64,000 bases of DNA. Origin: Nesterenkonia muleiensis. GTDB taxonomy: Bacteria; Actinomycetota; Actinomycetes; Actinomycetales; Micrococcaceae. A model generated the notes under the pieces. It ran no database searches, was not told where the DNA came from, and was given only the letters and a program-made list of their open reading frames with translations. This document shows positions 1 through 64,000 of the stretch, piece after piece (positions within the stretch are counted from its first letter, which is position 1; each line of letters starts with the position of its first letter). The stretch covers positions 1 through 64,000 of the forward strand of contig NZ_QWLD01000040.1 in the NCBI RefSeq assembly GCF_003600155.1, written 5' to 3'. Position numbers and translations under genes: made by a program.

Positions 1-57
1 ACAGCGCCGATGGTACTGCACCCGAAAGAGTGTGGGAGAGTAGGACACCGCCGGACA
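1..57 (+). rRNA. rrf: 5S ribosomal RNA, 3' part
   Basis: The window opens inside a 5S rRNA. The segment matches the 3' half of actinobacterial 5S rRNA, including the GCGCCGATGGTACTGC stretch and the GTGGGAGAGTAGG run before the terminal GCCG stem strand. The 5' half and the rest of the rRNA operon lie left of the window. The exact 3' end is approximate to a few bases. A strong hairpin terminator follows directly. Confidence 0.9.
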
Positions 58-66
58 CAACATAAA

Positions 67-116
67 AAAGAATCCTCTGAGAATCACCAATGACGTTGAT
101 TCTCAGAGGATTCTTT
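67..116 (+). terminator. Intrinsic terminator of the rRNA operon
   Basis: A perfect 20-bp inverted repeat (67-86 with 97-116) encloses a 10-nt loop. The stem starts with AAAGAATCC and closes with GGATTCTTT, so the descending arm ends in a T-rich run. It lies just behind the 5S rRNA and before the promoter of the next gene, so it most likely ends rRNA transcription. Confidence 0.9.
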
Positions 117-155
117 ATTTAAATTGAGCGATTCGGGGCTACGCTCGTTGCCGGG

Positions 156-161
156 TATTCT
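156..161 (+). promoter_or_regulatory. -10 box TATTCT, probable leaderless start
   Basis: TATTCT lies 6 nt before the GTG at 168. No Shine-Dalgarno sequence fits between, so transcription would start at or next to the start codon. No convincing -35 is seen at normal spacing. This is one of several similar arrangements in the window. Confidence 0.5.
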
Positions 162-167
162 GTACCG

Positions 168-1091
168 GTGAAGCAACGGCATCAGAGCGAGGACGGTCAG
201 CGTAGAAGGCCGAAGAACAGCCGGTCGGCAGGCTCCGACCGCGGTAGGCCGCGGGAGAGGAACTACCGCCCCGGACAAACGGTGCAAGAGCACGAGATCC
301 TTTCGCGCAACCCAAGGGATCTACGTCGGTCGAACAGCGAAGATCGTGAGAGATCTCCGGAAATAGACGATGACGTCACGGGGAAGGAACTCGACCGCGA
401 AGCCGCTCGGCAGTTGACCACGCTGACTGACACCAATCGCAAATGGGTAGCCAAGCACCTGGTGATGGCCGGCCGTCTGCTGGACATCGATTCTCAGCTG
501 GCTTTCGAGCATGCGCTGGCGGCGTCACGGCGTGGAGGGCGGCTGGCTGTCGTGCGCGAAGCCGTCGGACTGACAGCCTACGCCGCAGGCGACTATGCGG
601 AAGCACTGCGGGAGCTCCGCACCTATCGGCGGATCAGCGGCGACCAGACCCACTTGCCGGTGATGGTCGACTGCCTGCGTGGCACGGGGAAGCCGGATAA
701 AGCCATTGAACTCGCCCAGGAGCCCGAGGCGCAAAAACTCACTGGTCCAGCCCGTGCTGAAATGGCCATGGTACTCTCCGGGGCGTACCAAGACAGGGGC
801 GACCTGGTCGCAGCACTTGAAGCCCTAGAAATCCCAGAGCTGGACATCAACCGGGCTTACCCGTTCAGTCCGCGGCTCTACGCAGCCTACTCGGAGCTGC
901 TGGAAGCGCTCGGACGTGACGAACAGGCTCAGCGATGGCGTCACCAAGTCTCAGTGGCCGAAAGAGCACTGGGAACAGGAGCTTTCGAGGACCCAGAGAT
1001 CCTCGACTTCGACGAGGAGGACGAAGACGAACAGCTGATGCCACGGGTCAAGGACGTGCTTCCCGTTCATGAACGGCCAGCCCAGCGCTGA
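168..1091 (+). CDS. Tetratricopeptide-like protein (Rv1691-type)
   Basis: 307 aa. The first 80 residues are polar, low in complexity and rich in Arg and Ser. From about residue 85 the protein is helical with TPR-like repeats (around residues 115-150 and 195-230), and it ends in an acidic tail with the run DEEDEDE. In actinobacteria a TPR protein of this kind sits at the head of the HAD phosphatase-tlyA-NAD kinase-recN operon, and that is its position here; its biochemical role is not established. The stop codon overlaps the next ATG by one base (TGATG), indicating translational coupling. The GTG start is chosen because a -10 box lies 6 nt upstream; no later start has a better ribosome binding site. 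Confidence 0.8.
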   Translation: MKQRHQSEDGQRRRPKNSRSAGSDRGRPRERNYRPGQTVQEHEILSRNPRDLRRSNSEDRERSPEIDDDVTGKELDREAARQLTTLTDTNRKWVAKHLVMAGRLLDIDSQLAFEHALAASRRGGRLAVVREAVGLTAYAAGDYAEALRELRTYRRISGDQTHLPVMVDCLRGTGKPDKAIELAQEPEAQKLTGPARAEMAMVLSGAYQDRGDLVAALEALEIPELDINRAYPFSPRLYAAYSELLEALGRDEQAQRWRHQVSVAERALGTGAFEDPEILDFDEEDEDEQLMPRVKDVLPVHERPAQR

Positions 1092-1906
1092 TGAACTCCC
1101 TCATCGACGACTACGATGGTGCACTCTTTGACCTCGACGGCGTGCTCTACGCCGGCCCGGAGGCAGTCCCGGGTGCCTGTGAGGCCATTGACGAGCTCAA
1201 ACGGCGAGAAGTGCCCTGTGCCTTCGTCACCAATAACGCTTCCCGCTCCGCGGAGCAGATCGCTCACCATCTGGTCGAATTAGGCATCCCCGCCGAGCCT
1301 CAGGAAGTCTATGGCTCCGCACCGGCCGGTGTGCGCTTGATGAGCCGCTATGTGCCCGCCCCCGCAAAGGTGCTGGTGACCGGAAGCGACTCTCTGCGGG
1401 CTCTGTGCCGTCAGGCCGGCTATAGCCTCGTCACCTCTGCCGACGAAGCGCCAGAGGCTGTCATCCAGGGGTTCGAGCCCACACTCTCCTGGCTGGATCT
1501 GGCCGAGGCCTCCTACGCCATTAACCACGGAGCTAGATGGTTCGCCACCAACCTGGACCGCAGCGTACCGCGAGAACGTGGTCTCGCTCCGGCCAACGGT
1601 GCCCTGGTGGAGGCGGTCAGCTTCGCCACCGGCCAACGCCCCCAGGCAGCAGGCAAACCAGAGCCAGAGATGTTCAGCCAAGCTGCCGAGGCCTTTGAGC
1701 TGAAACGTCCACTGGTGATCGGAGATCGTCTCGACACCGACATCCTTGGCGGCAACCGTGCTGGATACAGCACCGCACTGGTCCTCACCGGTGCCACCAC
1801 TGAGGCAGAAGCCCGTGCTGCTCAGGGCCGGGAGCGTCCCGACTGGCTTCTCAGCACACTCCAGGATCTCTTCAACGGCAAACATCAGAGCTTAGGATCG
1901 TCATGA
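1091..1906 (+). CDS. HAD-superfamily sugar phosphatase, NagD type
   Basis: 271 aa, a normal length for the NagD / glycerol-3-phosphate phosphatase branch of HAD hydrolases (class IIA cap). Motif I is DLDGVLYAG with nucleophile and acid Asp14 and Asp16. Motif II is VTNNAS near residue 48. The Lys of KPEPEMF and the GDRLDTDILGG motif near 214-224 complete the Mg-binding site. M. tuberculosis has an equivalent phosphatase at this place in the operon (Rv1692), described as a glycerol 3-phosphate phosphatase; the substrate here is inferred only by analogy. The gene overlaps the TPR gene by one base and the next small gene by four (ATGA). Confidence 0.87.
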   Translation: MNSLIDDYDGALFDLDGVLYAGPEAVPGACEAIDELKRREVPCAFVTNNASRSAEQIAHHLVELGIPAEPQEVYGSAPAGVRLMSRYVPAPAKVLVTGSDSLRALCRQAGYSLVTSADEAPEAVIQGFEPTLSWLDLAEASYAINHGARWFATNLDRSVPRERGLAPANGALVEAVSFATGQRPQAAGKPEPEMFSQAAEAFELKRPLVIGDRLDTDILGGNRAGYSTALVLTGATTEAEARAAQGRERPDWLLSTLQDLFNGKHQSLGSS

Positions 1907-2067
1907 ACGAGCCCGGCACCGAGCAGAATCGACCGCAGACCGCAGAGAACGATGCCGCGGCAGACGCTGTGGCACTGACCGTGGAGCAGGTCGAGGAGCA
2001 GATCCGCCAGGCGGAGGCCCTGCACCGCAGCCTGAGCGAGAAGCTCAACGCCACCGCCAGAGAGTAG
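1903..2067 (+). CDS. Small conserved acidic protein between HAD and tlyA
   Basis: 54 aa. It starts with an ATGA overlap on the stop of the phosphatase gene and ends 5 nt before tlyA. The sequence is acidic and Gln-rich, and its second half (EQVEEQIRQAEALHRSLSEK) looks like an amphipathic helix or short coiled coil. M. tuberculosis carries a similarly small gene, Rv1693, at the same position, which supports this being real. No function is known. Confidence 0.7.
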   Translation: MNEPGTEQNRPQTAENDAAADAVALTVEQVEEQIRQAEALHRSLSEKLNATARE

Positions 2068-2072
2068 AGGCT

Positions 2073-2918
2073 ATGGCGGAGAGCTCGCAAAGTACCCAGA
2101 GGCTGGATAAGACACTGGTGAACAGGGGACTGGTGCACAGCCGTACTCGGGCACATCAGCTCATCAACGCCGGGAAGGTCACGGTGGACGGCGTCGTCGC
2201 GACCAAGGTCTCAGCCAAAATCCGGGCCGGTCAGAGGCTCGCGCTCACCCAGCAGGACCCCTGGGTGAGCCGGGCAGCGTATAAGCTCATGGGCGCTCTG
2301 GACGCCTTCAGAGAGATCGACCCCTCAGGGATGAGGTGCCTGGACGCCGGCGCTTCCACCGGCGGGTTCACCCAGGTGCTGCTCAGCCGCGGTGCTAACC
2401 ATGTGGTCGCCGCCGACGTCGGGCACGGACAGCTGGCTGACCAGCTGCGTCAGGATCCCAGGGTGAGCAACGTTGAAGGAGCCAACCTGCGCTACGTGGC
2501 TCCCGGTGATCTGGGCGAGCGGTTCGGACTGATCGTGGCGGACCTGTCTTTCATCTCTCTGCGTCTGGTGGTGGACTCACTGGCCCAGCAGGCGGCACCT
2601 GGGGCGGATCTGGTGCTGATGATCAAGCCGCAATTCGAGATCGGGCGCCAGCGGCTGGGAAGGTCCGGAGTGGTTACCAGTCCGGAGCTGCGCCGCGAAG
2701 CACTCGAAGGGGCGGTCGTCGCTGCAGGCCAGGCGGGGCTGAACGTCAGAGGAGTCGCCCGCTCCCCGCTGCCCGGTCAGGACGGCAACGCGGAGTTCTT
2801 TCTGTGGGCGCGATCGCCCTCTGCCGGGGAAGACGCCTATTCGGACGATAGGCTGGAGACCGTTGACCTTGACAGGATTGGACTAGAGGCTGTCGAGTTC
2901 GGCGACCCGGCCGGTTGA
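2073..2918 (+). CDS. tlyA: TlyA family rRNA (cytidine-2'-O)-methyltransferase
   Basis: 281 aa, the usual TlyA length. The N-terminal S4 RNA-binding domain (about residues 10-70) contains RLDKTLVNRGLVHSRTRAHQ. The FtsJ-type methyltransferase domain follows, with SAM motif I DAGASTGGFTQVLL and the LMIKPQFEIGR segment. The family 2'-O-methylates cytidines in 16S and 23S rRNA; in mycobacteria loss gives capreomycin resistance. It lies in the conserved operon between the small acidic protein and NAD kinase. The stop at 2918 is 27 nt before the NAD kinase ATG. Confidence 0.9.
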   Translation: MAESSQSTQRLDKTLVNRGLVHSRTRAHQLINAGKVTVDGVVATKVSAKIRAGQRLALTQQDPWVSRAAYKLMGALDAFREIDPSGMRCLDAGASTGGFTQVLLSRGANHVVAADVGHGQLADQLRQDPRVSNVEGANLRYVAPGDLGERFGLIVADLSFISLRLVVDSLAQQAAPGADLVLMIKPQFEIGRQRLGRSGVVTSPELRREALEGAVVAAGQAGLNVRGVARSPLPGQDGNAEFFLWARSPSAGEDAYSDDRLETVDLDRIGLEAVEFGDPAG

Positions 2919-2945
2919 GTGAGAACAGCTGAAGGAGGACGGAGC

Positions 2946-3896
2946 ATGCGAGCAGTACTCGTACTGGCCCACACCGGGCGGCGCGACGCTGTGGACGCCG
3001 CAGTCACCGTGGCCCAGAACCTCCACGCCGCAGGTCTCCGCCCGGTTCTGCTTGACAGCGACCTTGAGGCTATCACCGCAGTGGCCGGCGATCAGCTGGC
3101 AGCAGCCAACGTCGCCGTGGCTGAGCGTGAGGTCCCCCTGCCGGCGTGTGAGATCGGCATGGTGCTCGGCGGAGACGGATCCATCCTGCGTGCCGCAGAC
3201 CGGGTGCGCAGCGCCGGGGTGCCACTGATGGGGATCAATCTGGGACATGTGGGGTTCCTGGCAGAGTCCGAGCACACTCAGCTGGATGAGTCGGTGCAGT
3301 GGGTCATCGATCAGAACTACACGGTTGAGGAGCGGATGACTCTCGATGTCCAAGTCTGGCAGGCTGATAAGCATCTGGGCTCCAGCTGGGCGCTGAACGA
3401 GGCCAGCATCGAAAAAGACTCCCGCCAGCGGATGATCGAACTGGTGATAGAGATCGACGGCGCCCCGGTCTCAGCGTTCGGCTGCGACGGGGTGGTCATG
3501 TCGACTCCCACCGGCTCCACCGCTTACGCTTTCTCCGCCGGTGGACCGGTGGTCTGGCCAGAGGTGCAGGCGCTGGTCATGGTGCCGATCTCAGCCCACG
3601 CACTCTTCGCCCGGCCCTTGGTGGTGGACCCCGATTCGGTGATGGGTGTTGAGCTGCTGGCCCGGGGTGAGGAACCGGGAATCCTCTGGTGCGACGGTAG
3701 CCGGTCAATGGAGCTGCCGGTGGGAGCACGCGTCGAGGTGACCCGCTCTGACCAGCCGGTTCTGCTGGCTCGCGTGCGGCAGACTCCGTTCTCCCAGCGG
3801 CTGGTGGACAAGTTCAACCTTCCCACCACCGGTTGGCGCGGCCCTGTGGAAGCCTCCGACACTCTTCCCTCCCTGGACGCCGGTGGGGAGGTGTGA
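2946..3896 (+). CDS. nadK: NAD kinase
   Basis: 316 aa. It phosphorylates NAD to NADP. Hallmarks are GGDGSILRAADRV (the GGDG motif of the diacylglycerol-kinase-like fold), GINLGHVGFLAE, the NE/D segment LNEASIEKDSR and TPTGSTAYAFSAGGPVV. The ATG at 2946 is chosen because GAAGGAGG ends about 7 nt upstream; an in-frame GTG at 2919 directly abuts the tlyA stop and lacks such a site. Its tail is followed within 8 nt by recN, as in other actinobacteria (ppnK-recN). Confidence 0.92.
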   Translation: MRAVLVLAHTGRRDAVDAAVTVAQNLHAAGLRPVLLDSDLEAITAVAGDQLAAANVAVAEREVPLPACEIGMVLGGDGSILRAADRVRSAGVPLMGINLGHVGFLAESEHTQLDESVQWVIDQNYTVEERMTLDVQVWQADKHLGSSWALNEASIEKDSRQRMIELVIEIDGAPVSAFGCDGVVMSTPTGSTAYAFSAGGPVVWPEVQALVMVPISAHALFARPLVVDPDSVMGVELLARGEEPGILWCDGSRSMELPVGARVEVTRSDQPVLLARVRQTPFSQRLVDKFNLPTTGWRGPVEASDTLPSLDAGGEV

Positions 3897-3903
3897 GCCC
3901 GAG

Positions 3904-5655
3904 GTGATCGAGCATCTGAGCATCAGCGATCTGGGTGTGATCGAGCGCGCCGAGCTTGACCTGGCCCCTGGGCTCAACGTGGTGACCGGGGAGACCGGTG
4001 CGGGCAAAACCATGGTGGTCACCGCCTTCGGGCTGCTGCTGGGTGCCCGTTCGGAAGCCTCCACGGTACGTTCGGGTGCGGCAAAGGCTGCCGTCGACGC
4101 GGAGGTCCATGTGCCGGACGACCACCCGGCCCGTGCCCGTGCGGCTGAGGCCGGGGCACTTCTGGGCGAGGATGACACCGGTGACTCGCCACGCCAGGAA
4201 CCGCTTCTGCTGGGCCGGGCGGTCAGCGCCAAGGGACGCAGCCGTGCCAGCCTCTCCGGACGGGCGGTACCGGTCTCAGTGCTCGGACAAGTCGGTGCAG
4301 AGCTGGTCACCGTTCACGGACAGAGCGACCAGCTTCGCCTGAAAACCGCGGCCGCCCAGCGGGCGGCCCTGGACTCCTACGCCGGTGCTGAGTTCGCCCA
4401 ATTGCTTGCTGACTTCCAGGAAAAGTTCGAGACGTACCAGCGGAAGAAGGCCGAGCTGGAGGAGATCACCGTCCACGAGCTGGAGCGCCGCCGGGAGGCC
4501 GAGCATCTCCAGCAGGCGCTGGAGGCCATCGACGCTGTTGACCCGGTGCCGGGCGAGGACGCGCAGCTCAAAGCCGAATCGATGCGGCTGGAGAACATCG
4601 AGTCCCTCCGCGACGCTGCCCGAACCGCCCAGACCGCGCTCTCCGGAGGAGATGCCGCTGAGGTGATCGACGCAGGGCCCAATGCCGCAGAACTGCTGGA
4701 GGCGGCGGCGTCCTCCCTCTCGGCAGTCCTGGACCAGGATCAGGAACTCGCGGAGATCTCCAGGCAGCTCGGTGAGGTGTCCGCGCTGCTCTCCGATGCG
4801 GCATCGCAGCTGGGGGTCTACGCAGCTGGCCTGGACGAGACCGGCCCGGAGCGGCTGGCTGAGATCCACTCCCGGCGCGCAGAGATCGATAAGCTGCTGC
4901 GGCTCTACGGTCCCGAGGTTGACGATGTGCTGGCCTGGGCCTCGGCCTCCCGGGAGAGGCTGTCCACCCTGCAGTCGGACAGCGACCGGATCGAGGAGCT
5001 CGGCGCAGCGTTGCAGCAGCTGGAATCCGACCTGTGGACCTCCGCTGCCGAGCTGAGGCACCGCCGCCAGCAGGCGGGGGAGCGGCTCGGTGAGGCAGTG
5101 GCCGGGGAGCTGGCCGCCCTGGCCATGCCCCAGGCGCGCCTCGTGGTGCAGGTGGAGACCACAGACCAGCTCATCCAGTACGGCGCGGACACCGTGGAGC
5201 TTCTGCTGAGCCCGCATTCCGGCGCTGCGCCGCTGCCGCTGGGCAAAGGAGCCTCCGGCGGTGAGCTCTCCCGGGTGATGCTCGCCCTGGAGGTGGTGCT
5301 GGCTGAGCAGCAGCAGACCGGGACTTTCATCTTCGACGAGGTCGACGCCGGGGTCGGCGGGAAGGCCGCCGTGCAGATCGGCAGGCGGCTGGCCGCACTG
5401 GCTGACCACGCCCAAGTCATTGTGGTCACTCACCTTCCGCAGGTGGCCGCTTATGCGGACAACCACATCCGGGTGCACAAAACCTCCGACGCCACAGCTG
5501 GAGTCACCGCCTCCGATGTCCGGTCATTGGACCATCAGGACCGCATCGGTGAGCTGGCCCGGATGCTGGCCGGCCAGGAGGACTCCGCATCTGCCCGTGC
5601 CCACGCCGATGAACTGCTGACTGCCGCCGCAGCGGAAACGGCGGGCTCATCCTAG
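3904..5655 (+). CDS. recN: DNA repair ATPase RecN
   Basis: 583 aa SMC-like repair ATPase acting at double-strand breaks. Walker A GETGAGKT lies near residues 30-37. A long coiled-coil central region (about 150-370) is rich in Glu, Leu and Arg. The signature segment GASGGELSRVMLALE and Walker B FIFDEVDAGVGG lie near the C-terminus, followed by VVTHLPQVAAYAD. GTG 3904 gives the typical N-terminus (IEHLSISDLGVIERA), with GGGGAGG about 12 nt upstream; an in-frame GTG at 3883 would overlap the NAD kinase tail. It is the last core gene before accessory island I. Confidence 0.92.
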   Translation: MIEHLSISDLGVIERAELDLAPGLNVVTGETGAGKTMVVTAFGLLLGARSEASTVRSGAAKAAVDAEVHVPDDHPARARAAEAGALLGEDDTGDSPRQEPLLLGRAVSAKGRSRASLSGRAVPVSVLGQVGAELVTVHGQSDQLRLKTAAAQRAALDSYAGAEFAQLLADFQEKFETYQRKKAELEEITVHELERRREAEHLQQALEAIDAVDPVPGEDAQLKAESMRLENIESLRDAARTAQTALSGGDAAEVIDAGPNAAELLEAAASSLSAVLDQDQELAEISRQLGEVSALLSDAASQLGVYAAGLDETGPERLAEIHSRRAEIDKLLRLYGPEVDDVLAWASASRERLSTLQSDSDRIEELGAALQQLESDLWTSAAELRHRRQQAGERLGEAVAGELAALAMPQARLVVQVETTDQLIQYGADTVELLLSPHSGAAPLPLGKGASGGELSRVMLALEVVLAEQQQTGTFIFDEVDAGVGGKAAVQIGRRLAALADHAQVIVVTHLPQVAAYADNHIRVHKTSDATAGVTASDVRSLDHQDRIGELARMLAGQEDSASARAHADELLTAAAAETAGSS

Positions 5656-5764
5656 GCAATGCTCACACCCGTCTGGACGGTTGAAGACCTCGATGGGCGG
5701 ATTCAGGAAGATGCCGCATAATCAGGTGCACACCAACTGCTCATACCAGGCAGGAGAGGTCACG

Positions 5765-7063
5765 ATGTCACACCCGTCGAATCCTGAACAGAGATCATCA
5801 CCCTCTGAGACAGATCGCGCCAGATCCTCGACTACCACAGTGTGGTCTGACGCGTTGGGAAGGGCTGGCTCGCGTGCTGCCCAGCTGCTGCTCATCACTG
5901 CGCTGCTCGCGGGCCTGATATGGCTTCTGCTGCGCGTCTCGGTGGTCGTGATCGCCTTACTCGTCGCGCTCATCCTTGCTTCGGCCGTTTATCCGGCGGT
6001 GAAGTGGCTCAAGACCAAAGGGTGGTCCAGCCTCCTGGCCACACTGACTGCGCTTTTAGGCATCGTGATTCTGGCAGGTGGTGTGGTCACCGGCGTCGTT
6101 TTCGCGGTCACCAGCCAATGGGATGAGCTGACCGCCTCCGCGGTGGAGGGCTGGGAAGAGCTGCAACAGTTCATCATGGACGGGCCGCTGCCCATCGACA
6201 TGGCCACTGTTGACGCCGCATTGCAGGAAGCCGCCGAGTTCGTCACCAGTGACGCGTTCATCGGCGGAGCCATCAGCGGGATCTCCGCGGCCACTCAAGT
6301 GGTGACCGGGGTGGTGCTGATCGTCGTCGTGCTGTTCTTCTTCCTCAAGGACGGACCTAAGATATGGAACTTCACCTTACGGTGGTTCCAGGGCCGAATC
6401 CGCGCCAAGCTCGCCGAGTCCGGGGACCGGGCAGTCCAGGTGCTTGGCGGCTACGTGCGAGGCACGGCGCTGATCGCTGCCGTCGATGCGGTGTTCATCG
6501 GCATTGGCCTGGCGATTCTCGGAGTGCCTTTGGCACTGCCACTGGCCGTCATCGTGTTCGTCGGTTCTTTCCTGCCGATCATCGGAGCAACAATAGCTGG
6601 AACCCTCGCTGCCCTGGTGGCACTGGTGACCAATGGCCTTGTCGTGGCACTGATCGTGGTCGCAATCGTGGTCGCAGTCAACCAGATCGAGGGAAATCTC
6701 CTCCAGCCTGTGGTCATGGGCCGAACCCTGAGCCTGCACGCGCTCGTCGTCCTTCTCGCGCTGACAGTCGGCACTTTCGTCGGCGGCATCTTCGGGGCCA
6801 TTCTTGCCGTGCCGCTCACCGCCGTGGCGTGGTCGGTCATCCAAGTGTGGACGGAGACCTACCAATCCGGCGACGACCCCGTGCTCGGGCCGGATCCGCT
6901 GGCTGACAAGGACCGTGCGGGGTCCAAAGCGAGCATGGCTGAGCGATGGAAGTACCAACGCATGCGTTACCCGCGCCTGTTGAAGGGCACCCGGCGGGCA
7001 GAGGAGGAAGGCTCCAGCGACGAGGAAAGCGAAGCCGAAACCCCGGAAGCGGAGAAGCGCTAG
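5765..7063 (+). CDS. AI-2E family (PerM-type) membrane permease
   Basis: 432 aa integral membrane protein. After a Ser-rich cytoplasmic N-terminus come two paired membrane segments (about residues 40-110), a periplasmic loop (110-180) and a block of 4-5 hydrophobic helices (180-345). The tail is hydrophilic and strongly Glu-rich. The pattern and segments such as VLFFFLKDGPKIW and ALPLAVIVFVGSFLPIIGATIAG are typical of the AI-2E transporter superfamily, whose members export autoinducer-2 or act as Na+/H+ antiporters; the substrate here is unknown. ATG 5765 is chosen for GGAGAGG upstream. It converges on the citrate synthase gene with a 4-nt overlap. Confidence 0.82.
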   Translation: MSHPSNPEQRSSPSETDRARSSTTTVWSDALGRAGSRAAQLLLITALLAGLIWLLLRVSVVVIALLVALILASAVYPAVKWLKTKGWSSLLATLTALLGIVILAGGVVTGVVFAVTSQWDELTASAVEGWEELQQFIMDGPLPIDMATVDAALQEAAEFVTSDAFIGGAISGISAATQVVTGVVLIVVVLFFFLKDGPKIWNFTLRWFQGRIRAKLAESGDRAVQVLGGYVRGTALIAAVDAVFIGIGLAILGVPLALPLAVIVFVGSFLPIIGATIAGTLAALVALVTNGLVVALIVVAIVVAVNQIEGNLLQPVVMGRTLSLHALVVLLALTVGTFVGGIFGAILAVPLTAVAWSVIQVWTETYQSGDDPVLGPDPLADKDRAGSKASMAERWKYQRMRYPRLLKGTRRAEEEGSSDEESEAETPEAEKR

Positions 7064-8211
7064 AGCTCGATCTCCGGACCGGTGAACCGTGCCGAGGGCC
7101 GGATGATTTTGGAGTCACGTGCCTGTTCCAGGATGTGCGCGGTCCACCCCACCACTCGGCCGACGGCAAAAGTCGCGGTGAACATCTCCGGTGGAATCCC
7201 GCACCGCTCCATGAGGACCGATGCATAGAACTCAAGATTGGTGTGCAGGGCCCGGCCGGGCTTGAGCTCGGTCAGCACCTGTTGGGCGGCCTGTTCGAAC
7301 TCCAGAGCCGCCTGGACCCGGGGACCACCCAAGTCGGTGACGATCTGCTTGAGCATCTGCGACCGCGGGTCCACGGTCCGGTACACCGGATGGCCGAAAC
7401 CCATGATCCGGTGACCTGCAGAGATTTCTGCTCGCAACCAGCCTTCGACGCCGCCCTCGGCACTTTCTGCCTGATCAAGAGCGTCAAGCGCCCTGGACGG
7501 GGCACCACCGTGAAGCGGGCCGGTCAGCGACCCCAGTGCGCCCGCCAGGCAGGAGGCGAGGTCGGCACCGGTCGAGGCGATGACCCGGGCGGTGAAGGTG
7601 GAGGCATTGAAGCCGTGCTCCATGGCCGCCACCAGGTAGGACGTCAGTGCCCGTTCACAGGCAGCATCAGGTGCCGCCCCCGTGATCCGATGCAGATATC
7701 GATCCACCAGACCGTCCCCTGAGGCAGGCGCGCCGGCGTCGTCGTCCTTGCTGATCCGGTGGAACGAAGCGAGCAGATCCGAGGTCAGCGCAATGAGCAC
7801 ATCGGCATTCTCCCGTCGCCGTTGATCGTCAAGATCGTACAGCGGCTGCATACCGAGTTCCTGGGCAATCAGCGGCAGTGCGGCCTTCAGCCCGCTCATG
7901 GCATCGAGCGAGCCTGCTGTGGAGGCTGTGGTGACTGCTTGTGTCACCTCGCGGACCAGCCCGTGGTGGTTGTGCTGGGTAGTTGCGGCGAACTGGCGCA
8001 GCGCCTCGCCCTCGGGCGGTCTCCCGTGGACAAGCAGCTGCCAGGCCTGCTCGAACGTGGCGGTCTGGGCAACGTCGATGGCCGACCGGTCCCGGTACTG
8101 GTAGTAGCCCTGGTGACCGCGAACCTGGCTGATGGCGGTCTCGGTGACAGCGACGTTGGTCAAACCCCTTGGGACATCGATCAGGGTGTCATCCATGCGC
8201 TCGGCGCTCAT
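7060..8211 (-). CDS. Citrate synthase / 2-methylcitrate synthase family enzyme
   Basis: 383 aa citrate-synthase-fold enzyme condensing an acyl-CoA with oxaloacetate. The oxaloacetate/CoA-site histidines are present in GPLHGGAPSRA and MGFGHPVYRT, and the C-terminus has the usual RPSARFTGP. The residue equivalent to the catalytic Asp (normally PNVDFY) reads TNLEFY, that is Glu, a variant worth checking in other actinobacterial paralogues. Start ATG 8211 has AAAGGAGCG 6-7 nt upstream. It is divergent from the HTH-citrate synthase at 8298, and the 86-nt gap holds an operator-like repeat. A third paralogue, prpC, lies at 32.4 kb, so this one may serve central metabolism. Confidence 0.85.
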   Translation of the reverse strand: MSAERMDDTLIDVPRGLTNVAVTETAISQVRGHQGYYQYRDRSAIDVAQTATFEQAWQLLVHGRPPEGEALRQFAATTQHNHHGLVREVTQAVTTASTAGSLDAMSGLKAALPLIAQELGMQPLYDLDDQRRRENADVLIALTSDLLASFHRISKDDDAGAPASGDGLVDRYLHRITGAAPDAACERALTSYLVAAMEHGFNASTFTARVIASTGADLASCLAGALGSLTGPLHGGAPSRALDALDQAESAEGGVEGWLRAEISAGHRIMGFGHPVYRTVDPRSQMLKQIVTDLGGPRVQAALEFEQAAQQVLTELKPGRALHTNLEFYASVLMERCGIPPEMFTATFAVGRVVGWTAHILEQARDSKIIRPSARFTGPEIEL

Positions 8212-8276
8212 GGTTCGCTCCTTTTTCATCGGGCTGATACGTGGTCGATCCATGGTCTAATCATGAGCAGAAATGA

Positions 8277-8296
8277 ATCAATGTTGATTGGATCAA
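8277..8296. promoter_or_regulatory. Triple half-site operator between the divergent citrate synthase genes
   Basis: Three alternating half-sites ATCAA (8277-8281), TTGAT (8284-8288) and ATCAA (8292-8296) form two overlapping inverted repeats with 2- and 3-nt spacers. The last half-site ends one base before the GTG at 8298, so a bound protein would cover the translation start and probable transcription start of the HTH-citrate synthase. Autoregulation by that protein is inference. Confidence 0.5.
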
Positions 8297-8297
8297 T

Positions 8298-9515
8298 GTG
8301 AACCCTGCTGATGAACCCCGCCTGCTGACCTCAGACGAGGTCGCCGGACGCCTCGGCATCAAGGTCGAGACGCTCTATGCCTATGTATCGCGTGGGCAGC
8401 TCGCTCGCGTGCGCAGCCCGGAAGGGTCTCGGTTCCGTCCGCTCGACGTCGAGGAGTTCGCCGCCAGGCGCAAGCCCAGGTCAGTGTTCCGCCGAGGGTC
8501 GGTGGCCGCCAGACCGCTGGTGATGCTCGATACAGATCTGGCGATGGTCGAAGACGATGAGCTGTATCTGCGCGGCCAGCGGGCAAGCGATCTGGTGAAG
8601 AGTCGTCCAGTCGAGCGTGTCGCGGCGTGGATCTGGTCCGGTGACTGGGAGACGGCCTTGTCACCGCCTACGGCGAAGGACCTTGCTCAGACTATGGCGT
8701 TTCTGCAGAGCCTGCCGGCCGGGGCCAGTCGTATCGACCAGCTGAACCTGTCGGCTGCTGGCCTCGGCATGAGCGACCCGTGGCGGGAGGAGATCTCGCC
8801 AGAGGCCCTGCAACGTGCTGGTGCGCGGTTTCTGCTGGGTGTGCCGCGCCTTCTGCTCGGTGGTCATCTCCCGCCGGAGGAGCATACGGTCGCAGAGGTG
8901 CTGTGGCGGGCACTTTCACCTCACCCGCCTCAGCCACAGCACATCCGCGCCCTCAATGCCGCCCTCGTGTTGACCATCGATCATGACCTGGCCATCTCCA
9001 CCCTGTCGGGGCGCATCGCAGCCTCCGGGCGCGCCAGCGGCTACTCGGTGATCACCAGCGCGCTAGGCGCGTTCGCCTCTCCTCTGCACGGAAATGCCAG
9101 CGTATCCGCCGCCCTGCTGGTCCGTTCGGTGCTTGATGGGCACTCCGCCGAGCGCGCTCTCGGCGAGGCGATCAGCACAACGGGCGCACGCCTTCCAGGT
9201 TTCGGCCACTTCCTCTACGCCGACGGCGATTCGCGAGCGCGAACACTGCTGCAGTTCGTCCCCGGCCTGCCTCGTGGGTCTGAGGTTTCTGCCGCCGTCG
9301 ATGCACTGACCGAGGAGGTGGCCCAACGTAGCCAGCTGAGGCCCAATGTCGACTTGGCGCTGGCTGCGGTGACCGTCGCTGGAGACATGAACGACAGCGA
9401 CGGGTCTCTTCTTTTCGGACTGGGCCGCTCAGTGGGGTGGATCGCGCACGCCATCTCCGAATACGCCGAGAAACCCCTGAGGCTGCGGCCCCAAGGGCGC
9501 TATACCGGGCCATGA
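8298..9515 (+). CDS. Citrate synthase-like protein with N-terminal helix-turn-helix domain
   Basis: 405 aa. Residues 9-57 form an excisionase/MerR-like DNA-binding domain (LLTSDEVAGRLGIKVETLYAYVSRG with a following wing). The remainder is a citrate synthase fold: SPLHGNASVSAAL (His kept, second Gly replaced by Asn), PGFGHFLYADGD, RPNVDLALAAV with the catalytic Asp, and GRYTGP at the C-terminus. Such HTH-citrate synthase proteins occur in actinobacteria beside a normal citrate synthase gene, as here in divergent orientation. The fusion suggests an enzyme or enzyme-derived metabolite sensor controlling transcription. GTG 8298 sits directly behind the operator repeat with no ribosome binding site, so the mRNA may be leaderless. 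Confidence 0.82.
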   Translation: MNPADEPRLLTSDEVAGRLGIKVETLYAYVSRGQLARVRSPEGSRFRPLDVEEFAARRKPRSVFRRGSVAARPLVMLDTDLAMVEDDELYLRGQRASDLVKSRPVERVAAWIWSGDWETALSPPTAKDLAQTMAFLQSLPAGASRIDQLNLSAAGLGMSDPWREEISPEALQRAGARFLLGVPRLLLGGHLPPEEHTVAEVLWRALSPHPPQPQHIRALNAALVLTIDHDLAISTLSGRIAASGRASGYSVITSALGAFASPLHGNASVSAALLVRSVLDGHSAERALGEAISTTGARLPGFGHFLYADGDSRARTLLQFVPGLPRGSEVSAAVDALTEEVAQRSQLRPNVDLALAAVTVAGDMNDSDGSLLFGLGRSVGWIAHAISEYAEKPLRLRPQGRYTGP

Positions 9516-9615
9516 GTCGGGGGTGGGATGCCTTGAGATCGGTGATCTCGTGCACACGGTGCCTCATGGCAGGCCGGAGGGTGGGCCGAAGCGAGGCTTC
9601 GCTGGATAGAAATCC

Positions 9616-10041
9616 CTACTGTGCTGCGTCGTATTCGTCTCGGTGTTCTTGAATGTCATCCATGTGATCTTGTGCCCAGGTTCTGAGCTGGCGGGTGGTC
9701 TGGTACAGAGAGAGGCCGAGGTCGGTGAGCTCATAGTCCACGGTGACCGGCACTGTGGGGGTCACCGTGCGGGTGATCAGGCCGTCACGCTCCAAGGAGC
9801 GCAGCGTCTGGGTGAGCATCTTCTGGCTGACCCCGGCGAGCTGACGAGCCAGTTCTGAGTAGCGCATCGAGGTGGCCACATCGGGGTGGCCTGTGCCGTC
9901 ACCTCCGAGCGCGCACAGGACCAGCACGACCCATCTGTCCGAGAGCCTGTCAAGCAGCCGGCGGCTCGGGCATACCGCCAGAAACGCGTTGTACTCGGTC
10001 TTCGCCTGGGCCCGTTTCCGGGCCGCGCTCATCGTGGCCAT
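9616..10041 (-). CDS. HxlR family transcriptional regulator
   Basis: 141 aa winged-helix regulator. The HxlR core is clear: CPSRRLLDRLSDRWVVLVLCAL with the initial Cys, then MRYSELARQLAGVSQKMLTQTLRSLERDGLITR and YELTDLGLSLYQTTRQLRTWAQDH. Family members usually repress or activate a divergent oxidoreductase gene in response to electrophiles or oxidants through that Cys. Here the divergent neighbour is an aldo/keto reductase that is broken, so the regulator may have lost its target. The start at 10041 (ATG) is one of several clustered starts (10050, 10047, 10041, 10032); GAAAG lies just upstream. Confidence 0.85.
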   Translation of the reverse strand: MATMSAARKRAQAKTEYNAFLAVCPSRRLLDRLSDRWVVLVLCALGGDGTGHPDVATSMRYSELARQLAGVSQKMLTQTLRSLERDGLITRTVTPTVPVTVDYELTDLGLSLYQTTRQLRTWAQDHMDDIQEHRDEYDAAQ

Positions 10042-10098
10042 GACCATCACCTTTCGACTGGACGGGGGTAACGCACCTCAAAGTGCCTACTTCCCCTA

Positions 10099-10113
10099 GG
10101 AGAGTTGCTCTCC
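10099..10113. promoter_or_regulatory. Palindrome in the HxlR-aldo/keto reductase intergenic region
   Basis: GGAGAG and CTCTCC form a perfect inverted repeat with a TTG spacer, midway between the divergent HxlR gene and the aldo/keto reductase remnant. Position and symmetry suit a dimeric winged-helix repressor; no experimental support is implied. Confidence 0.35.
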
Positions 10114-10174
10114 AATGCTGATTCATGGGCGCTCAGAACGCCACCCTTTAATCGGCATCATGAAAGGCAACACG

Positions 10175-10754
10175 ATGAGTACTGTTTCTTCCCCGCTTCC
10201 CGGCGGCACCTGGACCCTGGGTGATCAGACGGTGACCCGTTTCGGATACGGGGCCATGCAGCTCGCGGGTCCCTGGGCATGGGGCGCCGGCTGACCACAG
10301 CGCAGCGATCGCGGTGCTGCGAGAAGCAGCCGAGCAAGGCATCACCCACATAGACACCAGTGATGCCTACGGGCCCCTCATCACGAAGCAACTGTTCCGA
10401 GAAGCACTGCACCCCTACCCGGAGTCTGTGTTCATCGCCACCAAGGTCGGCGCGACCCGTGACGCCGAAGGTGGCTGGCCCACGGCCCGTCGGCCAGAGG
10501 ATCTGCGCCAGCAGGTTCACCAGAACCTCGAATCCCTGGGGGTGGAGACTGTCGATCTGGTGAACATGCGCATGGGCGTCGCCGCCGGCCCTGGCATGGC
10601 TGCTGCAGCGTTCCCCGAACATCCGCTGATCTCCGGCACCTCGAAAGTGGCGCATCTGCGGGACAACATCAGAGGTGCGGGCATCTCGATGTCAGCTCAG
10701 GACGTGGCCGAGCTGGACGCCCTTGAACAGAACATCACCGCCACTGTCTCGTGA
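10175..10754 (+). pseudogene. Aldo/keto reductase, frameshifted and internally deleted
   Basis: The N-terminal part starts with ATG 10175 and reads MSTVSSPLPGGTWTLGDQ...RFGYGAMQLAGPWAWGAG before a stop at 10292-10294. The sequence continues in another frame as AAIAVLREAAEQGITHIDTSDAYGP, the normal aldo/keto reductase continuation with the Asp and Tyr of the active site, so one frameshift lies near 10280-10290. Around 10570 the protein jumps from VDLVNMRMG to ISGTSKVAHLRDNI, which is the family's C-terminal NADPH-binding part. Roughly 100 residues of barrel are missing, including the catalytic Lys and His. Two independent lesions make this a decayed gene. It was probably the target of the divergent HxlR regulator. 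Confidence 0.8.
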
Positions 10755-10866
10755 AGCCAGTGCAAGAGCGTGGACACTCTGGGAGGCTCTGAACGGCTAA
10801 AGGGCGTCATGTGCTGAGATCAGCCTCTTCTTGTCGTGGACGGGGGATCGGCGTAGTGTCAGTGAG

Positions 10867-11112
10867 GTGAAACGTTTCTTTGATTCCATTCGAAGCCTTG
10901 GCTTTCGCCGTGGCCCGCGGCGTCTTCTCGGGGGTATCGCGGGAGGCATCGCCGAGGGGTTGGGCATCAACGTGTGGCTGACTCGGCTCCTGGTCCTCCT
11001 GTCCTTCCTGCTCCCGGTGGTCGGCGTGGGACTCTACTTTCTGGTCTGGGCTCTCACACCGTGGCAGGACGAAAGCATCCCACTGGAACGGGCTCTGAGC
11101 AGCCCACGTTAG
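10867..11112 (+). CDS. PspC domain membrane protein
   Basis: 81 aa. The PspC domain fills most of the protein: RRLLGGIAGGIAEGLGINVWLTRLL, then one hydrophobic segment (LLVLLSFLLPVVGVGLYFLVW) and a short tail. PspC proteins are inner-membrane parts of phage-shock or envelope-stress signalling; short stand-alone versions are common in actinobacteria. GTG 10867 (VKRFFDSIRS) is preferred over an in-frame TTG at 10831 because AGTGAGG precedes it. It stands alone between the aldo/keto reductase remnant and the XRE-cupin gene. Confidence 0.8.
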   Translation: MKRFFDSIRSLGFRRGPRRLLGGIAGGIAEGLGINVWLTRLLVLLSFLLPVVGVGLYFLVWALTPWQDESIPLERALSSPR

Positions 11113-11270
11113 GTGCCGGTAGAGGCCTGCCGGTGCCCCTCTTTGAGTCTTATGCCGTTGGTGCCGGGGTCCTGACGTTTCTGCCTCTGGGCGTACCGGC
11201 GCGTGCGGAAGGTTTCGTGTACTGAGCAGTGATCGGTCTGGTTCAGGACCTCGACGCATCTCCGTGGGCT

Positions 11271-11858
11271 CTAATGATGGTCAGTGGAGGTGCGGATATG
11301 GGCGCGTTGGCCCTGCCGTCCGACGAGGCTGAGGTATTCGACCGGCCCGGAGCTGGTGGCTCCGAACCAGTGTGGGGTGCGGGTGTCGAACTCGGCTGCT
11401 TCACCTGTCTGTAAGAGCAGGTCTTGGTCGCCGAGGACCAGGCGCAGGGTGCCGTTGAGGACGTAGGCCCAGTCGTATCCTTCGTGGGAGCGAAGGTCGG
11501 GAACGTCGTCGTCTTTGCCTGCTGGGAGGACGAATTTGTAGGCCTGGATGCCTCCGGGGCGGCGGGTGAGCGGGATGATGACTGATCCGTCCGTGCATGA
11601 CATGGGGCGCAGATCGATGCGGGGGTTGGCGGTGCGGGGCGCATCCACCAGAGAGTCGATGGTGACTCCGTAGTAGCGCGCCAGGGGCAGAAGCTGTTCC
11701 AGGGTGGGCCGGCGCAGTCCCGCCTCCAGCCGGGACAAAGTGCTGGTGGAGATCCCCGTTGCTTCGGCGAGGGTGGTCAGGGTGACATCGCGGCGCAGCC
11801 GCAGGTTCTTGAGCCGGGGTCCGAGAGAGTCGAGAGTCTGGTCTGTGGGATCGTCCAT
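11271..11858 (-). CDS. XRE family regulator with C-terminal cupin domain
   Basis: 195 aa. Residues about 10-70 form a helix-turn-helix of the XRE/Cro type (LGPRLKNLRLRRDVTLTTLAEATGI, STSTLSRLEAGLRRPTLEQL). Residues about 105-185 form a cupin barrel (SHEGYDWAYVLNGTLRLVLGDQD, FDTRTPHWFGATSSGPVEYLSLVGR). It is transcribed divergently from a thioredoxin-reductase-like gene, a methyltransferase and a drug exporter. The palindrome immediately upstream of its start makes autoregulation and control of that operon likely. ATG 11858 is preferred over an upstream start that would lie inside the palindrome. Confidence 0.85.
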   Translation of the reverse strand: MDDPTDQTLDSLGPRLKNLRLRRDVTLTTLAEATGISTSTLSRLEAGLRRPTLEQLLPLARYYGVTIDSLVDAPRTANPRIDLRPMSCTDGSVIIPLTRRPGGIQAYKFVLPAGKDDDVPDLRSHEGYDWAYVLNGTLRLVLGDQDLLLQTGEAAEFDTRTPHWFGATSSGPVEYLSLVGRQGQRAHIRTSTDHH

Positions 11859-11868
11859 GGCTACTACT

Positions 11869-11895
11869 TTGCCATTTGGCAAGAATATTTGCCAG
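11869..11895. promoter_or_regulatory. Probable operator of the XRE-cupin regulator
   Basis: A perfect inverted repeat TTGCCA-TT-TGGCAA (11869-11882) is followed by a third half-site TTGCCA (11890-11895). It lies in the short divergent region between the XRE-cupin start (11858) and the oxidoreductase start (11955), where a shared operator is expected. Confidence 0.55.
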
Positions 11896-11954
11896 TTACT
11901 CGTGGTGGAGGTGATCCTGGTTCAGATATCAGTGAATGACAGGAGGGCAGCGTC

Positions 11955-12917
11955 ATGAGAACAGCGCAGGGCGAACATGTCTGGGAGGTGACGATCATCG
12001 GCGGTGGTTCCGCCGGGCTGAGTGCGGCACTGACGCTCGCCCGAGCACGCCGCAGTGTGATCGTGATCGACGCGGGGCAGCCGAGGAACGCCCCCGCCTC
12101 CGCGGCGCACGGGCTTCTGGGCCAGGAAGGCGTCAACCCGCTCCAGCTTCTGGAAAAGGGCCGTGAGGAGGCCGCTTCTTAGGGTGCAGTAATCGTTGAG
12201 GCGACCATCGTGGAGGCATCGGGCTCGGCGGAGGATGGCTTCGCCCTGCTTCTGGATGACGGCTCCACGATCCGGGCTGGACAGTTGCTCATCGCCACCG
12301 GGGTGCACGATGAGCTTCCTGCGGTCCCCGGGCTAGCGCAACGTTGGGGTCAGGACGTGGTGCATTGCCCGTACTGCCACGGGTGGGAGATCCGTGATCA
12401 GCGGATCGGGCTGCTGGCGACCGGCCCGATGTCGGCGATGCAGGCGCTGCTGTTCCACCAGTGGAGCGAGCACATGTGGTTCTTCGACAACGGCATGGAG
12501 TTTCCTGCCGAGCAGCTGGAGAAGCTGCGCGCTGTAGGTATTACTTCCGTTTCGGGCGAGGTCAGTGGCATCGACGTTGTCGAGGATCGGCTGGCAGCAG
12601 TGTTCACACATGACGGGATACGGATCGAACTGGAAGCCCTTGCTGTTCCCGCTCTCACCCATGCGCGTCTGGACGGGCTCGAGGGTCTGGGTGCGGAAAT
12701 GGCTGAGAACGCGATGGGGACCACAGTGGTCGCCGATGCGGCTGGGCACACCTCGGTGCCTGGGGTGTGGGCGGCAGGCAATGTGGTCAACCCCGGGATG
12801 CAGGTCAGCGAGTCCGCGGCGAACGGGGCGCGGGTGGCGATGACGATCAATACTGAGTTGGTCTTCGCCCGGGCCGAGCAGGCCGTCGCGAAAACAGACG
12901 CGGGGGAGGAGAGGTAG
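11955..12917 (+). pseudogene. Thioredoxin reductase-like FAD oxidoreductase interrupted by an in-frame TAG
   Basis: One continuous reading frame of 320 codons is broken by a single TAG at 12180-12182. The first part (75 aa) has the FAD-binding VTIIGGGSAGLSAALTLARA. The part after the stop continues without frame change and carries HCPYCHGWEI with the CPYC redox pair, and the C-terminal FAD segment VPGVWAAGNVVNPGMQV. No other lesion is seen and family sequence resumes at once. This is a fresh nonsense mutation, a sequencing error or, less likely, readthrough. An internal GTG at 12210 could give a 235-aa fragment lacking the FAD motif. The stop overlaps the methyltransferase GTG start, so the genes are one operon under the XRE-cupin regulator. 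Confidence 0.8.
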
Positions 12918-13531
12918 TGCACCAGTTCGACAAGACCTACTGGGAAGACCACTGGGCACCTGCGACGGCAGGCCAAGGACAGAAACTGCCCGTCAACCCC
13001 TACCTCCCAGCCGAGACCATTGACCTTCCGATAGGAACCGCGCTGGATGCAGGCTGCGGGGCTGGGACCGAGGCGCTGTGGCTGGCAGAGCGGGGCTGGC
13101 AGGTGACCGGTGCCGATATCTCTGCGACAGCACTGACGACCGCGCAGGCCCGCACCGCAGATGCCGGAATAGCTGGCCGGATCGAGTGGGTTGAAGCGGA
13201 TCTGGCCCGCTGGCAGCCGAAGCGGCAGTGGGACCTAGTGATCACCAACTACGCCCACCCCGAGACCGGCCAGCTCGCGCTCTACCAGCGGATCGCGTCC
13301 TGGGTGGTCCCCGGCGGCTCCCTCCTGATCGTCGGGCACCTCCACGGAGACGAGCATCGTGGCCACGCTCACCCCGAGGGCGCCACAGCGACCCTCGCAG
13401 AGATCACGGACTTGTTCCCCGCCCCGAACTGGCGCATCGAAACCAGCTGCGAGAACACCCGCACCGTCCACCCCGGCGGCCGGGCGGTTCAGCTGCGTGA
13501 CGTCATCGTCCGGGTCCACCGGCTGACCTGA
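12917..13531 (+). CDS. Class I SAM-dependent methyltransferase
   Basis: 204 aa. SAM motif I is ALDAGCGAGTEALWLAERGW (about residues 42-61), followed by VTGADIS, the acidic loop WVEADLARW and DLVITNYAHPE. The C-terminal half has VVPGGSLLIVGH. The N-terminus (FDKTYWEDHW) resembles small methyltransferases found with thioredoxin-reductase-like genes under XRE-cupin control. The substrate is unknown; detoxification of a small molecule is a guess from the neighbouring exporter. The GTG start overlaps the last base of the upstream stop codon and has GGAGGAGAGG just ahead. Confidence 0.85.
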   Translation: MHQFDKTYWEDHWAPATAGQGQKLPVNPYLPAETIDLPIGTALDAGCGAGTEALWLAERGWQVTGADISATALTTAQARTADAGIAGRIEWVEADLARWQPKRQWDLVITNYAHPETGQLALYQRIASWVVPGGSLLIVGHLHGDEHRGHAHPEGATATLAEITDLFPAPNWRIETSCENTRTVHPGGRAVQLRDVIVRVHRLT

Positions 13532-13636
13532 CCCTTCCCTCCACTGTCCCTCAATGTGCCGAGACGCTCCTCGACGCTGTCTCAGCCTGCCCCGCAGCGG
13601 CCAGGCAGAGCCGACCCTGAAAGGAACCTCGCCCTT

Positions 13637-15208
13637 ATGGCCTCCACCTCGCCGGCGGCGACAGCAGACACCGCGCCCGTCATCGACGACCCCCGGCGCA
13701 GACGCGCGATCCTCTGGGCGGTCTGTATCGCGCTGATGGCCGTGGTCGCCTCAGTTTCAGGGCTCAACGTCGCCCAGCCACAGCTGGCCACGACGTTCGA
13801 CGCCTCCCAAGGGCAGGTGCTGTGGATCATCAACACCTACACCCTCACCCTCGCAGCCCTGCTGCTGCCCCTGGGTGCGGCGGGCGACCGGCTCGGGCGT
13901 AAGCCCGTGCTGACCGCAGGGCTTGCGGTCTTCGGCCTCGCGAACATCGCCGCCGCCATCGCACCCACCGCCGAGATCATGCTCACAGCACGCCTGCTCA
14001 GCGGCATCGGGGCGGCGATGATCATGCCGGTCACCCTGTCGGTGATCACTTCATCGTTCCCCGACAAAGAACGTTCCAAGGCGATCGGCATGTGGACCGC
14101 GGTCGCCGGTGGCGGCGGCATCCTCGGGATGTACCTCTCGGCTCTGCTGGTCGATCTCGTGACCTGGCGGTGGCTGTTCGCGTTGCCGATCGCGCTGACG
14201 CTGGCCTCGGTCCTGATCAGCGTCTCATCGGTCCCGAACTCCCGCGAGCCATCGCCGGGGCGGTTCGATCTACTCGGTGCGTTGACCTCGATCATCGCCG
14301 CCGTGGGATTCACCTACGCCCTGCACGAAGCACCATCACTCGGCTGGACTGACCCGGTGGTTCTAGTCCCGCTCATCGCGGCAGTGAACGCCACGATCGT
14401 GTTCGTGCTGTGGGAACTGCGCACCCCGTTCCCGCTGCTGGACATCAGGCACTTCCGCACCCGTGGCCTGTCTTCCGGCACCACGCTGCTGCTGGTCCTG
14501 TTCGGTGTTCAGGGCGGAGTCTCCCTGGTCCTCTACCCCTTCTTCCAAGTCGTCCTCGGCTGGAGCGGACTACTGGCCACCCTTGGATTGATGCCGATGG
14601 CACTGCTGATGATGCTCGCCTCCGGACTCGCACCCCGCCTGGCCGCACGAATCGATGCCCGCGCCTCCATGGTCACCGGGCTCAGCATCGCCACCGGAGG
14701 GCTGGCGCTGATGGCTTCTCTCGTCTCAGCCTCCGGCGGATACCTCAGCGTCCTGCCCGGGCTGATCGCCATGGGCCTCGGTGCCGGGTTGGCGATGACC
14801 CCCTCGACCGAGGCCATCACTTCCTCCCTGCCGCGAGAACAGCAGGGCGTGGCCTCCGCGCTGAACGACCTCACCCGCGAACTCGGCGCAGCACTGGGCA
14901 TCGCGCTGCTGGGCGGACTGCTCGTGGCCGGATACCAGAGTGCCATCTCCAGTCGTCTCACCGGGGTGCCAGCGGATTTGGCGGACACTGCCAGCGAGGG
15001 CATCGCCAATGCCACCGCCGTCAGCCTCGAGGCCGGCGAGCACGCCGAGCAGATCCTCACCGCTGCGCAGGATGCGTTCATCGCCGGTTGGCAGCACGCC
15101 ATGTGGGCCGGTGTGGCGGTTATGGCTGTGCTCGTGCTCTTCATCATTCTTCGCGGTCCCAAGGCATCATCAGCCTCCATCTCCAGCGACAAGAATCCCC
15201 TGCCATGA
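13637..15208 (+). CDS. DHA2 family MFS drug exporter (14 TM)
   Basis: 523 aa. It has the EmrB/QacA layout: 14 hydrophobic segments, motif A-like GAAGDRLGRKPVLTAGL between TM2 and TM3, and the motif C-type segment TAVAGGGGILGMYLSALL in TM5. It is a proton-driven exporter of lipophilic drugs or metabolites. ATG 13637 follows GAAAGGA at 12 nt; an in-frame GTG at 13556 would add 27 polar residues. It is the third gene of the XRE-cupin-controlled cassette, so its substrate may be the compound handled by the oxidoreductase and methyltransferase. Confidence 0.88.
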   Translation: MASTSPAATADTAPVIDDPRRRRAILWAVCIALMAVVASVSGLNVAQPQLATTFDASQGQVLWIINTYTLTLAALLLPLGAAGDRLGRKPVLTAGLAVFGLANIAAAIAPTAEIMLTARLLSGIGAAMIMPVTLSVITSSFPDKERSKAIGMWTAVAGGGGILGMYLSALLVDLVTWRWLFALPIALTLASVLISVSSVPNSREPSPGRFDLLGALTSIIAAVGFTYALHEAPSLGWTDPVVLVPLIAAVNATIVFVLWELRTPFPLLDIRHFRTRGLSSGTTLLLVLFGVQGGVSLVLYPFFQVVLGWSGLLATLGLMPMALLMMLASGLAPRLAARIDARASMVTGLSIATGGLALMASLVSASGGYLSVLPGLIAMGLGAGLAMTPSTEAITSSLPREQQGVASALNDLTRELGAALGIALLGGLLVAGYQSAISSRLTGVPADLADTASEGIANATAVSLEAGEHAEQILTAAQDAFIAGWQHAMWAGVAVMAVLVLFIILRGPKASSASISSDKNPLP

Positions 15209-15342
15209 CAACCTCAGAAACAGCTCCTCTGCGTCTGCTGAGACCGGCAAAGAGCCAAGAGACCACACAGCACGCTGGAACGGAGCGCGAACATGTCGAC
15301 ACCACCAACGTCGCTCAGCTCGCCGAACGCGCAGAAGTCTAA
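15205..15342 (+). CDS. Possible small protein translationally coupled to the DHA2 gene
   Basis: 45 codons starting at an ATGA overlap with the exporter stop codon. The product is hydrophilic and Glu/Thr-rich (MTTSETAPLRLLRPAKS, then QLAERAEV) with no recognised domain. Coupling and actinobacterial codon use argue for expression, but the length is small and no homologue can be named, so it may be spurious. Confidence 0.3.
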   Translation: MTTSETAPLRLLRPAKSQETTQHAGTEREHVDTTNVAQLAERAEV

Positions 15343-15410
15343 GGAGCCAGCCCAGCTACCGGCCCGACTGGACTGTACGCGAGGGTAGATCAGAAACGGG
15401 GGCGCAATGA

Positions 15411-17144
<1,734 letters not shown>

Positions 17145-17150
17145 TATGCC

Positions 17151-18158
17151 GTGAGCACCTCAGCTGACCGCCGGGCGGCGGGTCATCGGGCAGAGCTGCG
17201 CGCCATGGCGGAGTCCTCCGCGCTCTGGCCGGAGGTGGCTGACTATCTGGCGCATCTGCGGATCGAACGGGGCTCATCGGCCAATACCCTGGCCTCCTAC
17301 CAGCGTGACCTCACCCGGTACGCCGCGTACCTGACCACCAGGGGAGCCCACACCCCGGCTGTGGTCGACTCCGGAGACATCGCCGAGTACCTGCAGGCGG
17401 TCACTACCGGCGCCGACGGTGGCACGGTGCTCTCCGAGCGTTCAGCGGCCAGGATGCTCGCCTCGGTGCGAGGGCTGCACAAGTACTGGGCACAGGAGGG
17501 CAGAACCGGGCACGACGCCGCGGCCGACGTCGTCGCCCCTAAAATCACCCAATCACTGCCCAAAGCGCTCAGCGTCCATGAGGTCACCCAGTTGATCGAT
17601 ACTCCCAATCCGGCGGAGCCGCTTGGTCTGCGTGACAGGGCGCTGTTGGAGTTTCTCTACGCCACCGGAGCTCGGATCAGTGAGACGGTGGCCCTGGACG
17701 TTGACGATGTGCACGCGTTCCAGCCGTCGGGGGAGGAGGGTCTGGTGCTGGTCAGAGTGACCGGTAAGGGCAATAAGCAACGGATGGTGCCGTTGGGGCG
17801 TATGGCGCAGAAGGCCCTGGGTGACTATCTGAGCGCCGGCCGGCCCGGGCTGGCGGAGAAGTCGGGACGCCGGGCCTCGCCGGCGCTGTTTCTGAATAAG
17901 CTCGGCAGCCGGCTTTCCCGACAGTCGGCCTGGGAAGTCTTGAAGAAGACGGCTGGGGCGGCAGGGATCACCGCTGAGGTCTCACCGCATACCCTGCGGC
18001 ATTCCTGCGCGACGCATATGCTCGACGGGGGAGCGGACATCCGCACAGTCCAGGAGCTGCTGGGTCATGCCTCGGTGACCACCACCCAGATCTACACCAA
18101 GGTCACCGCAGAGTCCCTGCAGGAGCAGTATGTGACCGCCCACCCACGGGCACGCTGA
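17151..18158 (+). CDS. xerD: Tyrosine recombinase XerD
   Basis: 335 aa. Chromosome-dimer-resolving site-specific recombinase. The N-terminal SAM-like domain (about 25-115) contains YLAHLRIERGSSANTLASYQ. The catalytic set is complete: Arg in ATGARISE, Lys in VTGKGNKQR, His and Arg in HTLRHSCAT, His in LLGHASVTTTQ and Tyr in IYTKV. It is longer than the usual ~300 aa because of its N-terminus; a later ATG at 17205 (MAESSALWPE) would give 317 aa and may be the real start. Downstream of pyrG it occupies its usual place, though the NUDIX gene often between them is absent. Confidence 0.92.
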   Translation: MSTSADRRAAGHRAELRAMAESSALWPEVADYLAHLRIERGSSANTLASYQRDLTRYAAYLTTRGAHTPAVVDSGDIAEYLQAVTTGADGGTVLSERSAARMLASVRGLHKYWAQEGRTGHDAAADVVAPKITQSLPKALSVHEVTQLIDTPNPAEPLGLRDRALLEFLYATGARISETVALDVDDVHAFQPSGEEGLVLVRVTGKGNKQRMVPLGRMAQKALGDYLSAGRPGLAEKSGRRASPALFLNKLGSRLSRQSAWEVLKKTAGAAGITAEVSPHTLRHSCATHMLDGGADIRTVQELLGHASVTTTQIYTKVTAESLQEQYVTAHPRAR

Positions 18159-18170
18159 GAGGAGATCACC

Positions 18171-18797
18171 GTGGAAGTGCTGCTGCTGACTCTCGAGCTG
18201 CTGGGAGTCTTCGCCTTCGCCGTCTCCGGTGCGCTGCTGGCTGCCCGCAAGGAGTTCGATCTGGTCGGTTCGCTGCTGTTGGCCAGCTTGGCCGGACTCG
18301 GAGGAGGTGTTGCCAGAGACGTGCTCATCGGGCAGGGCCCGCCACTGGCCCTGATCAACCCTATGTACTTGCTCCCGGCGGCACTGGCTGTGCTGCTGGT
18401 CTGGGGCAACGCTCTGCGTGAGGGGCGATTCCGCAGGACGCTGCTGGTCTTCGACGCTGCGGGACTCTCTCTGTTCTGCCTGACGGGCACGATCATCGCC
18501 GCCGATGCTGGGCTGAATCCCGTGGCCTGCGCACTGCTGGGCCTGACCACGGCTGTGGGCGGTGGCGCGCTGCGCGATGTGGTCGCCAACGAGACCCCGC
18601 AGATCTTCAACCCCAACGGTGTCTATGCCGTTCCCGCGATGCTCGGTGCGGGGCTGATGGTGCTCATCCTGGAGCTGGGAGTATTCAGCATCTGGATCGG
18701 CATCACCATCTCCGCTCTGGTCTTCACACTGCGGATGCTCTCACTGCACTATGGTTGGCGCATCCCTCTTGCTGGCAGGCGCGTCACCGGCGGATGA
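18171..18797 (+). CDS. TRIC / UPF0126 (YadS-like) cation channel family protein
   Basis: 208 aa. Seven hydrophobic segments form two similar three-helix repeats. Each repeat has the family GG motif: GLGGGVARDVLIG near residue 43-55 and AVGGGALRDVVANETP near 123-138. Prokaryotic members are trimeric monovalent-cation channels. The start (GTG 18171) has GAGAGGAGA upstream, 12 nt after the xerD stop, so it may be cotranscribed with xerD. A long terminator follows. Confidence 0.85.
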   Translation: MEVLLLTLELLGVFAFAVSGALLAARKEFDLVGSLLLASLAGLGGGVARDVLIGQGPPLALINPMYLLPAALAVLLVWGNALREGRFRRTLLVFDAAGLSLFCLTGTIIAADAGLNPVACALLGLTTAVGGGALRDVVANETPQIFNPNGVYAVPAMLGAGLMVLILELGVFSIWIGITISALVFTLRMLSLHYGWRIPLAGRRVTGG

Positions 18798-18850
18798 GAC
18801 CTGATCATCTGCCTGGTGTGTCAATGACGCTGTGCGATAGCGATTCCAGA

Positions 18851-18893
18851 TGAAGACTGGGCCGGCTCCACGGAGGAGCCGGCCCAGTCTTCA
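18851..18893. terminator. Bidirectional terminator between the TRIC gene and csbD
   Basis: A perfect 19-bp stem (18851-18869 with 18875-18893) with a 5-nt loop lies between convergent genes. The G+C-rich core GACTGGGCCGGCTCC and the short flanking A/T bases would stop transcription from both sides. Confidence 0.85.
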
Positions 18894-18903
18894 GATTCTG
18901 TGC

Positions 18904-19107
18904 TTACCTACCCAGCCCCTCGGCTGAATCGGCGGCGTCTTTCAGCGTGTCTTTGGCTTTCTCGCCGGTCTCTTTGACTTCACCTTTGGTTTTTTGAGCC
19001 GCCCCCTCAGCTTGTGTTTCCTTGTCTCCGGTCACCTTTCCGTAGGTCTGCTTCAGTGTGCCGGCGACCTTGTCGGAGGCGTTGCTGATCTTGTCCTCGA
19101 GTCCCAT
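18904..19107 (-). CDS. CsbD family general-stress protein
   Basis: 67 aa, very hydrophilic and rich in Lys, Glu, Thr and Ala. The family signature is plain: MGLEDKISNASDKVAGTLKQ followed by YGKVTGDKETQAEGAAQKTKG. CsbD proteins are abundant stress-induced proteins of unknown mechanism, SigB-dependent in Bacillus. ATG 19107 has AAAGGA 7 nt upstream. It lies at the end of an envelope-stress cluster of Asp23-type genes on the same strand, with a gap of about 90 nt, so shared stress control is plausible. Confidence 0.88.
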   Translation of the reverse strand: MGLEDKISNASDKVAGTLKQTYGKVTGDKETQAEGAAQKTKGEVKETGEKAKDTLKDAADSAEGLGR

Positions 19108-19196
19108 GGATATGTCCTTTCTTCGGGTGTGATGTGCTTGTGGCATCGCATTTTTAGGTGATAGCGAATTGGTTCTTCAGGTAGGGGCGAAAGCGT

Positions 19197-19835
19197 TCAG
19201 GACGGTTGTGGCGCTATAGTGCTGTGGACGGCATTCTCCTGTTCTGTTGCTACAGTGGCGTACTTGCTGCTCCGGGTTTTCCGTACAGGGTCGACGATGA
19301 TCCTCGCCGTCGGCAGTTCTCCTTCGATGGTCTGCGCCAGACCCGGCAGCACCACTGTTTTCACAGAGCCCAGGGCGGCGGGAATATCGCTGCGCTCGTC
19401 GACTTCGATATGCAGGCTGAGTTCCGGATACTGGGCTGATCCCCCGAGGTGCGCGGTCGCGTCCACGATCCCAGGCACAGTGCGGCAGTGGCTTTCGACA
19501 GCGTCGCCTAGAACCTTTGTCCGCAGTTCGGTCAGACCAGTGCTGCCGTCATGCTGCAGAAGGTAGTGGCGCACCCGTTCAGGACGCGGGAGGGCAGCGG
19601 TGAACCACATGATCCCCACAAGTGCCAGCGCAGCGGAGGCTGCCAGCAGCACCCAGGCGGTCCATTCCGGTAACTCTCCGAGATCCGCCAGCGAAGTGCC
19701 GCTTTCAGGAAGAGGAAGCCCGAGCGCATCACTGCCGAAACTTCCCCAAAGACCCGCAGCGCCGGCCATGAGGAGCGGAACCCCCAGGATGAACAGCCAC
19801 AGGCGGTTCGATGTCTTGGAACGTCGAAGCATCAT
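19197..19835 (-). CDS. AmaP-like membrane protein of the Asp23 cluster
   Basis: 212 aa. Two N-terminal membrane segments (about 11-31, LWLFILGVPLLMAGAAGLWG, and 57-82) are followed by a soluble domain (about 85-200) with VRHYLLQHDGSTGLTELRTKVLGDAVES and VDATAHLGGSAQYPELSLHI. The architecture matches the alkaline-shock membrane anchor (AmaP) proteins encoded with Asp23 genes. Its role would be to tether Asp23-type proteins to the membrane. The start overlaps the upstream gene's stop (TGATG arrangement), and a second ATG follows directly. Confidence 0.7.
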   Translation of the reverse strand: MMLRRSKTSNRLWLFILGVPLLMAGAAGLWGSFGSDALGLPLPESGTSLADLGELPEWTAWVLLAASAALALVGIMWFTAALPRPERVRHYLLQHDGSTGLTELRTKVLGDAVESHCRTVPGIVDATAHLGGSAQYPELSLHIEVDERSDIPAALGSVKTVVLPGLAQTIEGELPTARIIVDPVRKTRSSKYATVATEQENAVHSTIAPQPS

Positions 19836-20404
19836 CGAGACTCCCTTTTCCGGACCGTGATCATAATCCTTGGTTGCCGCCGGAGGCCGAAGTCCTCCAG
19901 CCTCTGTTGGATCGACGAATGGATGTGTTGACGCACGGTGTCCCGGTCCCTGGCCACACTGTTGACGATGACGCGGACATGACGCTGTGAGGCTGTTGCC
20001 GATGCGGATACGGTCCCGTCGAGTCTCTCGGCCTCTGCCACGGCGATGCGGCTGATTCCGCGGGTGGTGAAGGCGGTGGAGATGTCATGGTCCTGTGCAC
20101 CGTGGTTCGGTGCCTGCCGCACCAGCAAGGGTCTGCCCGGAATCACGGCGGCAAGGATCAGGACAATCCCCAGAATCAGCACGACGCCGCTGAGAGCGCC
20201 CAGCAGGGCTGACCCCCATGACAGCTGCGAAGCTGAGGAGAAGAGAGAGAATTCCTCCAGTGAGCCTTGCCCGCTGAGGACCCACACTGCCCACCACAGG
20301 CCCAGTCCTCCGCAGATCATCAGGGCCAGGCTGGCGATCATGGCAGGCATCAGGCGATCTGGGCGGACGGTGAGTCGAGATGGCTTGGATTCAGACGGTT
20401 TCAT
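19832..20404 (-). CDS. DUF6286-like membrane protein of the Asp23 cluster
   Basis: 190 aa. Two membrane segments (about 19-44, ASLALMICGGLGLWWAVWV, and 65-92) precede a soluble domain (about 110-190) with AFTTRGISRIAVAEAERLDG and VRVIVNSVARDRDTVRQHIH. This looks like the DUF6286-type proteins that accompany Asp23/Gls24 genes in actinobacteria; the family name is from memory of such clusters, the topology is seen. ATG 20404 has GGGAGG 5-6 nt upstream; ATG 20407 is an alternative. It overlaps both neighbours by a few bases, indicating tight translational coupling. Confidence 0.65.
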   Translation of the reverse strand: MKPSESKPSRLTVRPDRLMPAMIASLALMICGGLGLWWAVWVLSGQGSLEEFSLFSSASQLSWGSALLGALSGVVLILGIVLILAAVIPGRPLLVRQAPNHGAQDHDISTAFTTRGISRIAVAEAERLDGTVSASATASQRHVRVIVNSVARDRDTVRQHIHSSIQQRLEDFGLRRQPRIMITVRKRESR

Positions 20405-20811
20405 CATTCCTCCCATGCCACGAGATGTTCGATCCGAAGGTCCACCGGGCCCACCGGAATTCCCGTGATCTGGTGTACCCGCTGGCGAAGCTCATCGCGC
20501 AGTGCCTCGGTGGTCTTGCGCAGGGGCAAGGGGTAAGGCAGGCTGAGATGGACGGTGATCTCAGCCCGCCCTCCCGAGACCTCGGCACGGGCTTTGGGAC
20601 GTATGTGCTCTCCGGGCTCGCCCCTGGTGCCCAGGAGCGTACGGAATGCTCCGGGGGCAGCGGAGGCCAGCGCGTTCTCGCGCAGTATCTGAGATGCGGT
20701 TTTCTCGATGACGACGTCGCGCACTCGCAAGGTACCGGGTCCGCTCGGCGACTGCGCAGGGGTCCTGTCTGTCCGCTGCCGAGCGGATCGAATGGGCGTT
20801 TGGGTGCTCAT
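20404..20811 (-). CDS. Asp23/Gls24-like protein (second copy)
   Basis: 135 aa. After a basic N-terminus of about 25 residues comes an Asp23-like fold: VRDVVIEKTASQILRENALA, the conserved-type segment RPKARAEVSGGRAEITVHLS, LRDELRQRVHQITG and the closing VDLRIEHLV. Divergence from the canonical copy at 21022 is considerable. It overlaps the DUF2273-type gene upstream (TGATG/ATGA) and the DUF6286-like gene downstream. Asp23 proteins form membrane-attached assemblies during envelope stress. Confidence 0.65.
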   Translation of the reverse strand: MSTQTPIRSARQRTDRTPAQSPSGPGTLRVRDVVIEKTASQILRENALASAAPGAFRTLLGTRGEPGEHIRPKARAEVSGGRAEITVHLSLPYPLPLRKTTEALRDELRQRVHQITGIPVGPVDLRIEHLVAWEE

Positions 20812-20990
20812 CGGCGGGACCGTTCGCGTGCCAGAACAGTGGAGACGTCGAGCTTACCCTCCAGCACCATCCCAGCGACCAAGCCGACGGCCCCGATGAA
20901 CGCTACCGAGAGGAAGGCCAGAAAACCGTGGGTGACGGCAACAACGCCGAGGACCAACCCTACGATCAGGCCGATGGTGGTTCTGCTCAT
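20808..20990 (-). CDS. DUF2273-like small membrane protein
   Basis: 60 aa. Two hydrophobic helices (TIGLIVGLVLGVVAVTHGFL and FLSVAFIGAVGLVAGMVLEG) and a basic C-terminus (ERSRR). Size, topology and the GLVAGMVLEGKLD turn match the DUF2273 / YtxH-like proteins found beside Asp23 genes in Gram-positive bacteria. ATG 20990 has GGGAAAG upstream, about 30 nt after the canonical Asp23 gene. Confidence 0.75.
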   Translation of the reverse strand: MSRTTIGLIVGLVLGVVAVTHGFLAFLSVAFIGAVGLVAGMVLEGKLDVSTVLARERSRR

Positions 20991-21021
20991 GGGCTTTCCC
21001 TTCGCTTGTCAGTGAGGTGTC

Positions 21022-21489
21022 TCAGGCCAGGTTGTTCTCGGACTCGTCGTCATCGTCCTCCGGCAGATGAACATCGGTCACGGTGATATTGACCTCGACC
21101 ACGTCCAGTCCAGTTCCGTGCTGTACCGCCCGGGTGACGTTGTGTCGAATAGCGTCGGAGACCTCGACGACAGCTGCTCCGTATTCAACGATGACGGTGA
21201 GGTCGATGGCGGTCTCAGTTTCGCCCCTCTGGACCGAGACACCGCCGCCGACGTGGGTCTGGGAGCCTGGAATGCGCTCGGTAATGGCGTCGAAGGTACG
21301 TCGGGCAGCATTGCCCAGCGCGTGAACCCCGGGGACTTCACGGGCAGCCAAGCCTGCGAGTTTCTGGATCACTGTCTCCTCGACCGTTGTGACGCCTTGG
21401 TCGGTGACAAGCGGGCTGTTTTTGATCTCGGACAGGGACGCTGAGCGGTTCTCGTTCTGGTCGCTCGCTGGGTTCTTGGTCTGAGCCAT
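21022..21489 (-). CDS. Asp23/Gls24 family envelope stress response protein
   Basis: 155 aa, the canonical member of the cluster. Family features: VTTVEETVIQKLAGLAAREVPGVHALG, then GGGVSVQRGETETAIDLTVIVEYGAAVVEV, VRHNV-type helix IRHNVTRAVQHGTGLDV and VEVNITVTDVHLPEDDDD. Asp23 is a membrane-associated protein linked to cell-envelope homeostasis in Staphylococcus. ATG 21489 has AAGGAGGAACC upstream. It is the first gene of the leftward cluster, divergent from an ECF sigma factor gene. Confidence 0.88.
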   Translation of the reverse strand: MAQTKNPASDQNENRSASLSEIKNSPLVTDQGVTTVEETVIQKLAGLAAREVPGVHALGNAARRTFDAITERIPGSQTHVGGGVSVQRGETETAIDLTVIVEYGAAVVEVSDAIRHNVTRAVQHGTGLDVVEVNITVTDVHLPEDDDDESENNLA

Positions 21490-21601
21490 GATGGTTCCTC
21501 CTTGACTAGAAATATTGCGGACATCAAGTAAGACGGACGTTCTGGGAAATCCTCACGGTCTGAGTGGAAACTTTTTTAAAAACTTTCTGCCCGACCGCGG
21601 T

Positions 21602-21607
21602 TAGTAT
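21602..21607 (+). promoter_or_regulatory. -10 box TAGTAT of the ECF sigma gene, probable leaderless start
   Basis: TAGTAT lies 6 nt before ATG 21614 and no Shine-Dalgarno sequence is visible. Two GGAAA-type elements upstream (21545 and 21566) resemble ECF -35 motifs but are not at normal spacing to this box. Confidence 0.5.
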
Positions 21608-21613
21608 GGCGCC

Positions 21614-22213
21614 ATGAGAGATGGGGAGCCTACGGAGAGATCATCCGCAGGCAATGCCGAGGGTTTCGAATCTAGCCAACGGACTCTTGTCCTGCGCGCC
21701 ATGGACGGAGACCTCCGAGCCTTCGAAGCTCTGGTCGACCAGTATCAGCGGCCCTTGAGAAGCTTCTGCCACCGAATGGTCCGCGACGCGCAGGAAGCCG
21801 AAGACATCGTCCAGGACACGTTTTTGACCGTATGGCGCCGATTCGACACTCTTCATGATCCTGCTCGGTTCAAGGCATGGATCTATCGCTTGGCCAGTAA
21901 CGCCTGCGTTGACCTCATCCGTAAGAGAGAAACACGCCGCAGTGTCCCCACGGATTCATCCGATCTCCAGGATTTCGCTGATCTGGGTGTCTCTCCGGAG
22001 CGCAACGCCGAGGTGTCTGAGGCGGTGAGAGCCCTCGAGCAGGTGCTGGCCCAGCTGCCGCCGGAACAGAAGCTGGCGTGGGTCCTGTTCGAAATGCAGG
22101 GGGAGTCCTACGCCCAGATTGCCGATATCCTGAAAGTCACCGAAAACAGTGTTCGTGGCCGGATTCACAGGGCGCGTATGTCGATCGTCCAAGGAATGGA
22201 GGGGTGGTTATGA
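21614..22213 (+). CDS. ECF-type RNA polymerase sigma factor
   Basis: 199 aa. Region 2 includes FEALVDQYQRPLRSFCHRMV, EAEDIVQDTFLTVWRRFDTL and FKAWIYRLASNACVDLIRK; region 4 is LAQLPPEQKLAWVLFEMQGESYAQIADILKV followed by NSVRGRIHRAR. It initiates transcription at stress promoters. No classical transmembrane anti-sigma gene follows; instead the stop overlaps (ATGA) with an Asp23-like gene. The divergent Asp23/DUF2273 operon is its most obvious target, making the region a self-contained envelope-stress regulon. This regulatory link is inference. Confidence 0.9.
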   Translation: MRDGEPTERSSAGNAEGFESSQRTLVLRAMDGDLRAFEALVDQYQRPLRSFCHRMVRDAQEAEDIVQDTFLTVWRRFDTLHDPARFKAWIYRLASNACVDLIRKRETRRSVPTDSSDLQDFADLGVSPERNAEVSEAVRALEQVLAQLPPEQKLAWVLFEMQGESYAQIADILKVTENSVRGRIHRARMSIVQGMEGWL

Positions 22214-22707
22214 GCAACAATGGCGATGACACCCTCGACGTCCCTGACGAGTTTCCTGAGGATGAGCACCTGAGGGCCAGTTACGGGCGCCTTGAAGACG
22301 TGCTGGCGGACTACCGTGGCTCCTCGGAGCCAGACGAGATTGCCGGTTCGACGCTGAAGCAACGAATTATGGACATCGTCCAACAGGAATCATTGCGCGG
22401 ACCCAGCACGGAGCTCGTCTCCCCGCGCGGGAATCGTTTTGACGTCACCACCTCGGCCATACGAGCTGAAGTCCGTGGCGTCATCGACGGAATCGGTGGT
22501 TTGCGTGCCCGAAGAGTAGGACTTCGCTGTGTGGATGAATCGGCCTCCCGATTCGATGTGGAAGCATCTTTGACCATGGCGCCGACCCAGTCTCTGCAAC
22601 GAGTTGTCCCTCAGCTGCGGGCAGCGATTTCGGAGATGCTGAACGGGACGTTCGGGATCGAAACAGCCTCTATCGACCTGCGTGTGGAGGACATCTACGA
22701 TGACTGA
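22210..22707 (+). CDS. Asp23-like protein coupled to the ECF sigma factor
   Basis: 165 aa. The N-terminal 55 residues are acidic (DDTLDVPDEFPEDEHLRASY), with a central helix (LKQRIMDIVQQES) and a C-terminal Asp23-like domain from about residue 72: VTTSAIRAEVRGVIDGIGGL, ASRFDVEASLTMAPTQSL, VVPQLRAAISEMLNGTFGIE and ASIDLRVEDIYD. It starts within the sigma stop codon (ATGA), a position where an anti-sigma factor would be expected, so a regulatory role through sigma binding is possible but not shown. It overlaps the next gene by 8 nt. Confidence 0.65.
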   Translation: MSNNGDDTLDVPDEFPEDEHLRASYGRLEDVLADYRGSSEPDEIAGSTLKQRIMDIVQQESLRGPSTELVSPRGNRFDVTTSAIRAEVRGVIDGIGGLRARRVGLRCVDESASRFDVEASLTMAPTQSLQRVVPQLRAAISEMLNGTFGIETASIDLRVEDIYDD

Positions 22708-23065
22708 CACTCAGAGCGACCGTCTGCGTCTGTTTCACGATGATCTTGTCCGCGCCGTTTCTTCCACCCCTGGTGTGGCACGGCTGGTGCCGAGTTACCG
22801 GGAGATGCTGAGCCGTTCTGCCCGCGCAGTCTTCGGCAATGATGTGCCAGAGGCCTCCGGAATAGACATCGTCGTCCGCCGCGCCGGCACCACCATCTAC
22901 GCAGATTTCTATGCAGACCGAGGGTTCTCCACCGGGACGATTACCGATGCGGTGCACGAAACCGTTCATAAGATCGCTCAGGCCGATTGCGGTGCAGATT
23001 CTCCCGGGGGCCTCAGCGGCTGGGGCGATATCACCATCAAAGTGCGTATTCTCGGGATCAGCTGA
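22700..23065 (+). CDS. Small Asp23-like protein, third gene of the sigma operon
   Basis: 121 aa. No clear domain is named with certainty, but the layout GIDIVVRRAGTTIYADFYAD, TDAVHETVHKIAQAD and WGDITIKVRILG follows the strand-helix-strand order of Asp23 proteins. It overlaps the preceding gene by 8 nt (ATG 22700 versus stop 22707), so it belongs to the sigma-Asp23 operon. It converges on an MFS gene with a 28-nt gap. Confidence 0.6.
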   Translation: MTDTQSDRLRLFHDDLVRAVSSTPGVARLVPSYREMLSRSARAVFGNDVPEASGIDIVVRRAGTTIYADFYADRGFSTGTITDAVHETVHKIAQADCGADSPGGLSGWGDITIKVRILGIS

Positions 23066-23093
23066 TAGGACGCGCCTTTAACTTGGTTGGTCT

Positions 23094-24299
23094 TTATCTG
23101 CCGAGTGGTGTTGCTGTGTTGAGCGTGCGGTACCGGGAGGCTGTCCATGCGCTGGCCAGGGCGAGGGTGAGGACTGGAACCAGCAGAAGGTTGTCAACGC
23201 CTACGTGATCTGCGAGCAGCCCGGCAATGGCGTTGCCGGTGGCGCTTGATACGAGCCCGGTGGCCACCAGCATGGAGTAACCGCGGGCGAGACCGGCAGC
23301 GGGGACCACCTGGTCCAGCAGTGCCGACTTCACGATCGACACAGGCGCTCTGATGATTCCAGCGCCGAACATGGCGGTGACCAACAGCCAGGGCTGTTGG
23401 GAGGACAGGAAGACGAGCAGGGCGACCAGGGCTACCAGTGTTTGGATGATGGGCAGCTGGACCCGCCGTTGTCCTGGCCAGGTACGTGAGCCGAACACGA
23501 GCGCACCCAGCATTTCGCCCAGGGCGAGTGCACCGAAGGCGGCTCCGGCGATTGCGGCCACTCCTGAGGAGTTCATGATCCCGGGGACAGCGACACTGGT
23601 CACTCCGACCGCGAGGCCCGCCAGGGTCGCAGCAATGAGGAGGGTTCGCAATCCGGGCGAATAGGCTGCGCGGCCCCTTGAGCCAGTGCTGAGTGCAACG
23701 GCTCTGGTCCTCAGTGGGCGTTCACCGGTGAATGAGAAGACCACGGTTGCGGCCACGATCAGCAGCGCGGCGATCATCACAGCCAGTTCTGGTCCGTGCA
23801 TGAGCAGCGCCACCGAGACCAGGAGCGGTCCCACTGTGACAGCACTTCGGAACAATGCCGAGAGCAAAGCGTAGGAAGCTGCCCGGTCTGAGTCCTCTGA
23901 CAACACCCCTGGAAGCCATGATCGCACCGAGGTTGTGATGGCCGGCACCGACATTCCAGCCGCCGCAGCCATAGCCGCGATGATCCACAGCGGGCCGCCG
24001 AATGACCCAACGGTCCCGAAGCCTAGGAGAGCTGCTGCGCAGATCCCACCGGCAGTCATCACCACCGGACGTGATCCACAACGGTCGATCAACGGGCCCT
24101 GAATGATCAGCCCCACAGCGTTTGTCAGGCCGAACAGGCCGCTGATCAGACCTGCTGCCATCAGTTCTCCGGTCCACTCGTGGACACAGAGCACGATAGT
24201 AAGAGAGAGCATCCCCAGCGGCACGGCACTGAGAAACACGGCGGCGAACCGTGGCTTGACCTGATGGGTGCGAAGAACGGGCGAATAGGCTCCGAGCAA
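23094..24299 (-). CDS. MFS transporter
   Basis: 401 aa with 12 predicted hydrophobic segments. Motif A-like GPLIDRCGSRPVVMTAGG lies between TM2 and TM3, and the half-repeat loop is around residues 185-205 (FSFTGERPLRTRAVALS). It is a proton-coupled exporter of the Bcr/CflA- or YfcJ-like kind; no substrate can be assigned. The start appears to be TTG 24299: GGAGG sits 6-7 nt upstream, and no ATG or GTG near the expected N-terminus is in frame. No regulator is adjacent. Confidence 0.82.
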   Translation of the reverse strand: MLGAYSPVLRTHQVKPRFAAVFLSAVPLGMLSLTIVLCVHEWTGELMAAGLISGLFGLTNAVGLIIQGPLIDRCGSRPVVMTAGGICAAALLGFGTVGSFGGPLWIIAAMAAAAGMSVPAITTSVRSWLPGVLSEDSDRAASYALLSALFRSAVTVGPLLVSVALLMHGPELAVMIAALLIVAATVVFSFTGERPLRTRAVALSTGSRGRAAYSPGLRTLLIAATLAGLAVGVTSVAVPGIMNSSGVAAIAGAAFGALALGEMLGALVFGSRTWPGQRRVQLPIIQTLVALVALLVFLSSQQPWLLVTAMFGAGIIRAPVSIVKSALLDQVVPAAGLARGYSMLVATGLVSSATGNAIAGLLADHVGVDNLLLVPVLTLALASAWTASRYRTLNTATPLGR

Positions 24300-24412
24300 G
24301 GCATACCTCCATGAGTATGCCCACCCACCCGGGAGCCGGACTCCCTTGAAGAAGCGATTGCACCGACCGGCGCATGCCGTTTATCTACAATAACACCGCC
24401 GGCCTGTTGGTT

Positions 24413-24734
24413 CTAAGGAAGCACGGATACGTGGGTATCAAGCCAGACTTTGAGCGGTGCCGCACTGCGCCAGACGTCCCGGATCACGTCTAGGGCTTTG
24501 GGCGTGTGCATCCAGCCGGCAGTTCCGGTTGCCCATTCCTGAACGATGGTGGCGCGACACATGCGCAGCGGCCCGAACTCCTCGGAGAGCTCAACCAGCA
24601 GTGATCGCATCGAGGGCACGCACGTCGCGCTCCCAGTGCTGGTTGTTGGCTTGCCAGAACCTTTTGGAATTGTCCTGCTGCAGGTCTGTGAAGAAGTCGA
24701 ACAAACCCGGTGGGAAGCCTTGGAAGGTGCTCAT
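24413..24734 (-). pseudogene. DUF2461 (TIGR02453) protein, frameshifted and internally deleted
   Basis: The start ATG 24734 gives MSTFQGFPPGLFDFFTDLQQ followed by NSKRFWQANNQHWERDVRALD, the usual DUF2461 N-terminus, then stops after about 47 codons. A second frame continues with MRSLLVELSEEFGPLRM, the next conserved helix. It then jumps to the family's C-terminal end (WMHTPKALDVIRDVWRSAAP, then LKVWLDTHV). Most of the central domain, normally over 100 residues, is missing. One frameshift and one deletion mean the gene is dead. It overlaps the TfoX gene by 4 nt, so it was the last gene of the ArsR operon. Confidence 0.75.
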
Positions 24735-25078
24735 GCTCTGTCTCCGGTCACGGCCCGGTTGTAATCGATCGCGATCTCAACCCAGGAAGAGAGCTGCTTA
24801 TCGTCGCTGATGGTGTCGGCATTGACCTCAATCCAACCAGCCCCCATGTCGCGTCCCGGCCCCATCTCCGCCTGCACAGCGCCTGGACGACCCAGGAGTT
24901 CGTCGTGTCGGTCTGCGTCAACACGCACCAAGAGGCCTCCGTCTTTCAGGGCGCTGACGATCATCTTCTCGTTGACCATGAACGACCTGCCGCCGAACAT
25001 CGATACTTCACGCATCACCGGCTCGTCAGCCAGGAGCATACGGAGACGTTCGATGAGTGCGGTCTGTGCGGGAGCCAT
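24731..25078 (-). CDS. TfoX N-terminal domain protein
   Basis: 115 aa. The TfoX/Sxy N-terminal fold is visible: LLADEPVMREVSMFGGRSFMVNEKMIVSAL (as MFGG...F.VN.KM) and LLVRVDADRHDELLGRPGA. The stand-alone domain is common in actinobacteria and is not tied to competence there; its function is unknown. ATG 25078 is preferred to GTG 25081. The gene lies in the leftward operon ArsR - SRPBCC - NTF2-like - TfoX - DUF2461 remnant. Confidence 0.85.
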   Translation of the reverse strand: MAPAQTALIERLRMLLADEPVMREVSMFGGRSFMVNEKMIVSALKDGGLLVRVDADRHDELLGRPGAVQAEMGPGRDMGAGWIEVNADTISDDKQLSSWVEIAIDYNRAVTGDRA

Positions 25079-25092
25079 CACGGCATCCCGCC

Positions 25093-25452
25093 TTATTCCT
25101 GCTCGGGCGGGCCGTAGGAGGGCCGGTCGAAGATCAGCACGCTCTCTGCGATCTTCCCGTCCATGATGGTGAAGAACTCGGCAGCCGGAGTCGTAGATGT
25201 CGCAGCAGTCTGCGGATAGTAGAAAAGCGCGATACGATCCCCATCGACGAACTCAGCGATATCGCCGATGCCGGTCAGTGCAGGCGCGAATCCTGCGATG
25301 AAGTCCTGGTAGGCGTCCTTGCCGTTCAGATCGACACCTGGGGCACAGCAAGAGATGTCGTCGGCGACGTAGTTCATCGCGTGCTCGACGTCGCCGGCCG
25401 TCCACGCCTGGTGGTAGCGCTTCACAATGTCGTAGGCAGCGTCTTGTGCCAT
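25093..25452 (-). CDS. NTF2-like (SnoaL-type) domain protein
   Basis: 119 aa alpha+beta barrel. Family features: the N-terminal helix YDIVKRYHQAWTAGDVEHAMNYVADDISC, the KDAYQDFIAGFAPAL helix, and strands GDRIALFYYPQT and AEFFTIMDGKIAESVLIFD. Members are small hydrolases, isomerases or binding proteins; nothing here fixes a substrate. ATG 25452 has GAGGAGAG upstream. It lies in the ArsR-controlled operon after the SRPBCC gene. Confidence 0.82.
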   Translation of the reverse strand: MAQDAAYDIVKRYHQAWTAGDVEHAMNYVADDISCCAPGVDLNGKDAYQDFIAGFAPALTGIGDIAEFVDGDRIALFYYPQTAATSTTPAAEFFTIMDGKIAESVLIFDRPSYGPPEQE

Positions 25453-25496
25453 AAGACTCTCCTCTGTTCGTGTCACAGATGCGACGGTTGGTTCGT

Positions 25497-25931
25497 TCAG
25501 TCGGCGAGGGGCTGCCAGTGGTCCGGCCCCGCATCACCACCTGCCCCGACAACAGCCAGGCGGGGCAGGAAGTTCGCCCACCCATCAGCGTGACCACGCA
25601 CCTCGGTGCCGGGCAGATCGGAATGGCAGAGATCAACCCGCGTGCCGCCTGTGATCGGGGTGAGTCGGAACTCGACCGTCGATGCCCCGACAGGTAGATC
25701 CTCACTCCCCGCGAAGCCCCAGGAGACCACCACGCGACTCGGATGCTCGACGTGGAGATACTTCCCCCGCACCGGGTGCCCGGCGATATCGACCGCGAAC
25801 CTGCCGCCGGGAGTCGGTTCCAGGTCGGCGTACTGACCCATCCACGCCGTCATGCCTGAGTTCGTGGTGAGATACTCGAACACCGTCTCGGGTGAGGCCG
25901 CGATGTCGATGGAGTCCCGGAACTCAGCCAC
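25497..25931 (-). CDS. SRPBCC (AHSA1-like) domain protein
   Basis: 144 aa START/Bet v1-type fold. The N-terminal strand-helix FRDSIDIAASPETVFEYLTT and later WMGQYADLEPTPGGRFAVDIAG, PSRVVVSWGF and GGTRVDLCHSDLP are typical of the AHSA1 branch often encoded directly after an ArsR repressor. It probably binds a hydrophobic ligand. GTG 25931 overlaps the ArsR stop codon by 8 nt, showing coupling; the longer frame reading upstream runs into the ArsR gene and is not used. Confidence 0.85.
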   Translation of the reverse strand: MAEFRDSIDIAASPETVFEYLTTNSGMTAWMGQYADLEPTPGGRFAVDIAGHPVRGKYLHVEHPSRVVVSWGFAGSEDLPVGASTVEFRLTPITGGTRVDLCHSDLPGTEVRGHADGWANFLPRLAVVGAGGDAGPDHWQPLAD

Positions 25932-26259
25932 GCGGATCGCCCTCCCTGACCTCAAGGGCAGTCTTGAGTGCAGACAGTTTGCTCGGCCAAAAATCGTCCA
26001 AGTACGAGCGCACCGCCGCAAGGCCGTCGGTGTTCACCGCGAACAGGTGGCGCGTGCCCTCACGAGTGCCGAGAGCCAGCCCCGCCTTTCGGAGCACCCC
26101 CAGATGGTGAGACGTCGTCTGCTGCGAGAGCCTGACTTCCTCGGCGATGACGCCCACTGATCGCGGGGCTGAGCGGATCGCCCGCAGGATCGCTCGCCGG
26201 TTCCCATCCGCGAGCGCACGCAACGCCAGATCAACGTCCTCCACAGCCTCAGCGTCCAT
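25924..26259 (-). CDS. ArsR family transcriptional regulator
   Basis: 111 aa winged-helix repressor: DLALRALADGNRRAILRAIRS, VGVIAEEVRLSQQTTSHHLGVLRKAGL as recognition helix and REGTRHLFAVNTDGLAAVRSYL as wing. There are no clustered cysteines, so metal sensing is unlikely; this type pairs with SRPBCC proteins. ATG 26259 has AAGGAGAG upstream. It heads the leftward operon, and a perfect 12-bp palindrome lies about 57 nt upstream of its start. Confidence 0.88.
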   Translation of the reverse strand: MDAEAVEDVDLALRALADGNRRAILRAIRSAPRSVGVIAEEVRLSQQTTSHHLGVLRKAGLALGTREGTRHLFAVNTDGLAAVRSYLDDFWPSKLSALKTALEVREGDPRG

Positions 26260-26315
26260 CGTCACTCTCCTTGATCGATCCACTTTTACCATAACACAAA
26301 TATACACTTGTACTT

Positions 26316-26327
26316 ACGTGTACACGT
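26316..26327. promoter_or_regulatory. Palindrome ACGTGTACACGT, probable ArsR operator
   Basis: A perfect 12-bp palindrome lies upstream of the ArsR gene in an A/T-rich stretch that would hold its promoter, with a further GTAC-containing half-site at 26309-26313. Assignment to the ArsR protein is by position. Confidence 0.45.
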
Positions 26328-26552
26328 GCAATCTCATGTCTCGCTCATGCCACCCCTGGGCCATCTCGCCATCCCGTCCTCCTGAATGCACGGACACAGG
26401 TCGCGCGTGCACGCGTTCCTGGAGACGGCGAAGAGGCGTGGCTAAGTCGTCGATTTGTTCGCCCGCCCCCAACTGCTGGCACCGGCCGAGGTCGTTAATC
26501 GTCTCCGAGAGCTTTCAAGATCCTCTCTGGCGCTTTGATGCGTCCGTTCCCG

Positions 26553-26573
26553 TATAGTAGAGAGATGTCTCTA
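26553..26573 (+). promoter_or_regulatory. Promoter and TetR-type operator of the SRPBCC-TetR operon
   Basis: The -10 box TATAGT (26553-26558) runs into an inverted repeat TAGAGA-GATG-TCTCTA (26558-26573) that would cover the transcription start. A TetR gene is the second gene of the operon, so a repressor binding here would give autoregulation. The first gene starts at 26600 behind GGAGGGG. Confidence 0.5.
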
Positions 26574-26599
26574 TTATTAGTCCTAGGTCGGAGGGGTCC

Positions 26600-27199
26600 A
26601 TGTCGTTCAGGGTGGTGTGGACGCAGGCCAGCCGCCTCCCGTGGGCGTGGGGCGCACCGGTGGTGATCGAAGCCCCCGATGAGCTTGAGTGCGCCGGTTT
26701 GCCTCAGATGCGTCTGGCGACACGCTCGGTCTACACGAGTGCGGAGCCCGAGGCGCTGTTCTTGTGGCTGTGTCAGTTGCGGCATGCCCCCTATAGCTAC
26801 GACTGGATCGACAACTTCGGACGGCGCAGTCCCCGCCAGGCGGACCCTGGAATGCAGGACTTGAGGGTGGGGCAGAGGTTCATGACCATCTTCATCCTCA
26901 CCGGCTACGAGCCGGGCAAATCGTTGACGCTGCGGATGAGTCCGGGATGGCCCACCAGAGCCTTCGGTACCATCACCGTGAAGTACCAGATCTCCCAAGC
27001 GGCCGAGTCCTGGTCCCAGTTGAGCGTGGCGCTGTGGATGCCGCCGATCGGGAGACGGATGGGCCGCTTCCGCAGGTATCTGCTGGCCTGGGGTGATGTG
27101 GTGATGATGCGTAAACAGTTACGAGTCCTCAGCGAACTCGCTGAGCAGGAAGCACGCGGTGTCGATCAGCGCCAGCACCAGAGTGAGAGGAACGGCTGA
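26600..27199 (+). CDS. SRPBCC family protein
   Basis: 199 aa. It is a START-like ligand-binding fold: LATRSVYTSAEPEALFLWLCQLRHAPYSYDWIDNFGRRSPR, then LRVGQRFMTIFILTGYEPGK and FGTITVKYQISQ. The SYDWIDNFGRRSPR segment marks an actinobacterial subgroup of unknown function. ATG 26600 has GGAGGGG 5 nt upstream. It is followed after 1 nt by a TetR regulator and then a hydrolase, all in one operon. Confidence 0.8.
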   Translation: MSFRVVWTQASRLPWAWGAPVVIEAPDELECAGLPQMRLATRSVYTSAEPEALFLWLCQLRHAPYSYDWIDNFGRRSPRQADPGMQDLRVGQRFMTIFILTGYEPGKSLTLRMSPGWPTRAFGTITVKYQISQAAESWSQLSVALWMPPIGRRMGRFRRYLLAWGDVVMMRKQLRVLSELAEQEARGVDQRQHQSERNG

Positions 27200-27200
27200 A

Positions 27201-27797
27201 ATGGGGAGAACGGCGAAGTACACCGACCAGGACATCTTGGATGCAGCACTGGGGCTGGTCGCAGAGGACGGTGCTCATGCCGCCACGGTGGTCGCTATCG
27301 CCAAGCGGCTTGGCGCACCGTCGGGGTCCATCTATCACCGATTCGTCTCACGCGATCTGATTCTGGCCACGCTGTGGATCAGGACTGTGAAGCGCTTCCA
27401 GCAGGGCTTTCTCGAAGCGCTCTTGCACGAGGAATCAGATACTGCCGCCAGGCTGGCCGTCACCCACACCCTGCAGTGGAGCGCAGCCCACCGCAGCGAG
27501 GCGAAGATGCTGACCATGTACCGCCGCGAGGACCTCATCGCCCTCTGGCCCGATGAACTCGGCGGCGAGCTCGCCACCCTCAACGACGAGGTCAAACGCT
27601 CGGTCATCGCGTTCACGGCGGCGCATTTCGGCCAGGCCACTGCTGAGACCCTCGGCAGAACACGGTTCGCGCTGATAGAGATTCCCTATGCCGCCGTTGG
27701 GCACATCATCGGCAGTGCACAGCCACCATCCTGGCTGGAGCACACGGTGGCCACCGCCTCGCTGGCGGTGCTGGCCCGCCAGGAGCCGGTCAGATGA
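27201..27797 (+). CDS. TetR family transcriptional regulator
   Basis: 198 aa. The N-terminal helix-turn-helix (about 8-50) reads YTDQDILDAALGLVAEDGAHA, then VVAIAKRLGAPSGSIYHRFVSRDLILATLW. The remainder is the helical ligand-binding domain. It sits inside the operon it probably controls, between SRPBCC and hydrolase genes; the palindrome at 26558-26573 is the best candidate operator. The stop overlaps the hydrolase ATG (ATGA). Confidence 0.88.
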   Translation: MGRTAKYTDQDILDAALGLVAEDGAHAATVVAIAKRLGAPSGSIYHRFVSRDLILATLWIRTVKRFQQGFLEALLHEESDTAARLAVTHTLQWSAAHRSEAKMLTMYRREDLIALWPDELGGELATLNDEVKRSVIAFTAAHFGQATAETLGRTRFALIEIPYAAVGHIIGSAQPPSWLEHTVATASLAVLARQEPVR

Positions 27798-28663
27798 TCG
27801 CCGCCGGGATCGGCAGGCGACTGGCCCGCACGCTCTTCCACCCGCCTCGCAAGAAGCACCACCGCCATCCAGCCGACCTCAACCTCCCGGCCTCGGAGCT
27901 GACAGTCCGGACCAGCGATGGCATCGATCTCCACCTGTGGCTCGTCCCGGGCCTCGGGACAGGCACGGTCATCGTGGGGCACGGCATCGGATTGACCAAG
28001 TCCGCGAGCCTGCGTCACGCGGCTCTGCTGCACGGGCTCGGGTATCACGTCCTGCTCTTCGATCACCGCAATCACGGACGCTCCGGAACCGATGACGCCC
28101 AGGACCACCTCGCGGAGCGCTACAGCAACGACATCACCGCGTGCACCACTGCCGCAGCAAACACCTGGCCCGAGAGCGAAACACTCATTATCTGGGGATT
28201 CTCCTTCTCAACCTTCCCCACGCTGCACTGCTTGCGTCAGCAGACAACACCGATCGACGCCATCATCTGCGACAGCGGACCAGGACTCGACCTGGACGCG
28301 ACACTTCGCCACTTCCTCACCGGAGGAGGTCTCCACGTTCCGGCCGCGATCCGCAGTCTGCTTCGGCGGCCCGCCATCGTCACAGCGTTCGCTTCGTCTG
28401 CGGTCACGATGCTCGGAACCACCTGGCCCCCAGAAGCAGAAGCCACGGCCGCCGGCAGCACACCCATGCTCTTCCTCATCGGTACCGAGGACCGAGTAGT
28501 CCAACCCGAACAGATCCAGGCCCTGGCCTTGAGGTATCCCGACGCCACTGTCGCCGAGTTCCCCGCGGGTCATCTCCAGGGCCTCAAGTCCGCACCCCAG
28601 CAGTACACCGCCGCGGTGACGTCTTTCCTTGACTCGCTCGCCTCTCTGCGGGGCACATCATGA
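27794..28663 (+). CDS. Alpha/beta hydrolase
   Basis: 289 aa. An alpha/beta hydrolase fold with the oxyanion-type segment GTVIVGHGIGLTKSAS, the strand VLLFDHRNHGRSG and a nucleophile elbow IIWGFSFST. The elbow is G-F-S-F-S, so the last Gly of the usual GxSxG is Ser. Candidate acid and base are Asp in GTEDRVVQPEQ and His in FPAGHLQG. The first 25 residues are basic with little signal-peptide character, so it is probably cytoplasmic. Substrate unknown; translation is coupled to the TetR gene. Confidence 0.83.
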   Translation: MIAAGIGRRLARTLFHPPRKKHHRHPADLNLPASELTVRTSDGIDLHLWLVPGLGTGTVIVGHGIGLTKSASLRHAALLHGLGYHVLLFDHRNHGRSGTDDAQDHLAERYSNDITACTTAAANTWPESETLIIWGFSFSTFPTLHCLRQQTTPIDAIICDSGPGLDLDATLRHFLTGGGLHVPAAIRSLLRRPAIVTAFASSAVTMLGTTWPPEAEATAAGSTPMLFLIGTEDRVVQPEQIQALALRYPDATVAEFPAGHLQGLKSAPQQYTAAVTSFLDSLASLRGTS

Positions 28664-28910
28664 AACCGTCTGGCTTTGGTTTCTTCCCGCTCGGTCCGCA
28701 GCTATCCCGAGGACTCCTGGGTGGAAACCATGCGGCCTGTGTCGGGACTGGGGGCAGGAATGGGTGGCAGTTTGACCTGCCCCTGCATCAGCCCCTGCGC
28801 GAAGGATAGGCAGGTGAGTGAAGTACGATCTTCATGCGTTAGGTGTCCAGGAGCCGATCCAGCCTTATCGGTCCATGACACCATGAAACATCCGTGGGTC
28901 GGAGGCACAT

Positions 28911-29582
28911 ATGTCACAACAGTCAGGCGATGAAAAGGCTGATGCTGAGCAGGATCGGTGCCGAATTTCTCTGAATCCGGTGCGGGACCATAGTGCGATC
29001 GCGGAATTGCTGCGATACCGCAGGTCCACCAAGTCGTACCGGCCTGATCACATCAACCTGCAGACGCTGAGCGGGCTCCTGAGCACTGTGCTGGGCTCAG
29101 TATCCGGCCGCCATCGGACCTATGGTTCGGCCCACGCTCGGTACGACATCGTGGTGACCGTGGTTGTCGCCGCCGTCGAGGGGCTCCCCACCGGGACTTA
29201 CCGCTACCTTGCTGTGGAGCATGCCCTGGTTCATGGTGAAGAAGGAGATCATCGCACGGGGCTGGCGGATGGAACGCTCGATGCGGCCTGGCTCAGTGAG
29301 TGCCCGGTGATCCTGATGCTCTCGGCCGACCTCGATGCGGCAAACCGTGCTTTCGAATCTCAGGGGACTGGTCGGGGTGAACGCTTCTGCTGGTTCGAGG
29401 CGGGACTGGTCGCCCAGAATATCTATCTGTGGGCGGCTGAGAAGGGTCTGGGAACCGTCTTTCTCGGTGGCCTCGACCACTTCAGGATAGAAGCGGCGAC
29501 ACAGCGATTGATCCCACCGTCTCATACAGTATTGGGCATGCTTCCCATCGGCCGTCCCACCGAGGCGCCAGCCCGGCCGTGA
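28911..29582 (+). CDS. SagB-type / nitroreductase family protein
   Basis: 223 aa FMN-dependent oxidoreductase fold. LLRYRRSTKSYRPDHINLQTLSGLL is the typical FMN-binding start (RRS.R motif), GTYRYLAVEHALV resembles the SagB/ThcOx branch, and WFEAGLVAQNIYLWAAEKGLGTVFLGG is the conserved C-terminal helix and loop. SagB-like enzymes oxidise azolines in peptide biosynthesis, but no precursor peptide, cyclodehydratase or other RiPP gene is near, so a stand-alone reductase is more likely. ATG 28911 has GGAGG upstream. The 247 nt before it show no gene or clear signal. Confidence 0.8.
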   Translation: MSQQSGDEKADAEQDRCRISLNPVRDHSAIAELLRYRRSTKSYRPDHINLQTLSGLLSTVLGSVSGRHRTYGSAHARYDIVVTVVVAAVEGLPTGTYRYLAVEHALVHGEEGDHRTGLADGTLDAAWLSECPVILMLSADLDAANRAFESQGTGRGERFCWFEAGLVAQNIYLWAAEKGLGTVFLGGLDHFRIEAATQRLIPPSHTVLGMLPIGRPTEAPARP

Positions 29583-29681
29583 GCAGGCTCTGCCGGATAG
29601 GTGTTCGACATTGCCATCCCGACAGGCAACTCCACCGAAAGCATCGGCTGCCAAGGTAGGGCAGTTGCCGTTTCTCATCGA

Positions 29682-30296
29682 CTAGAGCGGTTCACCTCTG
29701 GTCTGATGCCCTGATGTGGCGGCGTCTACGAGGTCGCAGGCAGTCTGGTTGGCGATGGTGACGCTGTCGATCTCGGGCAGCGCGGCGCGCATGGCCAGGG
29801 CTCCTTCGTGGAGGCACACCAGCCGTTTGGCCAGGTCGGCCGGGTCTGCGATGTGTGCATCGGTCGCCAGTCGTTCGAACAGGTTGCACAGCCAGCGTTT
29901 CTCCTCAGCTGCTACCTGATGTGCGGGATGTTCCGGGTCCGGCAGCTCGGCCAGTGCGTTGATGAAGGCGCAGCCGCGAGGGCTCTGTTGGACCCATTCT
30001 CCGAGAGCGTCAAACGGCGCAGTCACCCGCTGGATCGCGGTCAGCTCTGGTGCTGCGACGGCCGTCTCGACAAGGTGCCGCCACCGCATCTCTCGTTCGA
30101 GGAGATAGGTGGCCACCAGGGTGTCCTTGGACCCGAACCGGTTGTAGAGGGTTCGCTTGGTCACCCCTGAGCGTTCGGCGATCACATCGACCCCCACTGC
30201 GGTGATTCCTCCCTCGTAGAACAGCGTCGAGGCCGTCTCCAGAATGCGGCGGGCACTGGGGGTCAGAGTGGTCGGATCAGGAATCGTTGCATTCAC
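29682..30296 (-). CDS. TetR family transcriptional regulator
   Basis: 204 aa. The DNA-binding domain reads ILETASTLFYEGGITAVGVDVIAERSGVTKRTLYNRFGSKDTLV; the C-terminal domain contains GCAFINALAELPDPEHPAHQ, typical of the branch with TetR_C-type ligand pockets (AcrR/YxaF-like). It is divergent from an MFS gene 133 nt away, the usual arrangement of a repressor controlling an exporter. The intergenic region has an ACAGT-N9-ACTGT repeat (30336-30354) as a possible operator. Confidence 0.87.
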   Translation of the reverse strand: MNATIPDPTTLTPSARRILETASTLFYEGGITAVGVDVIAERSGVTKRTLYNRFGSKDTLVATYLLEREMRWRHLVETAVAAPELTAIQRVTAPFDALGEWVQQSPRGCAFINALAELPDPEHPAHQVAAEEKRWLCNLFERLATDAHIADPADLAKRLVCLHEGALAMRAALPEIDSVTIANQTACDLVDAATSGHQTRGEPL

Positions 30297-30335
30297 AGGT
30301 CTGTATACCTTACGCTGGCGTCGTGACTTTACAGA

Positions 30336-30354
30336 ACAGTATAACGATCACTGT
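30336..30354. promoter_or_regulatory. Inverted repeat between TetR and MFS genes
   Basis: ACAGT (30336-30340) and ACTGT (30350-30354) are arranged symmetrically around 9 nt in the A/T-rich part of the divergent region. A weak candidate for the TetR operator. Confidence 0.3.
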
Positions 30355-30428
30355 GAAGAATAAGCGCCTGCTGGACGCAGAGCCAGTCGGTCAGGAGACC
30401 GCAGGAGCCACTCGATGCGAGACTCCAG

Positions 30429-32447
30429 ATGAGTAGCGGGCAGCGGTGGACGATGACTGCGGCGTTGGGCGCCAGCGTGATCGCGGTCTGCTACGGCTTC
30501 GGCCGCTATGCCTACGGGCTGTTCGTTCCGCAGTTCGCAGTGGCCTTCGACCTCAACGCCACCGGCGTGGGTGTCCTCGGCGGTGTGTCGACCTTGGGGT
30601 ACACCCTGGGATTGCTTGCCGCGCCCAGACTCGTCGGTCCATCCGCGCGAATGGCGGCAATCGGGGCAGGTGGGTGCGCGGCCATCGGACTAGTGACCAT
30701 GAGCGTGTCCGATCTTCTTGGTGTTTTCGCCTGCGGCTTGTTGATCGCTGGCGCCAGCGCCGGTCTCGTCTCGCCCGCAGTGGCGGAGCTGATCAGTCAC
30801 TCCGTGAGACCTGGTGCGCGCGCTCAGGCGCAGACATGGGCCAACACCGGTACCAGTTTCGGATTGGCCGCATCTGCCTTCACCCCGGTGTTGGTGTTCG
30901 GGTGGCGGGAGACATGGCTGGGGTTCGGGCTCATCGCTTTGGCGATCACCGTTGTCGCCCATCTGGCTCTGCCCCGCCCAGCCCGCAGAAGGATGAGCAA
31001 TCAGCCTGCCAGGCCCTTGCGGCGGGCAGGACTCACGCCGCTGCTGGTGAACTCCGTCCTGTTGGGGTTGACCAGCGCGCCGTACTGGAATTTCTCCGTC
31101 GAACGAATGGCGCAAGCCGGCCTCAGCGGTCACTTCTCAGCCTGGTTCTGGCTGACCATCGGCATCGCAGGCCCGCTCGGGGGAGTGGCAGGCGGACTCT
31201 GCCACCGATGCGGACTGACCCGGGTCAACCTCGCGATCTGGACTGCCTGGGCGATCAGTCTGGCGCTCCTGGCGCTACCGTCTGCTGGCCCGGTTGTCTC
31301 GCTGATCTCCGCAGCACTCTTCGGTGCGGCCTTCATGGCCCTGACCGGAATCTGCATCCTGTGGGCCGCGCTGCTTTTCACCGAGTCACCGGCACGAGGG
31401 GTCACCCTGTCCTTCCTCGGCCTGGGAGCAGGCCAGACCCTGGGCTCACCGGCTGCCGGCGCCCTGGCAGACCACATCGGCCTCCCGGCGGTCTTCGCCA
31501 TCACCGCGGTCTTCAGCCTCACCGCCTGGCACCAGCTGCACAGGCGAGTGCAGGTCAACGATCTCGGAGGCCGCCTGCACCGTGAGCATTGCCAGGCCGG
31601 GCACCTGATCAGGACAGGGGGCCGGTATACGCTCGATCACATGCCTGATCCGCAGCATTTCGAAGCACATGCCGAGACCTATCACCGTGCCAGACCACCG
31701 TATCCGGGTGCACTGTGGGCTCGGCTGAGCGATATGGGGTTGCTGGGTGAGGATGTTCGCGTCATTGAGTTCGGCGCAGGTTCTGGCCAGGCGACCGGCC
31801 CCATGCTGCGAGCCGGGGCCTCGGTCACGGCCGTTGAGCCTGGTCCTGCCTTTGCGAGCCTTCTCCGAGACCGCTACCCCGAGGTGACGGTGCGCTGTGA
31901 AAAAGCAGAGTCAGCCCCGTTGCTGCCGGCCTCCTACGACCTTGCTGTCGCCGCCACGGCGGTGCACTGGTTAGATCTCGGTACATTGCTGCCGCGACTT
32001 CATCAGACATTGGCGCCCGGAGGCCACTTTGCTGTCTGGTGGACAGTCTTCGGCGATCCTTCGGCAGCACCTACGCCGTTCCGAAAACAGGTGGGGGCGA
32101 TCATTGCCCGCCGTGGAAGCGGGCCACCGAGGCGTGGGTCGGACCATGACATCACCAAAGCTCGGGTCCACCGGCTCACTGAGAGCGGGCACTTCTCCGT
32201 TGCCCACACTGAACAGTTCCGATGGACGATCGACCTCCGGACGGATCAGATCCGTGACCTCTTCACCACGTTCAGCGACTGGAACGCGGACGAAGTTGAT
32301 GAAGCAGCTCAGGCGGTTGATGACCTCGGCGGGCGAGTGGTCGAGCACTATGTGACACCGCTGATCGTGCTCAACCGTAGCGGGAGAGACGATGTTGAGG
32401 TGCCGGTGATCCCGTCTCAGAGGTGGCGTTCTTCGGGGCCGTTGTAA
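30429..32447 (+). CDS. YbfB/YjiJ-like MFS transporter fused in frame to a SAM methyltransferase
   Basis: 672 codons without a stop. Residues 1 to about 375 form a 12-TM MFS transporter whose start (YGFGRYAYGLFVPQF) is characteristic of the YbfB/YjiJ group. A hydrophilic linker (about 376-404) follows. From Met405 (ATG 31641) the protein is a class I methyltransferase with MPDPQHFEAHAETYHRARPP, SAM motif VIEFGAGSGQATGPML and AVAATAVHWLDL. The methyltransferase has its own promoter-like TATACG 9 nt before ATG 31641, so it may also, or only, be made separately, with the MFS having lost its stop. The 3' end overlaps prpC by 31 nt in convergent orientation. A divergent TetR gene probably regulates it. 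Confidence 0.75.
   Translation: MSSGQRWTMTAALGASVIAVCYGFGRYAYGLFVPQFAVAFDLNATGVGVLGGVSTLGYTLGLLAAPRLVGPSARMAAIGAGGCAAIGLVTMSVSDLLGVFACGLLIAGASAGLVSPAVAELISHSVRPGARAQAQTWANTGTSFGLAASAFTPVLVFGWRETWLGFGLIALAITVVAHLALPRPARRRMSNQPARPLRRAGLTPLLVNSVLLGLTSAPYWNFSVERMAQAGLSGHFSAWFWLTIGIAGPLGGVAGGLCHRCGLTRVNLAIWTAWAISLALLALPSAGPVVSLISAALFGAAFMALTGICILWAALLFTESPARGVTLSFLGLGAGQTLGSPAAGALADHIGLPAVFAITAVFSLTAWHQLHRRVQVNDLGGRLHREHCQAGHLIRTGGRYTLDHMPDPQHFEAHAETYHRARPPYPGALWARLSDMGLLGEDVRVIEFGAGSGQATGPMLRAGASVTAVEPGPAFASLLRDRYPEVTVRCEKAESAPLLPASYDLAVAATAVHWLDLGTLLPRLHQTLAPGGHFAVWWTVFGDPSAAPTPFRKQVGAIIARRGSGPPRRGSDHDITKARVHRLTESGHFSVAHTEQFRWTIDLRTDQIRDLFTTFSDWNADEVDEAAQAVDDLGGRVVEHYVTPLIVLNRSGRDDVEVPVIPSQRWRSSGPL
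31626..31631 (+). promoter_or_regulatory. -10-like TATACG before the methyltransferase part
   Basis: TATACG lies 9 nt upstream of the internal ATG 31641, where methyltransferase homology starts. If active it would give a leaderless mRNA for a separate 268-aa methyltransferase. Confidence 0.3.
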
Positions 32448-33550
32448 GCGCTCAGCGGACGGATCAGTGAGTTCGCCGCCCGCTGCTCCATGATGTGCGC
32501 TGTCCAGCCGGTGATGCGGGAGGCGATGAACAGCGGGGTGAACAGGTCAGTGTCGAAGCCCATCAGGTGGTAGGTAGGCCCTGCCGGATAGTCGAGGTTG
32601 GGCTTGATGGCCTTGGCCTCGTCCATGGCCTGCTCCAGCCCGTCGTAGAGGCCGAGGACCTCGTGCCTGCCGTAGTGCTCGATCATCTTGTCCAGTGCCT
32701 GCTTCATGGTGGGTACCCGGGAATCGCCCTTCTTGTACACCCGGTGTCCGAAGCCCATGACCTTCTTCTTAGCCGCCAGTGCATCCTCCATCCAGGCTTT
32801 GGCGCGGGCGGCAGCCTCCTCTCGGGTCTCCTCGTCGCGGATGCCGATCTCCTCGAAGGTGTGCATCACGGCCTCGTTGGCGCCACCGTGCAGTGGGCCC
32901 TTCAACGCACCGATGGCCGCGGTCACCGCCGAATGCAGATCAGCCAGCGTGGAGGTCACCACCCGGGCGGTGAAGGTGGAGGCGTTGAACGAGTGCTCGG
33001 CATAGAGCACCATGGAGACGCGGAAGGCATCGACGACCTCCGGTGCAGCCTCCTCCCCGAAGGTCATCCACAAGAAGTTCTGCGAATAGTCGAGATCATC
33101 GCGGGGTTCCACCAGCTCCTGGCCGCGGCGGCGCCGTTGGTCATAGGCGACCACTGCGGGGAAGGCGGCGAAGAGTTTCTTGGCCTTGGTCAGCTCAGTT
33201 TCTGGATCCGACTCCTCGGAGGTCGGGTCATTGGCGCCCAGCACCGAAACCGCGGTACGGCCCACGTCCATCGGGTGGCAGTCCGTGGGCAGCAGGTCAA
33301 TGGCGGCACGAACATTGGGTGACAGTGCCCGATTGGCGCGCTCGAACTCGACGAACTGGGCCAGCTCATCTTTGGAAGGCAGCTCTGCGTTCCACAGCAG
33401 TAGAGCCACTTCCTCGAAGCTGAGCTCGGCGGCAAGCTGCTGGACCGGGTACCCGCGGTAGAGCAGGGAGTTGGTCTCCGGATTGACCTTGGAGATGGCG
33501 GTGTAGTCGGCGACGACGCCGGCGAGGCCCTTATAGATCTGCTCAGTCAT
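32417..33550 (-). CDS. prpC: 2-methylcitrate synthase
   Basis: 377 aa. It condenses propionyl-CoA with oxaloacetate. The N-terminus IYKGLAGVVADYTAISKVNP is typical of PrpC. Catalytic residues are present in KGPLHGGANEAVM, MGFGHRVYKKGD and KPNLDYPAGP. The gene is last of prpD-prpB-prpC, 12 nt after prpB. It is the third citrate-synthase-family gene of the window and the only one with the full set of family features and a propionate context. Confidence 0.93.
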   Translation of the reverse strand: MTEQIYKGLAGVVADYTAISKVNPETNSLLYRGYPVQQLAAELSFEEVALLLWNAELPSKDELAQFVEFERANRALSPNVRAAIDLLPTDCHPMDVGRTAVSVLGANDPTSEESDPETELTKAKKLFAAFPAVVAYDQRRRRGQELVEPRDDLDYSQNFLWMTFGEEAAPEVVDAFRVSMVLYAEHSFNASTFTARVVTSTLADLHSAVTAAIGALKGPLHGGANEAVMHTFEEIGIRDEETREEAAARAKAWMEDALAAKKKVMGFGHRVYKKGDSRVPTMKQALDKMIEHYGRHEVLGLYDGLEQAMDEAKAIKPNLDYPAGPTYHLMGFDTDLFTPLFIASRITGWTAHIMEQRAANSLIRPLSAYNGPEERHL

Positions 33551-33562
33551 GATTGGTCTCCT

Positions 33563-34474
33563 TTATCGCGTGAAGCGTTCCGGTACATCGAAGTCGAAGA
33601 TTCCGGCGTCGAAGCTGCTGTAGGACTCGTAGTCCACCAGCTCGTAGAGCCTGGTGCGGGTCATCATCTGATCCACGACCGGCTCCTGGGTGCCGTGGGC
33701 GGCGATCGTGTCCAGCGTACGTTCGATCGCCCCCATAGCCGAACGTAGCGAGGTCACCGGGTAGATGATCAGCGCCACCCCGGTGGCCGCCAGCTGTTCG
33801 CGGGTGAACAGCTCGGACTTGCCGAACTCGGTCATATTCGCCAGCACCGGAACATCCACCGCATGGCAGACGGCCTCGAATTCGCTGAGATCCTTCATCG
33901 CCTCGGGGAAGATCGCATCGGCCCCGGCGTCCACCAGGGCCTTGGCCCGGTCGATGGTGGCCTCCAGCCCTTCGGCCGCTCGCAGGTCGGTGCGTGCCAT
34001 GATCAGGAAGTTCTCATCCCGGCGAGCCTCGGCGGCGGCCAGGATCCGCTTGGCGGCAGTCTCGGTGTCCACCGTGGCCTTGCCGTCGAGGTGTCCGCAG
34101 CGCTTGGGGTTGATCTGGTCCTCGATGTGGCAGCCTGCCAGTCCGGCGTTCTCCAGCTCGTGGATGGTCCGGGCCACATTCATCGGTTCGCCGAAGCCGG
34201 TGTCGGCGTCCACCAGAGTGGGCAGGTCGGTCAGCCGGGCGATCTGCCCGGCGCGCTGGGCCACCTCGGTGAGTGTGGTCAGCCCGATATCGGGCAGTCC
34301 GAGCTCATTGGCCAGCACAGCGCCTGAGACGTAGAGCCCGTCGAAACCTTTTTCCTGGATCAGCGGGGCGCTCAGCGGTGTGAAGGTGCCCGGGAACTGC
34401 CGGGCTGCACCCGGGGTGAGGATCTGACGCAGATGCGCGCGCTTCTGCTCCGGTGTGGTCTTTGCGTACAACAT
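33563..34474 (-). CDS. prpB: 2-methylisocitrate lyase
   Basis: 303 aa. It splits 2-methylisocitrate into pyruvate and succinate. Family motifs: PGTFTPLSAPLIQEKGFDGLYVSG, DADTGFGEPMNVARTIHELE, HIEDQINPKRCGHLDGK (the K-R-C-G-H motif with catalytic Cys) and NMTEFGKSELFTREQL. The start overlaps the prpD stop by one base (TGATG), so expression is coupled. Confidence 0.94.
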   Translation of the reverse strand: MLYAKTTPEQKRAHLRQILTPGAARQFPGTFTPLSAPLIQEKGFDGLYVSGAVLANELGLPDIGLTTLTEVAQRAGQIARLTDLPTLVDADTGFGEPMNVARTIHELENAGLAGCHIEDQINPKRCGHLDGKATVDTETAAKRILAAAEARRDENFLIMARTDLRAAEGLEATIDRAKALVDAGADAIFPEAMKDLSEFEAVCHAVDVPVLANMTEFGKSELFTREQLAATGVALIIYPVTSLRSAMGAIERTLDTIAAHGTQEPVVDQMMTRTRLYELVDYESYSSFDAGIFDFDVPERFTR

Positions 34475-35991
34475 CAGAACAGCCCCTTGGGTGAGGCGGA
34501 GAGATCGACGACGCCCTCAGTAGCCTTCACATTGAGCCCCGTCAGCTCATCTGCGCTCAGCTCGGGAAGTCGCTGGACGGTGGCCAGGAACCGATCGGTC
34601 TCAGCATCGTCGACGATTCCGGCAGCCAGGGTGCGGAACTTGGTGATGTACTGCTCGCGGGCAAATGGCCGGGCGCCCAGCGGGTGGGCGTCTGCCACGG
34701 CGATCTCGTCGGTAATGGTGGTGCCGTCGGTCAGCCGGATCTCCACCGAGCCGCCGAAGGCCTTCTCCGAGATGTCCAAAGAGTGGTAGCGGCGGGTCCA
34801 CTCCGGATCCTCCTCCGTGGTGACCTTGTGCCACAGCTCCACAGTGTCGGGACGTCCGGCACGTTCGGGGGCGTAGGAGTCCACATGGTGCCAGGCACCG
34901 TCCTGCAGGGCCACGGTGAAGATATAGGGGATGGAGTGGTCCAGGGTCTCGCGGGAGGCGGTGGGATCGTATTTCTGCGGATCGTTGGCCCCGGAGCCGA
35001 TGACATAGTGGGTGTGATGGCTGGTGCGTATCAGCACCGACTCCACATTCGCCGGGTCGGTGACCTCAGGGCGCTCGTGGTGCAGCTTGCGGGCCAGGTC
35101 GATCCAGGCCTGGGCCTGGTACTCGGCTGAATGCTCCTTGGTGTAGGTGTCTAAGATGGCCCGCTTGGCCTCGCCGGGGGCGGGCAGCGGGACGGTGTAT
35201 TCGGCGTCCGGGCCGTCGAGCATCCAGGCGATCACCCCGTCTTCGCCCTCGTAGATCGGCACCGGGGAGGTCTGGCCGCGCAGGGCTCGGTCCACTGCCT
35301 CCACCGCCATCTTGGCGGCGAAGGCCGGGGCGTGGGCTTTCCAGGTGGAGATCTCACCCTTGCGGGACTGGCGGGTGGCTGTGGTGGTGTGCAGTCCCTG
35401 GCCCACTGCCTGGAAGATGGTCTCGGCGTCCAGGCCCAGCAGGGTGCCGATGCCGGCTGCCGCGGAGGGGCCCAGATGCGCCACATGGTCGATCTTGTGC
35501 TTATGCAGGCAGATCGCCTTGACCAGGTTCACTTGGATCTCGTAGCCGGTGGCGATCCCGCGGACCAGATCAGCTCCGGAGCGTCCGGTGTGCTGGGCCA
35601 CCGCCAGGATTGCGGGGATGTTGTCCCCGGGGTGGGAGTAGTCGGCGGCCAGGAAGGTGTCGTGGTAGTCCAGTTCGCGCACGGCCACTCCATTGGCCCA
35701 GGCCGCCCATTCAGGGGAGGACTTCTGATCAATGCCGAAGATGGAGGCCCCCGATCCGTTGGCCGAGACCGGGTGGTCCAGGGCCTGGGCGCGGGCGGAG
35801 ACGATCGGCGCGCGGGTCAGTGAGGCCACGGCGACTGAGGCATTGTCGATGATGCGGTTGATCACCATCTCGGTGACCTCGTCATCCACGGTTACCCGGT
35901 CCACTGCGACCTGGGCGATCTTATAGGCCAGCTGGTCCTCGCGGGACAGATTGTCCTTACTGGGGTGGACCCTGACGGTGTGCTCGATCAT
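34474..35991 (-). CDS. prpD: 2-methylcitrate dehydratase
   Basis: 505 aa MmgE/PrpD family enzyme. Conserved parts are [53 protein letters not shown] and [24 protein letters not shown] 35991 gives the usual N-terminus [14 protein letters not shown], with GAGAGGA about 12 nt upstream. It is the first gene of the catabolic operon, 16 nt downstream of the FCD regulator gene on the same strand, so regulator and operon are probably one transcript. Confidence 0.93.
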
Positions 35992-36007
35992 GGGTGGTGG
36001 TGTCCTC

Positions 36008-36649
36008 TCAGGTTGCAGGTACAGGCTGGGCCTGTCGTTGTTCAGAGATGTAGGCAAGGCTTCTGCGCAGATGAAGCGCGGTGGCGGCTTCGGCCATTTC
36101 GGGGTCCCCGGAGGCGATGCTCAAGCAGATGTCGCGGTGCTCGGCGGCGGATTCAGCCAGCCGATCCGGCTGGTCCTTGGCCAGGCGCCGGACGCGTGCC
36201 AGATGGACGCGCAGGTTCCCGAGCATCGTGCTCAGGTAGGGGTTGTCCAGTGCTGCGGCGATGGCTTCATCCATCCGGGCCGCCAGAAGATAGTGGTTCT
36301 CGGCCACGGGCGCGTACTGGGCGTCGTCGAATTCCTGGGCCAGTGCGCTGAAGGCCTCCGGCGCCCCGCGCTGGGCGGCGAGTCCGGCGGCCTGGGTCTC
36401 CAGCGGGATCCGGACCTCGAAGAGCCGGTCCACATCCTCCAAGGAGATGGGGCTGACCACGGTGCCGCGGCCAGGCTGCTGGATGGCGAGCCCTGCGGCG
36501 ATGAGCCGGGAGAAGGCTTCCCGGACTGGAGTGCGGGAGACTCCCAGCCTTTCTGACTGCTCCACCTCGCCCAGAACGGTGCCCGGGGCCAGCCGGCCCT
36601 CGAGAATCTCCTCCTGGAGCGCAGTGTAGGCAGTGTCACTTGCTCGCAT
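36008..36649 (-). CDS. GntR/FCD family transcriptional regulator of the propionate locus
   Basis: 213 aa. The GntR winged helix is in [44 protein letters not shown]; the FCD ligand-binding domain (about 90-205) has the metal-binding residues in [21 protein letters not shown] and [10 protein letters not shown]. It begins the prpDBC transcript and is divergent from prpE. ATG 36649 is chosen because an upstream extension would cross the operator. By context it senses a methylcitrate-cycle intermediate; this is inference. Confidence 0.87.
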
Positions 36650-36656
36650 ACCCTCA

Positions 36657-36738
36657 GTGTATACACAGATGCCAGAAAAGGTACACAATTCGGCCAAATC
36701 TCGCCATATCAGTAACATGTCGCCATTCTGTGTATACA
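36657..36738. promoter_or_regulatory. Two GTGTATAC-type operators between the FCD regulator and prpE
   Basis: GTGTATACAC (36657-36666) is a perfect palindrome 8 nt from the regulator start. A second palindrome TGTATACA (36731-36738, within GTGTATACAT) lies about 72 nt upstream of prpE. A partial copy GGTACAC occurs at 36680. The spacing and the TATAC core fit FCD-type GntR operators. Two sites, one near each gene, suggest joint control of prpDBC and prpE. Confidence 0.6.
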
Positions 36739-36809
36739 TTGCTGAGAATCTTGGGTACACTTGCCGTGAGGAGCACCACAGTACTGCTGCTGCGCGAAGG
36801 AGCGAGCCA

Positions 36810-38729
36810 ATGTCCGTGAGACCTGCCTCCGGGGCCTACCGGGAAATCCATCACCTGTCCGTCAGCCAGCGGGAGAGGTTCTGGCTTGAAGCAGCGGCTG
36901 GCCTCGACTGGGACGAAGCTCCCAGCACTGCGGTGGACGAGTCCGCGGCACCGCTCTACCGCTGGTTCCCCGACGGGAAGCTCAACATCACCCACAACGC
37001 CCTGGACCGGCATGTGGACGCCGGCCACGGGGACCGCACCGCGCTGATCTACGACTCCGCAGTGACCCAGAACTCACGCAGCTACACCTACGCCGAGCTC
37101 CGTGACGAAGTGGCCAAAGCTGCTGGTGTTCTGGCAGAGCTCGGCATCACCGCCGGCGACCGCGTGCTGCTCTACCTGCCGATGATTCCGCAGGCCGTGA
37201 TCTCCATGCTGGCCTGTGCGCGTCTGGGCGCGGTGCACTCGGTGGTCTTCGGCGGGTTCGCCGCCAAGGAGATCGCTGCCAGGATCGACGACGCCACCCC
37301 GGATGCGGTCATCACCGCCACTGGGGGCATTGAGCCCTCCCGGCGCGTGGAATACTTGCCCAAGGTCGCCGAGGCGCTGGAGCGTGCCCAGCACCAGGTG
37401 CGCGAGGTCCTGGTCGTTCACCGGGACGGCTTCGAAGCCAGTGCGGAGCAGGCATCGGCTCAGAGTCCGGCCCGTTGGCGCGACTGGGAGTCAGCGCTGT
37501 CCCAGGCTGAGCCAGCCGGTCCGGTCAGTGTGGCAGCGACCCACCCGCTGTATGTCCTCTACACCTCCGGGACCACCGGTAAGCCCAAGGGCGTGGTGCG
37601 GGACCAGGGCGGCACAGCGGTGGCACTGAACTGGTCGATGCCGGCGATCTTCGACGTCGGCCCGGGGAAAACCATGTTGACCGCCTCCGACGTCGGCTGG
37701 GTGGTCGGGCATTCCTACATCGTCTACGCGCCGTTGCTGGCCGGAGCAACCAGTGTGCTCTACGAGGGCAAACCGGTGGGGACACCGGATGCCGGAGCGT
37801 TCTGGCGGATGGTGCAGCAGCACCGGATCAGCTCGCTGTTCACCGCACCGACCGCGCTGCGGGCCATCCGTAAGGCTGACCCCGAGGGCTCAAAAATGGG
37901 GGAGTACGACATCTCCAGCCTGAGGTATCTCTTCTCCGCGGGGGAGCGGTTGGACCCGGAGACCCAGCGATGGGCCGGCAAAGCCCTTGAGGTGCCGGTG
38001 ATCGACAACTGGTGGCAGACCGAGACCGGCTGGCCGATCGCGGCCAACCCGGTGGGCATCGAGCAGCTTCCGGTCAAAGTAGGCTCGGCCACGCTGCCGA
38101 TGGTCGGCTATGACGTCACCGTCCTCGACCCGCTGGGTGAGCCGCTGCCAGCCGGGCAGGAGGGCAATATCTGTATCAAGCTCCCACTGCCCCCGGGGAC
38201 CCTCTACTCGCTCTGGGGCGACGACGACCGCTACATCGACTCCTACCTGACCGCCTTCGAGGGCTTCTACACCACCGGGGACTCCGGTTACCTGGATGAG
38301 GACGGCTACATCTTTGTCATGGGCCGCACCGACGATGTCATCAACGTCTCCGGTCACCGGCTCTCCACCGGAGAGATCGAAGCCGCGGTGGCTGAGCACC
38401 CTGCGGTGGCCGAATGCGCGGTCATCGGCCTTGCCGACGAGCTGAAGGGACAGCGGCCGGCCGGATTCCTGGTGCTGAAGTCCGGAGCGCAGATCAGCGA
38501 AGACCAGCTGCGTCAGGAGCTGGTGGCCCATGTGCGCTCCACTATCGGTCCAGTGGCCGACTTCAAAGAGGTCGCTGTGGTCGAAGCCTTGCCGAAAACC
38601 CGCTCCGGGAAGATCCTGCGCAAGACCATGCGCCAGATCGCCGATGGCAAGGAGTACACCGTGCCCTCCACCATCGAGGACGCCTCGGTCATCGACGACC
38701 TGATCCCGGTGCTGCGCAGGAACTCATAG
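36810..38729 (+). CDS. prpE: Propionyl-CoA synthetase (PrpE / acetyl-CoA synthetase family)
   Basis: 639 aa. It activates propionate to propionyl-CoA. The ANL-family P-loop is LYTSGTTGKPKGVVRDQGG; the VRDQGGTAVALNWSM continuation is typical of PrpE. Further motifs: WWQTETGWPI, YTTGDSGYLDEDGYIFVMGR, INVSGHRLSTGEIE and the catalytic Lys in PKTRSGKILRK. ATG 36810 has GAAGGA 8 nt upstream. It is divergent from the FCD regulator and prpDBC, so the locus encodes the whole methylcitrate route except aconitase. Confidence 0.92.
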   Translation: MSVRPASGAYREIHHLSVSQRERFWLEAAAGLDWDEAPSTAVDESAAPLYRWFPDGKLNITHNALDRHVDAGHGDRTALIYDSAVTQNSRSYTYAELRDEVAKAAGVLAELGITAGDRVLLYLPMIPQAVISMLACARLGAVHSVVFGGFAAKEIAARIDDATPDAVITATGGIEPSRRVEYLPKVAEALERAQHQVREVLVVHRDGFEASAEQASAQSPARWRDWESALSQAEPAGPVSVAATHPLYVLYTSGTTGKPKGVVRDQGGTAVALNWSMPAIFDVGPGKTMLTASDVGWVVGHSYIVYAPLLAGATSVLYEGKPVGTPDAGAFWRMVQQHRISSLFTAPTALRAIRKADPEGSKMGEYDISSLRYLFSAGERLDPETQRWAGKALEVPVIDNWWQTETGWPIAANPVGIEQLPVKVGSATLPMVGYDVTVLDPLGEPLPAGQEGNICIKLPLPPGTLYSLWGDDDRYIDSYLTAFEGFYTTGDSGYLDEDGYIFVMGRTDDVINVSGHRLSTGEIEAAVAEHPAVAECAVIGLADELKGQRPAGFLVLKSGAQISEDQLRQELVAHVRSTIGPVADFKEVAVVEALPKTRSGKILRKTMRQIADGKEYTVPSTIEDASVIDDLIPVLRRNS

Positions 38730-38739
38730 GGGCAGCCGG

Positions 38740-38767
38740 TTGCTCGCTGTCGCTCAGGGGGTAATCT
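38740..38767 (+). promoter_or_regulatory. Promoter of the ParA-scpA-scpB operon
   Basis: TTGCTC (38740-38745) and TAATCT (38762-38767) with a 16-nt spacer form a SigA-type promoter just downstream of prpE and about 70 nt before the ParA-like gene start. Confidence 0.45.
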
Positions 38768-38839
38768 GTTCTGGAGAGTGAAGACCGCTGTGGCCCGTGA
38801 CCGGGTGCAGCCGCCGAGGACCAGACCGGAGGGCCGTAC

Positions 38840-39727
38840 GTGAACGCCGAGCAGCCGCGAACGCTTTTCACCATCCACGGTGAGGCGATCATCGGCCCCA
38901 CCGGCCGGCCTAAGCATGACTTCCCGGACCCGGCGCCCCTGCAGAGCCACGGGCCGGCCAGGGTGATCGCGGTGGTCAACCAGAAGGGCGGGGTCGGCAA
39001 GACCACCTCCGCGATCAACCTTGGCGCCGCGCTCGCCGAGTACGGTCGCAAAGTCCTGATGGTGGACTTCGACCCGCAGGGTGCGCTTTCGGCCGGTTTC
39101 GGCGCGAACCCGCATGACCTGGAGACCAGCGTCTACAACGTCCTCATGGAGAAGAGCGTGACCGTCGCAGACGCCCTGGTCTCCACCCATGTGCCCGGAG
39201 TGGATCTGCTGCCGGCCAATATCGACCTCTCCGCCGCCGAGGTCCAACTGGTCACCGAGGTAGGCCGTGAACAGGTGCTTGAGCGCGCGCTGCGCCCGGT
39301 CCGCAACGACTACGACGTGATCATCATCGACTGCCAGCCCTCCCTGGGTCTGCTGACCGTCAACGCGCTGACCGCAGCCCACGGGGTCATCATCCCGCTG
39401 GTGGCCGAGTTCTTCGCCCTGCGCGCAGTAGCTCTGCTCAAGGACACCATCGAGAAGGTCCAGGACCGGATCAACCCGGATCTGGAGATCGACGGGGTGC
39501 TGGTCACCATGGTCGATCTGCGCACCACCCACGCCAAAGAGGTGATCCAGCGAATCGTAGAGGCCTTCGGAGACAAGGTGTTCGAAACGGTCATCAAACG
39601 TTCGGTGAAGTTCCCCGACGCGACAGTGGCCGCCGAGCCGATCACCAACTACGCCGACAAGCACGACGGCGCCAAGGCCTACCGGCAGCTGGCCCGGGAG
39701 CTGATCGACCGCGGAGGCTCCCCCTGA
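38840..39727 (+). CDS. ParA/Soj-like chromosome partitioning ATPase (Rv1708-type)
   Basis: 295 aa. A ParA-type deviant Walker A, AVVNQKGGVGKTTSAINLG, lies near residues 45-63, with MVDFDPQGALSAG and IIIDCQPSLGLLTVNAL as the other nucleotide-binding motifs. The N-terminal 40 residues (IHGEAIIGPTGRPKHDFP) are typical of the copy encoded beside scpA rather than of the parAB copy near the origin. It probably cooperates with the ScpAB condensin loader. GTG 38840 has CCGGAGGG upstream. scpA starts 2 nt after the stop. Confidence 0.92.
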   Translation: MNAEQPRTLFTIHGEAIIGPTGRPKHDFPDPAPLQSHGPARVIAVVNQKGGVGKTTSAINLGAALAEYGRKVLMVDFDPQGALSAGFGANPHDLETSVYNVLMEKSVTVADALVSTHVPGVDLLPANIDLSAAEVQLVTEVGREQVLERALRPVRNDYDVIIIDCQPSLGLLTVNALTAAHGVIIPLVAEFFALRAVALLKDTIEKVQDRINPDLEIDGVLVTMVDLRTTHAKEVIQRIVEAFGDKVFETVIKRSVKFPDATVAAEPITNYADKHDGAKAYRQLARELIDRGGSP

Positions 39728-39729
39728 CC

Positions 39730-40656
39730 ATGGGCCGCTCCGAGCCCGCCCTGGAAGAGACTTCGTCGGTCCCGGAAGCCGACGCGGGTTCCGGCGTCGT
39801 CGTACTCGGCGGCGGCGAGGAGGTCCGCTCTGGGTTCACCGTCTCGCTTGAGGGATTCGACGGACCGTTCGACCTGTTGCTGGGGTTGATCACCAAGCGC
39901 AAGATGGATGTCACCAAAGTCGCTTTGGCCGAGGTCACCGATGAGTTCATCACCTACGTGCGCACCCTCGACGCCCAGCGCGCTCTGGAGGAATCCTCCA
40001 ACTTCGTGTTCGTGGCCGCCACCCTGCTGGACATGAAGCTGGTCCAGCTGCTGCCCGGCTCTGAGCTGGAGTCCCAGGAGGACATCTCCGCTCTGGAGGC
40101 CCGCGATCTGCTCTTCGCCCGGCTGCTGCAGTACAAGGCGTTCAAACAGATCGCCGAGCAGATGGGTGCCGCTGCCGCGGAGAACGCCGGCCGCTTCCCG
40201 CGCCGTCCCGGTGAACATCCGGATATGGCGGAGCTGCTGCCGGAATTGGTGTGGAACACCACTGCCGAGGACCTCAAGGCCATGGCCGAACGGGCGCTGC
40301 TGCGGCAGCAGAAGGAGCCCGACCATGTCGGTCTGGAGCACCTGCATGCCCATGCGGTCAATGTGCGCGAAGAGATGATGGCCATGACCGAGCAGCTGCG
40401 GGCTGCCGGCACCTGCGGCTTCCAGGAGTTGGTGGCGGATGCGGAGAACCGGCTGGTCGTCGTCGTGCGTTTCCTGGGCCTGCTGGAACTGTTCCGCGAC
40501 CGCGCGGTGGAGTTCGACCAGAAAGTCCCGCTGGGAGAGCTGACCATCACCTGGTCGGGGCACGATGGTGCCGAGGGCGCGCTGGACCGCGCTGCCGAGG
40601 AATGGGACACCGAGGGCGGCGATGCTGATGCCAGCTCAGGAGGGGACAACCAGTGA
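39730..40656 (+). CDS. scpA: Segregation and condensation protein A
   Basis: 308 aa kleisin subunit of the SMC-ScpAB condensin. Conserved parts: FTVSLEGFDGPFDLLLGLITKRKMDVTKVALAEVTDEFI, VFVAATLLDMKLVQLLPG and, at the C-terminus, FLGLLELFRDRAVEFDQKVPLGELTITW. The acidic, Gly/Ser-rich ends flank the domain. GTGA overlap with scpB shows coupling. Confidence 0.94.
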   Translation: MGRSEPALEETSSVPEADAGSGVVVLGGGEEVRSGFTVSLEGFDGPFDLLLGLITKRKMDVTKVALAEVTDEFITYVRTLDAQRALEESSNFVFVAATLLDMKLVQLLPGSELESQEDISALEARDLLFARLLQYKAFKQIAEQMGAAAAENAGRFPRRPGEHPDMAELLPELVWNTTAEDLKAMAERALLRQQKEPDHVGLEHLHAHAVNVREEMMAMTEQLRAAGTCGFQELVADAENRLVVVVRFLGLLELFRDRAVEFDQKVPLGELTITWSGHDGAEGALDRAAEEWDTEGGDADASSGGDNQ

Positions 40657-41309
40657 CCGAACAGCACACCGCCAACCCCGCTTTGGAGGAGGCTGACTCC
40701 AGTCACATGGTCTCCCACGAGGACTATCTGGCCGCCGTGGAGGCGGTGCTGATGGTCACCGAGGAGCCGGTAACCCCCGCTGAGCTCGCCACGGCGGTCA
40801 ACCTGCCCCAGCACCAGGTCCTCGCGCTGCTGGACGAACTGCGAGCCGAAGCCGACGGCGTTCCGGAGAACTGGCCGGGGGAGGAGCAGTTCCGCAGTGC
40901 CCAGCCAATCCGGCAGCGCGGCTACGAGCTGCGGGAGGTCGGCGGGGGCTGGCGTTACTACTCCAGGGCCCGGTATGCCGAGCAGGTCTCAGCGTTCGTC
41001 CTGGGCGGCCAGACCTCCAGGCTGTCCCCGGCAGCTTTGGAGACCCTGGCCGTGATCGCCTACCGGCAGCCGGTGGCCCGGTCCGCGGTCTCCGCCATCC
41101 GCGGGGTCAACGTGGACGGGGTGGTGCGCACCCTGGTCCAGCGGGGCCTGCTGGACACCGCCGGCACTGACCCGGTCACCGGGGCCACGCTGTATGTCAC
41201 CACTGCCCAGGTGCTGGAGCGGCTGGGCCTGGACAGCATCGAGGACCTGCCCAAGCTCTCACCCCACCTACCCGGCGTCGAGGACTTGGACGACGACGCT
41301 CAGCCCTGA
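40653..41309 (+). CDS. scpB: Segregation and condensation protein B
   Basis: 218 aa winged-helix partner of ScpA. Motifs: YLAAVEAVLMVTEEPVTPAELA, GWRYYSRARYAEQVSAFVLGGQTSRLSPAALETLAVIAYRQPVARS and IRGVNVDGVVRTLVQRGLLD. The GTG start overlaps the scpA stop by 4 nt. An acidic tail (VEDLDDDAQP) closes it. Confidence 0.94.
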   Translation: MTEQHTANPALEEADSSHMVSHEDYLAAVEAVLMVTEEPVTPAELATAVNLPQHQVLALLDELRAEADGVPENWPGEEQFRSAQPIRQRGYELREVGGGWRYYSRARYAEQVSAFVLGGQTSRLSPAALETLAVIAYRQPVARSAVSAIRGVNVDGVVRTLVQRGLLDTAGTDPVTGATLYVTTAQVLERLGLDSIEDLPKLSPHLPGVEDLDDDAQP

Positions 41310-41489
41310 GACACTGCCTCAACAGCATCTCCTCCCGCTCTGTCAGGGGGCATGCGTCGTAGGGCTTTCGACTCTTCGTAGGGCTATAGGTCCACGCACA
41401 ACCGAAAGCGCCACGAAAAGTGGCTGGAGCCGAGCAGAGCTCCGGCCGGGGGAAGAGCTCGCTGTGCGGGAGACTCACCCGGCAGGCGA

Positions 41490-41495
41490 TAGGAT
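41490..41495 (+). promoter_or_regulatory. -10 box TAGGAT of rluB, probable leaderless start
   Basis: TAGGAT lies 7 nt before ATG 41503, with no ribosome binding site between. The 193-nt gap after scpB therefore carries a separate promoter; it also has a 10-bp direct repeat TCGTAGGGCT at 41357 and 41376. Confidence 0.5.
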
Positions 41496-41502
41496 TGTAT
41501 GC

Positions 41503-42441
41503 ATGACTTTTTCGGGGAAGGGCGGCAGGAAGCAGCCGCCACCGCGGGCCACCCGGGCCGCTCGCACCCCCAGACCAGGCTCCGACGGCGGACCGTTCGC
41601 CGAGGCCAAGCCCGAACGGCTCATCTCTGCTGAACCCAGACCGGTCAAGATCCGCGCCGATGAGGCCGAGGCGAACTTCAAGGCGGTGCATCAGGAGGAC
41701 GGAGTCCGGCTGCAGAAGGTCCTGGCGCAGGCAGGAGTGGCCTCCCGCCGGGTCTGTGAGGATCTCATCGCCGAGGGCCGGGTCACGGTCGAGGGCAAGG
41801 TCATTGTTGAGCCCGGTCTCCGGGTGGATCCGGATGCGGTGGTCATCCATGTCGACGGTGTCCGTGTCACACTGAAGGTCGAGCACCGGTATGTGATGTT
41901 CAACAAGCCCGCCAAGGTGATGACCACCATGTCCGACCCTGAGGGCCGGCGCAGCATCGACGATTTCCTGGATGAGTCCATGCGCGCCGCCCGCTTAGTC
42001 CACGTGGGCCGCCTGGACTATGAGACCGAAGGGCTGCTGCTGCTGACCAACGACGGCGATCTGACCAATAAGCTCACCCACCCCCGTTATGAGGCGCCGA
42101 AGACCTATCTGGTGGAAGTCCAGGGGGAGCTGCCGGTCAAAACTGCTAAACGGCTGCAGTCCGGCATCGAGCTCGAGGACGGGCCGATCGCCGCCGACCG
42201 CTGCTGGGTGATGGGCTCCACCGGTTCCCGCACTATGGTCGAGGTGACCCTGCACTCTGGGCGCAATCGGATTGTGCGGCGCATGTTCGACCATGTCGGT
42301 TACCCGGTGACCCGCCTGGTGCGTACCGCCATCGGCAAGATCGTCATCGGCGACCAGCCCCAGGGCACCCTTCGTGACCTGGAGCTGCAGGAGATCGGCC
42401 ACCTCAAAGACCTCGCCAGCGCAGCGGCAGGAGGTCAGTGA
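41503..42441 (+). CDS. rluB: 23S rRNA pseudouridine synthase RluB-type
   Basis: 312 aa. The first 65 residues are basic, low-complexity and Pro/Arg-rich. The S4 domain follows (VRLQKVLAQAGVASRRVCEDLI), then the RsuA/RluB catalytic domain with LVHVGRLDYETEGLLLLTNDGDLTNKLTHP containing the catalytic Asp, and HSGRNRIVRRMFDHVGYPVTRLVR. It modifies a uridine in the 23S peptidyl transferase region. Start chosen from the -10 box 7 nt upstream; upstream in-frame codons lie within scpB. Confidence 0.93.
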   Translation: MTFSGKGGRKQPPPRATRAARTPRPGSDGGPFAEAKPERLISAEPRPVKIRADEAEANFKAVHQEDGVRLQKVLAQAGVASRRVCEDLIAEGRVTVEGKVIVEPGLRVDPDAVVIHVDGVRVTLKVEHRYVMFNKPAKVMTTMSDPEGRRSIDDFLDESMRAARLVHVGRLDYETEGLLLLTNDGDLTNKLTHPRYEAPKTYLVEVQGELPVKTAKRLQSGIELEDGPIAADRCWVMGSTGSRTMVEVTLHSGRNRIVRRMFDHVGYPVTRLVRTAIGKIVIGDQPQGTLRDLELQEIGHLKDLASAAAGGQ

Positions 42442-42444
42442 CCC

Positions 42445-43590
42445 ATGTTCGCCTCGAGAAAAGTGCCCATCCTGATCCGCGGCACCGGACTGCTCGGCGC
42501 CAGCATCGGACTGGGACTGAGCGCGGCCGGGCACCAGGTATGGCTCTCCGACCCCTCACCCACCGCAGAGCGGATCGCCGAGGACATCGGCGCCGGAGAA
42601 ATCTGGGGCCGGCAGGGTGGACAAGGTGAAGAGGACGGGCTGATCGTCGTCGTCGCCTCACCGCCTGAGGTCACCGCCCACGAGGTCGCTGAGGCGCTGC
42701 TGAATCACCAGGGTCTTGTGGTCGACATCGCCTCGGTCAAGGCCGAGATCATCCGCCAGCTGCTTCGGCGCGCCGAGGACGACGCCGACCCTCTGACCCG
42801 TGAGCACCTGAGACGCTATGTGGGCACCCACCCGATGGCCGGACGTGAGCAGTCCGGGCCGGTGGCCGCGCGCGGAGAGTTGTTCACCTCCATGCCGTGG
42901 GTGATCTGCCCGGCGGTGGACCCCGGCACCGGTGAGCAGATCACCGACGAGGGTTTCGTGGAGCTGGCCACCTGGCTTGCCCGCACCCTGGGCGCCAGTG
43001 TGCACCGGATGGACGCGGTCAAACATGACGAATCGGTCGCGCTGATCTCGCATCTGCCGCAGATCGCCGCCTCCCTGGTGGCCTCACGTCTGCAGGACGC
43101 TCCGGCCAATGCGCTGGTCCTGAGCGGCAACGGGCTGCGGGATGTCACCCGGATCGCCGCCTCTGATCCGAATCTATGGGTCCAGATCCTTTCGGCCAAC
43201 GCTTCACCGGTGGTGGAGATCCTCTACGGGCTGCGTGAGGACGTCGAACGGCTGATCGGCACCCTGGAGGACCCGGAAGCACGCGGTGGGCAGGCAGATA
43301 TCGCCCAGCTGATCGCTGAGGGCAACTCCGGGGTGGCGCGGGTGCCCGGCAAGCACGGCGCACCACCACAGTCCTTCGCGCCACTGACTGTTATCGTGGA
43401 CGACCGGCCGGGCCAGATCGCCGCGGTGCTGAATGACGTCGCCGAGGTCGGAGTCAACGTCGAAGACCTGCGCATGGAGCACTCGGCCGGCCACCAGGTG
43501 GGTATGGTGGAGCTGTCAGTGCTTCCCGGCCGCCGCGATGAGCTGGCCGAGGCGCTGACTGATATGGGATGGAAGGTAGTTCTTTCGTGA
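42445..43590 (+). CDS. tyrA: Prephenate dehydrogenase with C-terminal ACT domain
   Basis: 381 aa. It oxidises prephenate to 4-hydroxyphenylpyruvate in tyrosine synthesis. The N-terminal Rossmann fold begins IRGTGLLGASIGLGLSAAG, with Arg in place of the first Gly of the usual GxGxxG context. The catalytic region contains GTHPMAGREQSGP and HLPQIAASLVA. The ACT domain (about 310-375, PLTVIVDDRPGQIAAVLNDVAEVGVNVEDLR) would bind tyrosine for feedback control. It lies 3 nt after rluB and is followed by cmk with a 4-nt overlap. Confidence 0.9.
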   Translation: MFASRKVPILIRGTGLLGASIGLGLSAAGHQVWLSDPSPTAERIAEDIGAGEIWGRQGGQGEEDGLIVVVASPPEVTAHEVAEALLNHQGLVVDIASVKAEIIRQLLRRAEDDADPLTREHLRRYVGTHPMAGREQSGPVAARGELFTSMPWVICPAVDPGTGEQITDEGFVELATWLARTLGASVHRMDAVKHDESVALISHLPQIAASLVASRLQDAPANALVLSGNGLRDVTRIAASDPNLWVQILSANASPVVEILYGLREDVERLIGTLEDPEARGGQADIAQLIAEGNSGVARVPGKHGAPPQSFAPLTVIVDDRPGQIAAVLNDVAEVGVNVEDLRMEHSAGHQVGMVELSVLPGRRDELAEALTDMGWKVVLS

Positions 43591-44303
43591 GCACACACAC
43601 TGATGAGGCTCAGCCAGACGCTGAGCAGAGCCTGAGCCGGATGGTGATCGCTGTCGACGGGCCCTCAGGCTCCGGAAAGTCAAGCGTCTGCCGGGCCGCC
43701 GCCACCCAGCTGGGTGCCGCATATTTGGACACGGGTGCCATGTACCGTGCTGCCACCTGGTACTGCCTGGACCAGCAGGTGGACCTTGATGACGAGGATG
43801 CCGTGGCCGTAGCAGTGGAGGAGCTTCCGCTGAACATCTCCACCGATCCTCAGCATCAGGTGGTCACCGTGGGGCAGACCGACGTCACCGCCGGGATCCG
43901 GGAACCACATATCTCCGAGAAAGTCTCCGAGGTGGCCACCAACCGCAAAGCCCGGGCACTGCTCATCGCTGCCCAGCGCCGGATCATCGACAAAGAAGGC
44001 TTCATCGTGGCCGAGGGCCGGGACATCACCACCGTGGTGGCCCCCGATGCACAGGTCAGAGTGCTGCTGACCGCCACCGCGGAGGCCCGCCTGCGCCGCC
44101 GCGGCACTCAGCTGGGCGGCACCCAGAACCCTGAGGCGCTGAAGCGGCAGGTGCTTGAACGCGATAAGAAGGATTCGGCGGCGTCGAACTTCACCGAGGC
44201 CGCCGACGGCGTGGCAGTGCTGGACTCCTCCGACCTCAGCTTCGATGAGACCGTCGATTCGCTCATCGGACGGGTCCAGCTCACCCGGGAAGCCCGGGTC
44301 TGA
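43587..44303 (+). CDS. cmk: Cytidylate kinase
   Basis: 238 aa. The P-loop is [20 protein letters not shown], followed by [16 protein letters not shown], the inserted NMP-binding domain and [24 protein letters not shown]. It phosphorylates CMP and dCMP. GTG 43587 is preferred (GTGA overlap with the tyrA stop, GGAAGG 11 nt upstream); an in-frame ATG at 43569 is possible. The cmk-der pair is conserved in actinobacteria. Confidence 0.93.
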
Positions 44304-45835
44304 TGGCGCAGGACAGCCAAGGCGCCGGGGAGGAGTACCTGCCCGCCGGAGAGGATGCGAAGTTCACCCAGCGGCTGGCCGAGATCAGTGAGGAGGAGGC
44401 CGAAGCCCGGGCGGCAGCGCTGCGTGCCGGCCTTGAGGGCTACGACCTCGACGAGGAGGACACCGCCCTGCTGGCGGTCGATGACGACGGCGCAGATGCG
44501 TTTCCCTCTGTGCCGGCACCGCCGGTGCTGGCCATTGTGGGGCGGCCCAATGTGGGCAAATCCACCCTGGTCAACCGGATCATCCGATCGCGTGAAGCGG
44601 TGGTGGAGGACGTGCCCGGGGTGACCCGTGACCGGGTGACCTATCCGGCGGAGTGGAACGGCCGGGACTTCACCCTGGTCGACACCGGTGGTTGGGAGGC
44701 CGATGCCAAGGGCCTCCACAAGCGGGTGGCCGAACAGGCTGAGCTGGCGGTGGAAGAGGCCGATGCGGTGGTCTTCGTGGTTGATGGTCTGGTCGGTGCC
44801 ACCGCGGTGGATGAGGCCGTGGTGAAGATGCTGCGCCGGAAGAAGAAGCCGGTGCTGCTGGTGGCCAACAAGATCGACTCCGCCGTCCAGATGTCCGAGG
44901 TCTACCCGCTGTGGAACCTGGGCCTGGGAGAGCCCTACCCGGTCTCCGCACTGCACGGGACCGGCACCGGTGACCTGCTCGACGCCGCGCTGAAGCACCT
45001 GCCGGAGACGGCCCAGCACGGGGGACTGGTGCCTGTGGGCGGACCCCGCCGGGTGGCCCTGGTCGGGCGGCCGAATGTGGGTAAGTCCTCGCTGCTGAAC
45101 AAGATCGCAGGCGCTGACCGGGTGGTCGTCGACAATGTCGCAGGCACCACCCGGGATCCGGTCGATGAGCTGGTGAGTCTCGGCGGTGACCAGTGGCGTT
45201 TTGTGGACACCGCGGGGATCCGGCGTCGTCAGCATATGGCCTCGGGTTCGGAGTACTACGCGATGCTGCGCACCCAGCGGGCTCTGGACAAGGCCGAGGT
45301 GGCGGTGGTGCTGTTGGCGGTGGATGAGCCGATCAGTGAGCAGGACATTCGGATCGTGCAGATGGCACTGGATGCCGGCCGGGCACTGGTGCTGGCCTAC
45401 AACAAGTGGGACTTGCTCGATGAGGAGCGCCGCTACTACCTGGAGCGGGAGATCGAGCGTGATCTGGCGCATGTGGCCTGGGCGCCTCGGGTCAATGTCT
45501 CCGCCCAGACCGGCTGGCACAAGGACAAGCTGGCTCCGGCGCTGCAGCGCTCGCTGACCAACTGGGAGCAGCGGATCCCCACCGGCAGGCTCAACGCTTT
45601 CCTGGGGGAGCTGGTGGCCGCTCATCCGCACCCGGTGCGCAGCGGCAAGCAGCCGCGGATCCTCTTCGGCACCCAGCCCTCGACCCGTCCGCCGAAGTTC
45701 GTGCTGTTCACCACCGGCTTCCTGGATCCCGGCTACCGGCGGTTCATCGTGCGCCGGTTACGCGAGACCTTCGACTTCACCGGCACCCCATTAGAGGTGC
45801 AGATGAGAGTCCGCGAGAAGCGCAAGCGGCGCTGA
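44303..45835 (+). CDS. der: Ribosome biogenesis GTPase Der
   Basis: 510 aa with two GTPase domains and a KH-like end. Domain 1 has G1 [18 protein letters not shown]3 DTGGWE and G4 NKID. Domain 2 has [25 protein letters not shown] and NKWD. The KH-like domain closes with [20 protein letters not shown]. An acidic extension of about 70 residues precedes domain 1, as in other actinobacterial Der proteins. It assembles the 50S subunit. Start overlaps the cmk stop by one base (TGATG). Confidence 0.95.
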
Positions 45836-45855
45836 GCAGGCCCCTCCTCAGCCGC

Positions 45856-47046
45856 TCAGCAGTCCCCGGACTCTGCCCAGGGACCCCATGGGTCTCCGGG
45901 CTCCTGGTTCCGGCTGTACCACTGGGCGGTGTAGACGGTGCCGCCGTGGACCACAGTCTCGCCCCCGGTGAATTCGGTGCTGGCCGCCCAGGCGGGGTAG
46001 GTGCCGGCTTCGCATTCGGTGGGCGCGCCGATCTCTGACCAGGCGCTCCACGGGGAGGCGCCGGGCTCCTGGTTCTGGGTCCACCACAGGGCTTCGAAGA
46101 GGCGGCCCTCATGCTCCACAGTCTCCCCGCCGGTGTAGGCCGTACCGGCGTCCCAGATCTCGTGCTCAGGCTCTGCGGGGAGTACCGTCACGGTGAAAGA
46201 CTGGGAGTTGGCTGGCCACACGACGGCTTGGAAGGGTGGTCTCACATGCACCATGAGGGTGTGCTCGCCAGGCTCCAAGTACTCCACGGTGAGCGCTCCG
46301 GTGTAGGGATTTCCTCGGTTGAGCCGGACGGCCTCGGTGAGTGGGGTGGTCAGGGTCTGGTCGTCGGCGTAGTAGACATAGGCGTCGAGGGTGCCGAGGT
46401 TGTTCACCGGGTGGTTGCCGGTGACCTCCGCGGAGAGCTCAAGGGGCTCTCCCTCTTCGATGGTGGAAGGAGCATCGACCGAGACCTCCTGGATCTCGTA
46501 GTTCATGTCTTCTGGCCCGAGCACGGTCCACTGGCCAGTCCTGCCTTCGGCCTCCTCGTAGAGCTCTGTGCCGGTAAAGACCAGGTCAAGATGGTATTGG
46601 CCGATGGGAAGGGCCACGTCAAGGTCGAAATTGGCGATCCTGAAATGGGGAGTTCCGGCGCTCTCTTCGATGAACCAATCGTCGCTTGAGCCCAGAAGGT
46701 TCTCCCGGTCGGCATCGGTGCTTGCATAGACCTCTACACGGCCATCAGGCATCGGCAGATCGTGGATCCCCTCGGAGTCAGCCACGTACAGCCGTGCGTT
46801 GACGTAGAAAGTCTCGCCCTCCAACACTCGAGTGGGTCCACCGCCGGTCTGCAGGCGCAGCACCGAATGCGGAGGATCCACATTCGCAGGGTCTTCGGAA
46901 GGTGCCTCCTGTGTCACCTCCTCGGTGACAGCGTCGCTGAGTTCTCGGTCAGGTTGTTCATCGGCATAGGCCGCTGGGGTGAATCCGGCGGCGAGCAGAG
47001 CGGCGGCGAGCAGTAGCGCAGTCAGGCTGCGGTTGGTCGATGACAT
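45856..47046 (-). CDS. Secreted protein with two CBM5/12 chitin-binding modules
   Basis: 396 aa. A signal peptide (LTALLLAAALLAAGFTPAAYA, about residues 8-28) is followed by an acidic linker and two Ig-like beta domains: about 60-165 (VLEGETFYVNARLYVAD) and 170-290 (VSVDAPSTIEEGEPLELSAEV). The C-terminus has two carbohydrate-binding modules of the ChtBD3 type: IWDAGTAYTGGETVEHEGRLF with LWWTQNQEP, and YPAWAASTEFTGGETVVHGG with QWYSRNQEP. No catalytic domain is visible, so it may be an adhesin or chitin/peptidoglycan-binding protein. ATG 47046 follows GAGGAC at 11 nt. It converges with der. Confidence 0.83.
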   Translation of the reverse strand: MSSTNRSLTALLLAAALLAAGFTPAAYADEQPDRELSDAVTEEVTQEAPSEDPANVDPPHSVLRLQTGGGPTRVLEGETFYVNARLYVADSEGIHDLPMPDGRVEVYASTDADRENLLGSSDDWFIEESAGTPHFRIANFDLDVALPIGQYHLDLVFTGTELYEEAEGRTGQWTVLGPEDMNYEIQEVSVDAPSTIEEGEPLELSAEVTGNHPVNNLGTLDAYVYYADDQTLTTPLTEAVRLNRGNPYTGALTVEYLEPGEHTLMVHVRPPFQAVVWPANSQSFTVTVLPAEPEHEIWDAGTAYTGGETVEHEGRLFEALWWTQNQEPGASPWSAWSEIGAPTECEAGTYPAWAASTEFTGGETVVHGGTVYTAQWYSRNQEPGDPWGPWAESGDC

Positions 47047-47167
47047 CTGATTGGTGTCCTCACAGTGGAGTGAACAGGGCCGTAGCATGTGCGCACAACG
47101 CTACACGATAGTTGTGTTTCGCAACTGTTTCAGAGGATATCAAATGTAACATGCGTCACATTTACTG

Positions 47168-48442
47168 TCAGTCAAAGAGGGCGGACTCGATGCTGCGGGT
47201 GATTGAGGCCAGGGAGTCCCAGCTGGAGCCCTGGCTGAGGATCGTCAGCACATAGGTGCCTGAGGGGTGGTAGACGATGGCGGTGTCGTGCAGGTTGCCG
47301 CTGATGAACCCTGGTTTGTTCAGCACCTGACCCGCAGAGCCGGCGGGAATGCCTTGGCGGTGGATATTCGAGGCCAGGGCGCTGCGCAGGCTCTCATGGC
47401 CCGAACCGCTCATCGCCATGGTGCCTGCGGCCAGGTTGGTCATGAACCTGGTCAGGTCCAGGGCGTTGGTGCGGATCCCCCCTTCGCCGCCGCCGGTGCT
47501 GCTTGCACCCATGGCAGCCGCATCCGAATAGATCGTTCCCCAACCGATCTCCGGGCCGAGCTTCTCCGGGCAGGGGTTGTCGCTGAGCACGATCATGTCG
47601 TGGAAGCACTGGGCCAGATCCCGTCCGCCGAGCACCATGTCATCCCAGCTGCGGGAACCGGCTTCGACCTGGCGAATGATGCTGTAGGCCACCAGGACCT
47701 TGTAGGTGCTGGCGGTGACGAAGGAATCAGCCCCACCTGTGGAACCGCTGCGGCTCTGGCCGCCGACCTCCTGCAGGCTGATGGAGATTCTGCCCGGATG
47801 AGAGTTGGCCAGGTCGGCCAGGTAGGCGTCGAGGTCGCCGGTGTAGGTGGGGTTGTTGGGCTCTGCGGGGGGATCGGGCGGGACGGTCTCCTGGGTCGGT
47901 TCGTCTTCTGGGATATCCGGCTCAGCCTGCTCCTCGGCCTGCTGCTCCGCCTCATCCTCCCCCCGGGGCGCCTCATCCTCTTCCACCTCGGCCTGCCGCC
48001 GATCTTCTGCCTCGACTTCGGCCTCGCGCCGTTGCCTCTCCTGGGCCGTTTCATGGGCGCGGGTCAGGGAATCCGCCCAGTCTTCCAGGCGCTGCTGGTG
48101 TGATGAGCGCTGCTCAGCGTGGTCCTCAGGTCCGGCGTCTGCTTGGTCCGGGGCGTCGTCTGCATCCGGTTGCTCGAGCTGCCCTGCTGTGCCGAGTTCC
48201 TCCGGAGCGGGGTGGTTCTCGAGGACGCGGTGGACCACCACCTCGGCGGCGTCTCGCATAGTGCTCTCGGCAGTGTTCTGCACAGCCGTAGGCAGAGCAT
48301 GGGCGGCGCTGACCGGTTCGATGTCGGCAGGCTCGGGAGAGTGGAAGTTGGGTGCGCATCCGGAGGCCAGCAGCGCCGCAGTCAGCGCGGCCACGGAGAG
48401 CCGTCCGGGCACACCCGCAATCAGGGGAAGGCGCGAGTGCAT
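47168..48442 (-). CDS. Beta-lactamase-like serine hydrolase lipoprotein
   Basis: 424 aa. A lipobox LLASGC places the lipidated Cys at residue 29. Residues about 85-195 are a highly charged, Glu/Gln/Arg-rich spacer likely to be helical or coiled-coil, ending in a Pro-rich stretch. The C-terminal domain (about 200-424) has the class A beta-lactamase / DD-peptidase layout: STYK (245-248), SDN (287-289) and KPG (376-378, in place of KTG). The Glu166-region of true beta-lactamases is not evident, so a penicillin-binding-type or unknown peptidase role is more likely. The spacer would hold the domain away from the membrane, within the wall. Confidence 0.82.
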   Translation of the reverse strand: MHSRLPLIAGVPGRLSVAALTAALLASGCAPNFHSPEPADIEPVSAAHALPTAVQNTAESTMRDAAEVVVHRVLENHPAPEELGTAGQLEQPDADDAPDQADAGPEDHAEQRSSHQQRLEDWADSLTRAHETAQERQRREAEVEAEDRRQAEVEEDEAPRGEDEAEQQAEEQAEPDIPEDEPTQETVPPDPPAEPNNPTYTGDLDAYLADLANSHPGRISISLQEVGGQSRSGSTGGADSFVTASTYKVLVAYSIIRQVEAGSRSWDDMVLGGRDLAQCFHDMIVLSDNPCPEKLGPEIGWGTIYSDAAAMGASSTGGGEGGIRTNALDLTRFMTNLAAGTMAMSGSGHESLRSALASNIHRQGIPAGSAGQVLNKPGFISGNLHDTAIVYHPSGTYVLTILSQGSSWDSLASITRSIESALFD

Positions 48443-48607
48443 AGGGCCACCGTATCTAGGGCATGCTGCGTGCGACGGTATTTCCGTGGTGCCGAAGGGT
48501 TACGTTTTCATCACGGGGGCTCTCCAGTGGGGTGCGTGGGGGCTTCGGCGATGATGTAGACTGTTCCGGTGCTTCGGACGGTTCTGCCGGTCCTCGGAGC
48601 ATGATCA

Positions 48608-48681
48608 CGGGCTATAGCGCAGCTTGGTAGCGCGCTCGTCTGGGGGACGAGAGGTCGTGGGTTCAAATCCCGCTAGCCCGA
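48608..48681 (+). tRNA. tRNA-Pro (anticodon GGG)
   Basis: The acceptor arms CGGGCTA and TAGCCCG pair, with A as discriminator. The D arm contains AGCTTGGTAG. The anticodon stem CTCGT/ACGAG encloses the loop CTGGGGG, so the anticodon is GGG. The T arm carries GGTTCAAATCC. The CCA end is not encoded. It stands alone between the lipoprotein gene and the GlsB-like gene. Confidence 0.93.
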
Positions 48682-48763
48682 CCGTATGGTGTTAGGACTG
48701 TGGTGAAGCCTGTCTGACAAGGTATCTTAGTCTCCTTGGAACTATTTCTACCAAAGGAGCGTC

Positions 48764-49030
48764 ATGAGCATCATCGGCTGGATTGTCCTCGGTTTGATCG
48801 CAGGATCCATTGCCCGTGCAATTCTTCCCGGCAAGCAGTCCGGAGGATGGATCGTCACTCTGATCACCGGTGTTTTCGGTGCACTGGTCGGAGGATGGAT
48901 CGCTTCGGCCATCTTCGGCGTCAACGTCAATGAGGCCTTCTTTGACATCGGGACATGGCTTTTCGCCATCCTTGGCGGTTTGATCGTCTCGTTCATCTGG
49001 CGAGCCATCACCCGGGGGAGAACAGCATGA
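48764..49030 (+). CDS. GlsB/YeaQ/YmgE family stress response membrane protein
   Basis: 88 aa with three hydrophobic segments. The family start MSIIGWIVLGLIAGSIARAILPGKQSGGWI and the second part LITGVFGALVGGWIASAIFGV are clear. The proteins belong to the transglycosylase-associated family; they are small inner-membrane proteins induced by stress and have no known enzymatic activity. ATG 48764 has AAAGGAG upstream. A strong hairpin follows. Confidence 0.87.
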   Translation: MSIIGWIVLGLIAGSIARAILPGKQSGGWIVTLITGVFGALVGGWIASAIFGVNVNEAFFDIGTWLFAILGGLIVSFIWRAITRGRTA

Positions 49031-49055
49031 GGCTGTTGAGCTGATAAAGCGATGT

Positions 49056-49090
49056 TGAGGGTCCCACACCGCTTCGGTGTGGGACCCTCA
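49056..49090 (+). terminator. Intrinsic terminator after the GlsB-like gene
   Basis: A perfect 15-bp stem (TGAGGGTCCCACACC, 49056-49070, with 49076-49090) and a 5-nt loop. There is no long T-run, as is usual in actinobacteria. Confidence 0.8.
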
Positions 49091-49158
49091 CGCATGTCCC
49101 CAGGACCGGCAACTCCCACAGGCACGTAGGCGGCGGACCAGACTGTGCGCTAGCCGTG

Positions 49159-50019
49159 TTAGGCCAGACCGGGGGAGAGGTCCTGGGTTCCGATGACAGA
49201 GAGCATCGCAAGTGCCTCTGCGTTCTCGGTGCCCAACGCGGGGGTGAACCACAGCAGGCGCTGTCGGCCGTCTTCGCTGAAGAGATTGAGACAGTCCACT
49301 TCTATGAGCCCAAGAGTGGGGTGGTTGATGCGTTTTTGATCGTTGCGGCGGAAGGCGACGTCGTGCTCAGCCCAGAGCGCTGCGAATTCCTCCGAGGTTG
49401 CGAGCAGCTCTTCGATCATCGCTGCGGCTTCAGTGTCACGAGCGTCGCGGGCAGCAGCCGCGGCCCGCAGATCAGCGGTGAAGGCGCGGGACTGCGCTTG
49501 GTGGTCCTCCTCGGGGTAGAGGCGCCGGGCGTCGTCGTCGGTGAACCATCGGTAGAGGAAGCTAGCTCGTTTGCCCTGGAACGCGGACTGATCACCGACC
49601 AGCGCGATGGCAAGCGGATTCTGGATCAGTGTGATGTGGAGGTCGGTGATGACCTGTGCGGGTGTGGACGGCATGCGGTTGAGCAGGTCCAGCATGCCGG
49701 GATGAACGTGAGCCGCGGTGCCGGATTGGGCCGGGAGCGGTCGATCAGCGAGGTGGAACAGGTAGTCGCGCTCATCCTGGGTGAGTCTGAGGGCGCGGGC
49801 GAGTGCGGCGAGCATCTGCTCCGAGGGCTGGGAGCCTGCGCCGCGCTCCAGCTCGTTGTAGTAGTCGACCGAGGCTCCGGCCAGTTGTGCGACCTCGTCG
49901 CGACGCAAACCGGGGACCCTGCGCCTGGGGCCGGAGAGGAACCCGACATCCTCGGGGCGGATGCGTTCGCGTCGGGACCGCAAAAACGCCCCGAGTTCGT
50001 GGTATTTGTGGGTGTTCAT
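49159..50019 (-). CDS. XRE family regulator with MmyB-like ligand-binding domain
   Basis: 286 aa. The N-terminal helix-turn-helix is LGAFLRSRRERIRPEDVGF, RRVPGLRRDEVAQLAGASVDYYNELERG. The C-terminal domain (about 110-270) has the MmyB-type PAS-like features NPLAIALVGDQSAF and LWAEHDVAFRRNDQKRINHPTLGLIEVDCLN. Such regulators generally repress a divergent SDR or oxidoreductase gene, and here an SDR gene starts 86 nt away. Fatty-acid-like ligands are known for some members. Confidence 0.88.
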   Translation of the reverse strand: MNTHKYHELGAFLRSRRERIRPEDVGFLSGPRRRVPGLRRDEVAQLAGASVDYYNELERGAGSQPSEQMLAALARALRLTQDERDYLFHLADRPLPAQSGTAAHVHPGMLDLLNRMPSTPAQVITDLHITLIQNPLAIALVGDQSAFQGKRASFLYRWFTDDDARRLYPEEDHQAQSRAFTADLRAAAAARDARDTEAAAMIEELLATSEEFAALWAEHDVAFRRNDQKRINHPTLGLIEVDCLNLFSEDGRQRLLWFTPALGTENAEALAMLSVIGTQDLSPGLA

Positions 50020-50105
50020 GTCTCTAGTATGTGGTTGGTGGGGTTCTGGAGACAGGGGATGATATCCCCTGGTTACCCTCGAAGGTGAGGCTCATAGTGG
50101 TGGAT

Positions 50106-50900
50106 ATGACAAACACCAACACCACCACTACCACCACTACTACTTCTGCTGCTGTGGGAGACACAGCGGCCCCCAAGGTCGCGATCGTCACCGGAGGCTC
50201 ACGCGGTATCGGCAGCGCAGTCTCGAAAAGACTCGCCGCTGAAGGATTCACCGTCGTGGTCAACTACGCAGGCAACGCCGCGGCAGCCGAGGACACGGTC
50301 GCCGCGATCGCTGTCGGTGGCGGCACGGCCATCGCCGTTCAAGCCGATATCGCCGATGAACACCAAGTCGCCGCGCTCTTCGACCGCACCGAAGAACAAT
50401 TCGGCGGTATCGACGCGGTGGTCAACGCTGCTGGACGCATGGCCCTGTCCCCGATCGCTGAGTTGGACCTGCAACAGCTCGATGATCTGCACCGCACCAA
50501 CATCCGTGGCACCTTCGTCATCGCCCAGCACGCCGCACGCCGCTTACGCCGCGGCGGGGCCTTCATCGGATTCTCCACCACCATCGTCACCACCCAGTTC
50601 CCCACCTACGGGGCCTACGCCGCCAGCAAAGGGGCGGTGGAGGCGATGATCCTGATCCTGGCCCGGGAACTGCGTGGTCGTGACATCACCGTCAACGCGG
50701 TCGCGCCCGGGCCCACCGCCACCGACCTGTTCCTCAAGGGCAAAACCCCAGAACAAGTCGACGCCCTGGCCAAGAATCCGCCCCTGGAACGACTCGGCAC
50801 CCCTGAGGACATTGCCAACGTCATCGCCTTCCTCACCGGACCCGAGGGCCGCTGGATCAACGGCCAAATACTCCGCGCCAACGGCGGCATGGCCCAATAA
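50106..50900 (+). CDS. Short-chain dehydrogenase/reductase
   Basis: 264 aa. The cofactor motif is VAIVTGGSRGIGSAVSKRLA, the NAG motif is VVNAAGRM, and the active site has Ser in FSTTIV and Tyr and Lys in YGAYAASKG. The C-terminus ends in NGQILRANGGMAQ. An unusual Thr-rich N-terminus (MTNTNTTTTTTTTSAAV) comes from a run of ACC/ACT codons (about 50109-50147). It is divergent from the MmyB-like regulator. The start could also be GTG 50100; no ribosome binding site is clear, and CATAGT 8 nt upstream may be a -10 box. Confidence 0.86.
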   Translation: MTNTNTTTTTTTTSAAVGDTAAPKVAIVTGGSRGIGSAVSKRLAAEGFTVVVNYAGNAAAAEDTVAAIAVGGGTAIAVQADIADEHQVAALFDRTEEQFGGIDAVVNAAGRMALSPIAELDLQQLDDLHRTNIRGTFVIAQHAARRLRRGGAFIGFSTTIVTTQFPTYGAYAASKGAVEAMILILARELRGRDITVNAVAPGPTATDLFLKGKTPEQVDALAKNPPLERLGTPEDIANVIAFLTGPEGRWINGQILRANGGMAQ

Positions 50901-51190
50901 CACCTAGCAGCCAGATCTGGCACTGGGTTCAGGGAGGTGGAACGGGATATGGATCGGCCTCGGTTTCGGGACCGTTATCTGGCGCGTGCTCGAACAGTGG
51001 AGTGGTCTGCTCTCCAACATCGTCATTATGCTCGTGCTGATGGTCCGGTTCATTCCCATCCGAATATCCAAGCGCAGAAGAGGACAATCCGGCAACGTTC
51101 AATAAAGACCTGAGTGCCACTGTCACAGTGGAAGCCAGAGAGTACAGCAGGTCAGATTGTCGCTGGTTCCTTCATCAGCTACACGAGACC

Positions 51191-51307
51191 CTAATGTGAT
51201 CGCGCCAGATGAACCCACGACAACGAGGCAGCGATCAGGACAAATGCAGCACCCACCCACAGCGACACCTGGAACAACACAGCCCAGAGGTCTAAAAAAG
51301 TCTCCAT
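51191..51307 (-). CDS. Possible 38-aa single-span membrane protein
   Basis: METFLDLWAVLFQVSLWVGA and the following FVLIAASLSWVHLARSH give one or two hydrophobic segments with a basic end. There is no Shine-Dalgarno sequence, but CATAGT lies 8 nt before the ATG, as in other leaderless starts here. No homologue can be named; it may be chance. Confidence 0.3.
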   Translation of the reverse strand: METFLDLWAVLFQVSLWVGAAFVLIAASLSWVHLARSH

Positions 51308-51687
51308 GACCTGACACTATGCCTCACCGAGGTGGATGGGCGCGGACCAGCACCCACTTACGCACAGGGCGCATTTATATGTCCGAAAAGGAGACTATGC
51401 CCTTGCAGCCTTGGTCAACTTCATACTGAGATCCCGCCCTGGCAATCGCCGGGGGAGGGTGCGAGCATAGCGAACTTTGACTTGGCGGCCATCTGTGACT
51501 AATGTGATGGCAGTCACACTATGTGTACGTCGGTGACCGCGCTTGATTGGAGCCAATGCCCACTGGAGCGCCTGGAGCCGACATAACTGAATAGGGCCGA
51601 AGCGACGTCAGCACAACGGTGTGTATCCGCAATGGTGCGGCGTGCCTCAGGCCCAGCAACTTGCCCTGTTTTCGCAAGTTGCAGTGA

Positions 51688-51725
51688 AAAGGAGCCCCGC
51701 CAGAGAGACTCGGCGGTGCTCCTTT
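51688..51725 (-). terminator. Intrinsic terminator of the cmtR-cadA operon
   Basis: AAAGGAGC (51688-51695) pairs with GCTCCTTT (51718-51725), extended by CCGCC/GGCGG inside after one mismatch. On the minus strand the stem is followed by a short T-run. It lies about 48 nt behind the ATPase stop codon. Confidence 0.75.
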
Positions 51726-51772
51726 CCTTTTCGCGGACCGCAGGGGCTGCTTGCGCCCGAGAGTCTTGACCT

Positions 51773-53785
51773 TTACCTTCCGACGTGCCTGGCATGGACC
51801 GGGATGGGGCGGCGTCCGACACGGGAGGCACGCAGGCCATTGCCGATGACGACGACCTCCGTGACTTCATGGACCAGCACCACCGCGGCCAAGCCCAGTA
51901 CGCCGAACAGGGCCAAAGGGAAGAGAACTGCGATGATCGCCAGGGCCAGGGCGATGTTAGCTGTCATGATCGCCCGCCCGCGGCGGGCGTGGGCCAGGGC
52001 ATCGGGGATCAGGCGCAGGTCGTGACCGGTGAAAGCAACATCGGCGGATTCCACCGCGGCGGCAGACCCGGTAGCCCCCATAGCGATGCCGACGGTGGAT
52101 GAGGCCAGGGCAGGAGCGTCGTTGATGCCATCGCCGATCATGGCGGTCGGCCCCTGTTCCACGGCTTGGCGCACGTAGTTGGCTTTGTCGGAGGGCAACT
52201 GTTCGGCGTAGACCGTCTTGATCCCGGCCTTGGCAGCGATCGCTCGGGCGGTCAAGGTGTTATCGCCAGTCAGCATCACCGTAGTTATACCCTGAGCATG
52301 CAATGAGGCGATGGCTTCGGCTGCTTCGGGACGTAGCTCGTCCCGGATGCCGATCACCCCCGCCACCTGAGCCTCGATCTCCACGACGATGCTGCTCATG
52401 CCTTCGGCGGCCATTGCCTCGACCTGATCGCTGAGGGACTGAGGGTCGATCCAGCGAGGACTGCCCACCCGGATGTGCTGTCCTTCAACGGTTCCGGTCA
52501 GACCATGGCCGGGATGCTCTTGCACGTCGTCTGCATCGGGACACTCGGAGGCGGCGGCCAGGATGGCTGTGGCGAGGGGGTGGCTGCTCGTTGCCTCCAG
52601 CGCTGCCGCGAGCTTGAGCACCTCGCCTTCGGTGCGGCCGAGAGCAGCGTGGGTGGCGACGACCCGGGGCCGGTTGCGCGTCAGCGTTCCTGTCTTGTCA
52701 AATGCCACGGTGTCGATAGTGCCGAGCTGTTCGAACGCCGCACCGGATTTGATGATCACCCCGAACTTACTGGCCGAGCCGATCGCGGAGACCACTGTGA
52801 CGGGCACTGCGATCGCCAGTGCACATGGCGAGACCGCCACCAGCACCACCAGGGCGCGTTCGACCCACGTGTCTGGATCGCCGATGACGAACCCGAAGAC
52901 CGCGATCAGCGCTGCGGCGATCAGTACTGCCGGCACCAGGGGGCGGGCGATCCGGTCAGCCAGCCGAGCCCGTTCACCCTTGGCGGCATGAGCTTGCTCG
53001 ACCAGGTGCACGATCGTGGTCAATGAGTTGTCCCGCCCATCGGCGGTGGCCTCGAACGTCAGGGTTCCTGAGCCGTTCACTGATCCGGCCAGCACCTGGT
53101 CCCCGGGACCGACCTCGATGGGGATCGATTCTCCGGTGATCACCGAGGAATCCACCCAGGAGCGGCCCGTCACGACCACCCCGTCGGTCGCGATGCGCTC
53201 ACCGGCACCGGCGATCAGGAGGTCGAGTTTGTGGACCTGTGCGGCCTGGATCACGTGCTCACCGGAAGCGCGTGAGACCCGGGCGGTCTCAGGAATCAGC
53301 GAGAGCAGCGCCCGCAGACCCTGTTCGGCGCGGTTCATCGCCCGGTCCTCGAGAGTCTCGGCAAGGGAGAACAAAAACGCCAACGCCGCGGCTTCACCCA
53401 CATGCCCCAGCAGCACCGCTCCGGTGGCGGCGATCGTCATCAACAGACCGACACCCAGCCGGGCTCGTCCGCGTCCGCTGAGGAGCCGGCGCAGCGCGCT
53501 GGGGGCGAAGGTCCAGGCGCCAGCCGAGAGCCCCAGCACATGCGCGGTCACCGCGAGGGTTTCTTGCCCGGCCCATTCCAGACTCAGGCCCGTTATCCAC
53601 CACACACCAGAGGCCACCGGCAGGGTCAGGACCCGGTCGCACCACCACGGCACTGGCTGATCATGGCCTCCAGCACCTCGGTGGGCTCGATTGCCGGAGG
53701 AGGAGGTGCCGCAGCAGTCATCGGTTGCCGGGGCCGGGGCGATCACCTCCAGCGGAGGGCCGGGCGCGGAGCGTTCACGGCTCAC
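51773..53785 (-). CDS. Heavy-metal translocating P-type ATPase (Cd/Zn/Pb type)
   Basis: 670 aa P1B-ATPase. Features: actuator loop VITGESIP, ion-binding SPC in VLVAVSPCALAIAVPV (SPC replaces CPC), phosphorylation DKTGTLTRN, SSHPLA, MLTGDNTLTAR and MIGDGINDAPALA, and C-terminal HEVTEVVVIGNGLRA. The N-terminus lacks a heavy-metal-associated domain and has only a CC pair at 24-25 in a short variable extension. With a CmtR-type sensor it most likely exports Cd, Pb or Zn. GTG 53785 overlaps the cmtR stop by 4 nt; the longer frame reading upstream lies inside cmtR. Confidence 0.9.
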   Translation of the reverse strand: MSRERSAPGPPLEVIAPAPATDDCCGTSSSGNRAHRGAGGHDQPVPWWCDRVLTLPVASGVWWITGLSLEWAGQETLAVTAHVLGLSAGAWTFAPSALRRLLSGRGRARLGVGLLMTIAATGAVLLGHVGEAAALAFLFSLAETLEDRAMNRAEQGLRALLSLIPETARVSRASGEHVIQAAQVHKLDLLIAGAGERIATDGVVVTGRSWVDSSVITGESIPIEVGPGDQVLAGSVNGSGTLTFEATADGRDNSLTTIVHLVEQAHAAKGERARLADRIARPLVPAVLIAAALIAVFGFVIGDPDTWVERALVVLVAVSPCALAIAVPVTVVSAIGSASKFGVIIKSGAAFEQLGTIDTVAFDKTGTLTRNRPRVVATHAALGRTEGEVLKLAAALEATSSHPLATAILAAASECPDADDVQEHPGHGLTGTVEGQHIRVGSPRWIDPQSLSDQVEAMAAEGMSSIVVEIEAQVAGVIGIRDELRPEAAEAIASLHAQGITTVMLTGDNTLTARAIAAKAGIKTVYAEQLPSDKANYVRQAVEQGPTAMIGDGINDAPALASSTVGIAMGATGSAAAVESADVAFTGHDLRLIPDALAHARRGRAIMTANIALALAIIAVLFPLALFGVLGLAAVVLVHEVTEVVVIGNGLRASRVGRRPIPVHARHVGR

Positions 53786-54171
53786 CGCGCTCCCTGAGTC
53801 TCGGTGACCGTGGCCCCCTGCGCACCGGGATCGCAGCACATGGGCACATCACAGTCTGCCTGCATGCACGGTACCCCGTCATCGACCGCGAGGACCACAT
53901 CAACCAGCGTTCCAAGCGCATGCCTCAGATGCGGATCCGCGATCTCATACCGAGTCTTGCGGCCCTCCGGAGCGGCGACCACAATTCCACAGCCACGCAG
54001 GCAGGCGAGATGATTCGACACATTCGTTCGCGATAAGTCCAGATCACGTGCCAGCTGTGCCGGATATCCCGGCTCGGCAAGTAGGGCCAGCAGAATCCGC
54101 GACCGCGTCGGATCGGCCATCGCTCTACCCAGCCGGTTCATTGCCTCCACCCGAGAAGATATAGTCAGCAT
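53782..54171 (-). CDS. cmtR: CmtR-type Cd/Pb-responsive ArsR family repressor
   Basis: 129 aa. The sequence follows M. tuberculosis CmtR closely in layout: MNRLGRAMADPTRSRILLALL, YPAQLARDLDLSRTNVSNHLACLRGCGIVVA and DVVLAVDDGVPC. Cys57, Cys61 and Cys102 fall at exactly the residue numbers of the metal-binding cysteines reported for CmtR. A further cluster (Cys107, Cys112, Cys113) extends the tail. ATG 54171 lies inside a long palindrome, with TATAGT 6 nt upstream on the minus strand, so the mRNA is probably leaderless. A longer in-frame extension from 54360 has no family similarity. Confidence 0.9.
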   Translation of the reverse strand: MLTISSRVEAMNRLGRAMADPTRSRILLALLAEPGYPAQLARDLDLSRTNVSNHLACLRGCGIVVAAPEGRKTRYEIADPHLRHALGTLVDVVLAVDDGVPCMQADCDVPMCCDPGAQGATVTETQGAR

Positions 54172-54197
54172 ACAGTGACTATACACTGAATGCTGAC
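54164..54197 (-). promoter_or_regulatory. cmtR operator-promoter palindrome
   Basis: A 34-bp near-perfect palindrome: GTCAGCAT (54164-54171) pairs with ATGCTGAC (54190-54197), and CAGTG (54173-54177) with CACTG (54184-54188), around ACTATA. Only one A-A position breaks symmetry. The central bases give the -10 box TATAGT on the minus strand, and the outer arm includes the cmtR ATG. Repressor binding would block RNA polymerase directly. Confidence 0.7.
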
Positions 54198-54274
54198 CTA
54201 TCCGTTGCGGGTCTGCTCGGCTTGATCGACCAGGCTGAGAGGTGAAGCCCTTTGCCCAGGATTGTCCCAATGAC

Positions 54275-55729
54275 TCATTGGCGAGCGAGACGGCGGACCA
54301 TTTCCTGGGCGACAAGTTCGGTTCGTGAAGTAGCTTTCGAACGTTTGAGCATGGTGCCAACGTGGACGGCGATGGTTCGTTCGCTCAAACCGAGATGTTC
54401 TGCGATACGCCGATTTCCCCATCCCTCGACCAGAAGATCCAGAACTTTTCGCTGAGATGGGGTGACCATCAGCGGACCGACACTACTGATCGTTTCATGC
54501 TCAACGGTGTTCAGGACACGCCCCGGCCAGGCTTTGAGAAGGTGACGTGCCTGTTGCAGTTCAGTCAGGGCTGATAGCTTTCTCTCTTCCTTGAGGTGCA
54601 CGCGTGCCACGAGCAGATGCTGGCGAGCTCTGTTGACCTGGTAAACACCGCTGGGTGATGCGTCGAGTATTCGGCGATCTTGCGCTCTTCCCTCTGCCTC
54701 GCGGAGCGTTGCTTCGACGATTAGGGGATACCCATAATGACGCTGTGCGTGATGGTTGAGGTCTTCGCCGTGATCTGGCAGAGCGCGGCTGATGAAATGC
54801 CGCACTTCGTCCGGACCGCATCCGGCTTCCAGGCCAATGAGCCCTGCTTGCAGAGCGCGATGAGAACGGGTGGCATGTTCTTCTGTGGTGACACAGCGCA
54901 CGTAGGAATCCAGTGCCGAACGAACTGCTCCCGCTCCTGCCGCGGCGGCTATCACCCCGCCGAGATATCCGTAGAGCCGCACCCAGGGGATGCTTACCGC
55001 AGTCGTTGCCCTGAGCGCCTTGCGTCCGAACCACCGGGCGTAGCCGTCCCAGCCTCGCTCCCAGGCCAGCAGCGCCGCCTTGGACCAGACACCGACCTGT
55101 TCATCCCGCGGCAGCTCAGCATTCTCAGAAAGCCGGGCATAATCCCAGCCACGCTCCCACTGGCCAGTAAGAAACGCGAGATCAATGGCTTGGCGCACCA
55201 GTGTCCCCTGATATGAGAACTTCTGCGCCACGGTCCGCGCCCAGGAGACCCTGGACCAGGCTTCAACCTCCACGGGGCTTTCATGAAGACGGCCGCTCAG
55301 AGCCTTGATATGAACAACGAGGATATTCGACACGGCTCGGGAACGGACCTCTTCCAATTCTGGGTCCCGGTCCTCCACCAGCTGCTCAAGGACCGCGAGG
55401 CACGCCGCGGTGTTCTCTGGAGCCCTGTCCAGCAGCGCCTGTGAGGTGGCTAGACTGACCCGGGCGTGTGCGACGGCGCGTCTGAACTCCACCGAGTCTT
55501 CGGTAAGCTCCTTCGCTAGCGACAGACATCGCTCTGCCGCCTCTGCCGCCTCGGACTGCAGCTCGGCACGTACCAGTGCCACAGACCGCCAGGCTTCCAC
55601 TTCCGCCTTCAGACTAGCGTCACTCTCAGCGAGTTCAGCGGCGCGTTTCAGCGCCACCCAGGTTCGGTGTCTGTCACCCGATAACCAGGCAGTATTGCTC
55701 TGCTCCAACAGTTGCCGACACTCCATCAT
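54275..55729 (-). CDS. LuxR family regulator with TPR-like sensor region
   Basis: 484 aa. Residues 1 to about 405 are all-helical with TPR-like repeats (ALKRAAELAESDASLKAEVE and AERCLSLAKELTEDSVEFRR near the N-terminus). The C-terminus is a LuxR/NarL helix-turn-helix: VTPSQRKVLDLLVEGWGNRRIAEHLGLSERTIAVHVGTMLKRS. No ATP-binding domain of the MalT/LAL type is present. It is divergent from an ABC-2 exporter operon 79 nt away, its most likely target. The start has TAGGCT 8 nt upstream, again leaderless in appearance. Confidence 0.82.
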   Translation of the reverse strand: MMECRQLLEQSNTAWLSGDRHRTWVALKRAAELAESDASLKAEVEAWRSVALVRAELQSEAAEAAERCLSLAKELTEDSVEFRRAVAHARVSLATSQALLDRAPENTAACLAVLEQLVEDRDPELEEVRSRAVSNILVVHIKALSGRLHESPVEVEAWSRVSWARTVAQKFSYQGTLVRQAIDLAFLTGQWERGWDYARLSENAELPRDEQVGVWSKAALLAWERGWDGYARWFGRKALRATTAVSIPWVRLYGYLGGVIAAAAGAGAVRSALDSYVRCVTTEEHATRSHRALQAGLIGLEAGCGPDEVRHFISRALPDHGEDLNHHAQRHYGYPLIVEATLREAEGRAQDRRILDASPSGVYQVNRARQHLLVARVHLKEERKLSALTELQQARHLLKAWPGRVLNTVEHETISSVGPLMVTPSQRKVLDLLVEGWGNRRIAEHLGLSERTIAVHVGTMLKRSKATSRTELVAQEMVRRLARQ

Positions 55730-55737
55730 GTGAGTTC

Positions 55738-55802
55738 AGCCTACCGGAGGCATCTACGTCATTATGACTAGGCATCTGGTGCGCGGATCAGGTCAGACTG
55801 AC
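55738..55802. promoter_or_regulatory. Divergent control region of LuxR and ABC genes
   Basis: It contains the minus-strand -10 box TAGGCT (55738-55743), a direct repeat AGGCATCT at 55748-55755 and 55770-55777 (22 nt apart, two helical turns) and a palindrome GTCAG-A-CTGAC (55792-55802) 5 nt before the ABC start. The repeats could bind the LuxR-type regulator. Confidence 0.45.
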
Positions 55803-55807
55803 AGATT

Positions 55808-56566
55808 ATGAACGCGCTCCACGCTAATTCGCTCACCAGGGCCTTCGCCACGAGAGGTTCTGGCACCCGGGTAGCCCTCGACTCGGTAAACCTCACGCTG
55901 CCTGAAGGCAGAGTGCACGCGCTTCTGGGCCCTAACGGGGCAGGCAAGACCACCCTGTGCCGAATCGCCTCGACCGTCCTGCTGCCGACTTCAGGTACGG
56001 CTCACATACTGGGGCACGACGTCGTCACCGAGGCACGGGCAGTGCGCCGTCTGATCGGCATAGTCTTCGGCGGAGACAGAGGACTCTACGACCGGCTCAC
56101 CGCCCAGGAGAATCTGCAGTTTTGGTGCAGTATGCACGGCTTGAAACGTCGAGAGACCAAGGTCCGTACGTCAGAGCTTCTGGAGCGGCTAGGTCTTGCC
56201 CCGCGCCGAGCTGACCGTGTTGAAACATTCAGCCGTGGGATGAAGCAACGGCTCCACCTGGCCCGAGGGCTGGTGTCTGACCCTGAACTGCTCATCCTTG
56301 ACGAGCCGACTGTGGGAATGGACCCCATCTCCGCCCGGGAGTTCCGCCATCTCATCACAGGGCTCAGGGATGAAGGGCGCACTGTGCTGCTGACCACTCA
56401 TGACCTGGCTGAGGCCGAAGCACTGGCTGAGACGGTGACCATGATCGACCAGGGCACCATCCTGAGGCATGTGGACAGTCCTCCAGAAGCCGGAACCCTG
56501 GAGCCCCTCTACTTCGACCTGCTTGGGCGGGTCGAAGACGGCACAGCACGGGGCATGGACCTATGA
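55808..56566 (+). CDS. ABC transporter ATP-binding protein (ABC-2 exporter type)
   Basis: 252 aa. Walker A LLGPNGAGKTTLCRIAS is near residues 38-54. The signature is FSRGMKQRLHLARGL, a variant of LSGGQ. Walker B is LLILDEPTVGMDP, followed by the switch His in LLTTHDLAEAEAL. It resembles drug/antibiotic exporter ATPases of the NatA/DrrA kind. ATG 55808 has only weak upstream signals. The stop overlaps the permease ATG (ATGA), making a three-gene operon. Confidence 0.88.
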   Translation: MNALHANSLTRAFATRGSGTRVALDSVNLTLPEGRVHALLGPNGAGKTTLCRIASTVLLPTSGTAHILGHDVVTEARAVRRLIGIVFGGDRGLYDRLTAQENLQFWCSMHGLKRRETKVRTSELLERLGLAPRRADRVETFSRGMKQRLHLARGLVSDPELLILDEPTVGMDPISAREFRHLITGLRDEGRTVLLTTHDLAEAEALAETVTMIDQGTILRHVDSPPEAGTLEPLYFDLLGRVEDGTARGMDL

Positions 56567-57441
56567 GTGCTAGGGCACCAGAACCCGCAAGTGATCGGCC
56601 TCTGGACCCAGAATCACCGGTTGCCGAACCGAAGAGCCCGATTCCCGGTGCGGGCGAGCGAATCAGAGCACTGCTGTTCGTCGTCGTCGCCAGTTTCTGC
56701 CTGCAGCTGCGACAGATGCGCGGAAATGCGGACTGGATGATGCCGCTGATCACCACTCCGCTGCTGACCATCGTCTTCGTGACCATCTTCCTGCACGCCG
56801 GGAGGCTGGAGCTGGTCAGCTATGCTGTGCTGGCCCCGGCTATGATGGCCATGTGGTCCACTTCGCTGATGAGTGCCGGTGAGCTGATCTCCAGCGAGCG
56901 GGAGAACGGATCCCTCGAAGGGCTCATTGCGGCCCCGGCACCATTCGGGTTGGTCCTCTTCGGTCGGATCGCGGCAGTCACCACGCTCTCACTGGCAGGA
57001 TTCGCCGAGGCATGGGTGACGGGGAGCCTGCTCATCGGCGAACCTGTGCCCATTGCCCAACCATGGCATTTCAGCGCGGCGGTGCTGGTGACAGTCCTGG
57101 CCATGACCTGCTGGGCAGGTGTGATGTCCAGCCTCTTCGTGCTGGCACGTTCGGCGAGGATCTTTCAGAACTCCCTGAGCTACCCGTTCTTCGTCCTGGG
57201 TGGGGTGCTGGTTCCGGTCTCCATGCTGCCGGTGTGGGTCGAAGTGCCTTCGCGTCTGGTCTTCCTCTCCTGGTCCTCGGATTTGCTCCGCGATTCCATG
57301 GCCCCTGTAGCGGTAGATGACCTCCTGCTCCGGCTGGGCACCATCACCCTGTTGGGGCTGATCGGACTCGGTCTCAGCCTCTTCCTTCTGGATCGAACCC
57401 TGAAAAGAGTGCGAACGACGGGGAGGCTGACTCATGCTTAG
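56563..57441 (+). CDS. ABC-2 type permease, first subunit
   Basis: 292 aa. A Pro-rich cytoplasmic start of about 45 residues precedes six hydrophobic segments. SSERENGSLEGLIAAPAPFGLVLFGRIAA is the typical ABC-2 coupling loop, and NSLSYPFFVLGGVLVPVSMLPVWVEVPSRLVFLSW the segment before the last helices. With the second permease it would form a heterodimeric channel. Overlaps of 4 and 8 nt with its neighbours indicate coupling. Substrate unknown. Confidence 0.85.
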   Translation: MSARAPEPASDRPLDPESPVAEPKSPIPGAGERIRALLFVVVASFCLQLRQMRGNADWMMPLITTPLLTIVFVTIFLHAGRLELVSYAVLAPAMMAMWSTSLMSAGELISSERENGSLEGLIAAPAPFGLVLFGRIAAVTTLSLAGFAEAWVTGSLLIGEPVPIAQPWHFSAAVLVTVLAMTCWAGVMSSLFVLARSARIFQNSLSYPFFVLGGVLVPVSMLPVWVEVPSRLVFLSWSSDLLRDSMAPVAVDDLLLRLGTITLLGLIGLGLSLFLLDRTLKRVRTTGRLTHA

Positions 57442-58219
57442 CACGGTACTGGCAGCCGCGCGAGTCGCCCGGGCCGATCTCAAGGTCATCTATACGCCCA
57501 TGACCTGGACCTTCGGGTGGTTGGGCAGGATCCTGGCTCAGGTCATCTTCTTCGCCGTCATCGGAGTTCTCCTGGAGGACCCCGACGCCCTGGTCTATTT
57601 GTTCGTCGGACAGGCCGTCATGGTCGCCGTGGTGGAAGTCTTCATGTCTCTGGCCTCCACCACCTGGGAACGCGGGGCGGGAACTCTGCCGCTGCTGATC
57701 GCGGCACCGGGCCCGCTGTGGCCAGTGTTCTTCGGCCGCTCCCTGCAGTGGATACCAAGTGGTGTGGCGACGTCGTGCGTGGCGTTGTTCGCACTGGGCC
57801 CGATTCTCGGGATCTTCTGGGAACCTGGTCTGGCTCTTCTCGCGGTGCCGGTTCTGCTGGTCACCGTTGTGTCGATGTATGCCATGGCATTGGCTCTTGC
57901 TGCGGTGGTGCTCCGGGCGCCGCGGTGGAGGAACGTCACCTCGAACATCGCCCATATCCTGGTGATGCTGCTGTGCGGGGTCACCGTCCCTGCGCCAATC
58001 TGGCCACACTGGATCCAGATGGTTGGTCAGCTGATCCCGCTGACCCATGGTTTGGAGATCATCCGTGGACTGCAGGCCAGCTACCTGGGCTGGGATCTAG
58101 GGACCGCAGCTGTGCTCCTAGTGGGCACTGGGCTTCTGTGGGCGCTGGGTGCTGCAGCGGCCTTCACCCTGTTCGGAGAGGCTGGCCGAAGGGATGGGAG
58201 TATCAGTTTCGCAGACTAG
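57434..58219 (+). CDS. ABC-2 type permease, second subunit
   Basis: 261 aa with six hydrophobic segments. TTWERGAGTLPLLIAAPGPLWPVFFGRSL is the coupling loop and LVMLLCGVTVPAPIWPHWIQMVGQLIPLTHGLEIIRG the conserved C-terminal part of ABC-2 permeases. It resembles but is not identical to the first subunit. No peptide, lantibiotic or immunity gene is adjacent; the following 257 nt contain no gene. Confidence 0.85.
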   Translation: MLSTVLAAARVARADLKVIYTPMTWTFGWLGRILAQVIFFAVIGVLLEDPDALVYLFVGQAVMVAVVEVFMSLASTTWERGAGTLPLLIAAPGPLWPVFFGRSLQWIPSGVATSCVALFALGPILGIFWEPGLALLAVPVLLVTVVSMYAMALALAAVVLRAPRWRNVTSNIAHILVMLLCGVTVPAPIWPHWIQMVGQLIPLTHGLEIIRGLQASYLGWDLGTAAVLLVGTGLLWALGAAAAFTLFGEAGRRDGSISFAD

Positions 58220-58476
58220 TCCAGCTCGCAGAGCCGAGAAAGTGTCTGAGACGTCCTCGATCGCTAGGGCACATCCTCAGCCCGGCCAGAGGATCCGGAA
58301 AATGGCCGCAGCCTTTCAGGTCAAAAAGGTGCGCAGCTGGAACGCCTCTGATCGGTAGGCGATGAGTGGCAGGTCTGTGCTGACCCGCTAGCGCAGATCC
58401 GGCTCACTTGCTCGTTCCACTTGTCAGGCTGTGTGGGTGTTGAGGCCACGGTCCTGACTACAATAGTGATCCATCT

Positions 58477-59409
58477 ATGGCGAAGAAGAGACTGTCGGAT
58501 ACGCGAGTTGTCCTGACCTCAACAGTGGTGAGCGTATTTGATGTGTCGTTCAATGCGTTGGTGGCGATTGTCACCGGCAGCACGGTCATGCTTTCGCAAG
58601 CACTGCAGGGGTTGAGCGACATGATGACGGGGATAGTGCTCTTCGTCGGGGTCAAAAGGTCCAAGCGGCGGCCGGATCCCCAGTTTCAATTCGGCTACGG
58701 CCGCGAAGTGTTCTTTTGGGCGATGATCGCGGGCATTATCATGTTCGGTGGTACCGGCCTGGCATCAGTCTATTTCGGCTATCAGCAATTTACTCGGCCG
58801 GAGCCGGTCGATAACGTCTGGTTAGCGTTTCTCGTGCTGGCTTTCGGCTTTTGCACGAATGCGTATGCGTTGAGCTTGAGTTTCAGGCGGCTTCGTCAGG
58901 GTGGCGGCACAGAAGGCTGGCTCAGACGCCTGCGCCGCTCGAGTCTGATCGAGACGAAAGCTACCTTTTTGTTGGATTCTATCGGTACAACGGCCACCGG
59001 CATTGGCATTATTGCGCTTCTGCTCTTCGCGCTCACAGGAGACAGCCGCCTGGACGGCGCAGGCGGATTAGCCATCGGGATGACGATGATGTTCGCCGCG
59101 ATACTCCTGATTCTCGATGTTCGCGGTTTGATCGTCGGCAGAGGCGCGGGGCAGACCACCTCGAAGAGAATCATCGACGTCGCAGAAAGCGTCACGAATG
59201 TGCGCAGCGTCCTCGATCTGCGAACGATGTACCTCGGGTCAGACAAGCTGCTGGTCATCCTGGAGGTGCATCTGGAGGACGGGCTGGACACCGATACGAT
59301 TGAAGAGCTCATCGACACCATCAAACGCACTGTCACCATAGCGGTGCCGTCGGTTCACCGTATTCAGGTTGAGGTCGAAACGCCAGATGAGGAGCTCAGT
59401 GATGTGTAG
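58477..59409 (+). CDS. Cation diffusion facilitator family transporter, divergent metal site
   Basis: 310 aa. Six membrane segments and a C-terminal cytoplasmic domain (about 225-305, SVTNVRSVLDLRTMYLGSDKLLVILEVHLEDG) define a CDF protein. The two metal-site motifs differ from Zn/Cd members: TM2 reads ALQGLSDMMTG (Gln where His or Asp is usual) and TM5 reads KATFLLDSIGT (Thr in place of His before LLD). Either the substrate differs or this is a non-canonical subgroup. The start is ATG 58477 with TACAAT 12 nt upstream. Codon use seems less GC-biased than in its neighbours, judged by eye, so transfer is possible. Confidence 0.82.
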   Translation: MAKKRLSDTRVVLTSTVVSVFDVSFNALVAIVTGSTVMLSQALQGLSDMMTGIVLFVGVKRSKRRPDPQFQFGYGREVFFWAMIAGIIMFGGTGLASVYFGYQQFTRPEPVDNVWLAFLVLAFGFCTNAYALSLSFRRLRQGGGTEGWLRRLRRSSLIETKATFLLDSIGTTATGIGIIALLLFALTGDSRLDGAGGLAIGMTMMFAAILLILDVRGLIVGRGAGQTTSKRIIDVAESVTNVRSVLDLRTMYLGSDKLLVILEVHLEDGLDTDTIEELIDTIKRTVTIAVPSVHRIQVEVETPDEELSDV

Positions 59410-59492
59410 TGATCACCTCATCTATTGTTCCGTTTTTTTTGAATCGTATTCTCAGGTAGCGCAGAAGAACGGTCCGATGAACGCCGTGAGCA

Positions 59493-60932
59493 TCATCGCT
59501 CGACCTGGAACACCTCAAGAAGATAGTCCTCCGACGTCTCGTCGCGGTGAAGGGCCCGCAGACTGGGTTCACCAGCCAGGACTTCGTGCGTCCCGGCACC
59601 ACCAGCAGGCCACCCCGCCACAGAATGTGTCCAATGCACAGCCACCAGATGTGCCTCTGGTGCGGCTCTGGCGCACAGGCCGCTGACGATGGGAGCCAAT
59701 TCATGGTGGGGAATGAAGTAGAGGACCTCGGAGAGCACGATGAGATCTGCGCCGAGGGGCCCAAGGTCATTATTGAGCGCTGAGAGAGCACGGTCTTCGA
59801 TGCTCACGGTCCCAGGCCGTACCGTCCCGGCGGTTTCAAGGTCGAGGATCCTTGCGCGCGCTGTGGCAGCGGCGCGCTCAACCGGTTCCCAGCCAATGAC
59901 CCGATCAGCGCGCTGGGCCAGATCAGCAGTCAGTACACCGATGGAGCTGCCGGCTTCGAAGCAGAGTCTGTACCGATCTCTCGGCAGCGCCTGCAGGGTA
60001 GCCCGCCGTTTGGCCTTCTCGTATTCTGAGGTCTCCAGATCCCAAGGGTCTTGAGCTTCCGCGTAGAGCCTCTGCAAATGGTCAAGACCATCGACGGGGC
60101 ACGGGGAGTGCGACGCAGCGCTCAGCGAGGTGGAGAGAAGGAGCTCTGGAGCCTTCAGCAGGCGTTCGATGACGTGCTCTGGCATGACCGGTCCGTTCGC
60201 TTCGTCTGGCCAGCGGGCAACCTGAGAGGTGAAGCAGTGGGCCGCCTGCCGCTTCCGCTGAAGTCTGAGAGCGTCGTCGGGCCCTACAGCGGCAGCGGAG
60301 ATGGGGAACTGCCCGCTGTCAGGGGAGTCCCAGTGCAGTGCCCACAGGGGAAACTCCAGAAAGGTCAGGGACTCACCTTCGCCAACCACTGACTGTGCTG
60401 CCTCTGCTGCACAGCGTCCTACCGCTTCGTGGTCCGGGTGCCCGTCACCGCGCCAGTGCGTCACCACAGTGGGGAGAGCCCCGCTGTGATCGGCTCTGAC
60501 ACGGTGAAGAACATGTTCCAGCTCGCCGACGATGGCACCGGTATGGGATTCCACACCTCCGTCGGGGAACCCAAGGAAGATAGGCGCTTCGGTGCCCAGG
60601 ATGCGGGCGGCAGCCACGGACTCAGCCTGCCGCAGCGCGGAGAGCTCCAGGGGGACCACGGCCGGGTCATGGGCGTGGGACTGCTCGCCTCCGCTGACGA
60701 TCACCACCGTGACTGAGCTGCCTCGCGTGGTCAGCGCATGGACCAAGCCGCCCGGGCCCAGGCATTCATCATCCGGGTGAGCGACCACCAGGAGCACATG
60801 CTCTATATTCCCGAGGTCCAGCCGCGGCAGCGGATGCGCTGCTCTTGTCCAAGCCCGTGTGGGGGTTCCTGGTTGATCCAGGGGGACTTCGGCGAAAAGA
60901 TCCCGATTTCCGGTGCGGTGACCGCTGATCAT
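59493..60932 (-). CDS. Bifunctional PIG-L family deacetylase / NodS-like methyltransferase
   Basis: 479 aa with two domains. Residues about 40-270 form a PIG-L (LmbE) Zn-dependent N-deacetylase: AHPDDE at 51-56 gives the metal-binding His, Asp and Asp, and GDGHPDHEAV (162-171) supplies the third ligand. Residues about 285-479 are a methyltransferase resembling NodS: LYAEAQDPWDLETSEYEKAK, SAM motif CFEAGSSIGVLTADLA and DLIVLSEVLYFI. The domain pair suggests deacetylation of an amino sugar followed by N-methylation, as NodB and NodS do in separate proteins; this is inference. The ATG overlaps the preceding gene's stop by 4 nt. Confidence 0.85.
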   Translation of the reverse strand: MISGHRTGNRDLFAEVPLDQPGTPTRAWTRAAHPLPRLDLGNIEHVLLVVAHPDDECLGPGGLVHALTTRGSSVTVVIVSGGEQSHAHDPAVVPLELSALRQAESVAAARILGTEAPIFLGFPDGGVESHTGAIVGELEHVLHRVRADHSGALPTVVTHWRGDGHPDHEAVGRCAAEAAQSVVGEGESLTFLEFPLWALHWDSPDSGQFPISAAAVGPDDALRLQRKRQAAHCFTSQVARWPDEANGPVMPEHVIERLLKAPELLLSTSLSAASHSPCPVDGLDHLQRLYAEAQDPWDLETSEYEKAKRRATLQALPRDRYRLCFEAGSSIGVLTADLAQRADRVIGWEPVERAAATARARILDLETAGTVRPGTVSIEDRALSALNNDLGPLGADLIVLSEVLYFIPHHELAPIVSGLCARAAPEAHLVAVHWTHSVAGWPAGGAGTHEVLAGEPSLRALHRDETSEDYLLEVFQVER

Positions 60933-61885
60933 CGTCTTCGCCCGTCTTCTGTGGCCAATACGTAGCGTGCCAATTGGGCATCGTCTGCCTCTGCATGGCT
61001 CTGCCGGATATAGACCTGTAGGTCCTGGACGAGACGGGCGGCGTCATGGTCCTCAGCCAGGGGTGAGGCTCCCAGCGCCTTGCCGAAGCGCCTGATGACA
61101 TCAGCGCAGCCACGTTCCACCACGGACCTGAGACTGAGGGCTCGGCGCCTGGCCGCTGGGAGGTTCCCGGGATTGGCATCGATTTCCTGGGCTGCTGATG
61201 TCAGGGCGTTGGTGATGGTCTCGTCCCATGCCAGACAGGCACCCAGATGCGCCAGAGTGTGCGGATCGTCCCGACGCCGGGCTTTCTCACAGAACATGTC
61301 GATCAGACCTTGCGCCCCGCCCCACCAGCAGCAGGCCACTCCGAGTCCGCCGTGCCAGAATCCCGGACGGTCCAGATAACTGTCCGGGTCACCGGCAGGC
61401 ACAGCTGAGACACCGTCGAAGTGCATGGGAGCCGTCTCGGTCTCCGCCATGCCGCTGGAGGCCCAAGTCTTCTCTCCAGCGGTGACTCCGGCCTGCCGCA
61501 AGTCCACTGAGAACAACCGCGAACGTCCTGAGTGTTGAGCGGTGACCAGAGCATGGGTGGCGAACCCTGCTGCCGAACACCACAGCTTGGTGCCACGCAG
61601 CTTCCATACGCCGCCGTGCTGCACCGCTTCCAGCACCGGAGTGGGCGGCTCGGCAGCCCATACTCCCCACAACGATGCGCGATCGGGGCAGTCCTCCACC
61701 TCAAGGTCTGCGCAGATAGCAGAAGCATCGGCGTGGGCCTCCACCAGGCGGGCAGCCGTGAGGTCTTTACGCCCCAGCTCTATCAGCTCACGCCACCGCC
61801 GGCCAGTATCGCCCTTTCCCGGCAGCGGGAGCTCAGCCTGTCCCTGGGCGATCAAGGTCCGTGCGACGTCGATCGCCCGGCTCAC
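60929..61885 (-). CDS. Acyl-CoA dehydrogenase-like protein
   Basis: 318 aa, shorter than the usual ~380. The middle beta domain is recognisable (WGVWAAEPPTPVLEA, VWKLRGTKLWCSAAGFATHALVTA), and the C-terminal helical domain has GLGVACCWWGGAQGLIDMF. The N-terminal helical domain is reduced and no clear catalytic Glu is seen in the expected C-terminal region. It may thus be an oxidoreductase using a carrier-bound or sugar-linked substrate, or a non-catalytic homologue. GTG 61885 overlaps the glycosyltransferase stop (GTGA). Middle gene of a tightly coupled three-gene operon. Confidence 0.78.
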   Translation of the reverse strand: MSRAIDVARTLIAQGQAELPLPGKGDTGRRWRELIELGRKDLTAARLVEAHADASAICADLEVEDCPDRASLWGVWAAEPPTPVLEAVQHGGVWKLRGTKLWCSAAGFATHALVTAQHSGRSRLFSVDLRQAGVTAGEKTWASSGMAETETAPMHFDGVSAVPAGDPDSYLDRPGFWHGGLGVACCWWGGAQGLIDMFCEKARRRDDPHTLAHLGACLAWDETITNALTSAAQEIDANPGNLPAARRRALSLRSVVERGCADVIRRFGKALGASPLAEDHDAARLVQDLQVYIRQSHAEADDAQLARYVLATEDGRRR

Positions 61886-62637
61886 AGCGCAGCCTCAGTG
61901 GTGTTGAGATAGTGCGCGAATCCGGCAGCCACCCGGGACTGGGCGCGAGCGGAGGTCACCACCGGCAGGCTGAGGCATTCATCCACCTGGAAGCCTGCGC
62001 AGTGAAGCCTGTCCACCATGTCCTGGTCCTCTCCGACCTCCAGTGGCGCGAAACCGCCCACAGCCCGGTACGCAGCCGCCGAGACTCCCAGATTCGCGCC
62101 ATGGACATGTCCACGACTTTCGGCATAGTTCTGTTCATACCGGCGCCGCAGCGCCGGCGCCCGCAATGACCAGTCCTGGACCTTCACCCTGCCGGCAATA
62201 GCGTCCGCTCCAGCCCAACGGTGTCTCAGGTGTTCGACTACCCACTCAGCGGGAACCACAGAATCGGCATCGGTGCACATCAGCAGAACATTGTCATCGC
62301 CGGCCTCGAGGCTTTCCTCCCGGTAGCGCAGCAGCCCTGCGGCACGAGCGGCTCCGGCTGAGCCGGACCGAGTGACGAGCACCTCATCCGCCAGCTCTGC
62401 GGCAATGGCCGCTGTGCGGTCGGTGCACAGGTCAGCGATGACCGTGATGTGTGCTTCGAGGTTCCGTGGCTGCCACGAGCCGATCTCCACCCCGCAGCCC
62501 AGACTGTCTGGGGCCATGGGAAGAGCAAGCAGATCTCGAGCGAATCGCAGAGCGCTGCGCACTGCGTGCAGCGCGGAAGGCAAGAGGTGCTCCTCATTGC
62601 GGGCCGGAATCAAAACCCGAACATGCTCGCTGTGCAT
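61882..62637 (-). CDS. Family 2 glycosyltransferase
   Basis: 251 aa GT-A fold without membrane segments. Motifs: VLIPARNEEHLLPSALHAV at the start, ITVIADLCTDRTAAIA, the metal-binding LMCTDADSVVPAEWVVEHL and, later, GGFAPLEVGEDQDMVDRLHCAG with the ED catalytic pair. GT2 enzymes transfer sugars from nucleotide donors to lipid, protein or sugar acceptors. It is the first gene of the operon leading to the acyl-CoA-dehydrogenase-like and PIG-L/methyltransferase genes; each junction is a 4-nt overlap. Confidence 0.88.
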   Translation of the reverse strand: MHSEHVRVLIPARNEEHLLPSALHAVRSALRFARDLLALPMAPDSLGCGVEIGSWQPRNLEAHITVIADLCTDRTAAIAAELADEVLVTRSGSAGAARAAGLLRYREESLEAGDDNVLLMCTDADSVVPAEWVVEHLRHRWAGADAIAGRVKVQDWSLRAPALRRRYEQNYAESRGHVHGANLGVSAAAYRAVGGFAPLEVGEDQDMVDRLHCAGFQVDECLSLPVVTSARAQSRVAAGFAHYLNTTEAAL

Positions 62638-62730
62638 TGAACTTGTCCTGACCTGCCTCTCTTGGACACTCTCGCTACGGAGTGGAACCGATCATACACT
62701 CGCTAAGCGACTCAAACCTGCTGATCAGAA

Positions 62731-62773
62731 CGCTATCGACGCTGTTGATGGTCCAGCGCTCGCTATCGACGCT
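62731..62773. repeat. 13-bp direct repeat upstream of the glycosyltransferase operon
   Basis: CGCTATCGACGCT occurs at 62731-62743 and 62761-62773, 30 nt apart, in the gap between the AarF/UbiB stop and the glycosyltransferase start. Similar CTCGCTA words occur nearby (about 62676 and 62700). It may be a regulatory site or a chance duplication. Confidence 0.4.
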
Positions 62774-62803
62774 CGGTGCGCTGGCTTGGATCCAGGAGCA
62801 GAC

Positions 62804-64000
62804 TCACTCACCAGCGGAGGGTTTCCCCAGAGCCTCCCGGCGCTTCTTCGAGGCTCTGCCGCTGATCTTGGCCAGATTCCGTGCAGAGGACACCAGTGAA
62901 AAACCTTCGCGACGCCGGCTGGCGGCCCGGATCCAGGTGGCTGTTCCTATCCCCGCCACCAGCACACCGGGCACTGAGACCCCGGCGATCTTCGGCGGGG
63001 TGTCCCGTGATATCAGCTGCGCCGAAGACATCAGAGCAGCGGCGCTGATGAGCCCGTCCACTATGTTGTCTGTGAGCCGGTCAGGGTCGTGGACGCTGAA
63101 GTTCACCGTCACTGTGCCCTGCCGGACACCTTTGATGAGCTCCGCCAGGTCGTCCGGGAGAGTCTTCACCAGCCGCCGCCATCTGAGACTGTTGGAAGCC
63201 ACTTCCCGGGCGATGCGGCGGGGATCCAGATAGGACATCATGATACGTCGGATATAGGGCCTCATCAGCTCTTCGATGTTGAGATCCACTCCCACTGCGT
63301 TGCTCAGCCCCTGCAGCTGAAGCAACACGCGGATCAGCAGCATGAAGTCCCCCGGGAGCACCAGCCCATAATGATGGAGAAGATCCATCGCCTGGCCCAC
63401 CAGAGCGGGGATATCGATCTGCCCGACCCCGACAGAAATATGGCGGTCGAACCAGCCGCCGAGGTCGGCGCGCAGCTGAGCGATATCCGTTGAGGGTGGC
63501 GGGTTGGCGATGTCGATCAAGGCACTGGCAAATGCCTCGGCATCGCGAAAGCCCAGCGCCAGCACTATTCGCTCCATCTGCTCTCGCCGAGCCGGGACGA
63601 AACGGCCAATGTCACCAAAGTCAAGAAGCGCCAGCCTCTGACCCGGCAGCACCATGAGATTCGCAGGCTGGGGGTCCGCGTGGAAGGCTCCGTGCTCGAA
63701 GATCATCTCAAAGTAGACGGATACGACCTTGTTCGTCAGCTCCTCCACCTCCCAGCCGCTTCCCGCGAGGGCCTTCGCACTGCGAAGGGGCGAGCCTTCT
63801 ACTTTGGTCATGGTCAGCACGCGTCCGCCGCACAGTTCTTCATACGGTTCGGGCACGTAGAGATCCTCGTGATGAGATAATTTCTCCCGGAAAGTCCGCA
63901 GGTTCGCCATCTCTACACGCATGTCCACAGCGTCTCTGAGCATCGTGGAGAACTCTTGGGCGATCTGGACCGGACGGTACTGCTGAGCCCCGGGGTCATT
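62804..64000 (-). CDS. AarF/UbiB (ABC1) family atypical kinase, 3' part
   Basis: The frame is open from the right edge (first codons read NDPGAQQYRPVQIAQEFSTML), so the 5' part, with the start and the KxGQ and Ala-rich loop motifs, is outside. Visible: VPEPYEELCGGRVLTMTKVEG, HADPQPANLMVLPGQRLALLDFGDIG, which holds the catalytic and metal-binding Asp residues, and a long C-terminal helical region with a hydrophobic stretch (VSVPGVLVAGIGTATWI) near the end. UbiB-family proteins support isoprenoid quinone synthesis or lipid homeostasis through ATPase activity. The 398 visible codons fit a protein of roughly 550 aa. Confidence 0.9.
   Translation of the reverse strand, partial: NDPGAQQYRPVQIAQEFSTMLRDAVDMRVEMANLRTFREKLSHHEDLYVPEPYEELCGGRVLTMTKVEGSPLRSAKALAGSGWEVEELTNKVVSVYFEMIFEHGAFHADPQPANLMVLPGQRLALLDFGDIGRFVPARREQMERIVLALGFRDAEAFASALIDIANPPPSTDIAQLRADLGGWFDRHISVGVGQIDIPALVGQAMDLLHHYGLVLPGDFMLLIRVLLQLQGLSNAVGVDLNIEELMRPYIRRIMMSYLDPRRIAREVASNSLRWRRLVKTLPDDLAELIKGVRQGTVTVNFSVHDPDRLTDNIVDGLISAAALMSSAQLISRDTPPKIAGVSVPGVLVAGIGTATWIRAASRRREGFSLVSSARNLAKISGRASKKRREALGKPSAGE

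Follow-up and report, generated by a model that had tools for sequence, protein, structure and literature searches.

A glycosyltransferase, deacetylase and NodS-like methyltransferase cassette in Nesterenkonia muleiensis as a candidate route to an N-methylated amino-sugar glycoside

The nodC-nodB-nodS set and the Nesterenkonia operon

In rhizobia, nodC, nodB and nodS build the backbone of Nod factors, and bring a GT2 glycosyltransferase, an N-deacetylase and a NodS-family methyltransferase together as one set. The same three functions are predicted for an operon of three genes on the reverse strand (Table 1) in positions 1 to 64,000 of contig NZ_QWLD01000040.1 of Nesterenkonia muleiensis (the whole 64,000-nucleotide stretch analysed, referred to as the window). 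The window differs from nodC-nodB-nodS in several respects: its deacetylase, like that of most related loci, is of the PIG-L (CE14) and not of the NodB type, its glycosyltransferase has 251 residues, an acyl-CoA-dehydrogenase-like (ACAD-like) protein is added to the set, and its methyltransferase stays below the cut-off of the NodS equivalog (NF041650, 28.5 against 300). One lineage of the cassette does share a CE4 deacetylase with rhizobial nodB, and no nodulation context was seen around the cassettes. The original prediction of a three-gene operon joined by 4-nt overlaps is borne out by the ends of the open reading frames, and the actinobacterial origin fits with the nearest relatives of the ACAD-like gene, which are found in Nesterenkonia (62-64% identity).

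Table 1. Features of the operon, with positions in the window
Feature	Position	Strand	Basis and details
GT2 glycosyltransferase	62637..61882	-	ORF call; 251 aa, ATG start; first gene of the operon
ACAD-like gene, ACAD-fold flavoprotein-like enzyme	61885..60929	-	ORF call; 318 aa, GTG start
Fused PIG-L (CE14) N-deacetylase, then NodS-like SAM methyltransferase	60932..59493	-	ORF call; 479 aa, ATG start
PIG-L domain match	60399..60794	-	PF02585, 98 bits for this match; 94.8 bits (cut-off 28.2) at residues 47-178 of the fused protein
NodS-like methyltransferase domain match	59496..60083	-	Methyltransferase family profile built without the window's sequence, 185.9 bits
4-nt overlap GTGA, GT2 / ACAD-like gene	61882..61885	-	ORF coordinates and letters
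4-nt overlap ATGA, ACAD-like gene / fused gene	60929..60932	-	ORF coordinates and letters

The glycosyltransferase matches PF00535 (27.2 bits; cut-off 23.3) and has a GT-A fold with a D-A-D motif. It scores below every NCBIfam cut-off, including that of the arsenosugar glycosyltransferase equivalog TIGR04283 (36.3 against 182). Among the proteins close to it in fold are WrtF, TarS, TarP and heparosan synthase, EPS-type glycosyltransferase models match many members of the family (38 of 43 for the EpsD model), and further glycosyltransferase genes adjoin the cassette in a Paracoccus region. All of this would suit the addition of an N-methylated branch to a surface polysaccharide or a teichoic-type polymer; however, no flippase or polymerase was recognised by eye among the recurrent neighbour clusters listed, and we consider such a decoration unlikely.

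The fusion of a deacetylase with a NodS-like methyltransferase, as had been read from motifs, is confirmed by the presence in one open reading frame of PF02585 and of PF05401 (NodS; residues 286-409, 27.9 bits; cut-off 24). The HPDDE and DGHPDH motifs of PIG-L (CE14) enzymes are present in the window protein, and the residues of HPDDE and D-x-H-x-D-H are invariant across 30 rows of the PIG-L family. Besides the window, five of the 80 best related loci carry the fusion, three in Nesterenkonia (L040, L041, L079) and two in Brevibacterium (L058, L075); these five were aligned. When solved structures were searched with the PIG-L family profile, the best named relative was diacetylchitobiose deacetylase (CE14; 79.5 bits, or 38 bits with the window sequence alone), followed by the uncharacterised TT1542 (77.3 bits); unlike the window protein, the diacetylchitobiose deacetylase entries are not fused to a methyltransferase. 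Among characterised structures, the methyltransferase family profile found NodS (97.2 bits) well ahead of phosphomethylethanolamine N-methyltransferase (48.9 bits), and PF05401 matches 30 of 30 family members at 0.001. A solved structure, PDB 4isc, also matches the window protein (72 bits, residues 304-475); its molecule name, "Methyltransferase", gives no function, and it is the cassette methyltransferase of a near relative of locus L113 (247.6 bits). The cassette question is thus directly testable on a structure that is already available.

Since the PIG-L domain also matches the BshB1, BshB2 and MshB models, the product might conceivably be a mycothiol- or bacillithiol-like thiol, or else an antibiotic-type compound. 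The scores are nonetheless far under the respective cut-offs (BshB1, 54.4 against 182.5; BshB2, 45.6 against 195.25; MshB, 28.8 against 224.35), as is that for Mca (28.1 against 277.15), and the genome encodes a full Mca in a separate gene (419.8 bits). Action of the fused protein on mycothiol precursors, which had been named as one of the findings that would overturn the original reading, is therefore not indicated, and with the PIG-L profile nearer to diacetylchitobiose deacetylase a thiol or antibiotic-type product seems improbable.

Recurrence of the cassette and replacement of its deacetylase

Of the 80 best genome loci, 59 encode all four functions on a single strand and inside 6 kb; a complete set is present, for instance, at locus L043 of Rhodococcus erythropolis NBRC 15567. 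The other 21 are without at least one part inside 6 kb on the strand, and because five of the 80 loci retain the ACAD-like gene alone, this gene may have an independent role. Among 299 Pseudomonadota genomes, the ACAD-like gene was found in 22 (including the centre genome), the methyltransferase in 28 and the glycosyltransferase in 22. Methyltransferase scores reach at least 120 bits in 21 of the 28 genomes, all of them within the ACAD set; this line was set after the scores had been seen, and without it the ACAD-like gene is present in 21 of 28. Likewise, 21 of the 22 genomes with the glycosyltransferase also carry the ACAD-like gene. Fisher's test for association with the ACAD-like gene gave 2e-31 for the 21 strong methyltransferases, 3e-25 for all 28 and 5e-30 for the glycosyltransferase. 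Among 198 Actinomycetota genomes, the methyltransferase is present in 19 (including the window's own genome) and the glycosyltransferase in 22, with 19 shared. A single-sequence search at 1e-5 recovered the ACAD-like gene in 26 of these genomes, 16 among the 19 with the methyltransferase and 10 without it; in the other three methyltransferase genomes it was found by profile. The genes of the cassette are thus linked rather than single, and co-occur and co-locate across genomes.

The most constant link is that between the ACAD-like gene and the methyltransferase, which lie at most about 1.5 kb apart in 40 of 42 methyltransferase loci (21 of 22 in Pseudomonadota, 19 of 20 in Actinomycetota). A good deacetylase is missing alongside in five of the 40 genomes with a strong methyltransferase (G139, G231, G341, G354 and G458; the sole candidate in G458 is a diverged PIG-L of 26 bits), and the glycosyltransferase is unlinked in five of 21 Pseudomonadota genomes. 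The first profiles were built without the diverged PIG-L of locus L036 and one glycosyltransferase of L037. One could conclude that the ACAD-like and NodS-like proteins form a core that acts on a substrate other than an amino sugar, the glycosyltransferase and deacetylase being optional. There is little to recommend this reading, however: the methyltransferase is nearest to NodS, and the glycosyltransferase is present elsewhere in all five genomes, at least 255 bits and of the cassette type in two of them. The unlinked glycosyltransferases of the other three (G231, G354 and G474; 109-131 bits) may belong to another subfamily.

The amino-sugar reading is strengthened by the replacement of the deacetylase. 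Eleven actinobacterial genomes have, in place of PIG-L, a NodB-type (CE4) deacetylase that is unrelated to it and stands beside the ACAD-like and methyltransferase genes; this favours the sequence of transfer, N-deacetylation and N-methylation. CE4 was confirmed by Pfam in four regions taken whole, with zero PIG-L within 20 kb, and a Pyr_redox_2-type reductase accompanies the CE4-type set in 10 of the 11 genomes. The three domains also occur in a single chain: of seven large NodS-containing proteins from Pseudomonadota, the two that were scanned both combine GT2, NodS and CE4 (polysaccharide deacetylase). They resemble the cassette in this combination but differ from it in having CE4 instead of PIG-L and a more distant methyltransferase (92-109 bits), and their genomes gave no ACAD match at 1e-20. 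This exchange of PIG-L for CE4, together with the single-chain proteins, suggests that the scheme behind the Nod-factor backbone is not confined to symbiosis. The cassette is also carried by plasmids and is an accessory gene set; its markers occur in about 7% of the sampled Pseudomonadota (ACAD-like gene) and about a tenth of the sampled Actinomycetota genomes (methyltransferase).

The ACAD-fold protein

The ACAD-like protein of the window matches the ACAD middle domain (PF02770, 41.2 bits; cut-off 33.3), with no N- or C-terminal ACAD domain found by Pfam in this open reading frame. The family has the ACAD fold, and fold scores fail to tell dehydrogenase from monooxygenase. Fifty-one sequences were aligned, excluding L106 (split over two frames) and L071 (in-frame stop). 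At the position of the canonical catalytic glutamate (IYEGT; residue 296, placed by extending the alignment by eye as far as a shared Asp), serine is found in 33, histidine in 12 and other residues in six, with neither Glu nor Asp in any of the 51. At residues 173-179, also placed by eye and examined for the alternative Glu of isovaleryl-CoA dehydrogenase, just two of the 51 sequences have a glutamate, L037 (residue 173) and L084 (residue 177). A C-S-G-A motif runs through the family (C103 in 50, S104 in 51 and G105 in 50 sequences), the window being the sole member with alanine at 105 (C-S-A-A). The C-S-G-A/S motif, which holds S163 of DszC, is common to TdsC, MsuC-like proteins and DszC in the alignment. 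The likeness to these ACAD-fold flavin monooxygenases (DszC, TdsC and methanesulfinate monooxygenase) includes H97 of DszC, which by eye aligns with a histidine of the family. It does not extend to the catalytic His92 of DszC, where the family has arginine (37) or lysine (14), nor to N129, where tryptophan is found in 51 of 51; the ACAD-like protein is also about 80 residues shorter than DszC-type monooxygenases. Given the missing glutamate and the shared motif, the protein is more likely to be a flavin-dependent oxygenase than a fatty-acyl-CoA dehydrogenase.

This assignment bears directly on the original prediction, in which the ACAD-like enzyme desaturates the acyl chain of a Nod-factor-like glycolipid built on an amino sugar. 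Such a product would agree with the ACAD fold and with the joint occurrence of a NodS-like methyltransferase, a deacetylase and a GT2. Two of eight annotated regions also have an ordinary acyl-CoA dehydrogenase gene close to the cassette; in the Paracoccus region that gene adjoins one for ETF-ubiquinone oxidoreductase, and such neighbours would suit a dehydrogenase role. The missing glutamate and the motif held in common with DszC-type monooxygenases speak against it, and no NodA-type N-acyltransferase is annotated in the cassettes that were read (a search for NodA, PF02474, gave 0 matches in the window's assembly and likewise in 0 of 14 controls). Acyl desaturation, and with it the glycolipid, has little in its favour. 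What stands of the Nod-like proposal is the logic of sugar transfer, N-deacetylation and N-methylation, which draws on the nearest relatives of the methyltransferase and PIG-L halves, on co-location and on the CE4 replacement.

A candidate pathway and its genomic context

On balance, we lean towards an operon encoding a small pathway that runs from GT2 to N-deacetylase to N-methyltransferase and yields an N-methylated amino-sugar glycoside, with an ACAD-fold oxidation and an accessory, probably stress-linked role. The GT2 would place an amino sugar in its N-acetylated form on an acceptor, with GlcNAc donated by UDP-GlcNAc as the most likely case; of the fused protein, the PIG-L half would then deacetylate this sugar and the NodS-like half would methylate the freed amine, and the ACAD-fold protein would oxidise the product or a precursor, to give an N-methylated and perhaps oxygenated glycoside. 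No description of the cassette or its pathway was found among the matches listed in full-text searches of open-licence papers, and the term TMG-chitotriomycin was absent from the matches listed for it.

The proposed link with stress comes from the relatives. In seven of seven Pseudomonas loci treZ, malQ, treY and glgX lie upstream of the cassette (the names TreZ, MalQ, TreY and GlgX were confirmed computationally), and trehalose or stress genes are near 13 of 20 Pseudomonadota cassettes (12 of 19 without L164, the source of the treY/Z seeds) as compared with one of 20 control regions. This count derives from 26 neighbour marker families, chosen for stress from loci already examined, of which 15 were grouped as trehalose/stress post hoc with the per-family table already seen; others, such as TPP and LigD (one of 20 each), were excluded from the sets, and not all 20 cassette regions span the full 20 kb, three being shorter. 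We infer that the cassette probably serves osmotic, drying or oxidative survival, and not nodulation. As the Pseudomonas cassette stands behind studied trehalose and alpha-glucan genes, an unnoticed metabolite could sit within well-worked stress physiology. A bolder and rather unlikely extension is that the stress metabolite belongs to a class of its own: an amino-sugar glycoside, perhaps based on trehalose or a related sugar, whose nitrogen is either oxygenated or methylated to the full (quaternary, betaine-like) and which would act as a compatible solute or protectant. Its cassette would have spread partly on plasmids across Actinomycetota and Pseudomonadota, and would be a non-symbiotic evolutionary sibling of the Nod-factor backbone pathway. 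In the window itself, the Pfam scan identified a CDF protein, an ABC transporter and a UbiB-like kinase as neighbours of the operon, none of them from the trehalose/stress set of its relatives. A gene next to a mycobacterial cassette matches PF03372.

Recurrence of the four-function module

The operon is a local form of a recurrent module that combines GT2, ACAD-like, PIG-L deacetylase and NodS-like methyltransferase (MT) functions and most likely makes an N-methylated amino-sugar glycoside that serves the cell under stress. Its three genes are joined by the overlaps GTGA and ATGA, and all domains of their proteins lie above the Pfam cut-offs; the NodS score of the fusion protein is modest (27.9 bits vs a cut-off of 24), and the middle domain of the ACAD-like protein is its sole Pfam ACAD match. 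A convergent CDF transporter gene lies downstream.

Coordinates of features in the window and in loci of relatives (L-numbers)
Feature	Position	Strand	Basis or remark
GT2 gene	62637..61882	-	ORF reading and Pfam
ACAD-like gene	61885..60929	-	ORF reading and Pfam
PIG-L/NodS-like fusion gene	60932..59493	-	ORF reading and Pfam
UbiB/ABC1-type (UbiB-like) kinase gene	62804-63943	-	166 bases upstream of operon, same strand, open at window end
MFS transporter plus class I methyltransferase domains	30429-32447	+	one 672-aa ORF
glgX frame, Pseudomonas	L113:7771-9930		overlaps or abuts ACAD frame
ACAD frame, Pseudomonas	L113:9902-10930		
Second PIG-L gene, Pseudomonas	L113:13107-13877		after cassette
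PF03372 gene, mycobacterial locus	L111:11810-12574		endonuclease/exonuclease/phosphatase family
Single-chain relative	L226:1-2907		

A tblastn search with the ACAD-like protein found 57 plasmid records, 54 of them with at least 80% query coverage, and the gene was found at 1e-20 in 12 of 30 genomes of the window's genus. The species-genome scan gave at least 446 relatives, Nesterenkonia being the closest among the matches listed. In the best 80 of these, a sample biased towards the window, all four functions lie on one strand within 6 kb at 59 loci, and PIG-L and MT are fused at five, all from Nesterenkonia or Brevibacterium. The incomplete loci, some of them near contig ends, lack GT (7, including L051, whose GT is on the opposite strand), PIG-L and MT (3), MT and GT (3), MT (2) or PIG-L (1), or hold ACAD alone (5). 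Across the full set of 88 loci, 66 have the complete cassette, in the orders GT-ACAD-PIGL-MT (34), ACAD-PIGL-MT-GT (31) and PIGL-MT-GT-ACAD (1), and every intergenic gap is below 400 bases in 65 of the 66. In annotated regions, Comamonas, Acinetobacter and Paracoccus have separate genes in the order ACAD, PIG-L, SAM methyltransferase, glycosyltransferase, and Legionella lytica has PIG-L, MT, GT, ACAD; the GT of Kitasatospora and Pandoraea is absent from the annotation yet detected by profile (in two pieces in Pandoraea), and no PIG-L gene adjoins ACAD in the Cupriavidus region.

The same association is seen in whole genomes, whose phylum labels are inferred from centre genomes. ACAD, MT and GT occur in 22, 28 and 22 of 299 Pseudomonadota genomes; all 21 with a strong MT (at least 120 bits) have ACAD, and 21 hold GT and ACAD together. 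Fisher tests against ACAD gave 2e-31 (strong MT), 3e-25 (all 28 MT) and 5e-30 (GT). Among 198 Actinomycetota genomes, 19 have MT and 22 GT, with both in 19. By profile search, ACAD lies about 1.5 kb or less from MT at 21/22 Pseudomonadota and 19/20 Actinomycetota loci. In five Pseudomonadota genomes GT is unlinked, sitting either on a different contig or at a distance above 400 kb: those of G440 and G452 are clearly cassette-type (at least 255 bits), and those of G231, G354 and G474 (109-131 bits) may belong to another subfamily.

The seven weaker Pseudomonadota MT matches (7/299 genomes; L225-L231) lie in long frames of 753 to 1,218 aa. Profiles match an MT domain in all seven and a GT domain (at least 31 bits) in four; both proteins scanned with Pfam join GT2, NodS and a polysaccharide deacetylase (CE4) in one chain.

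The ACAD-alone loci (L072, L087, L088, L108, L112) come from one Gordonia, three Mycobacterium and one Lapillicoccus MAG, and no strong cassette-type GT occurs elsewhere in the four of these genomes searched (maximum 67 bits). Members of the PF03372 gene's cluster occur in 13 mycobacterial loci, including L087, L108 and L112.

The deacetylase slot and the Nod-factor parallel

The strongest sign that the deacetylase step is a real N-deacetylation is that two unrelated deacetylase families fill one slot. Beside the MT of 40 strong-MT genomes lies PIG-L in 24, CE4 in 11 and neither in five, one of which (G458) has a diverged PIG-L (26 bits). The CE4 homologue adjoins ACAD/MT in 11 Actinomycetota genomes (G041, G053, G058, G065, G076, G109, G130, G152, G163, G184, G195), none of which has PIG-L within about 1.5 kb of MT. 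Four CE4-type regions taken whole (L292-L295) have the order CE4, ACAD, MT, Pyr_redox_2 (PF07992) reductase, GT, with PF01522 at 83 to 92 bits (cut-off 23.1) and no PIG-L in the 20 kb of each; the reductase was found in 10/11 variant genomes, the contig ending in G184. A search for CE4 found none in 88 loci (L032-L119), in the cassette and control regions (20 each, L164-L203) or in the 3.6-kb MT loci of seven PIG-L-type Actinomycetota genomes.

The original prediction had drawn a parallel with Nod-factor synthesis. Its sugar half is borne out as a recurrent module; its lipid half is not supported. Judged by the canonical Glu, which was not found, the ACAD-like protein is not a catalytic ACAD. 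In its predicted logic the operon resembles the pathway to the Nod-factor backbone, to which a flavoprotein-like enzyme has been added, and it is not itself a Nod-factor pathway: it shows no CE4, and its methyltransferase does not reach the NodS equivalog level. The NodA model (PF02474) matched nothing in the assembly, nor did it match any of 14 controls. A mycothiol pathway and a DszC identity for the ACAD-like protein were also rejected.

In seven Pseudomonas loci (L082, L097, L105, L109, L113, L117, L119) the cassette is followed by a further PIG-L gene. HPGDE replaces HPDDE in 7/7 and DGN-x-DH replaces DGHPDH in 6/6 stretches inspected, and by these motifs it is likely a pseudoenzyme.

Trehalose and stress genes around the cassette

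Homologues of treZ, malQ, treY and glgX lie upstream of the cassette in all seven of these Pseudomonas loci (among the best 80 of at least 446); in L113 all four pass an NCBIfam cut-off and are preceded by the end of GlgA. The corresponding genes of P. syringae DC3000, PSPTO3125-3130, were studied as the treY/Z operon (PMC8982409), a comparison that covers these upstream genes; "glycosyltransferase", "methyltransferase" and "acyl-CoA" are absent from that article's main text, and we found no mention of PSPTO tags 3131-3135 in the open-licence papers searched. Elsewhere, otsA and otsB flank the cassette in Comamonas and lie near it in Acinetobacter, and in Legionella it follows otsB and a GH65 gene. 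Recurrent neighbours in annotated regions include catalase, ferritin-like, CsbD, DUF421/YetF and PA2169-type genes.

With markers seeded from named loci, we compared 20 Pseudomonadota cassette regions with 20 control regions of 20 kb, drawn from 15 genomes, 13 of them shared with the cassette genomes. Trehalose genes occur in 7/20 vs 0/20 (p = 0.004), other stress genes in 8/20 vs 1/20 (p = 0.01) and either in 13/20 vs 1/20 (p = 7e-5), the marker sets having been grouped post hoc, once the per-family table was known; leaving out the seed genome, either occurs in 12/19 cassette regions. The surroundings of the operon in the window show none of these genes, so a stress role in its organism is inferred from relatives.

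In A. baumannii record L038 (NZ_CP077849.1), labelled a plasmid despite its length of 3.66 Mb, an aminoglycoside resistance gene follows the cassette at a distance of about 4.5 kb, and more such genes lie further on. The MT of the four-function cassette has a solved structure, PDB 4isc, entitled "Methyltransferase" with no named function.
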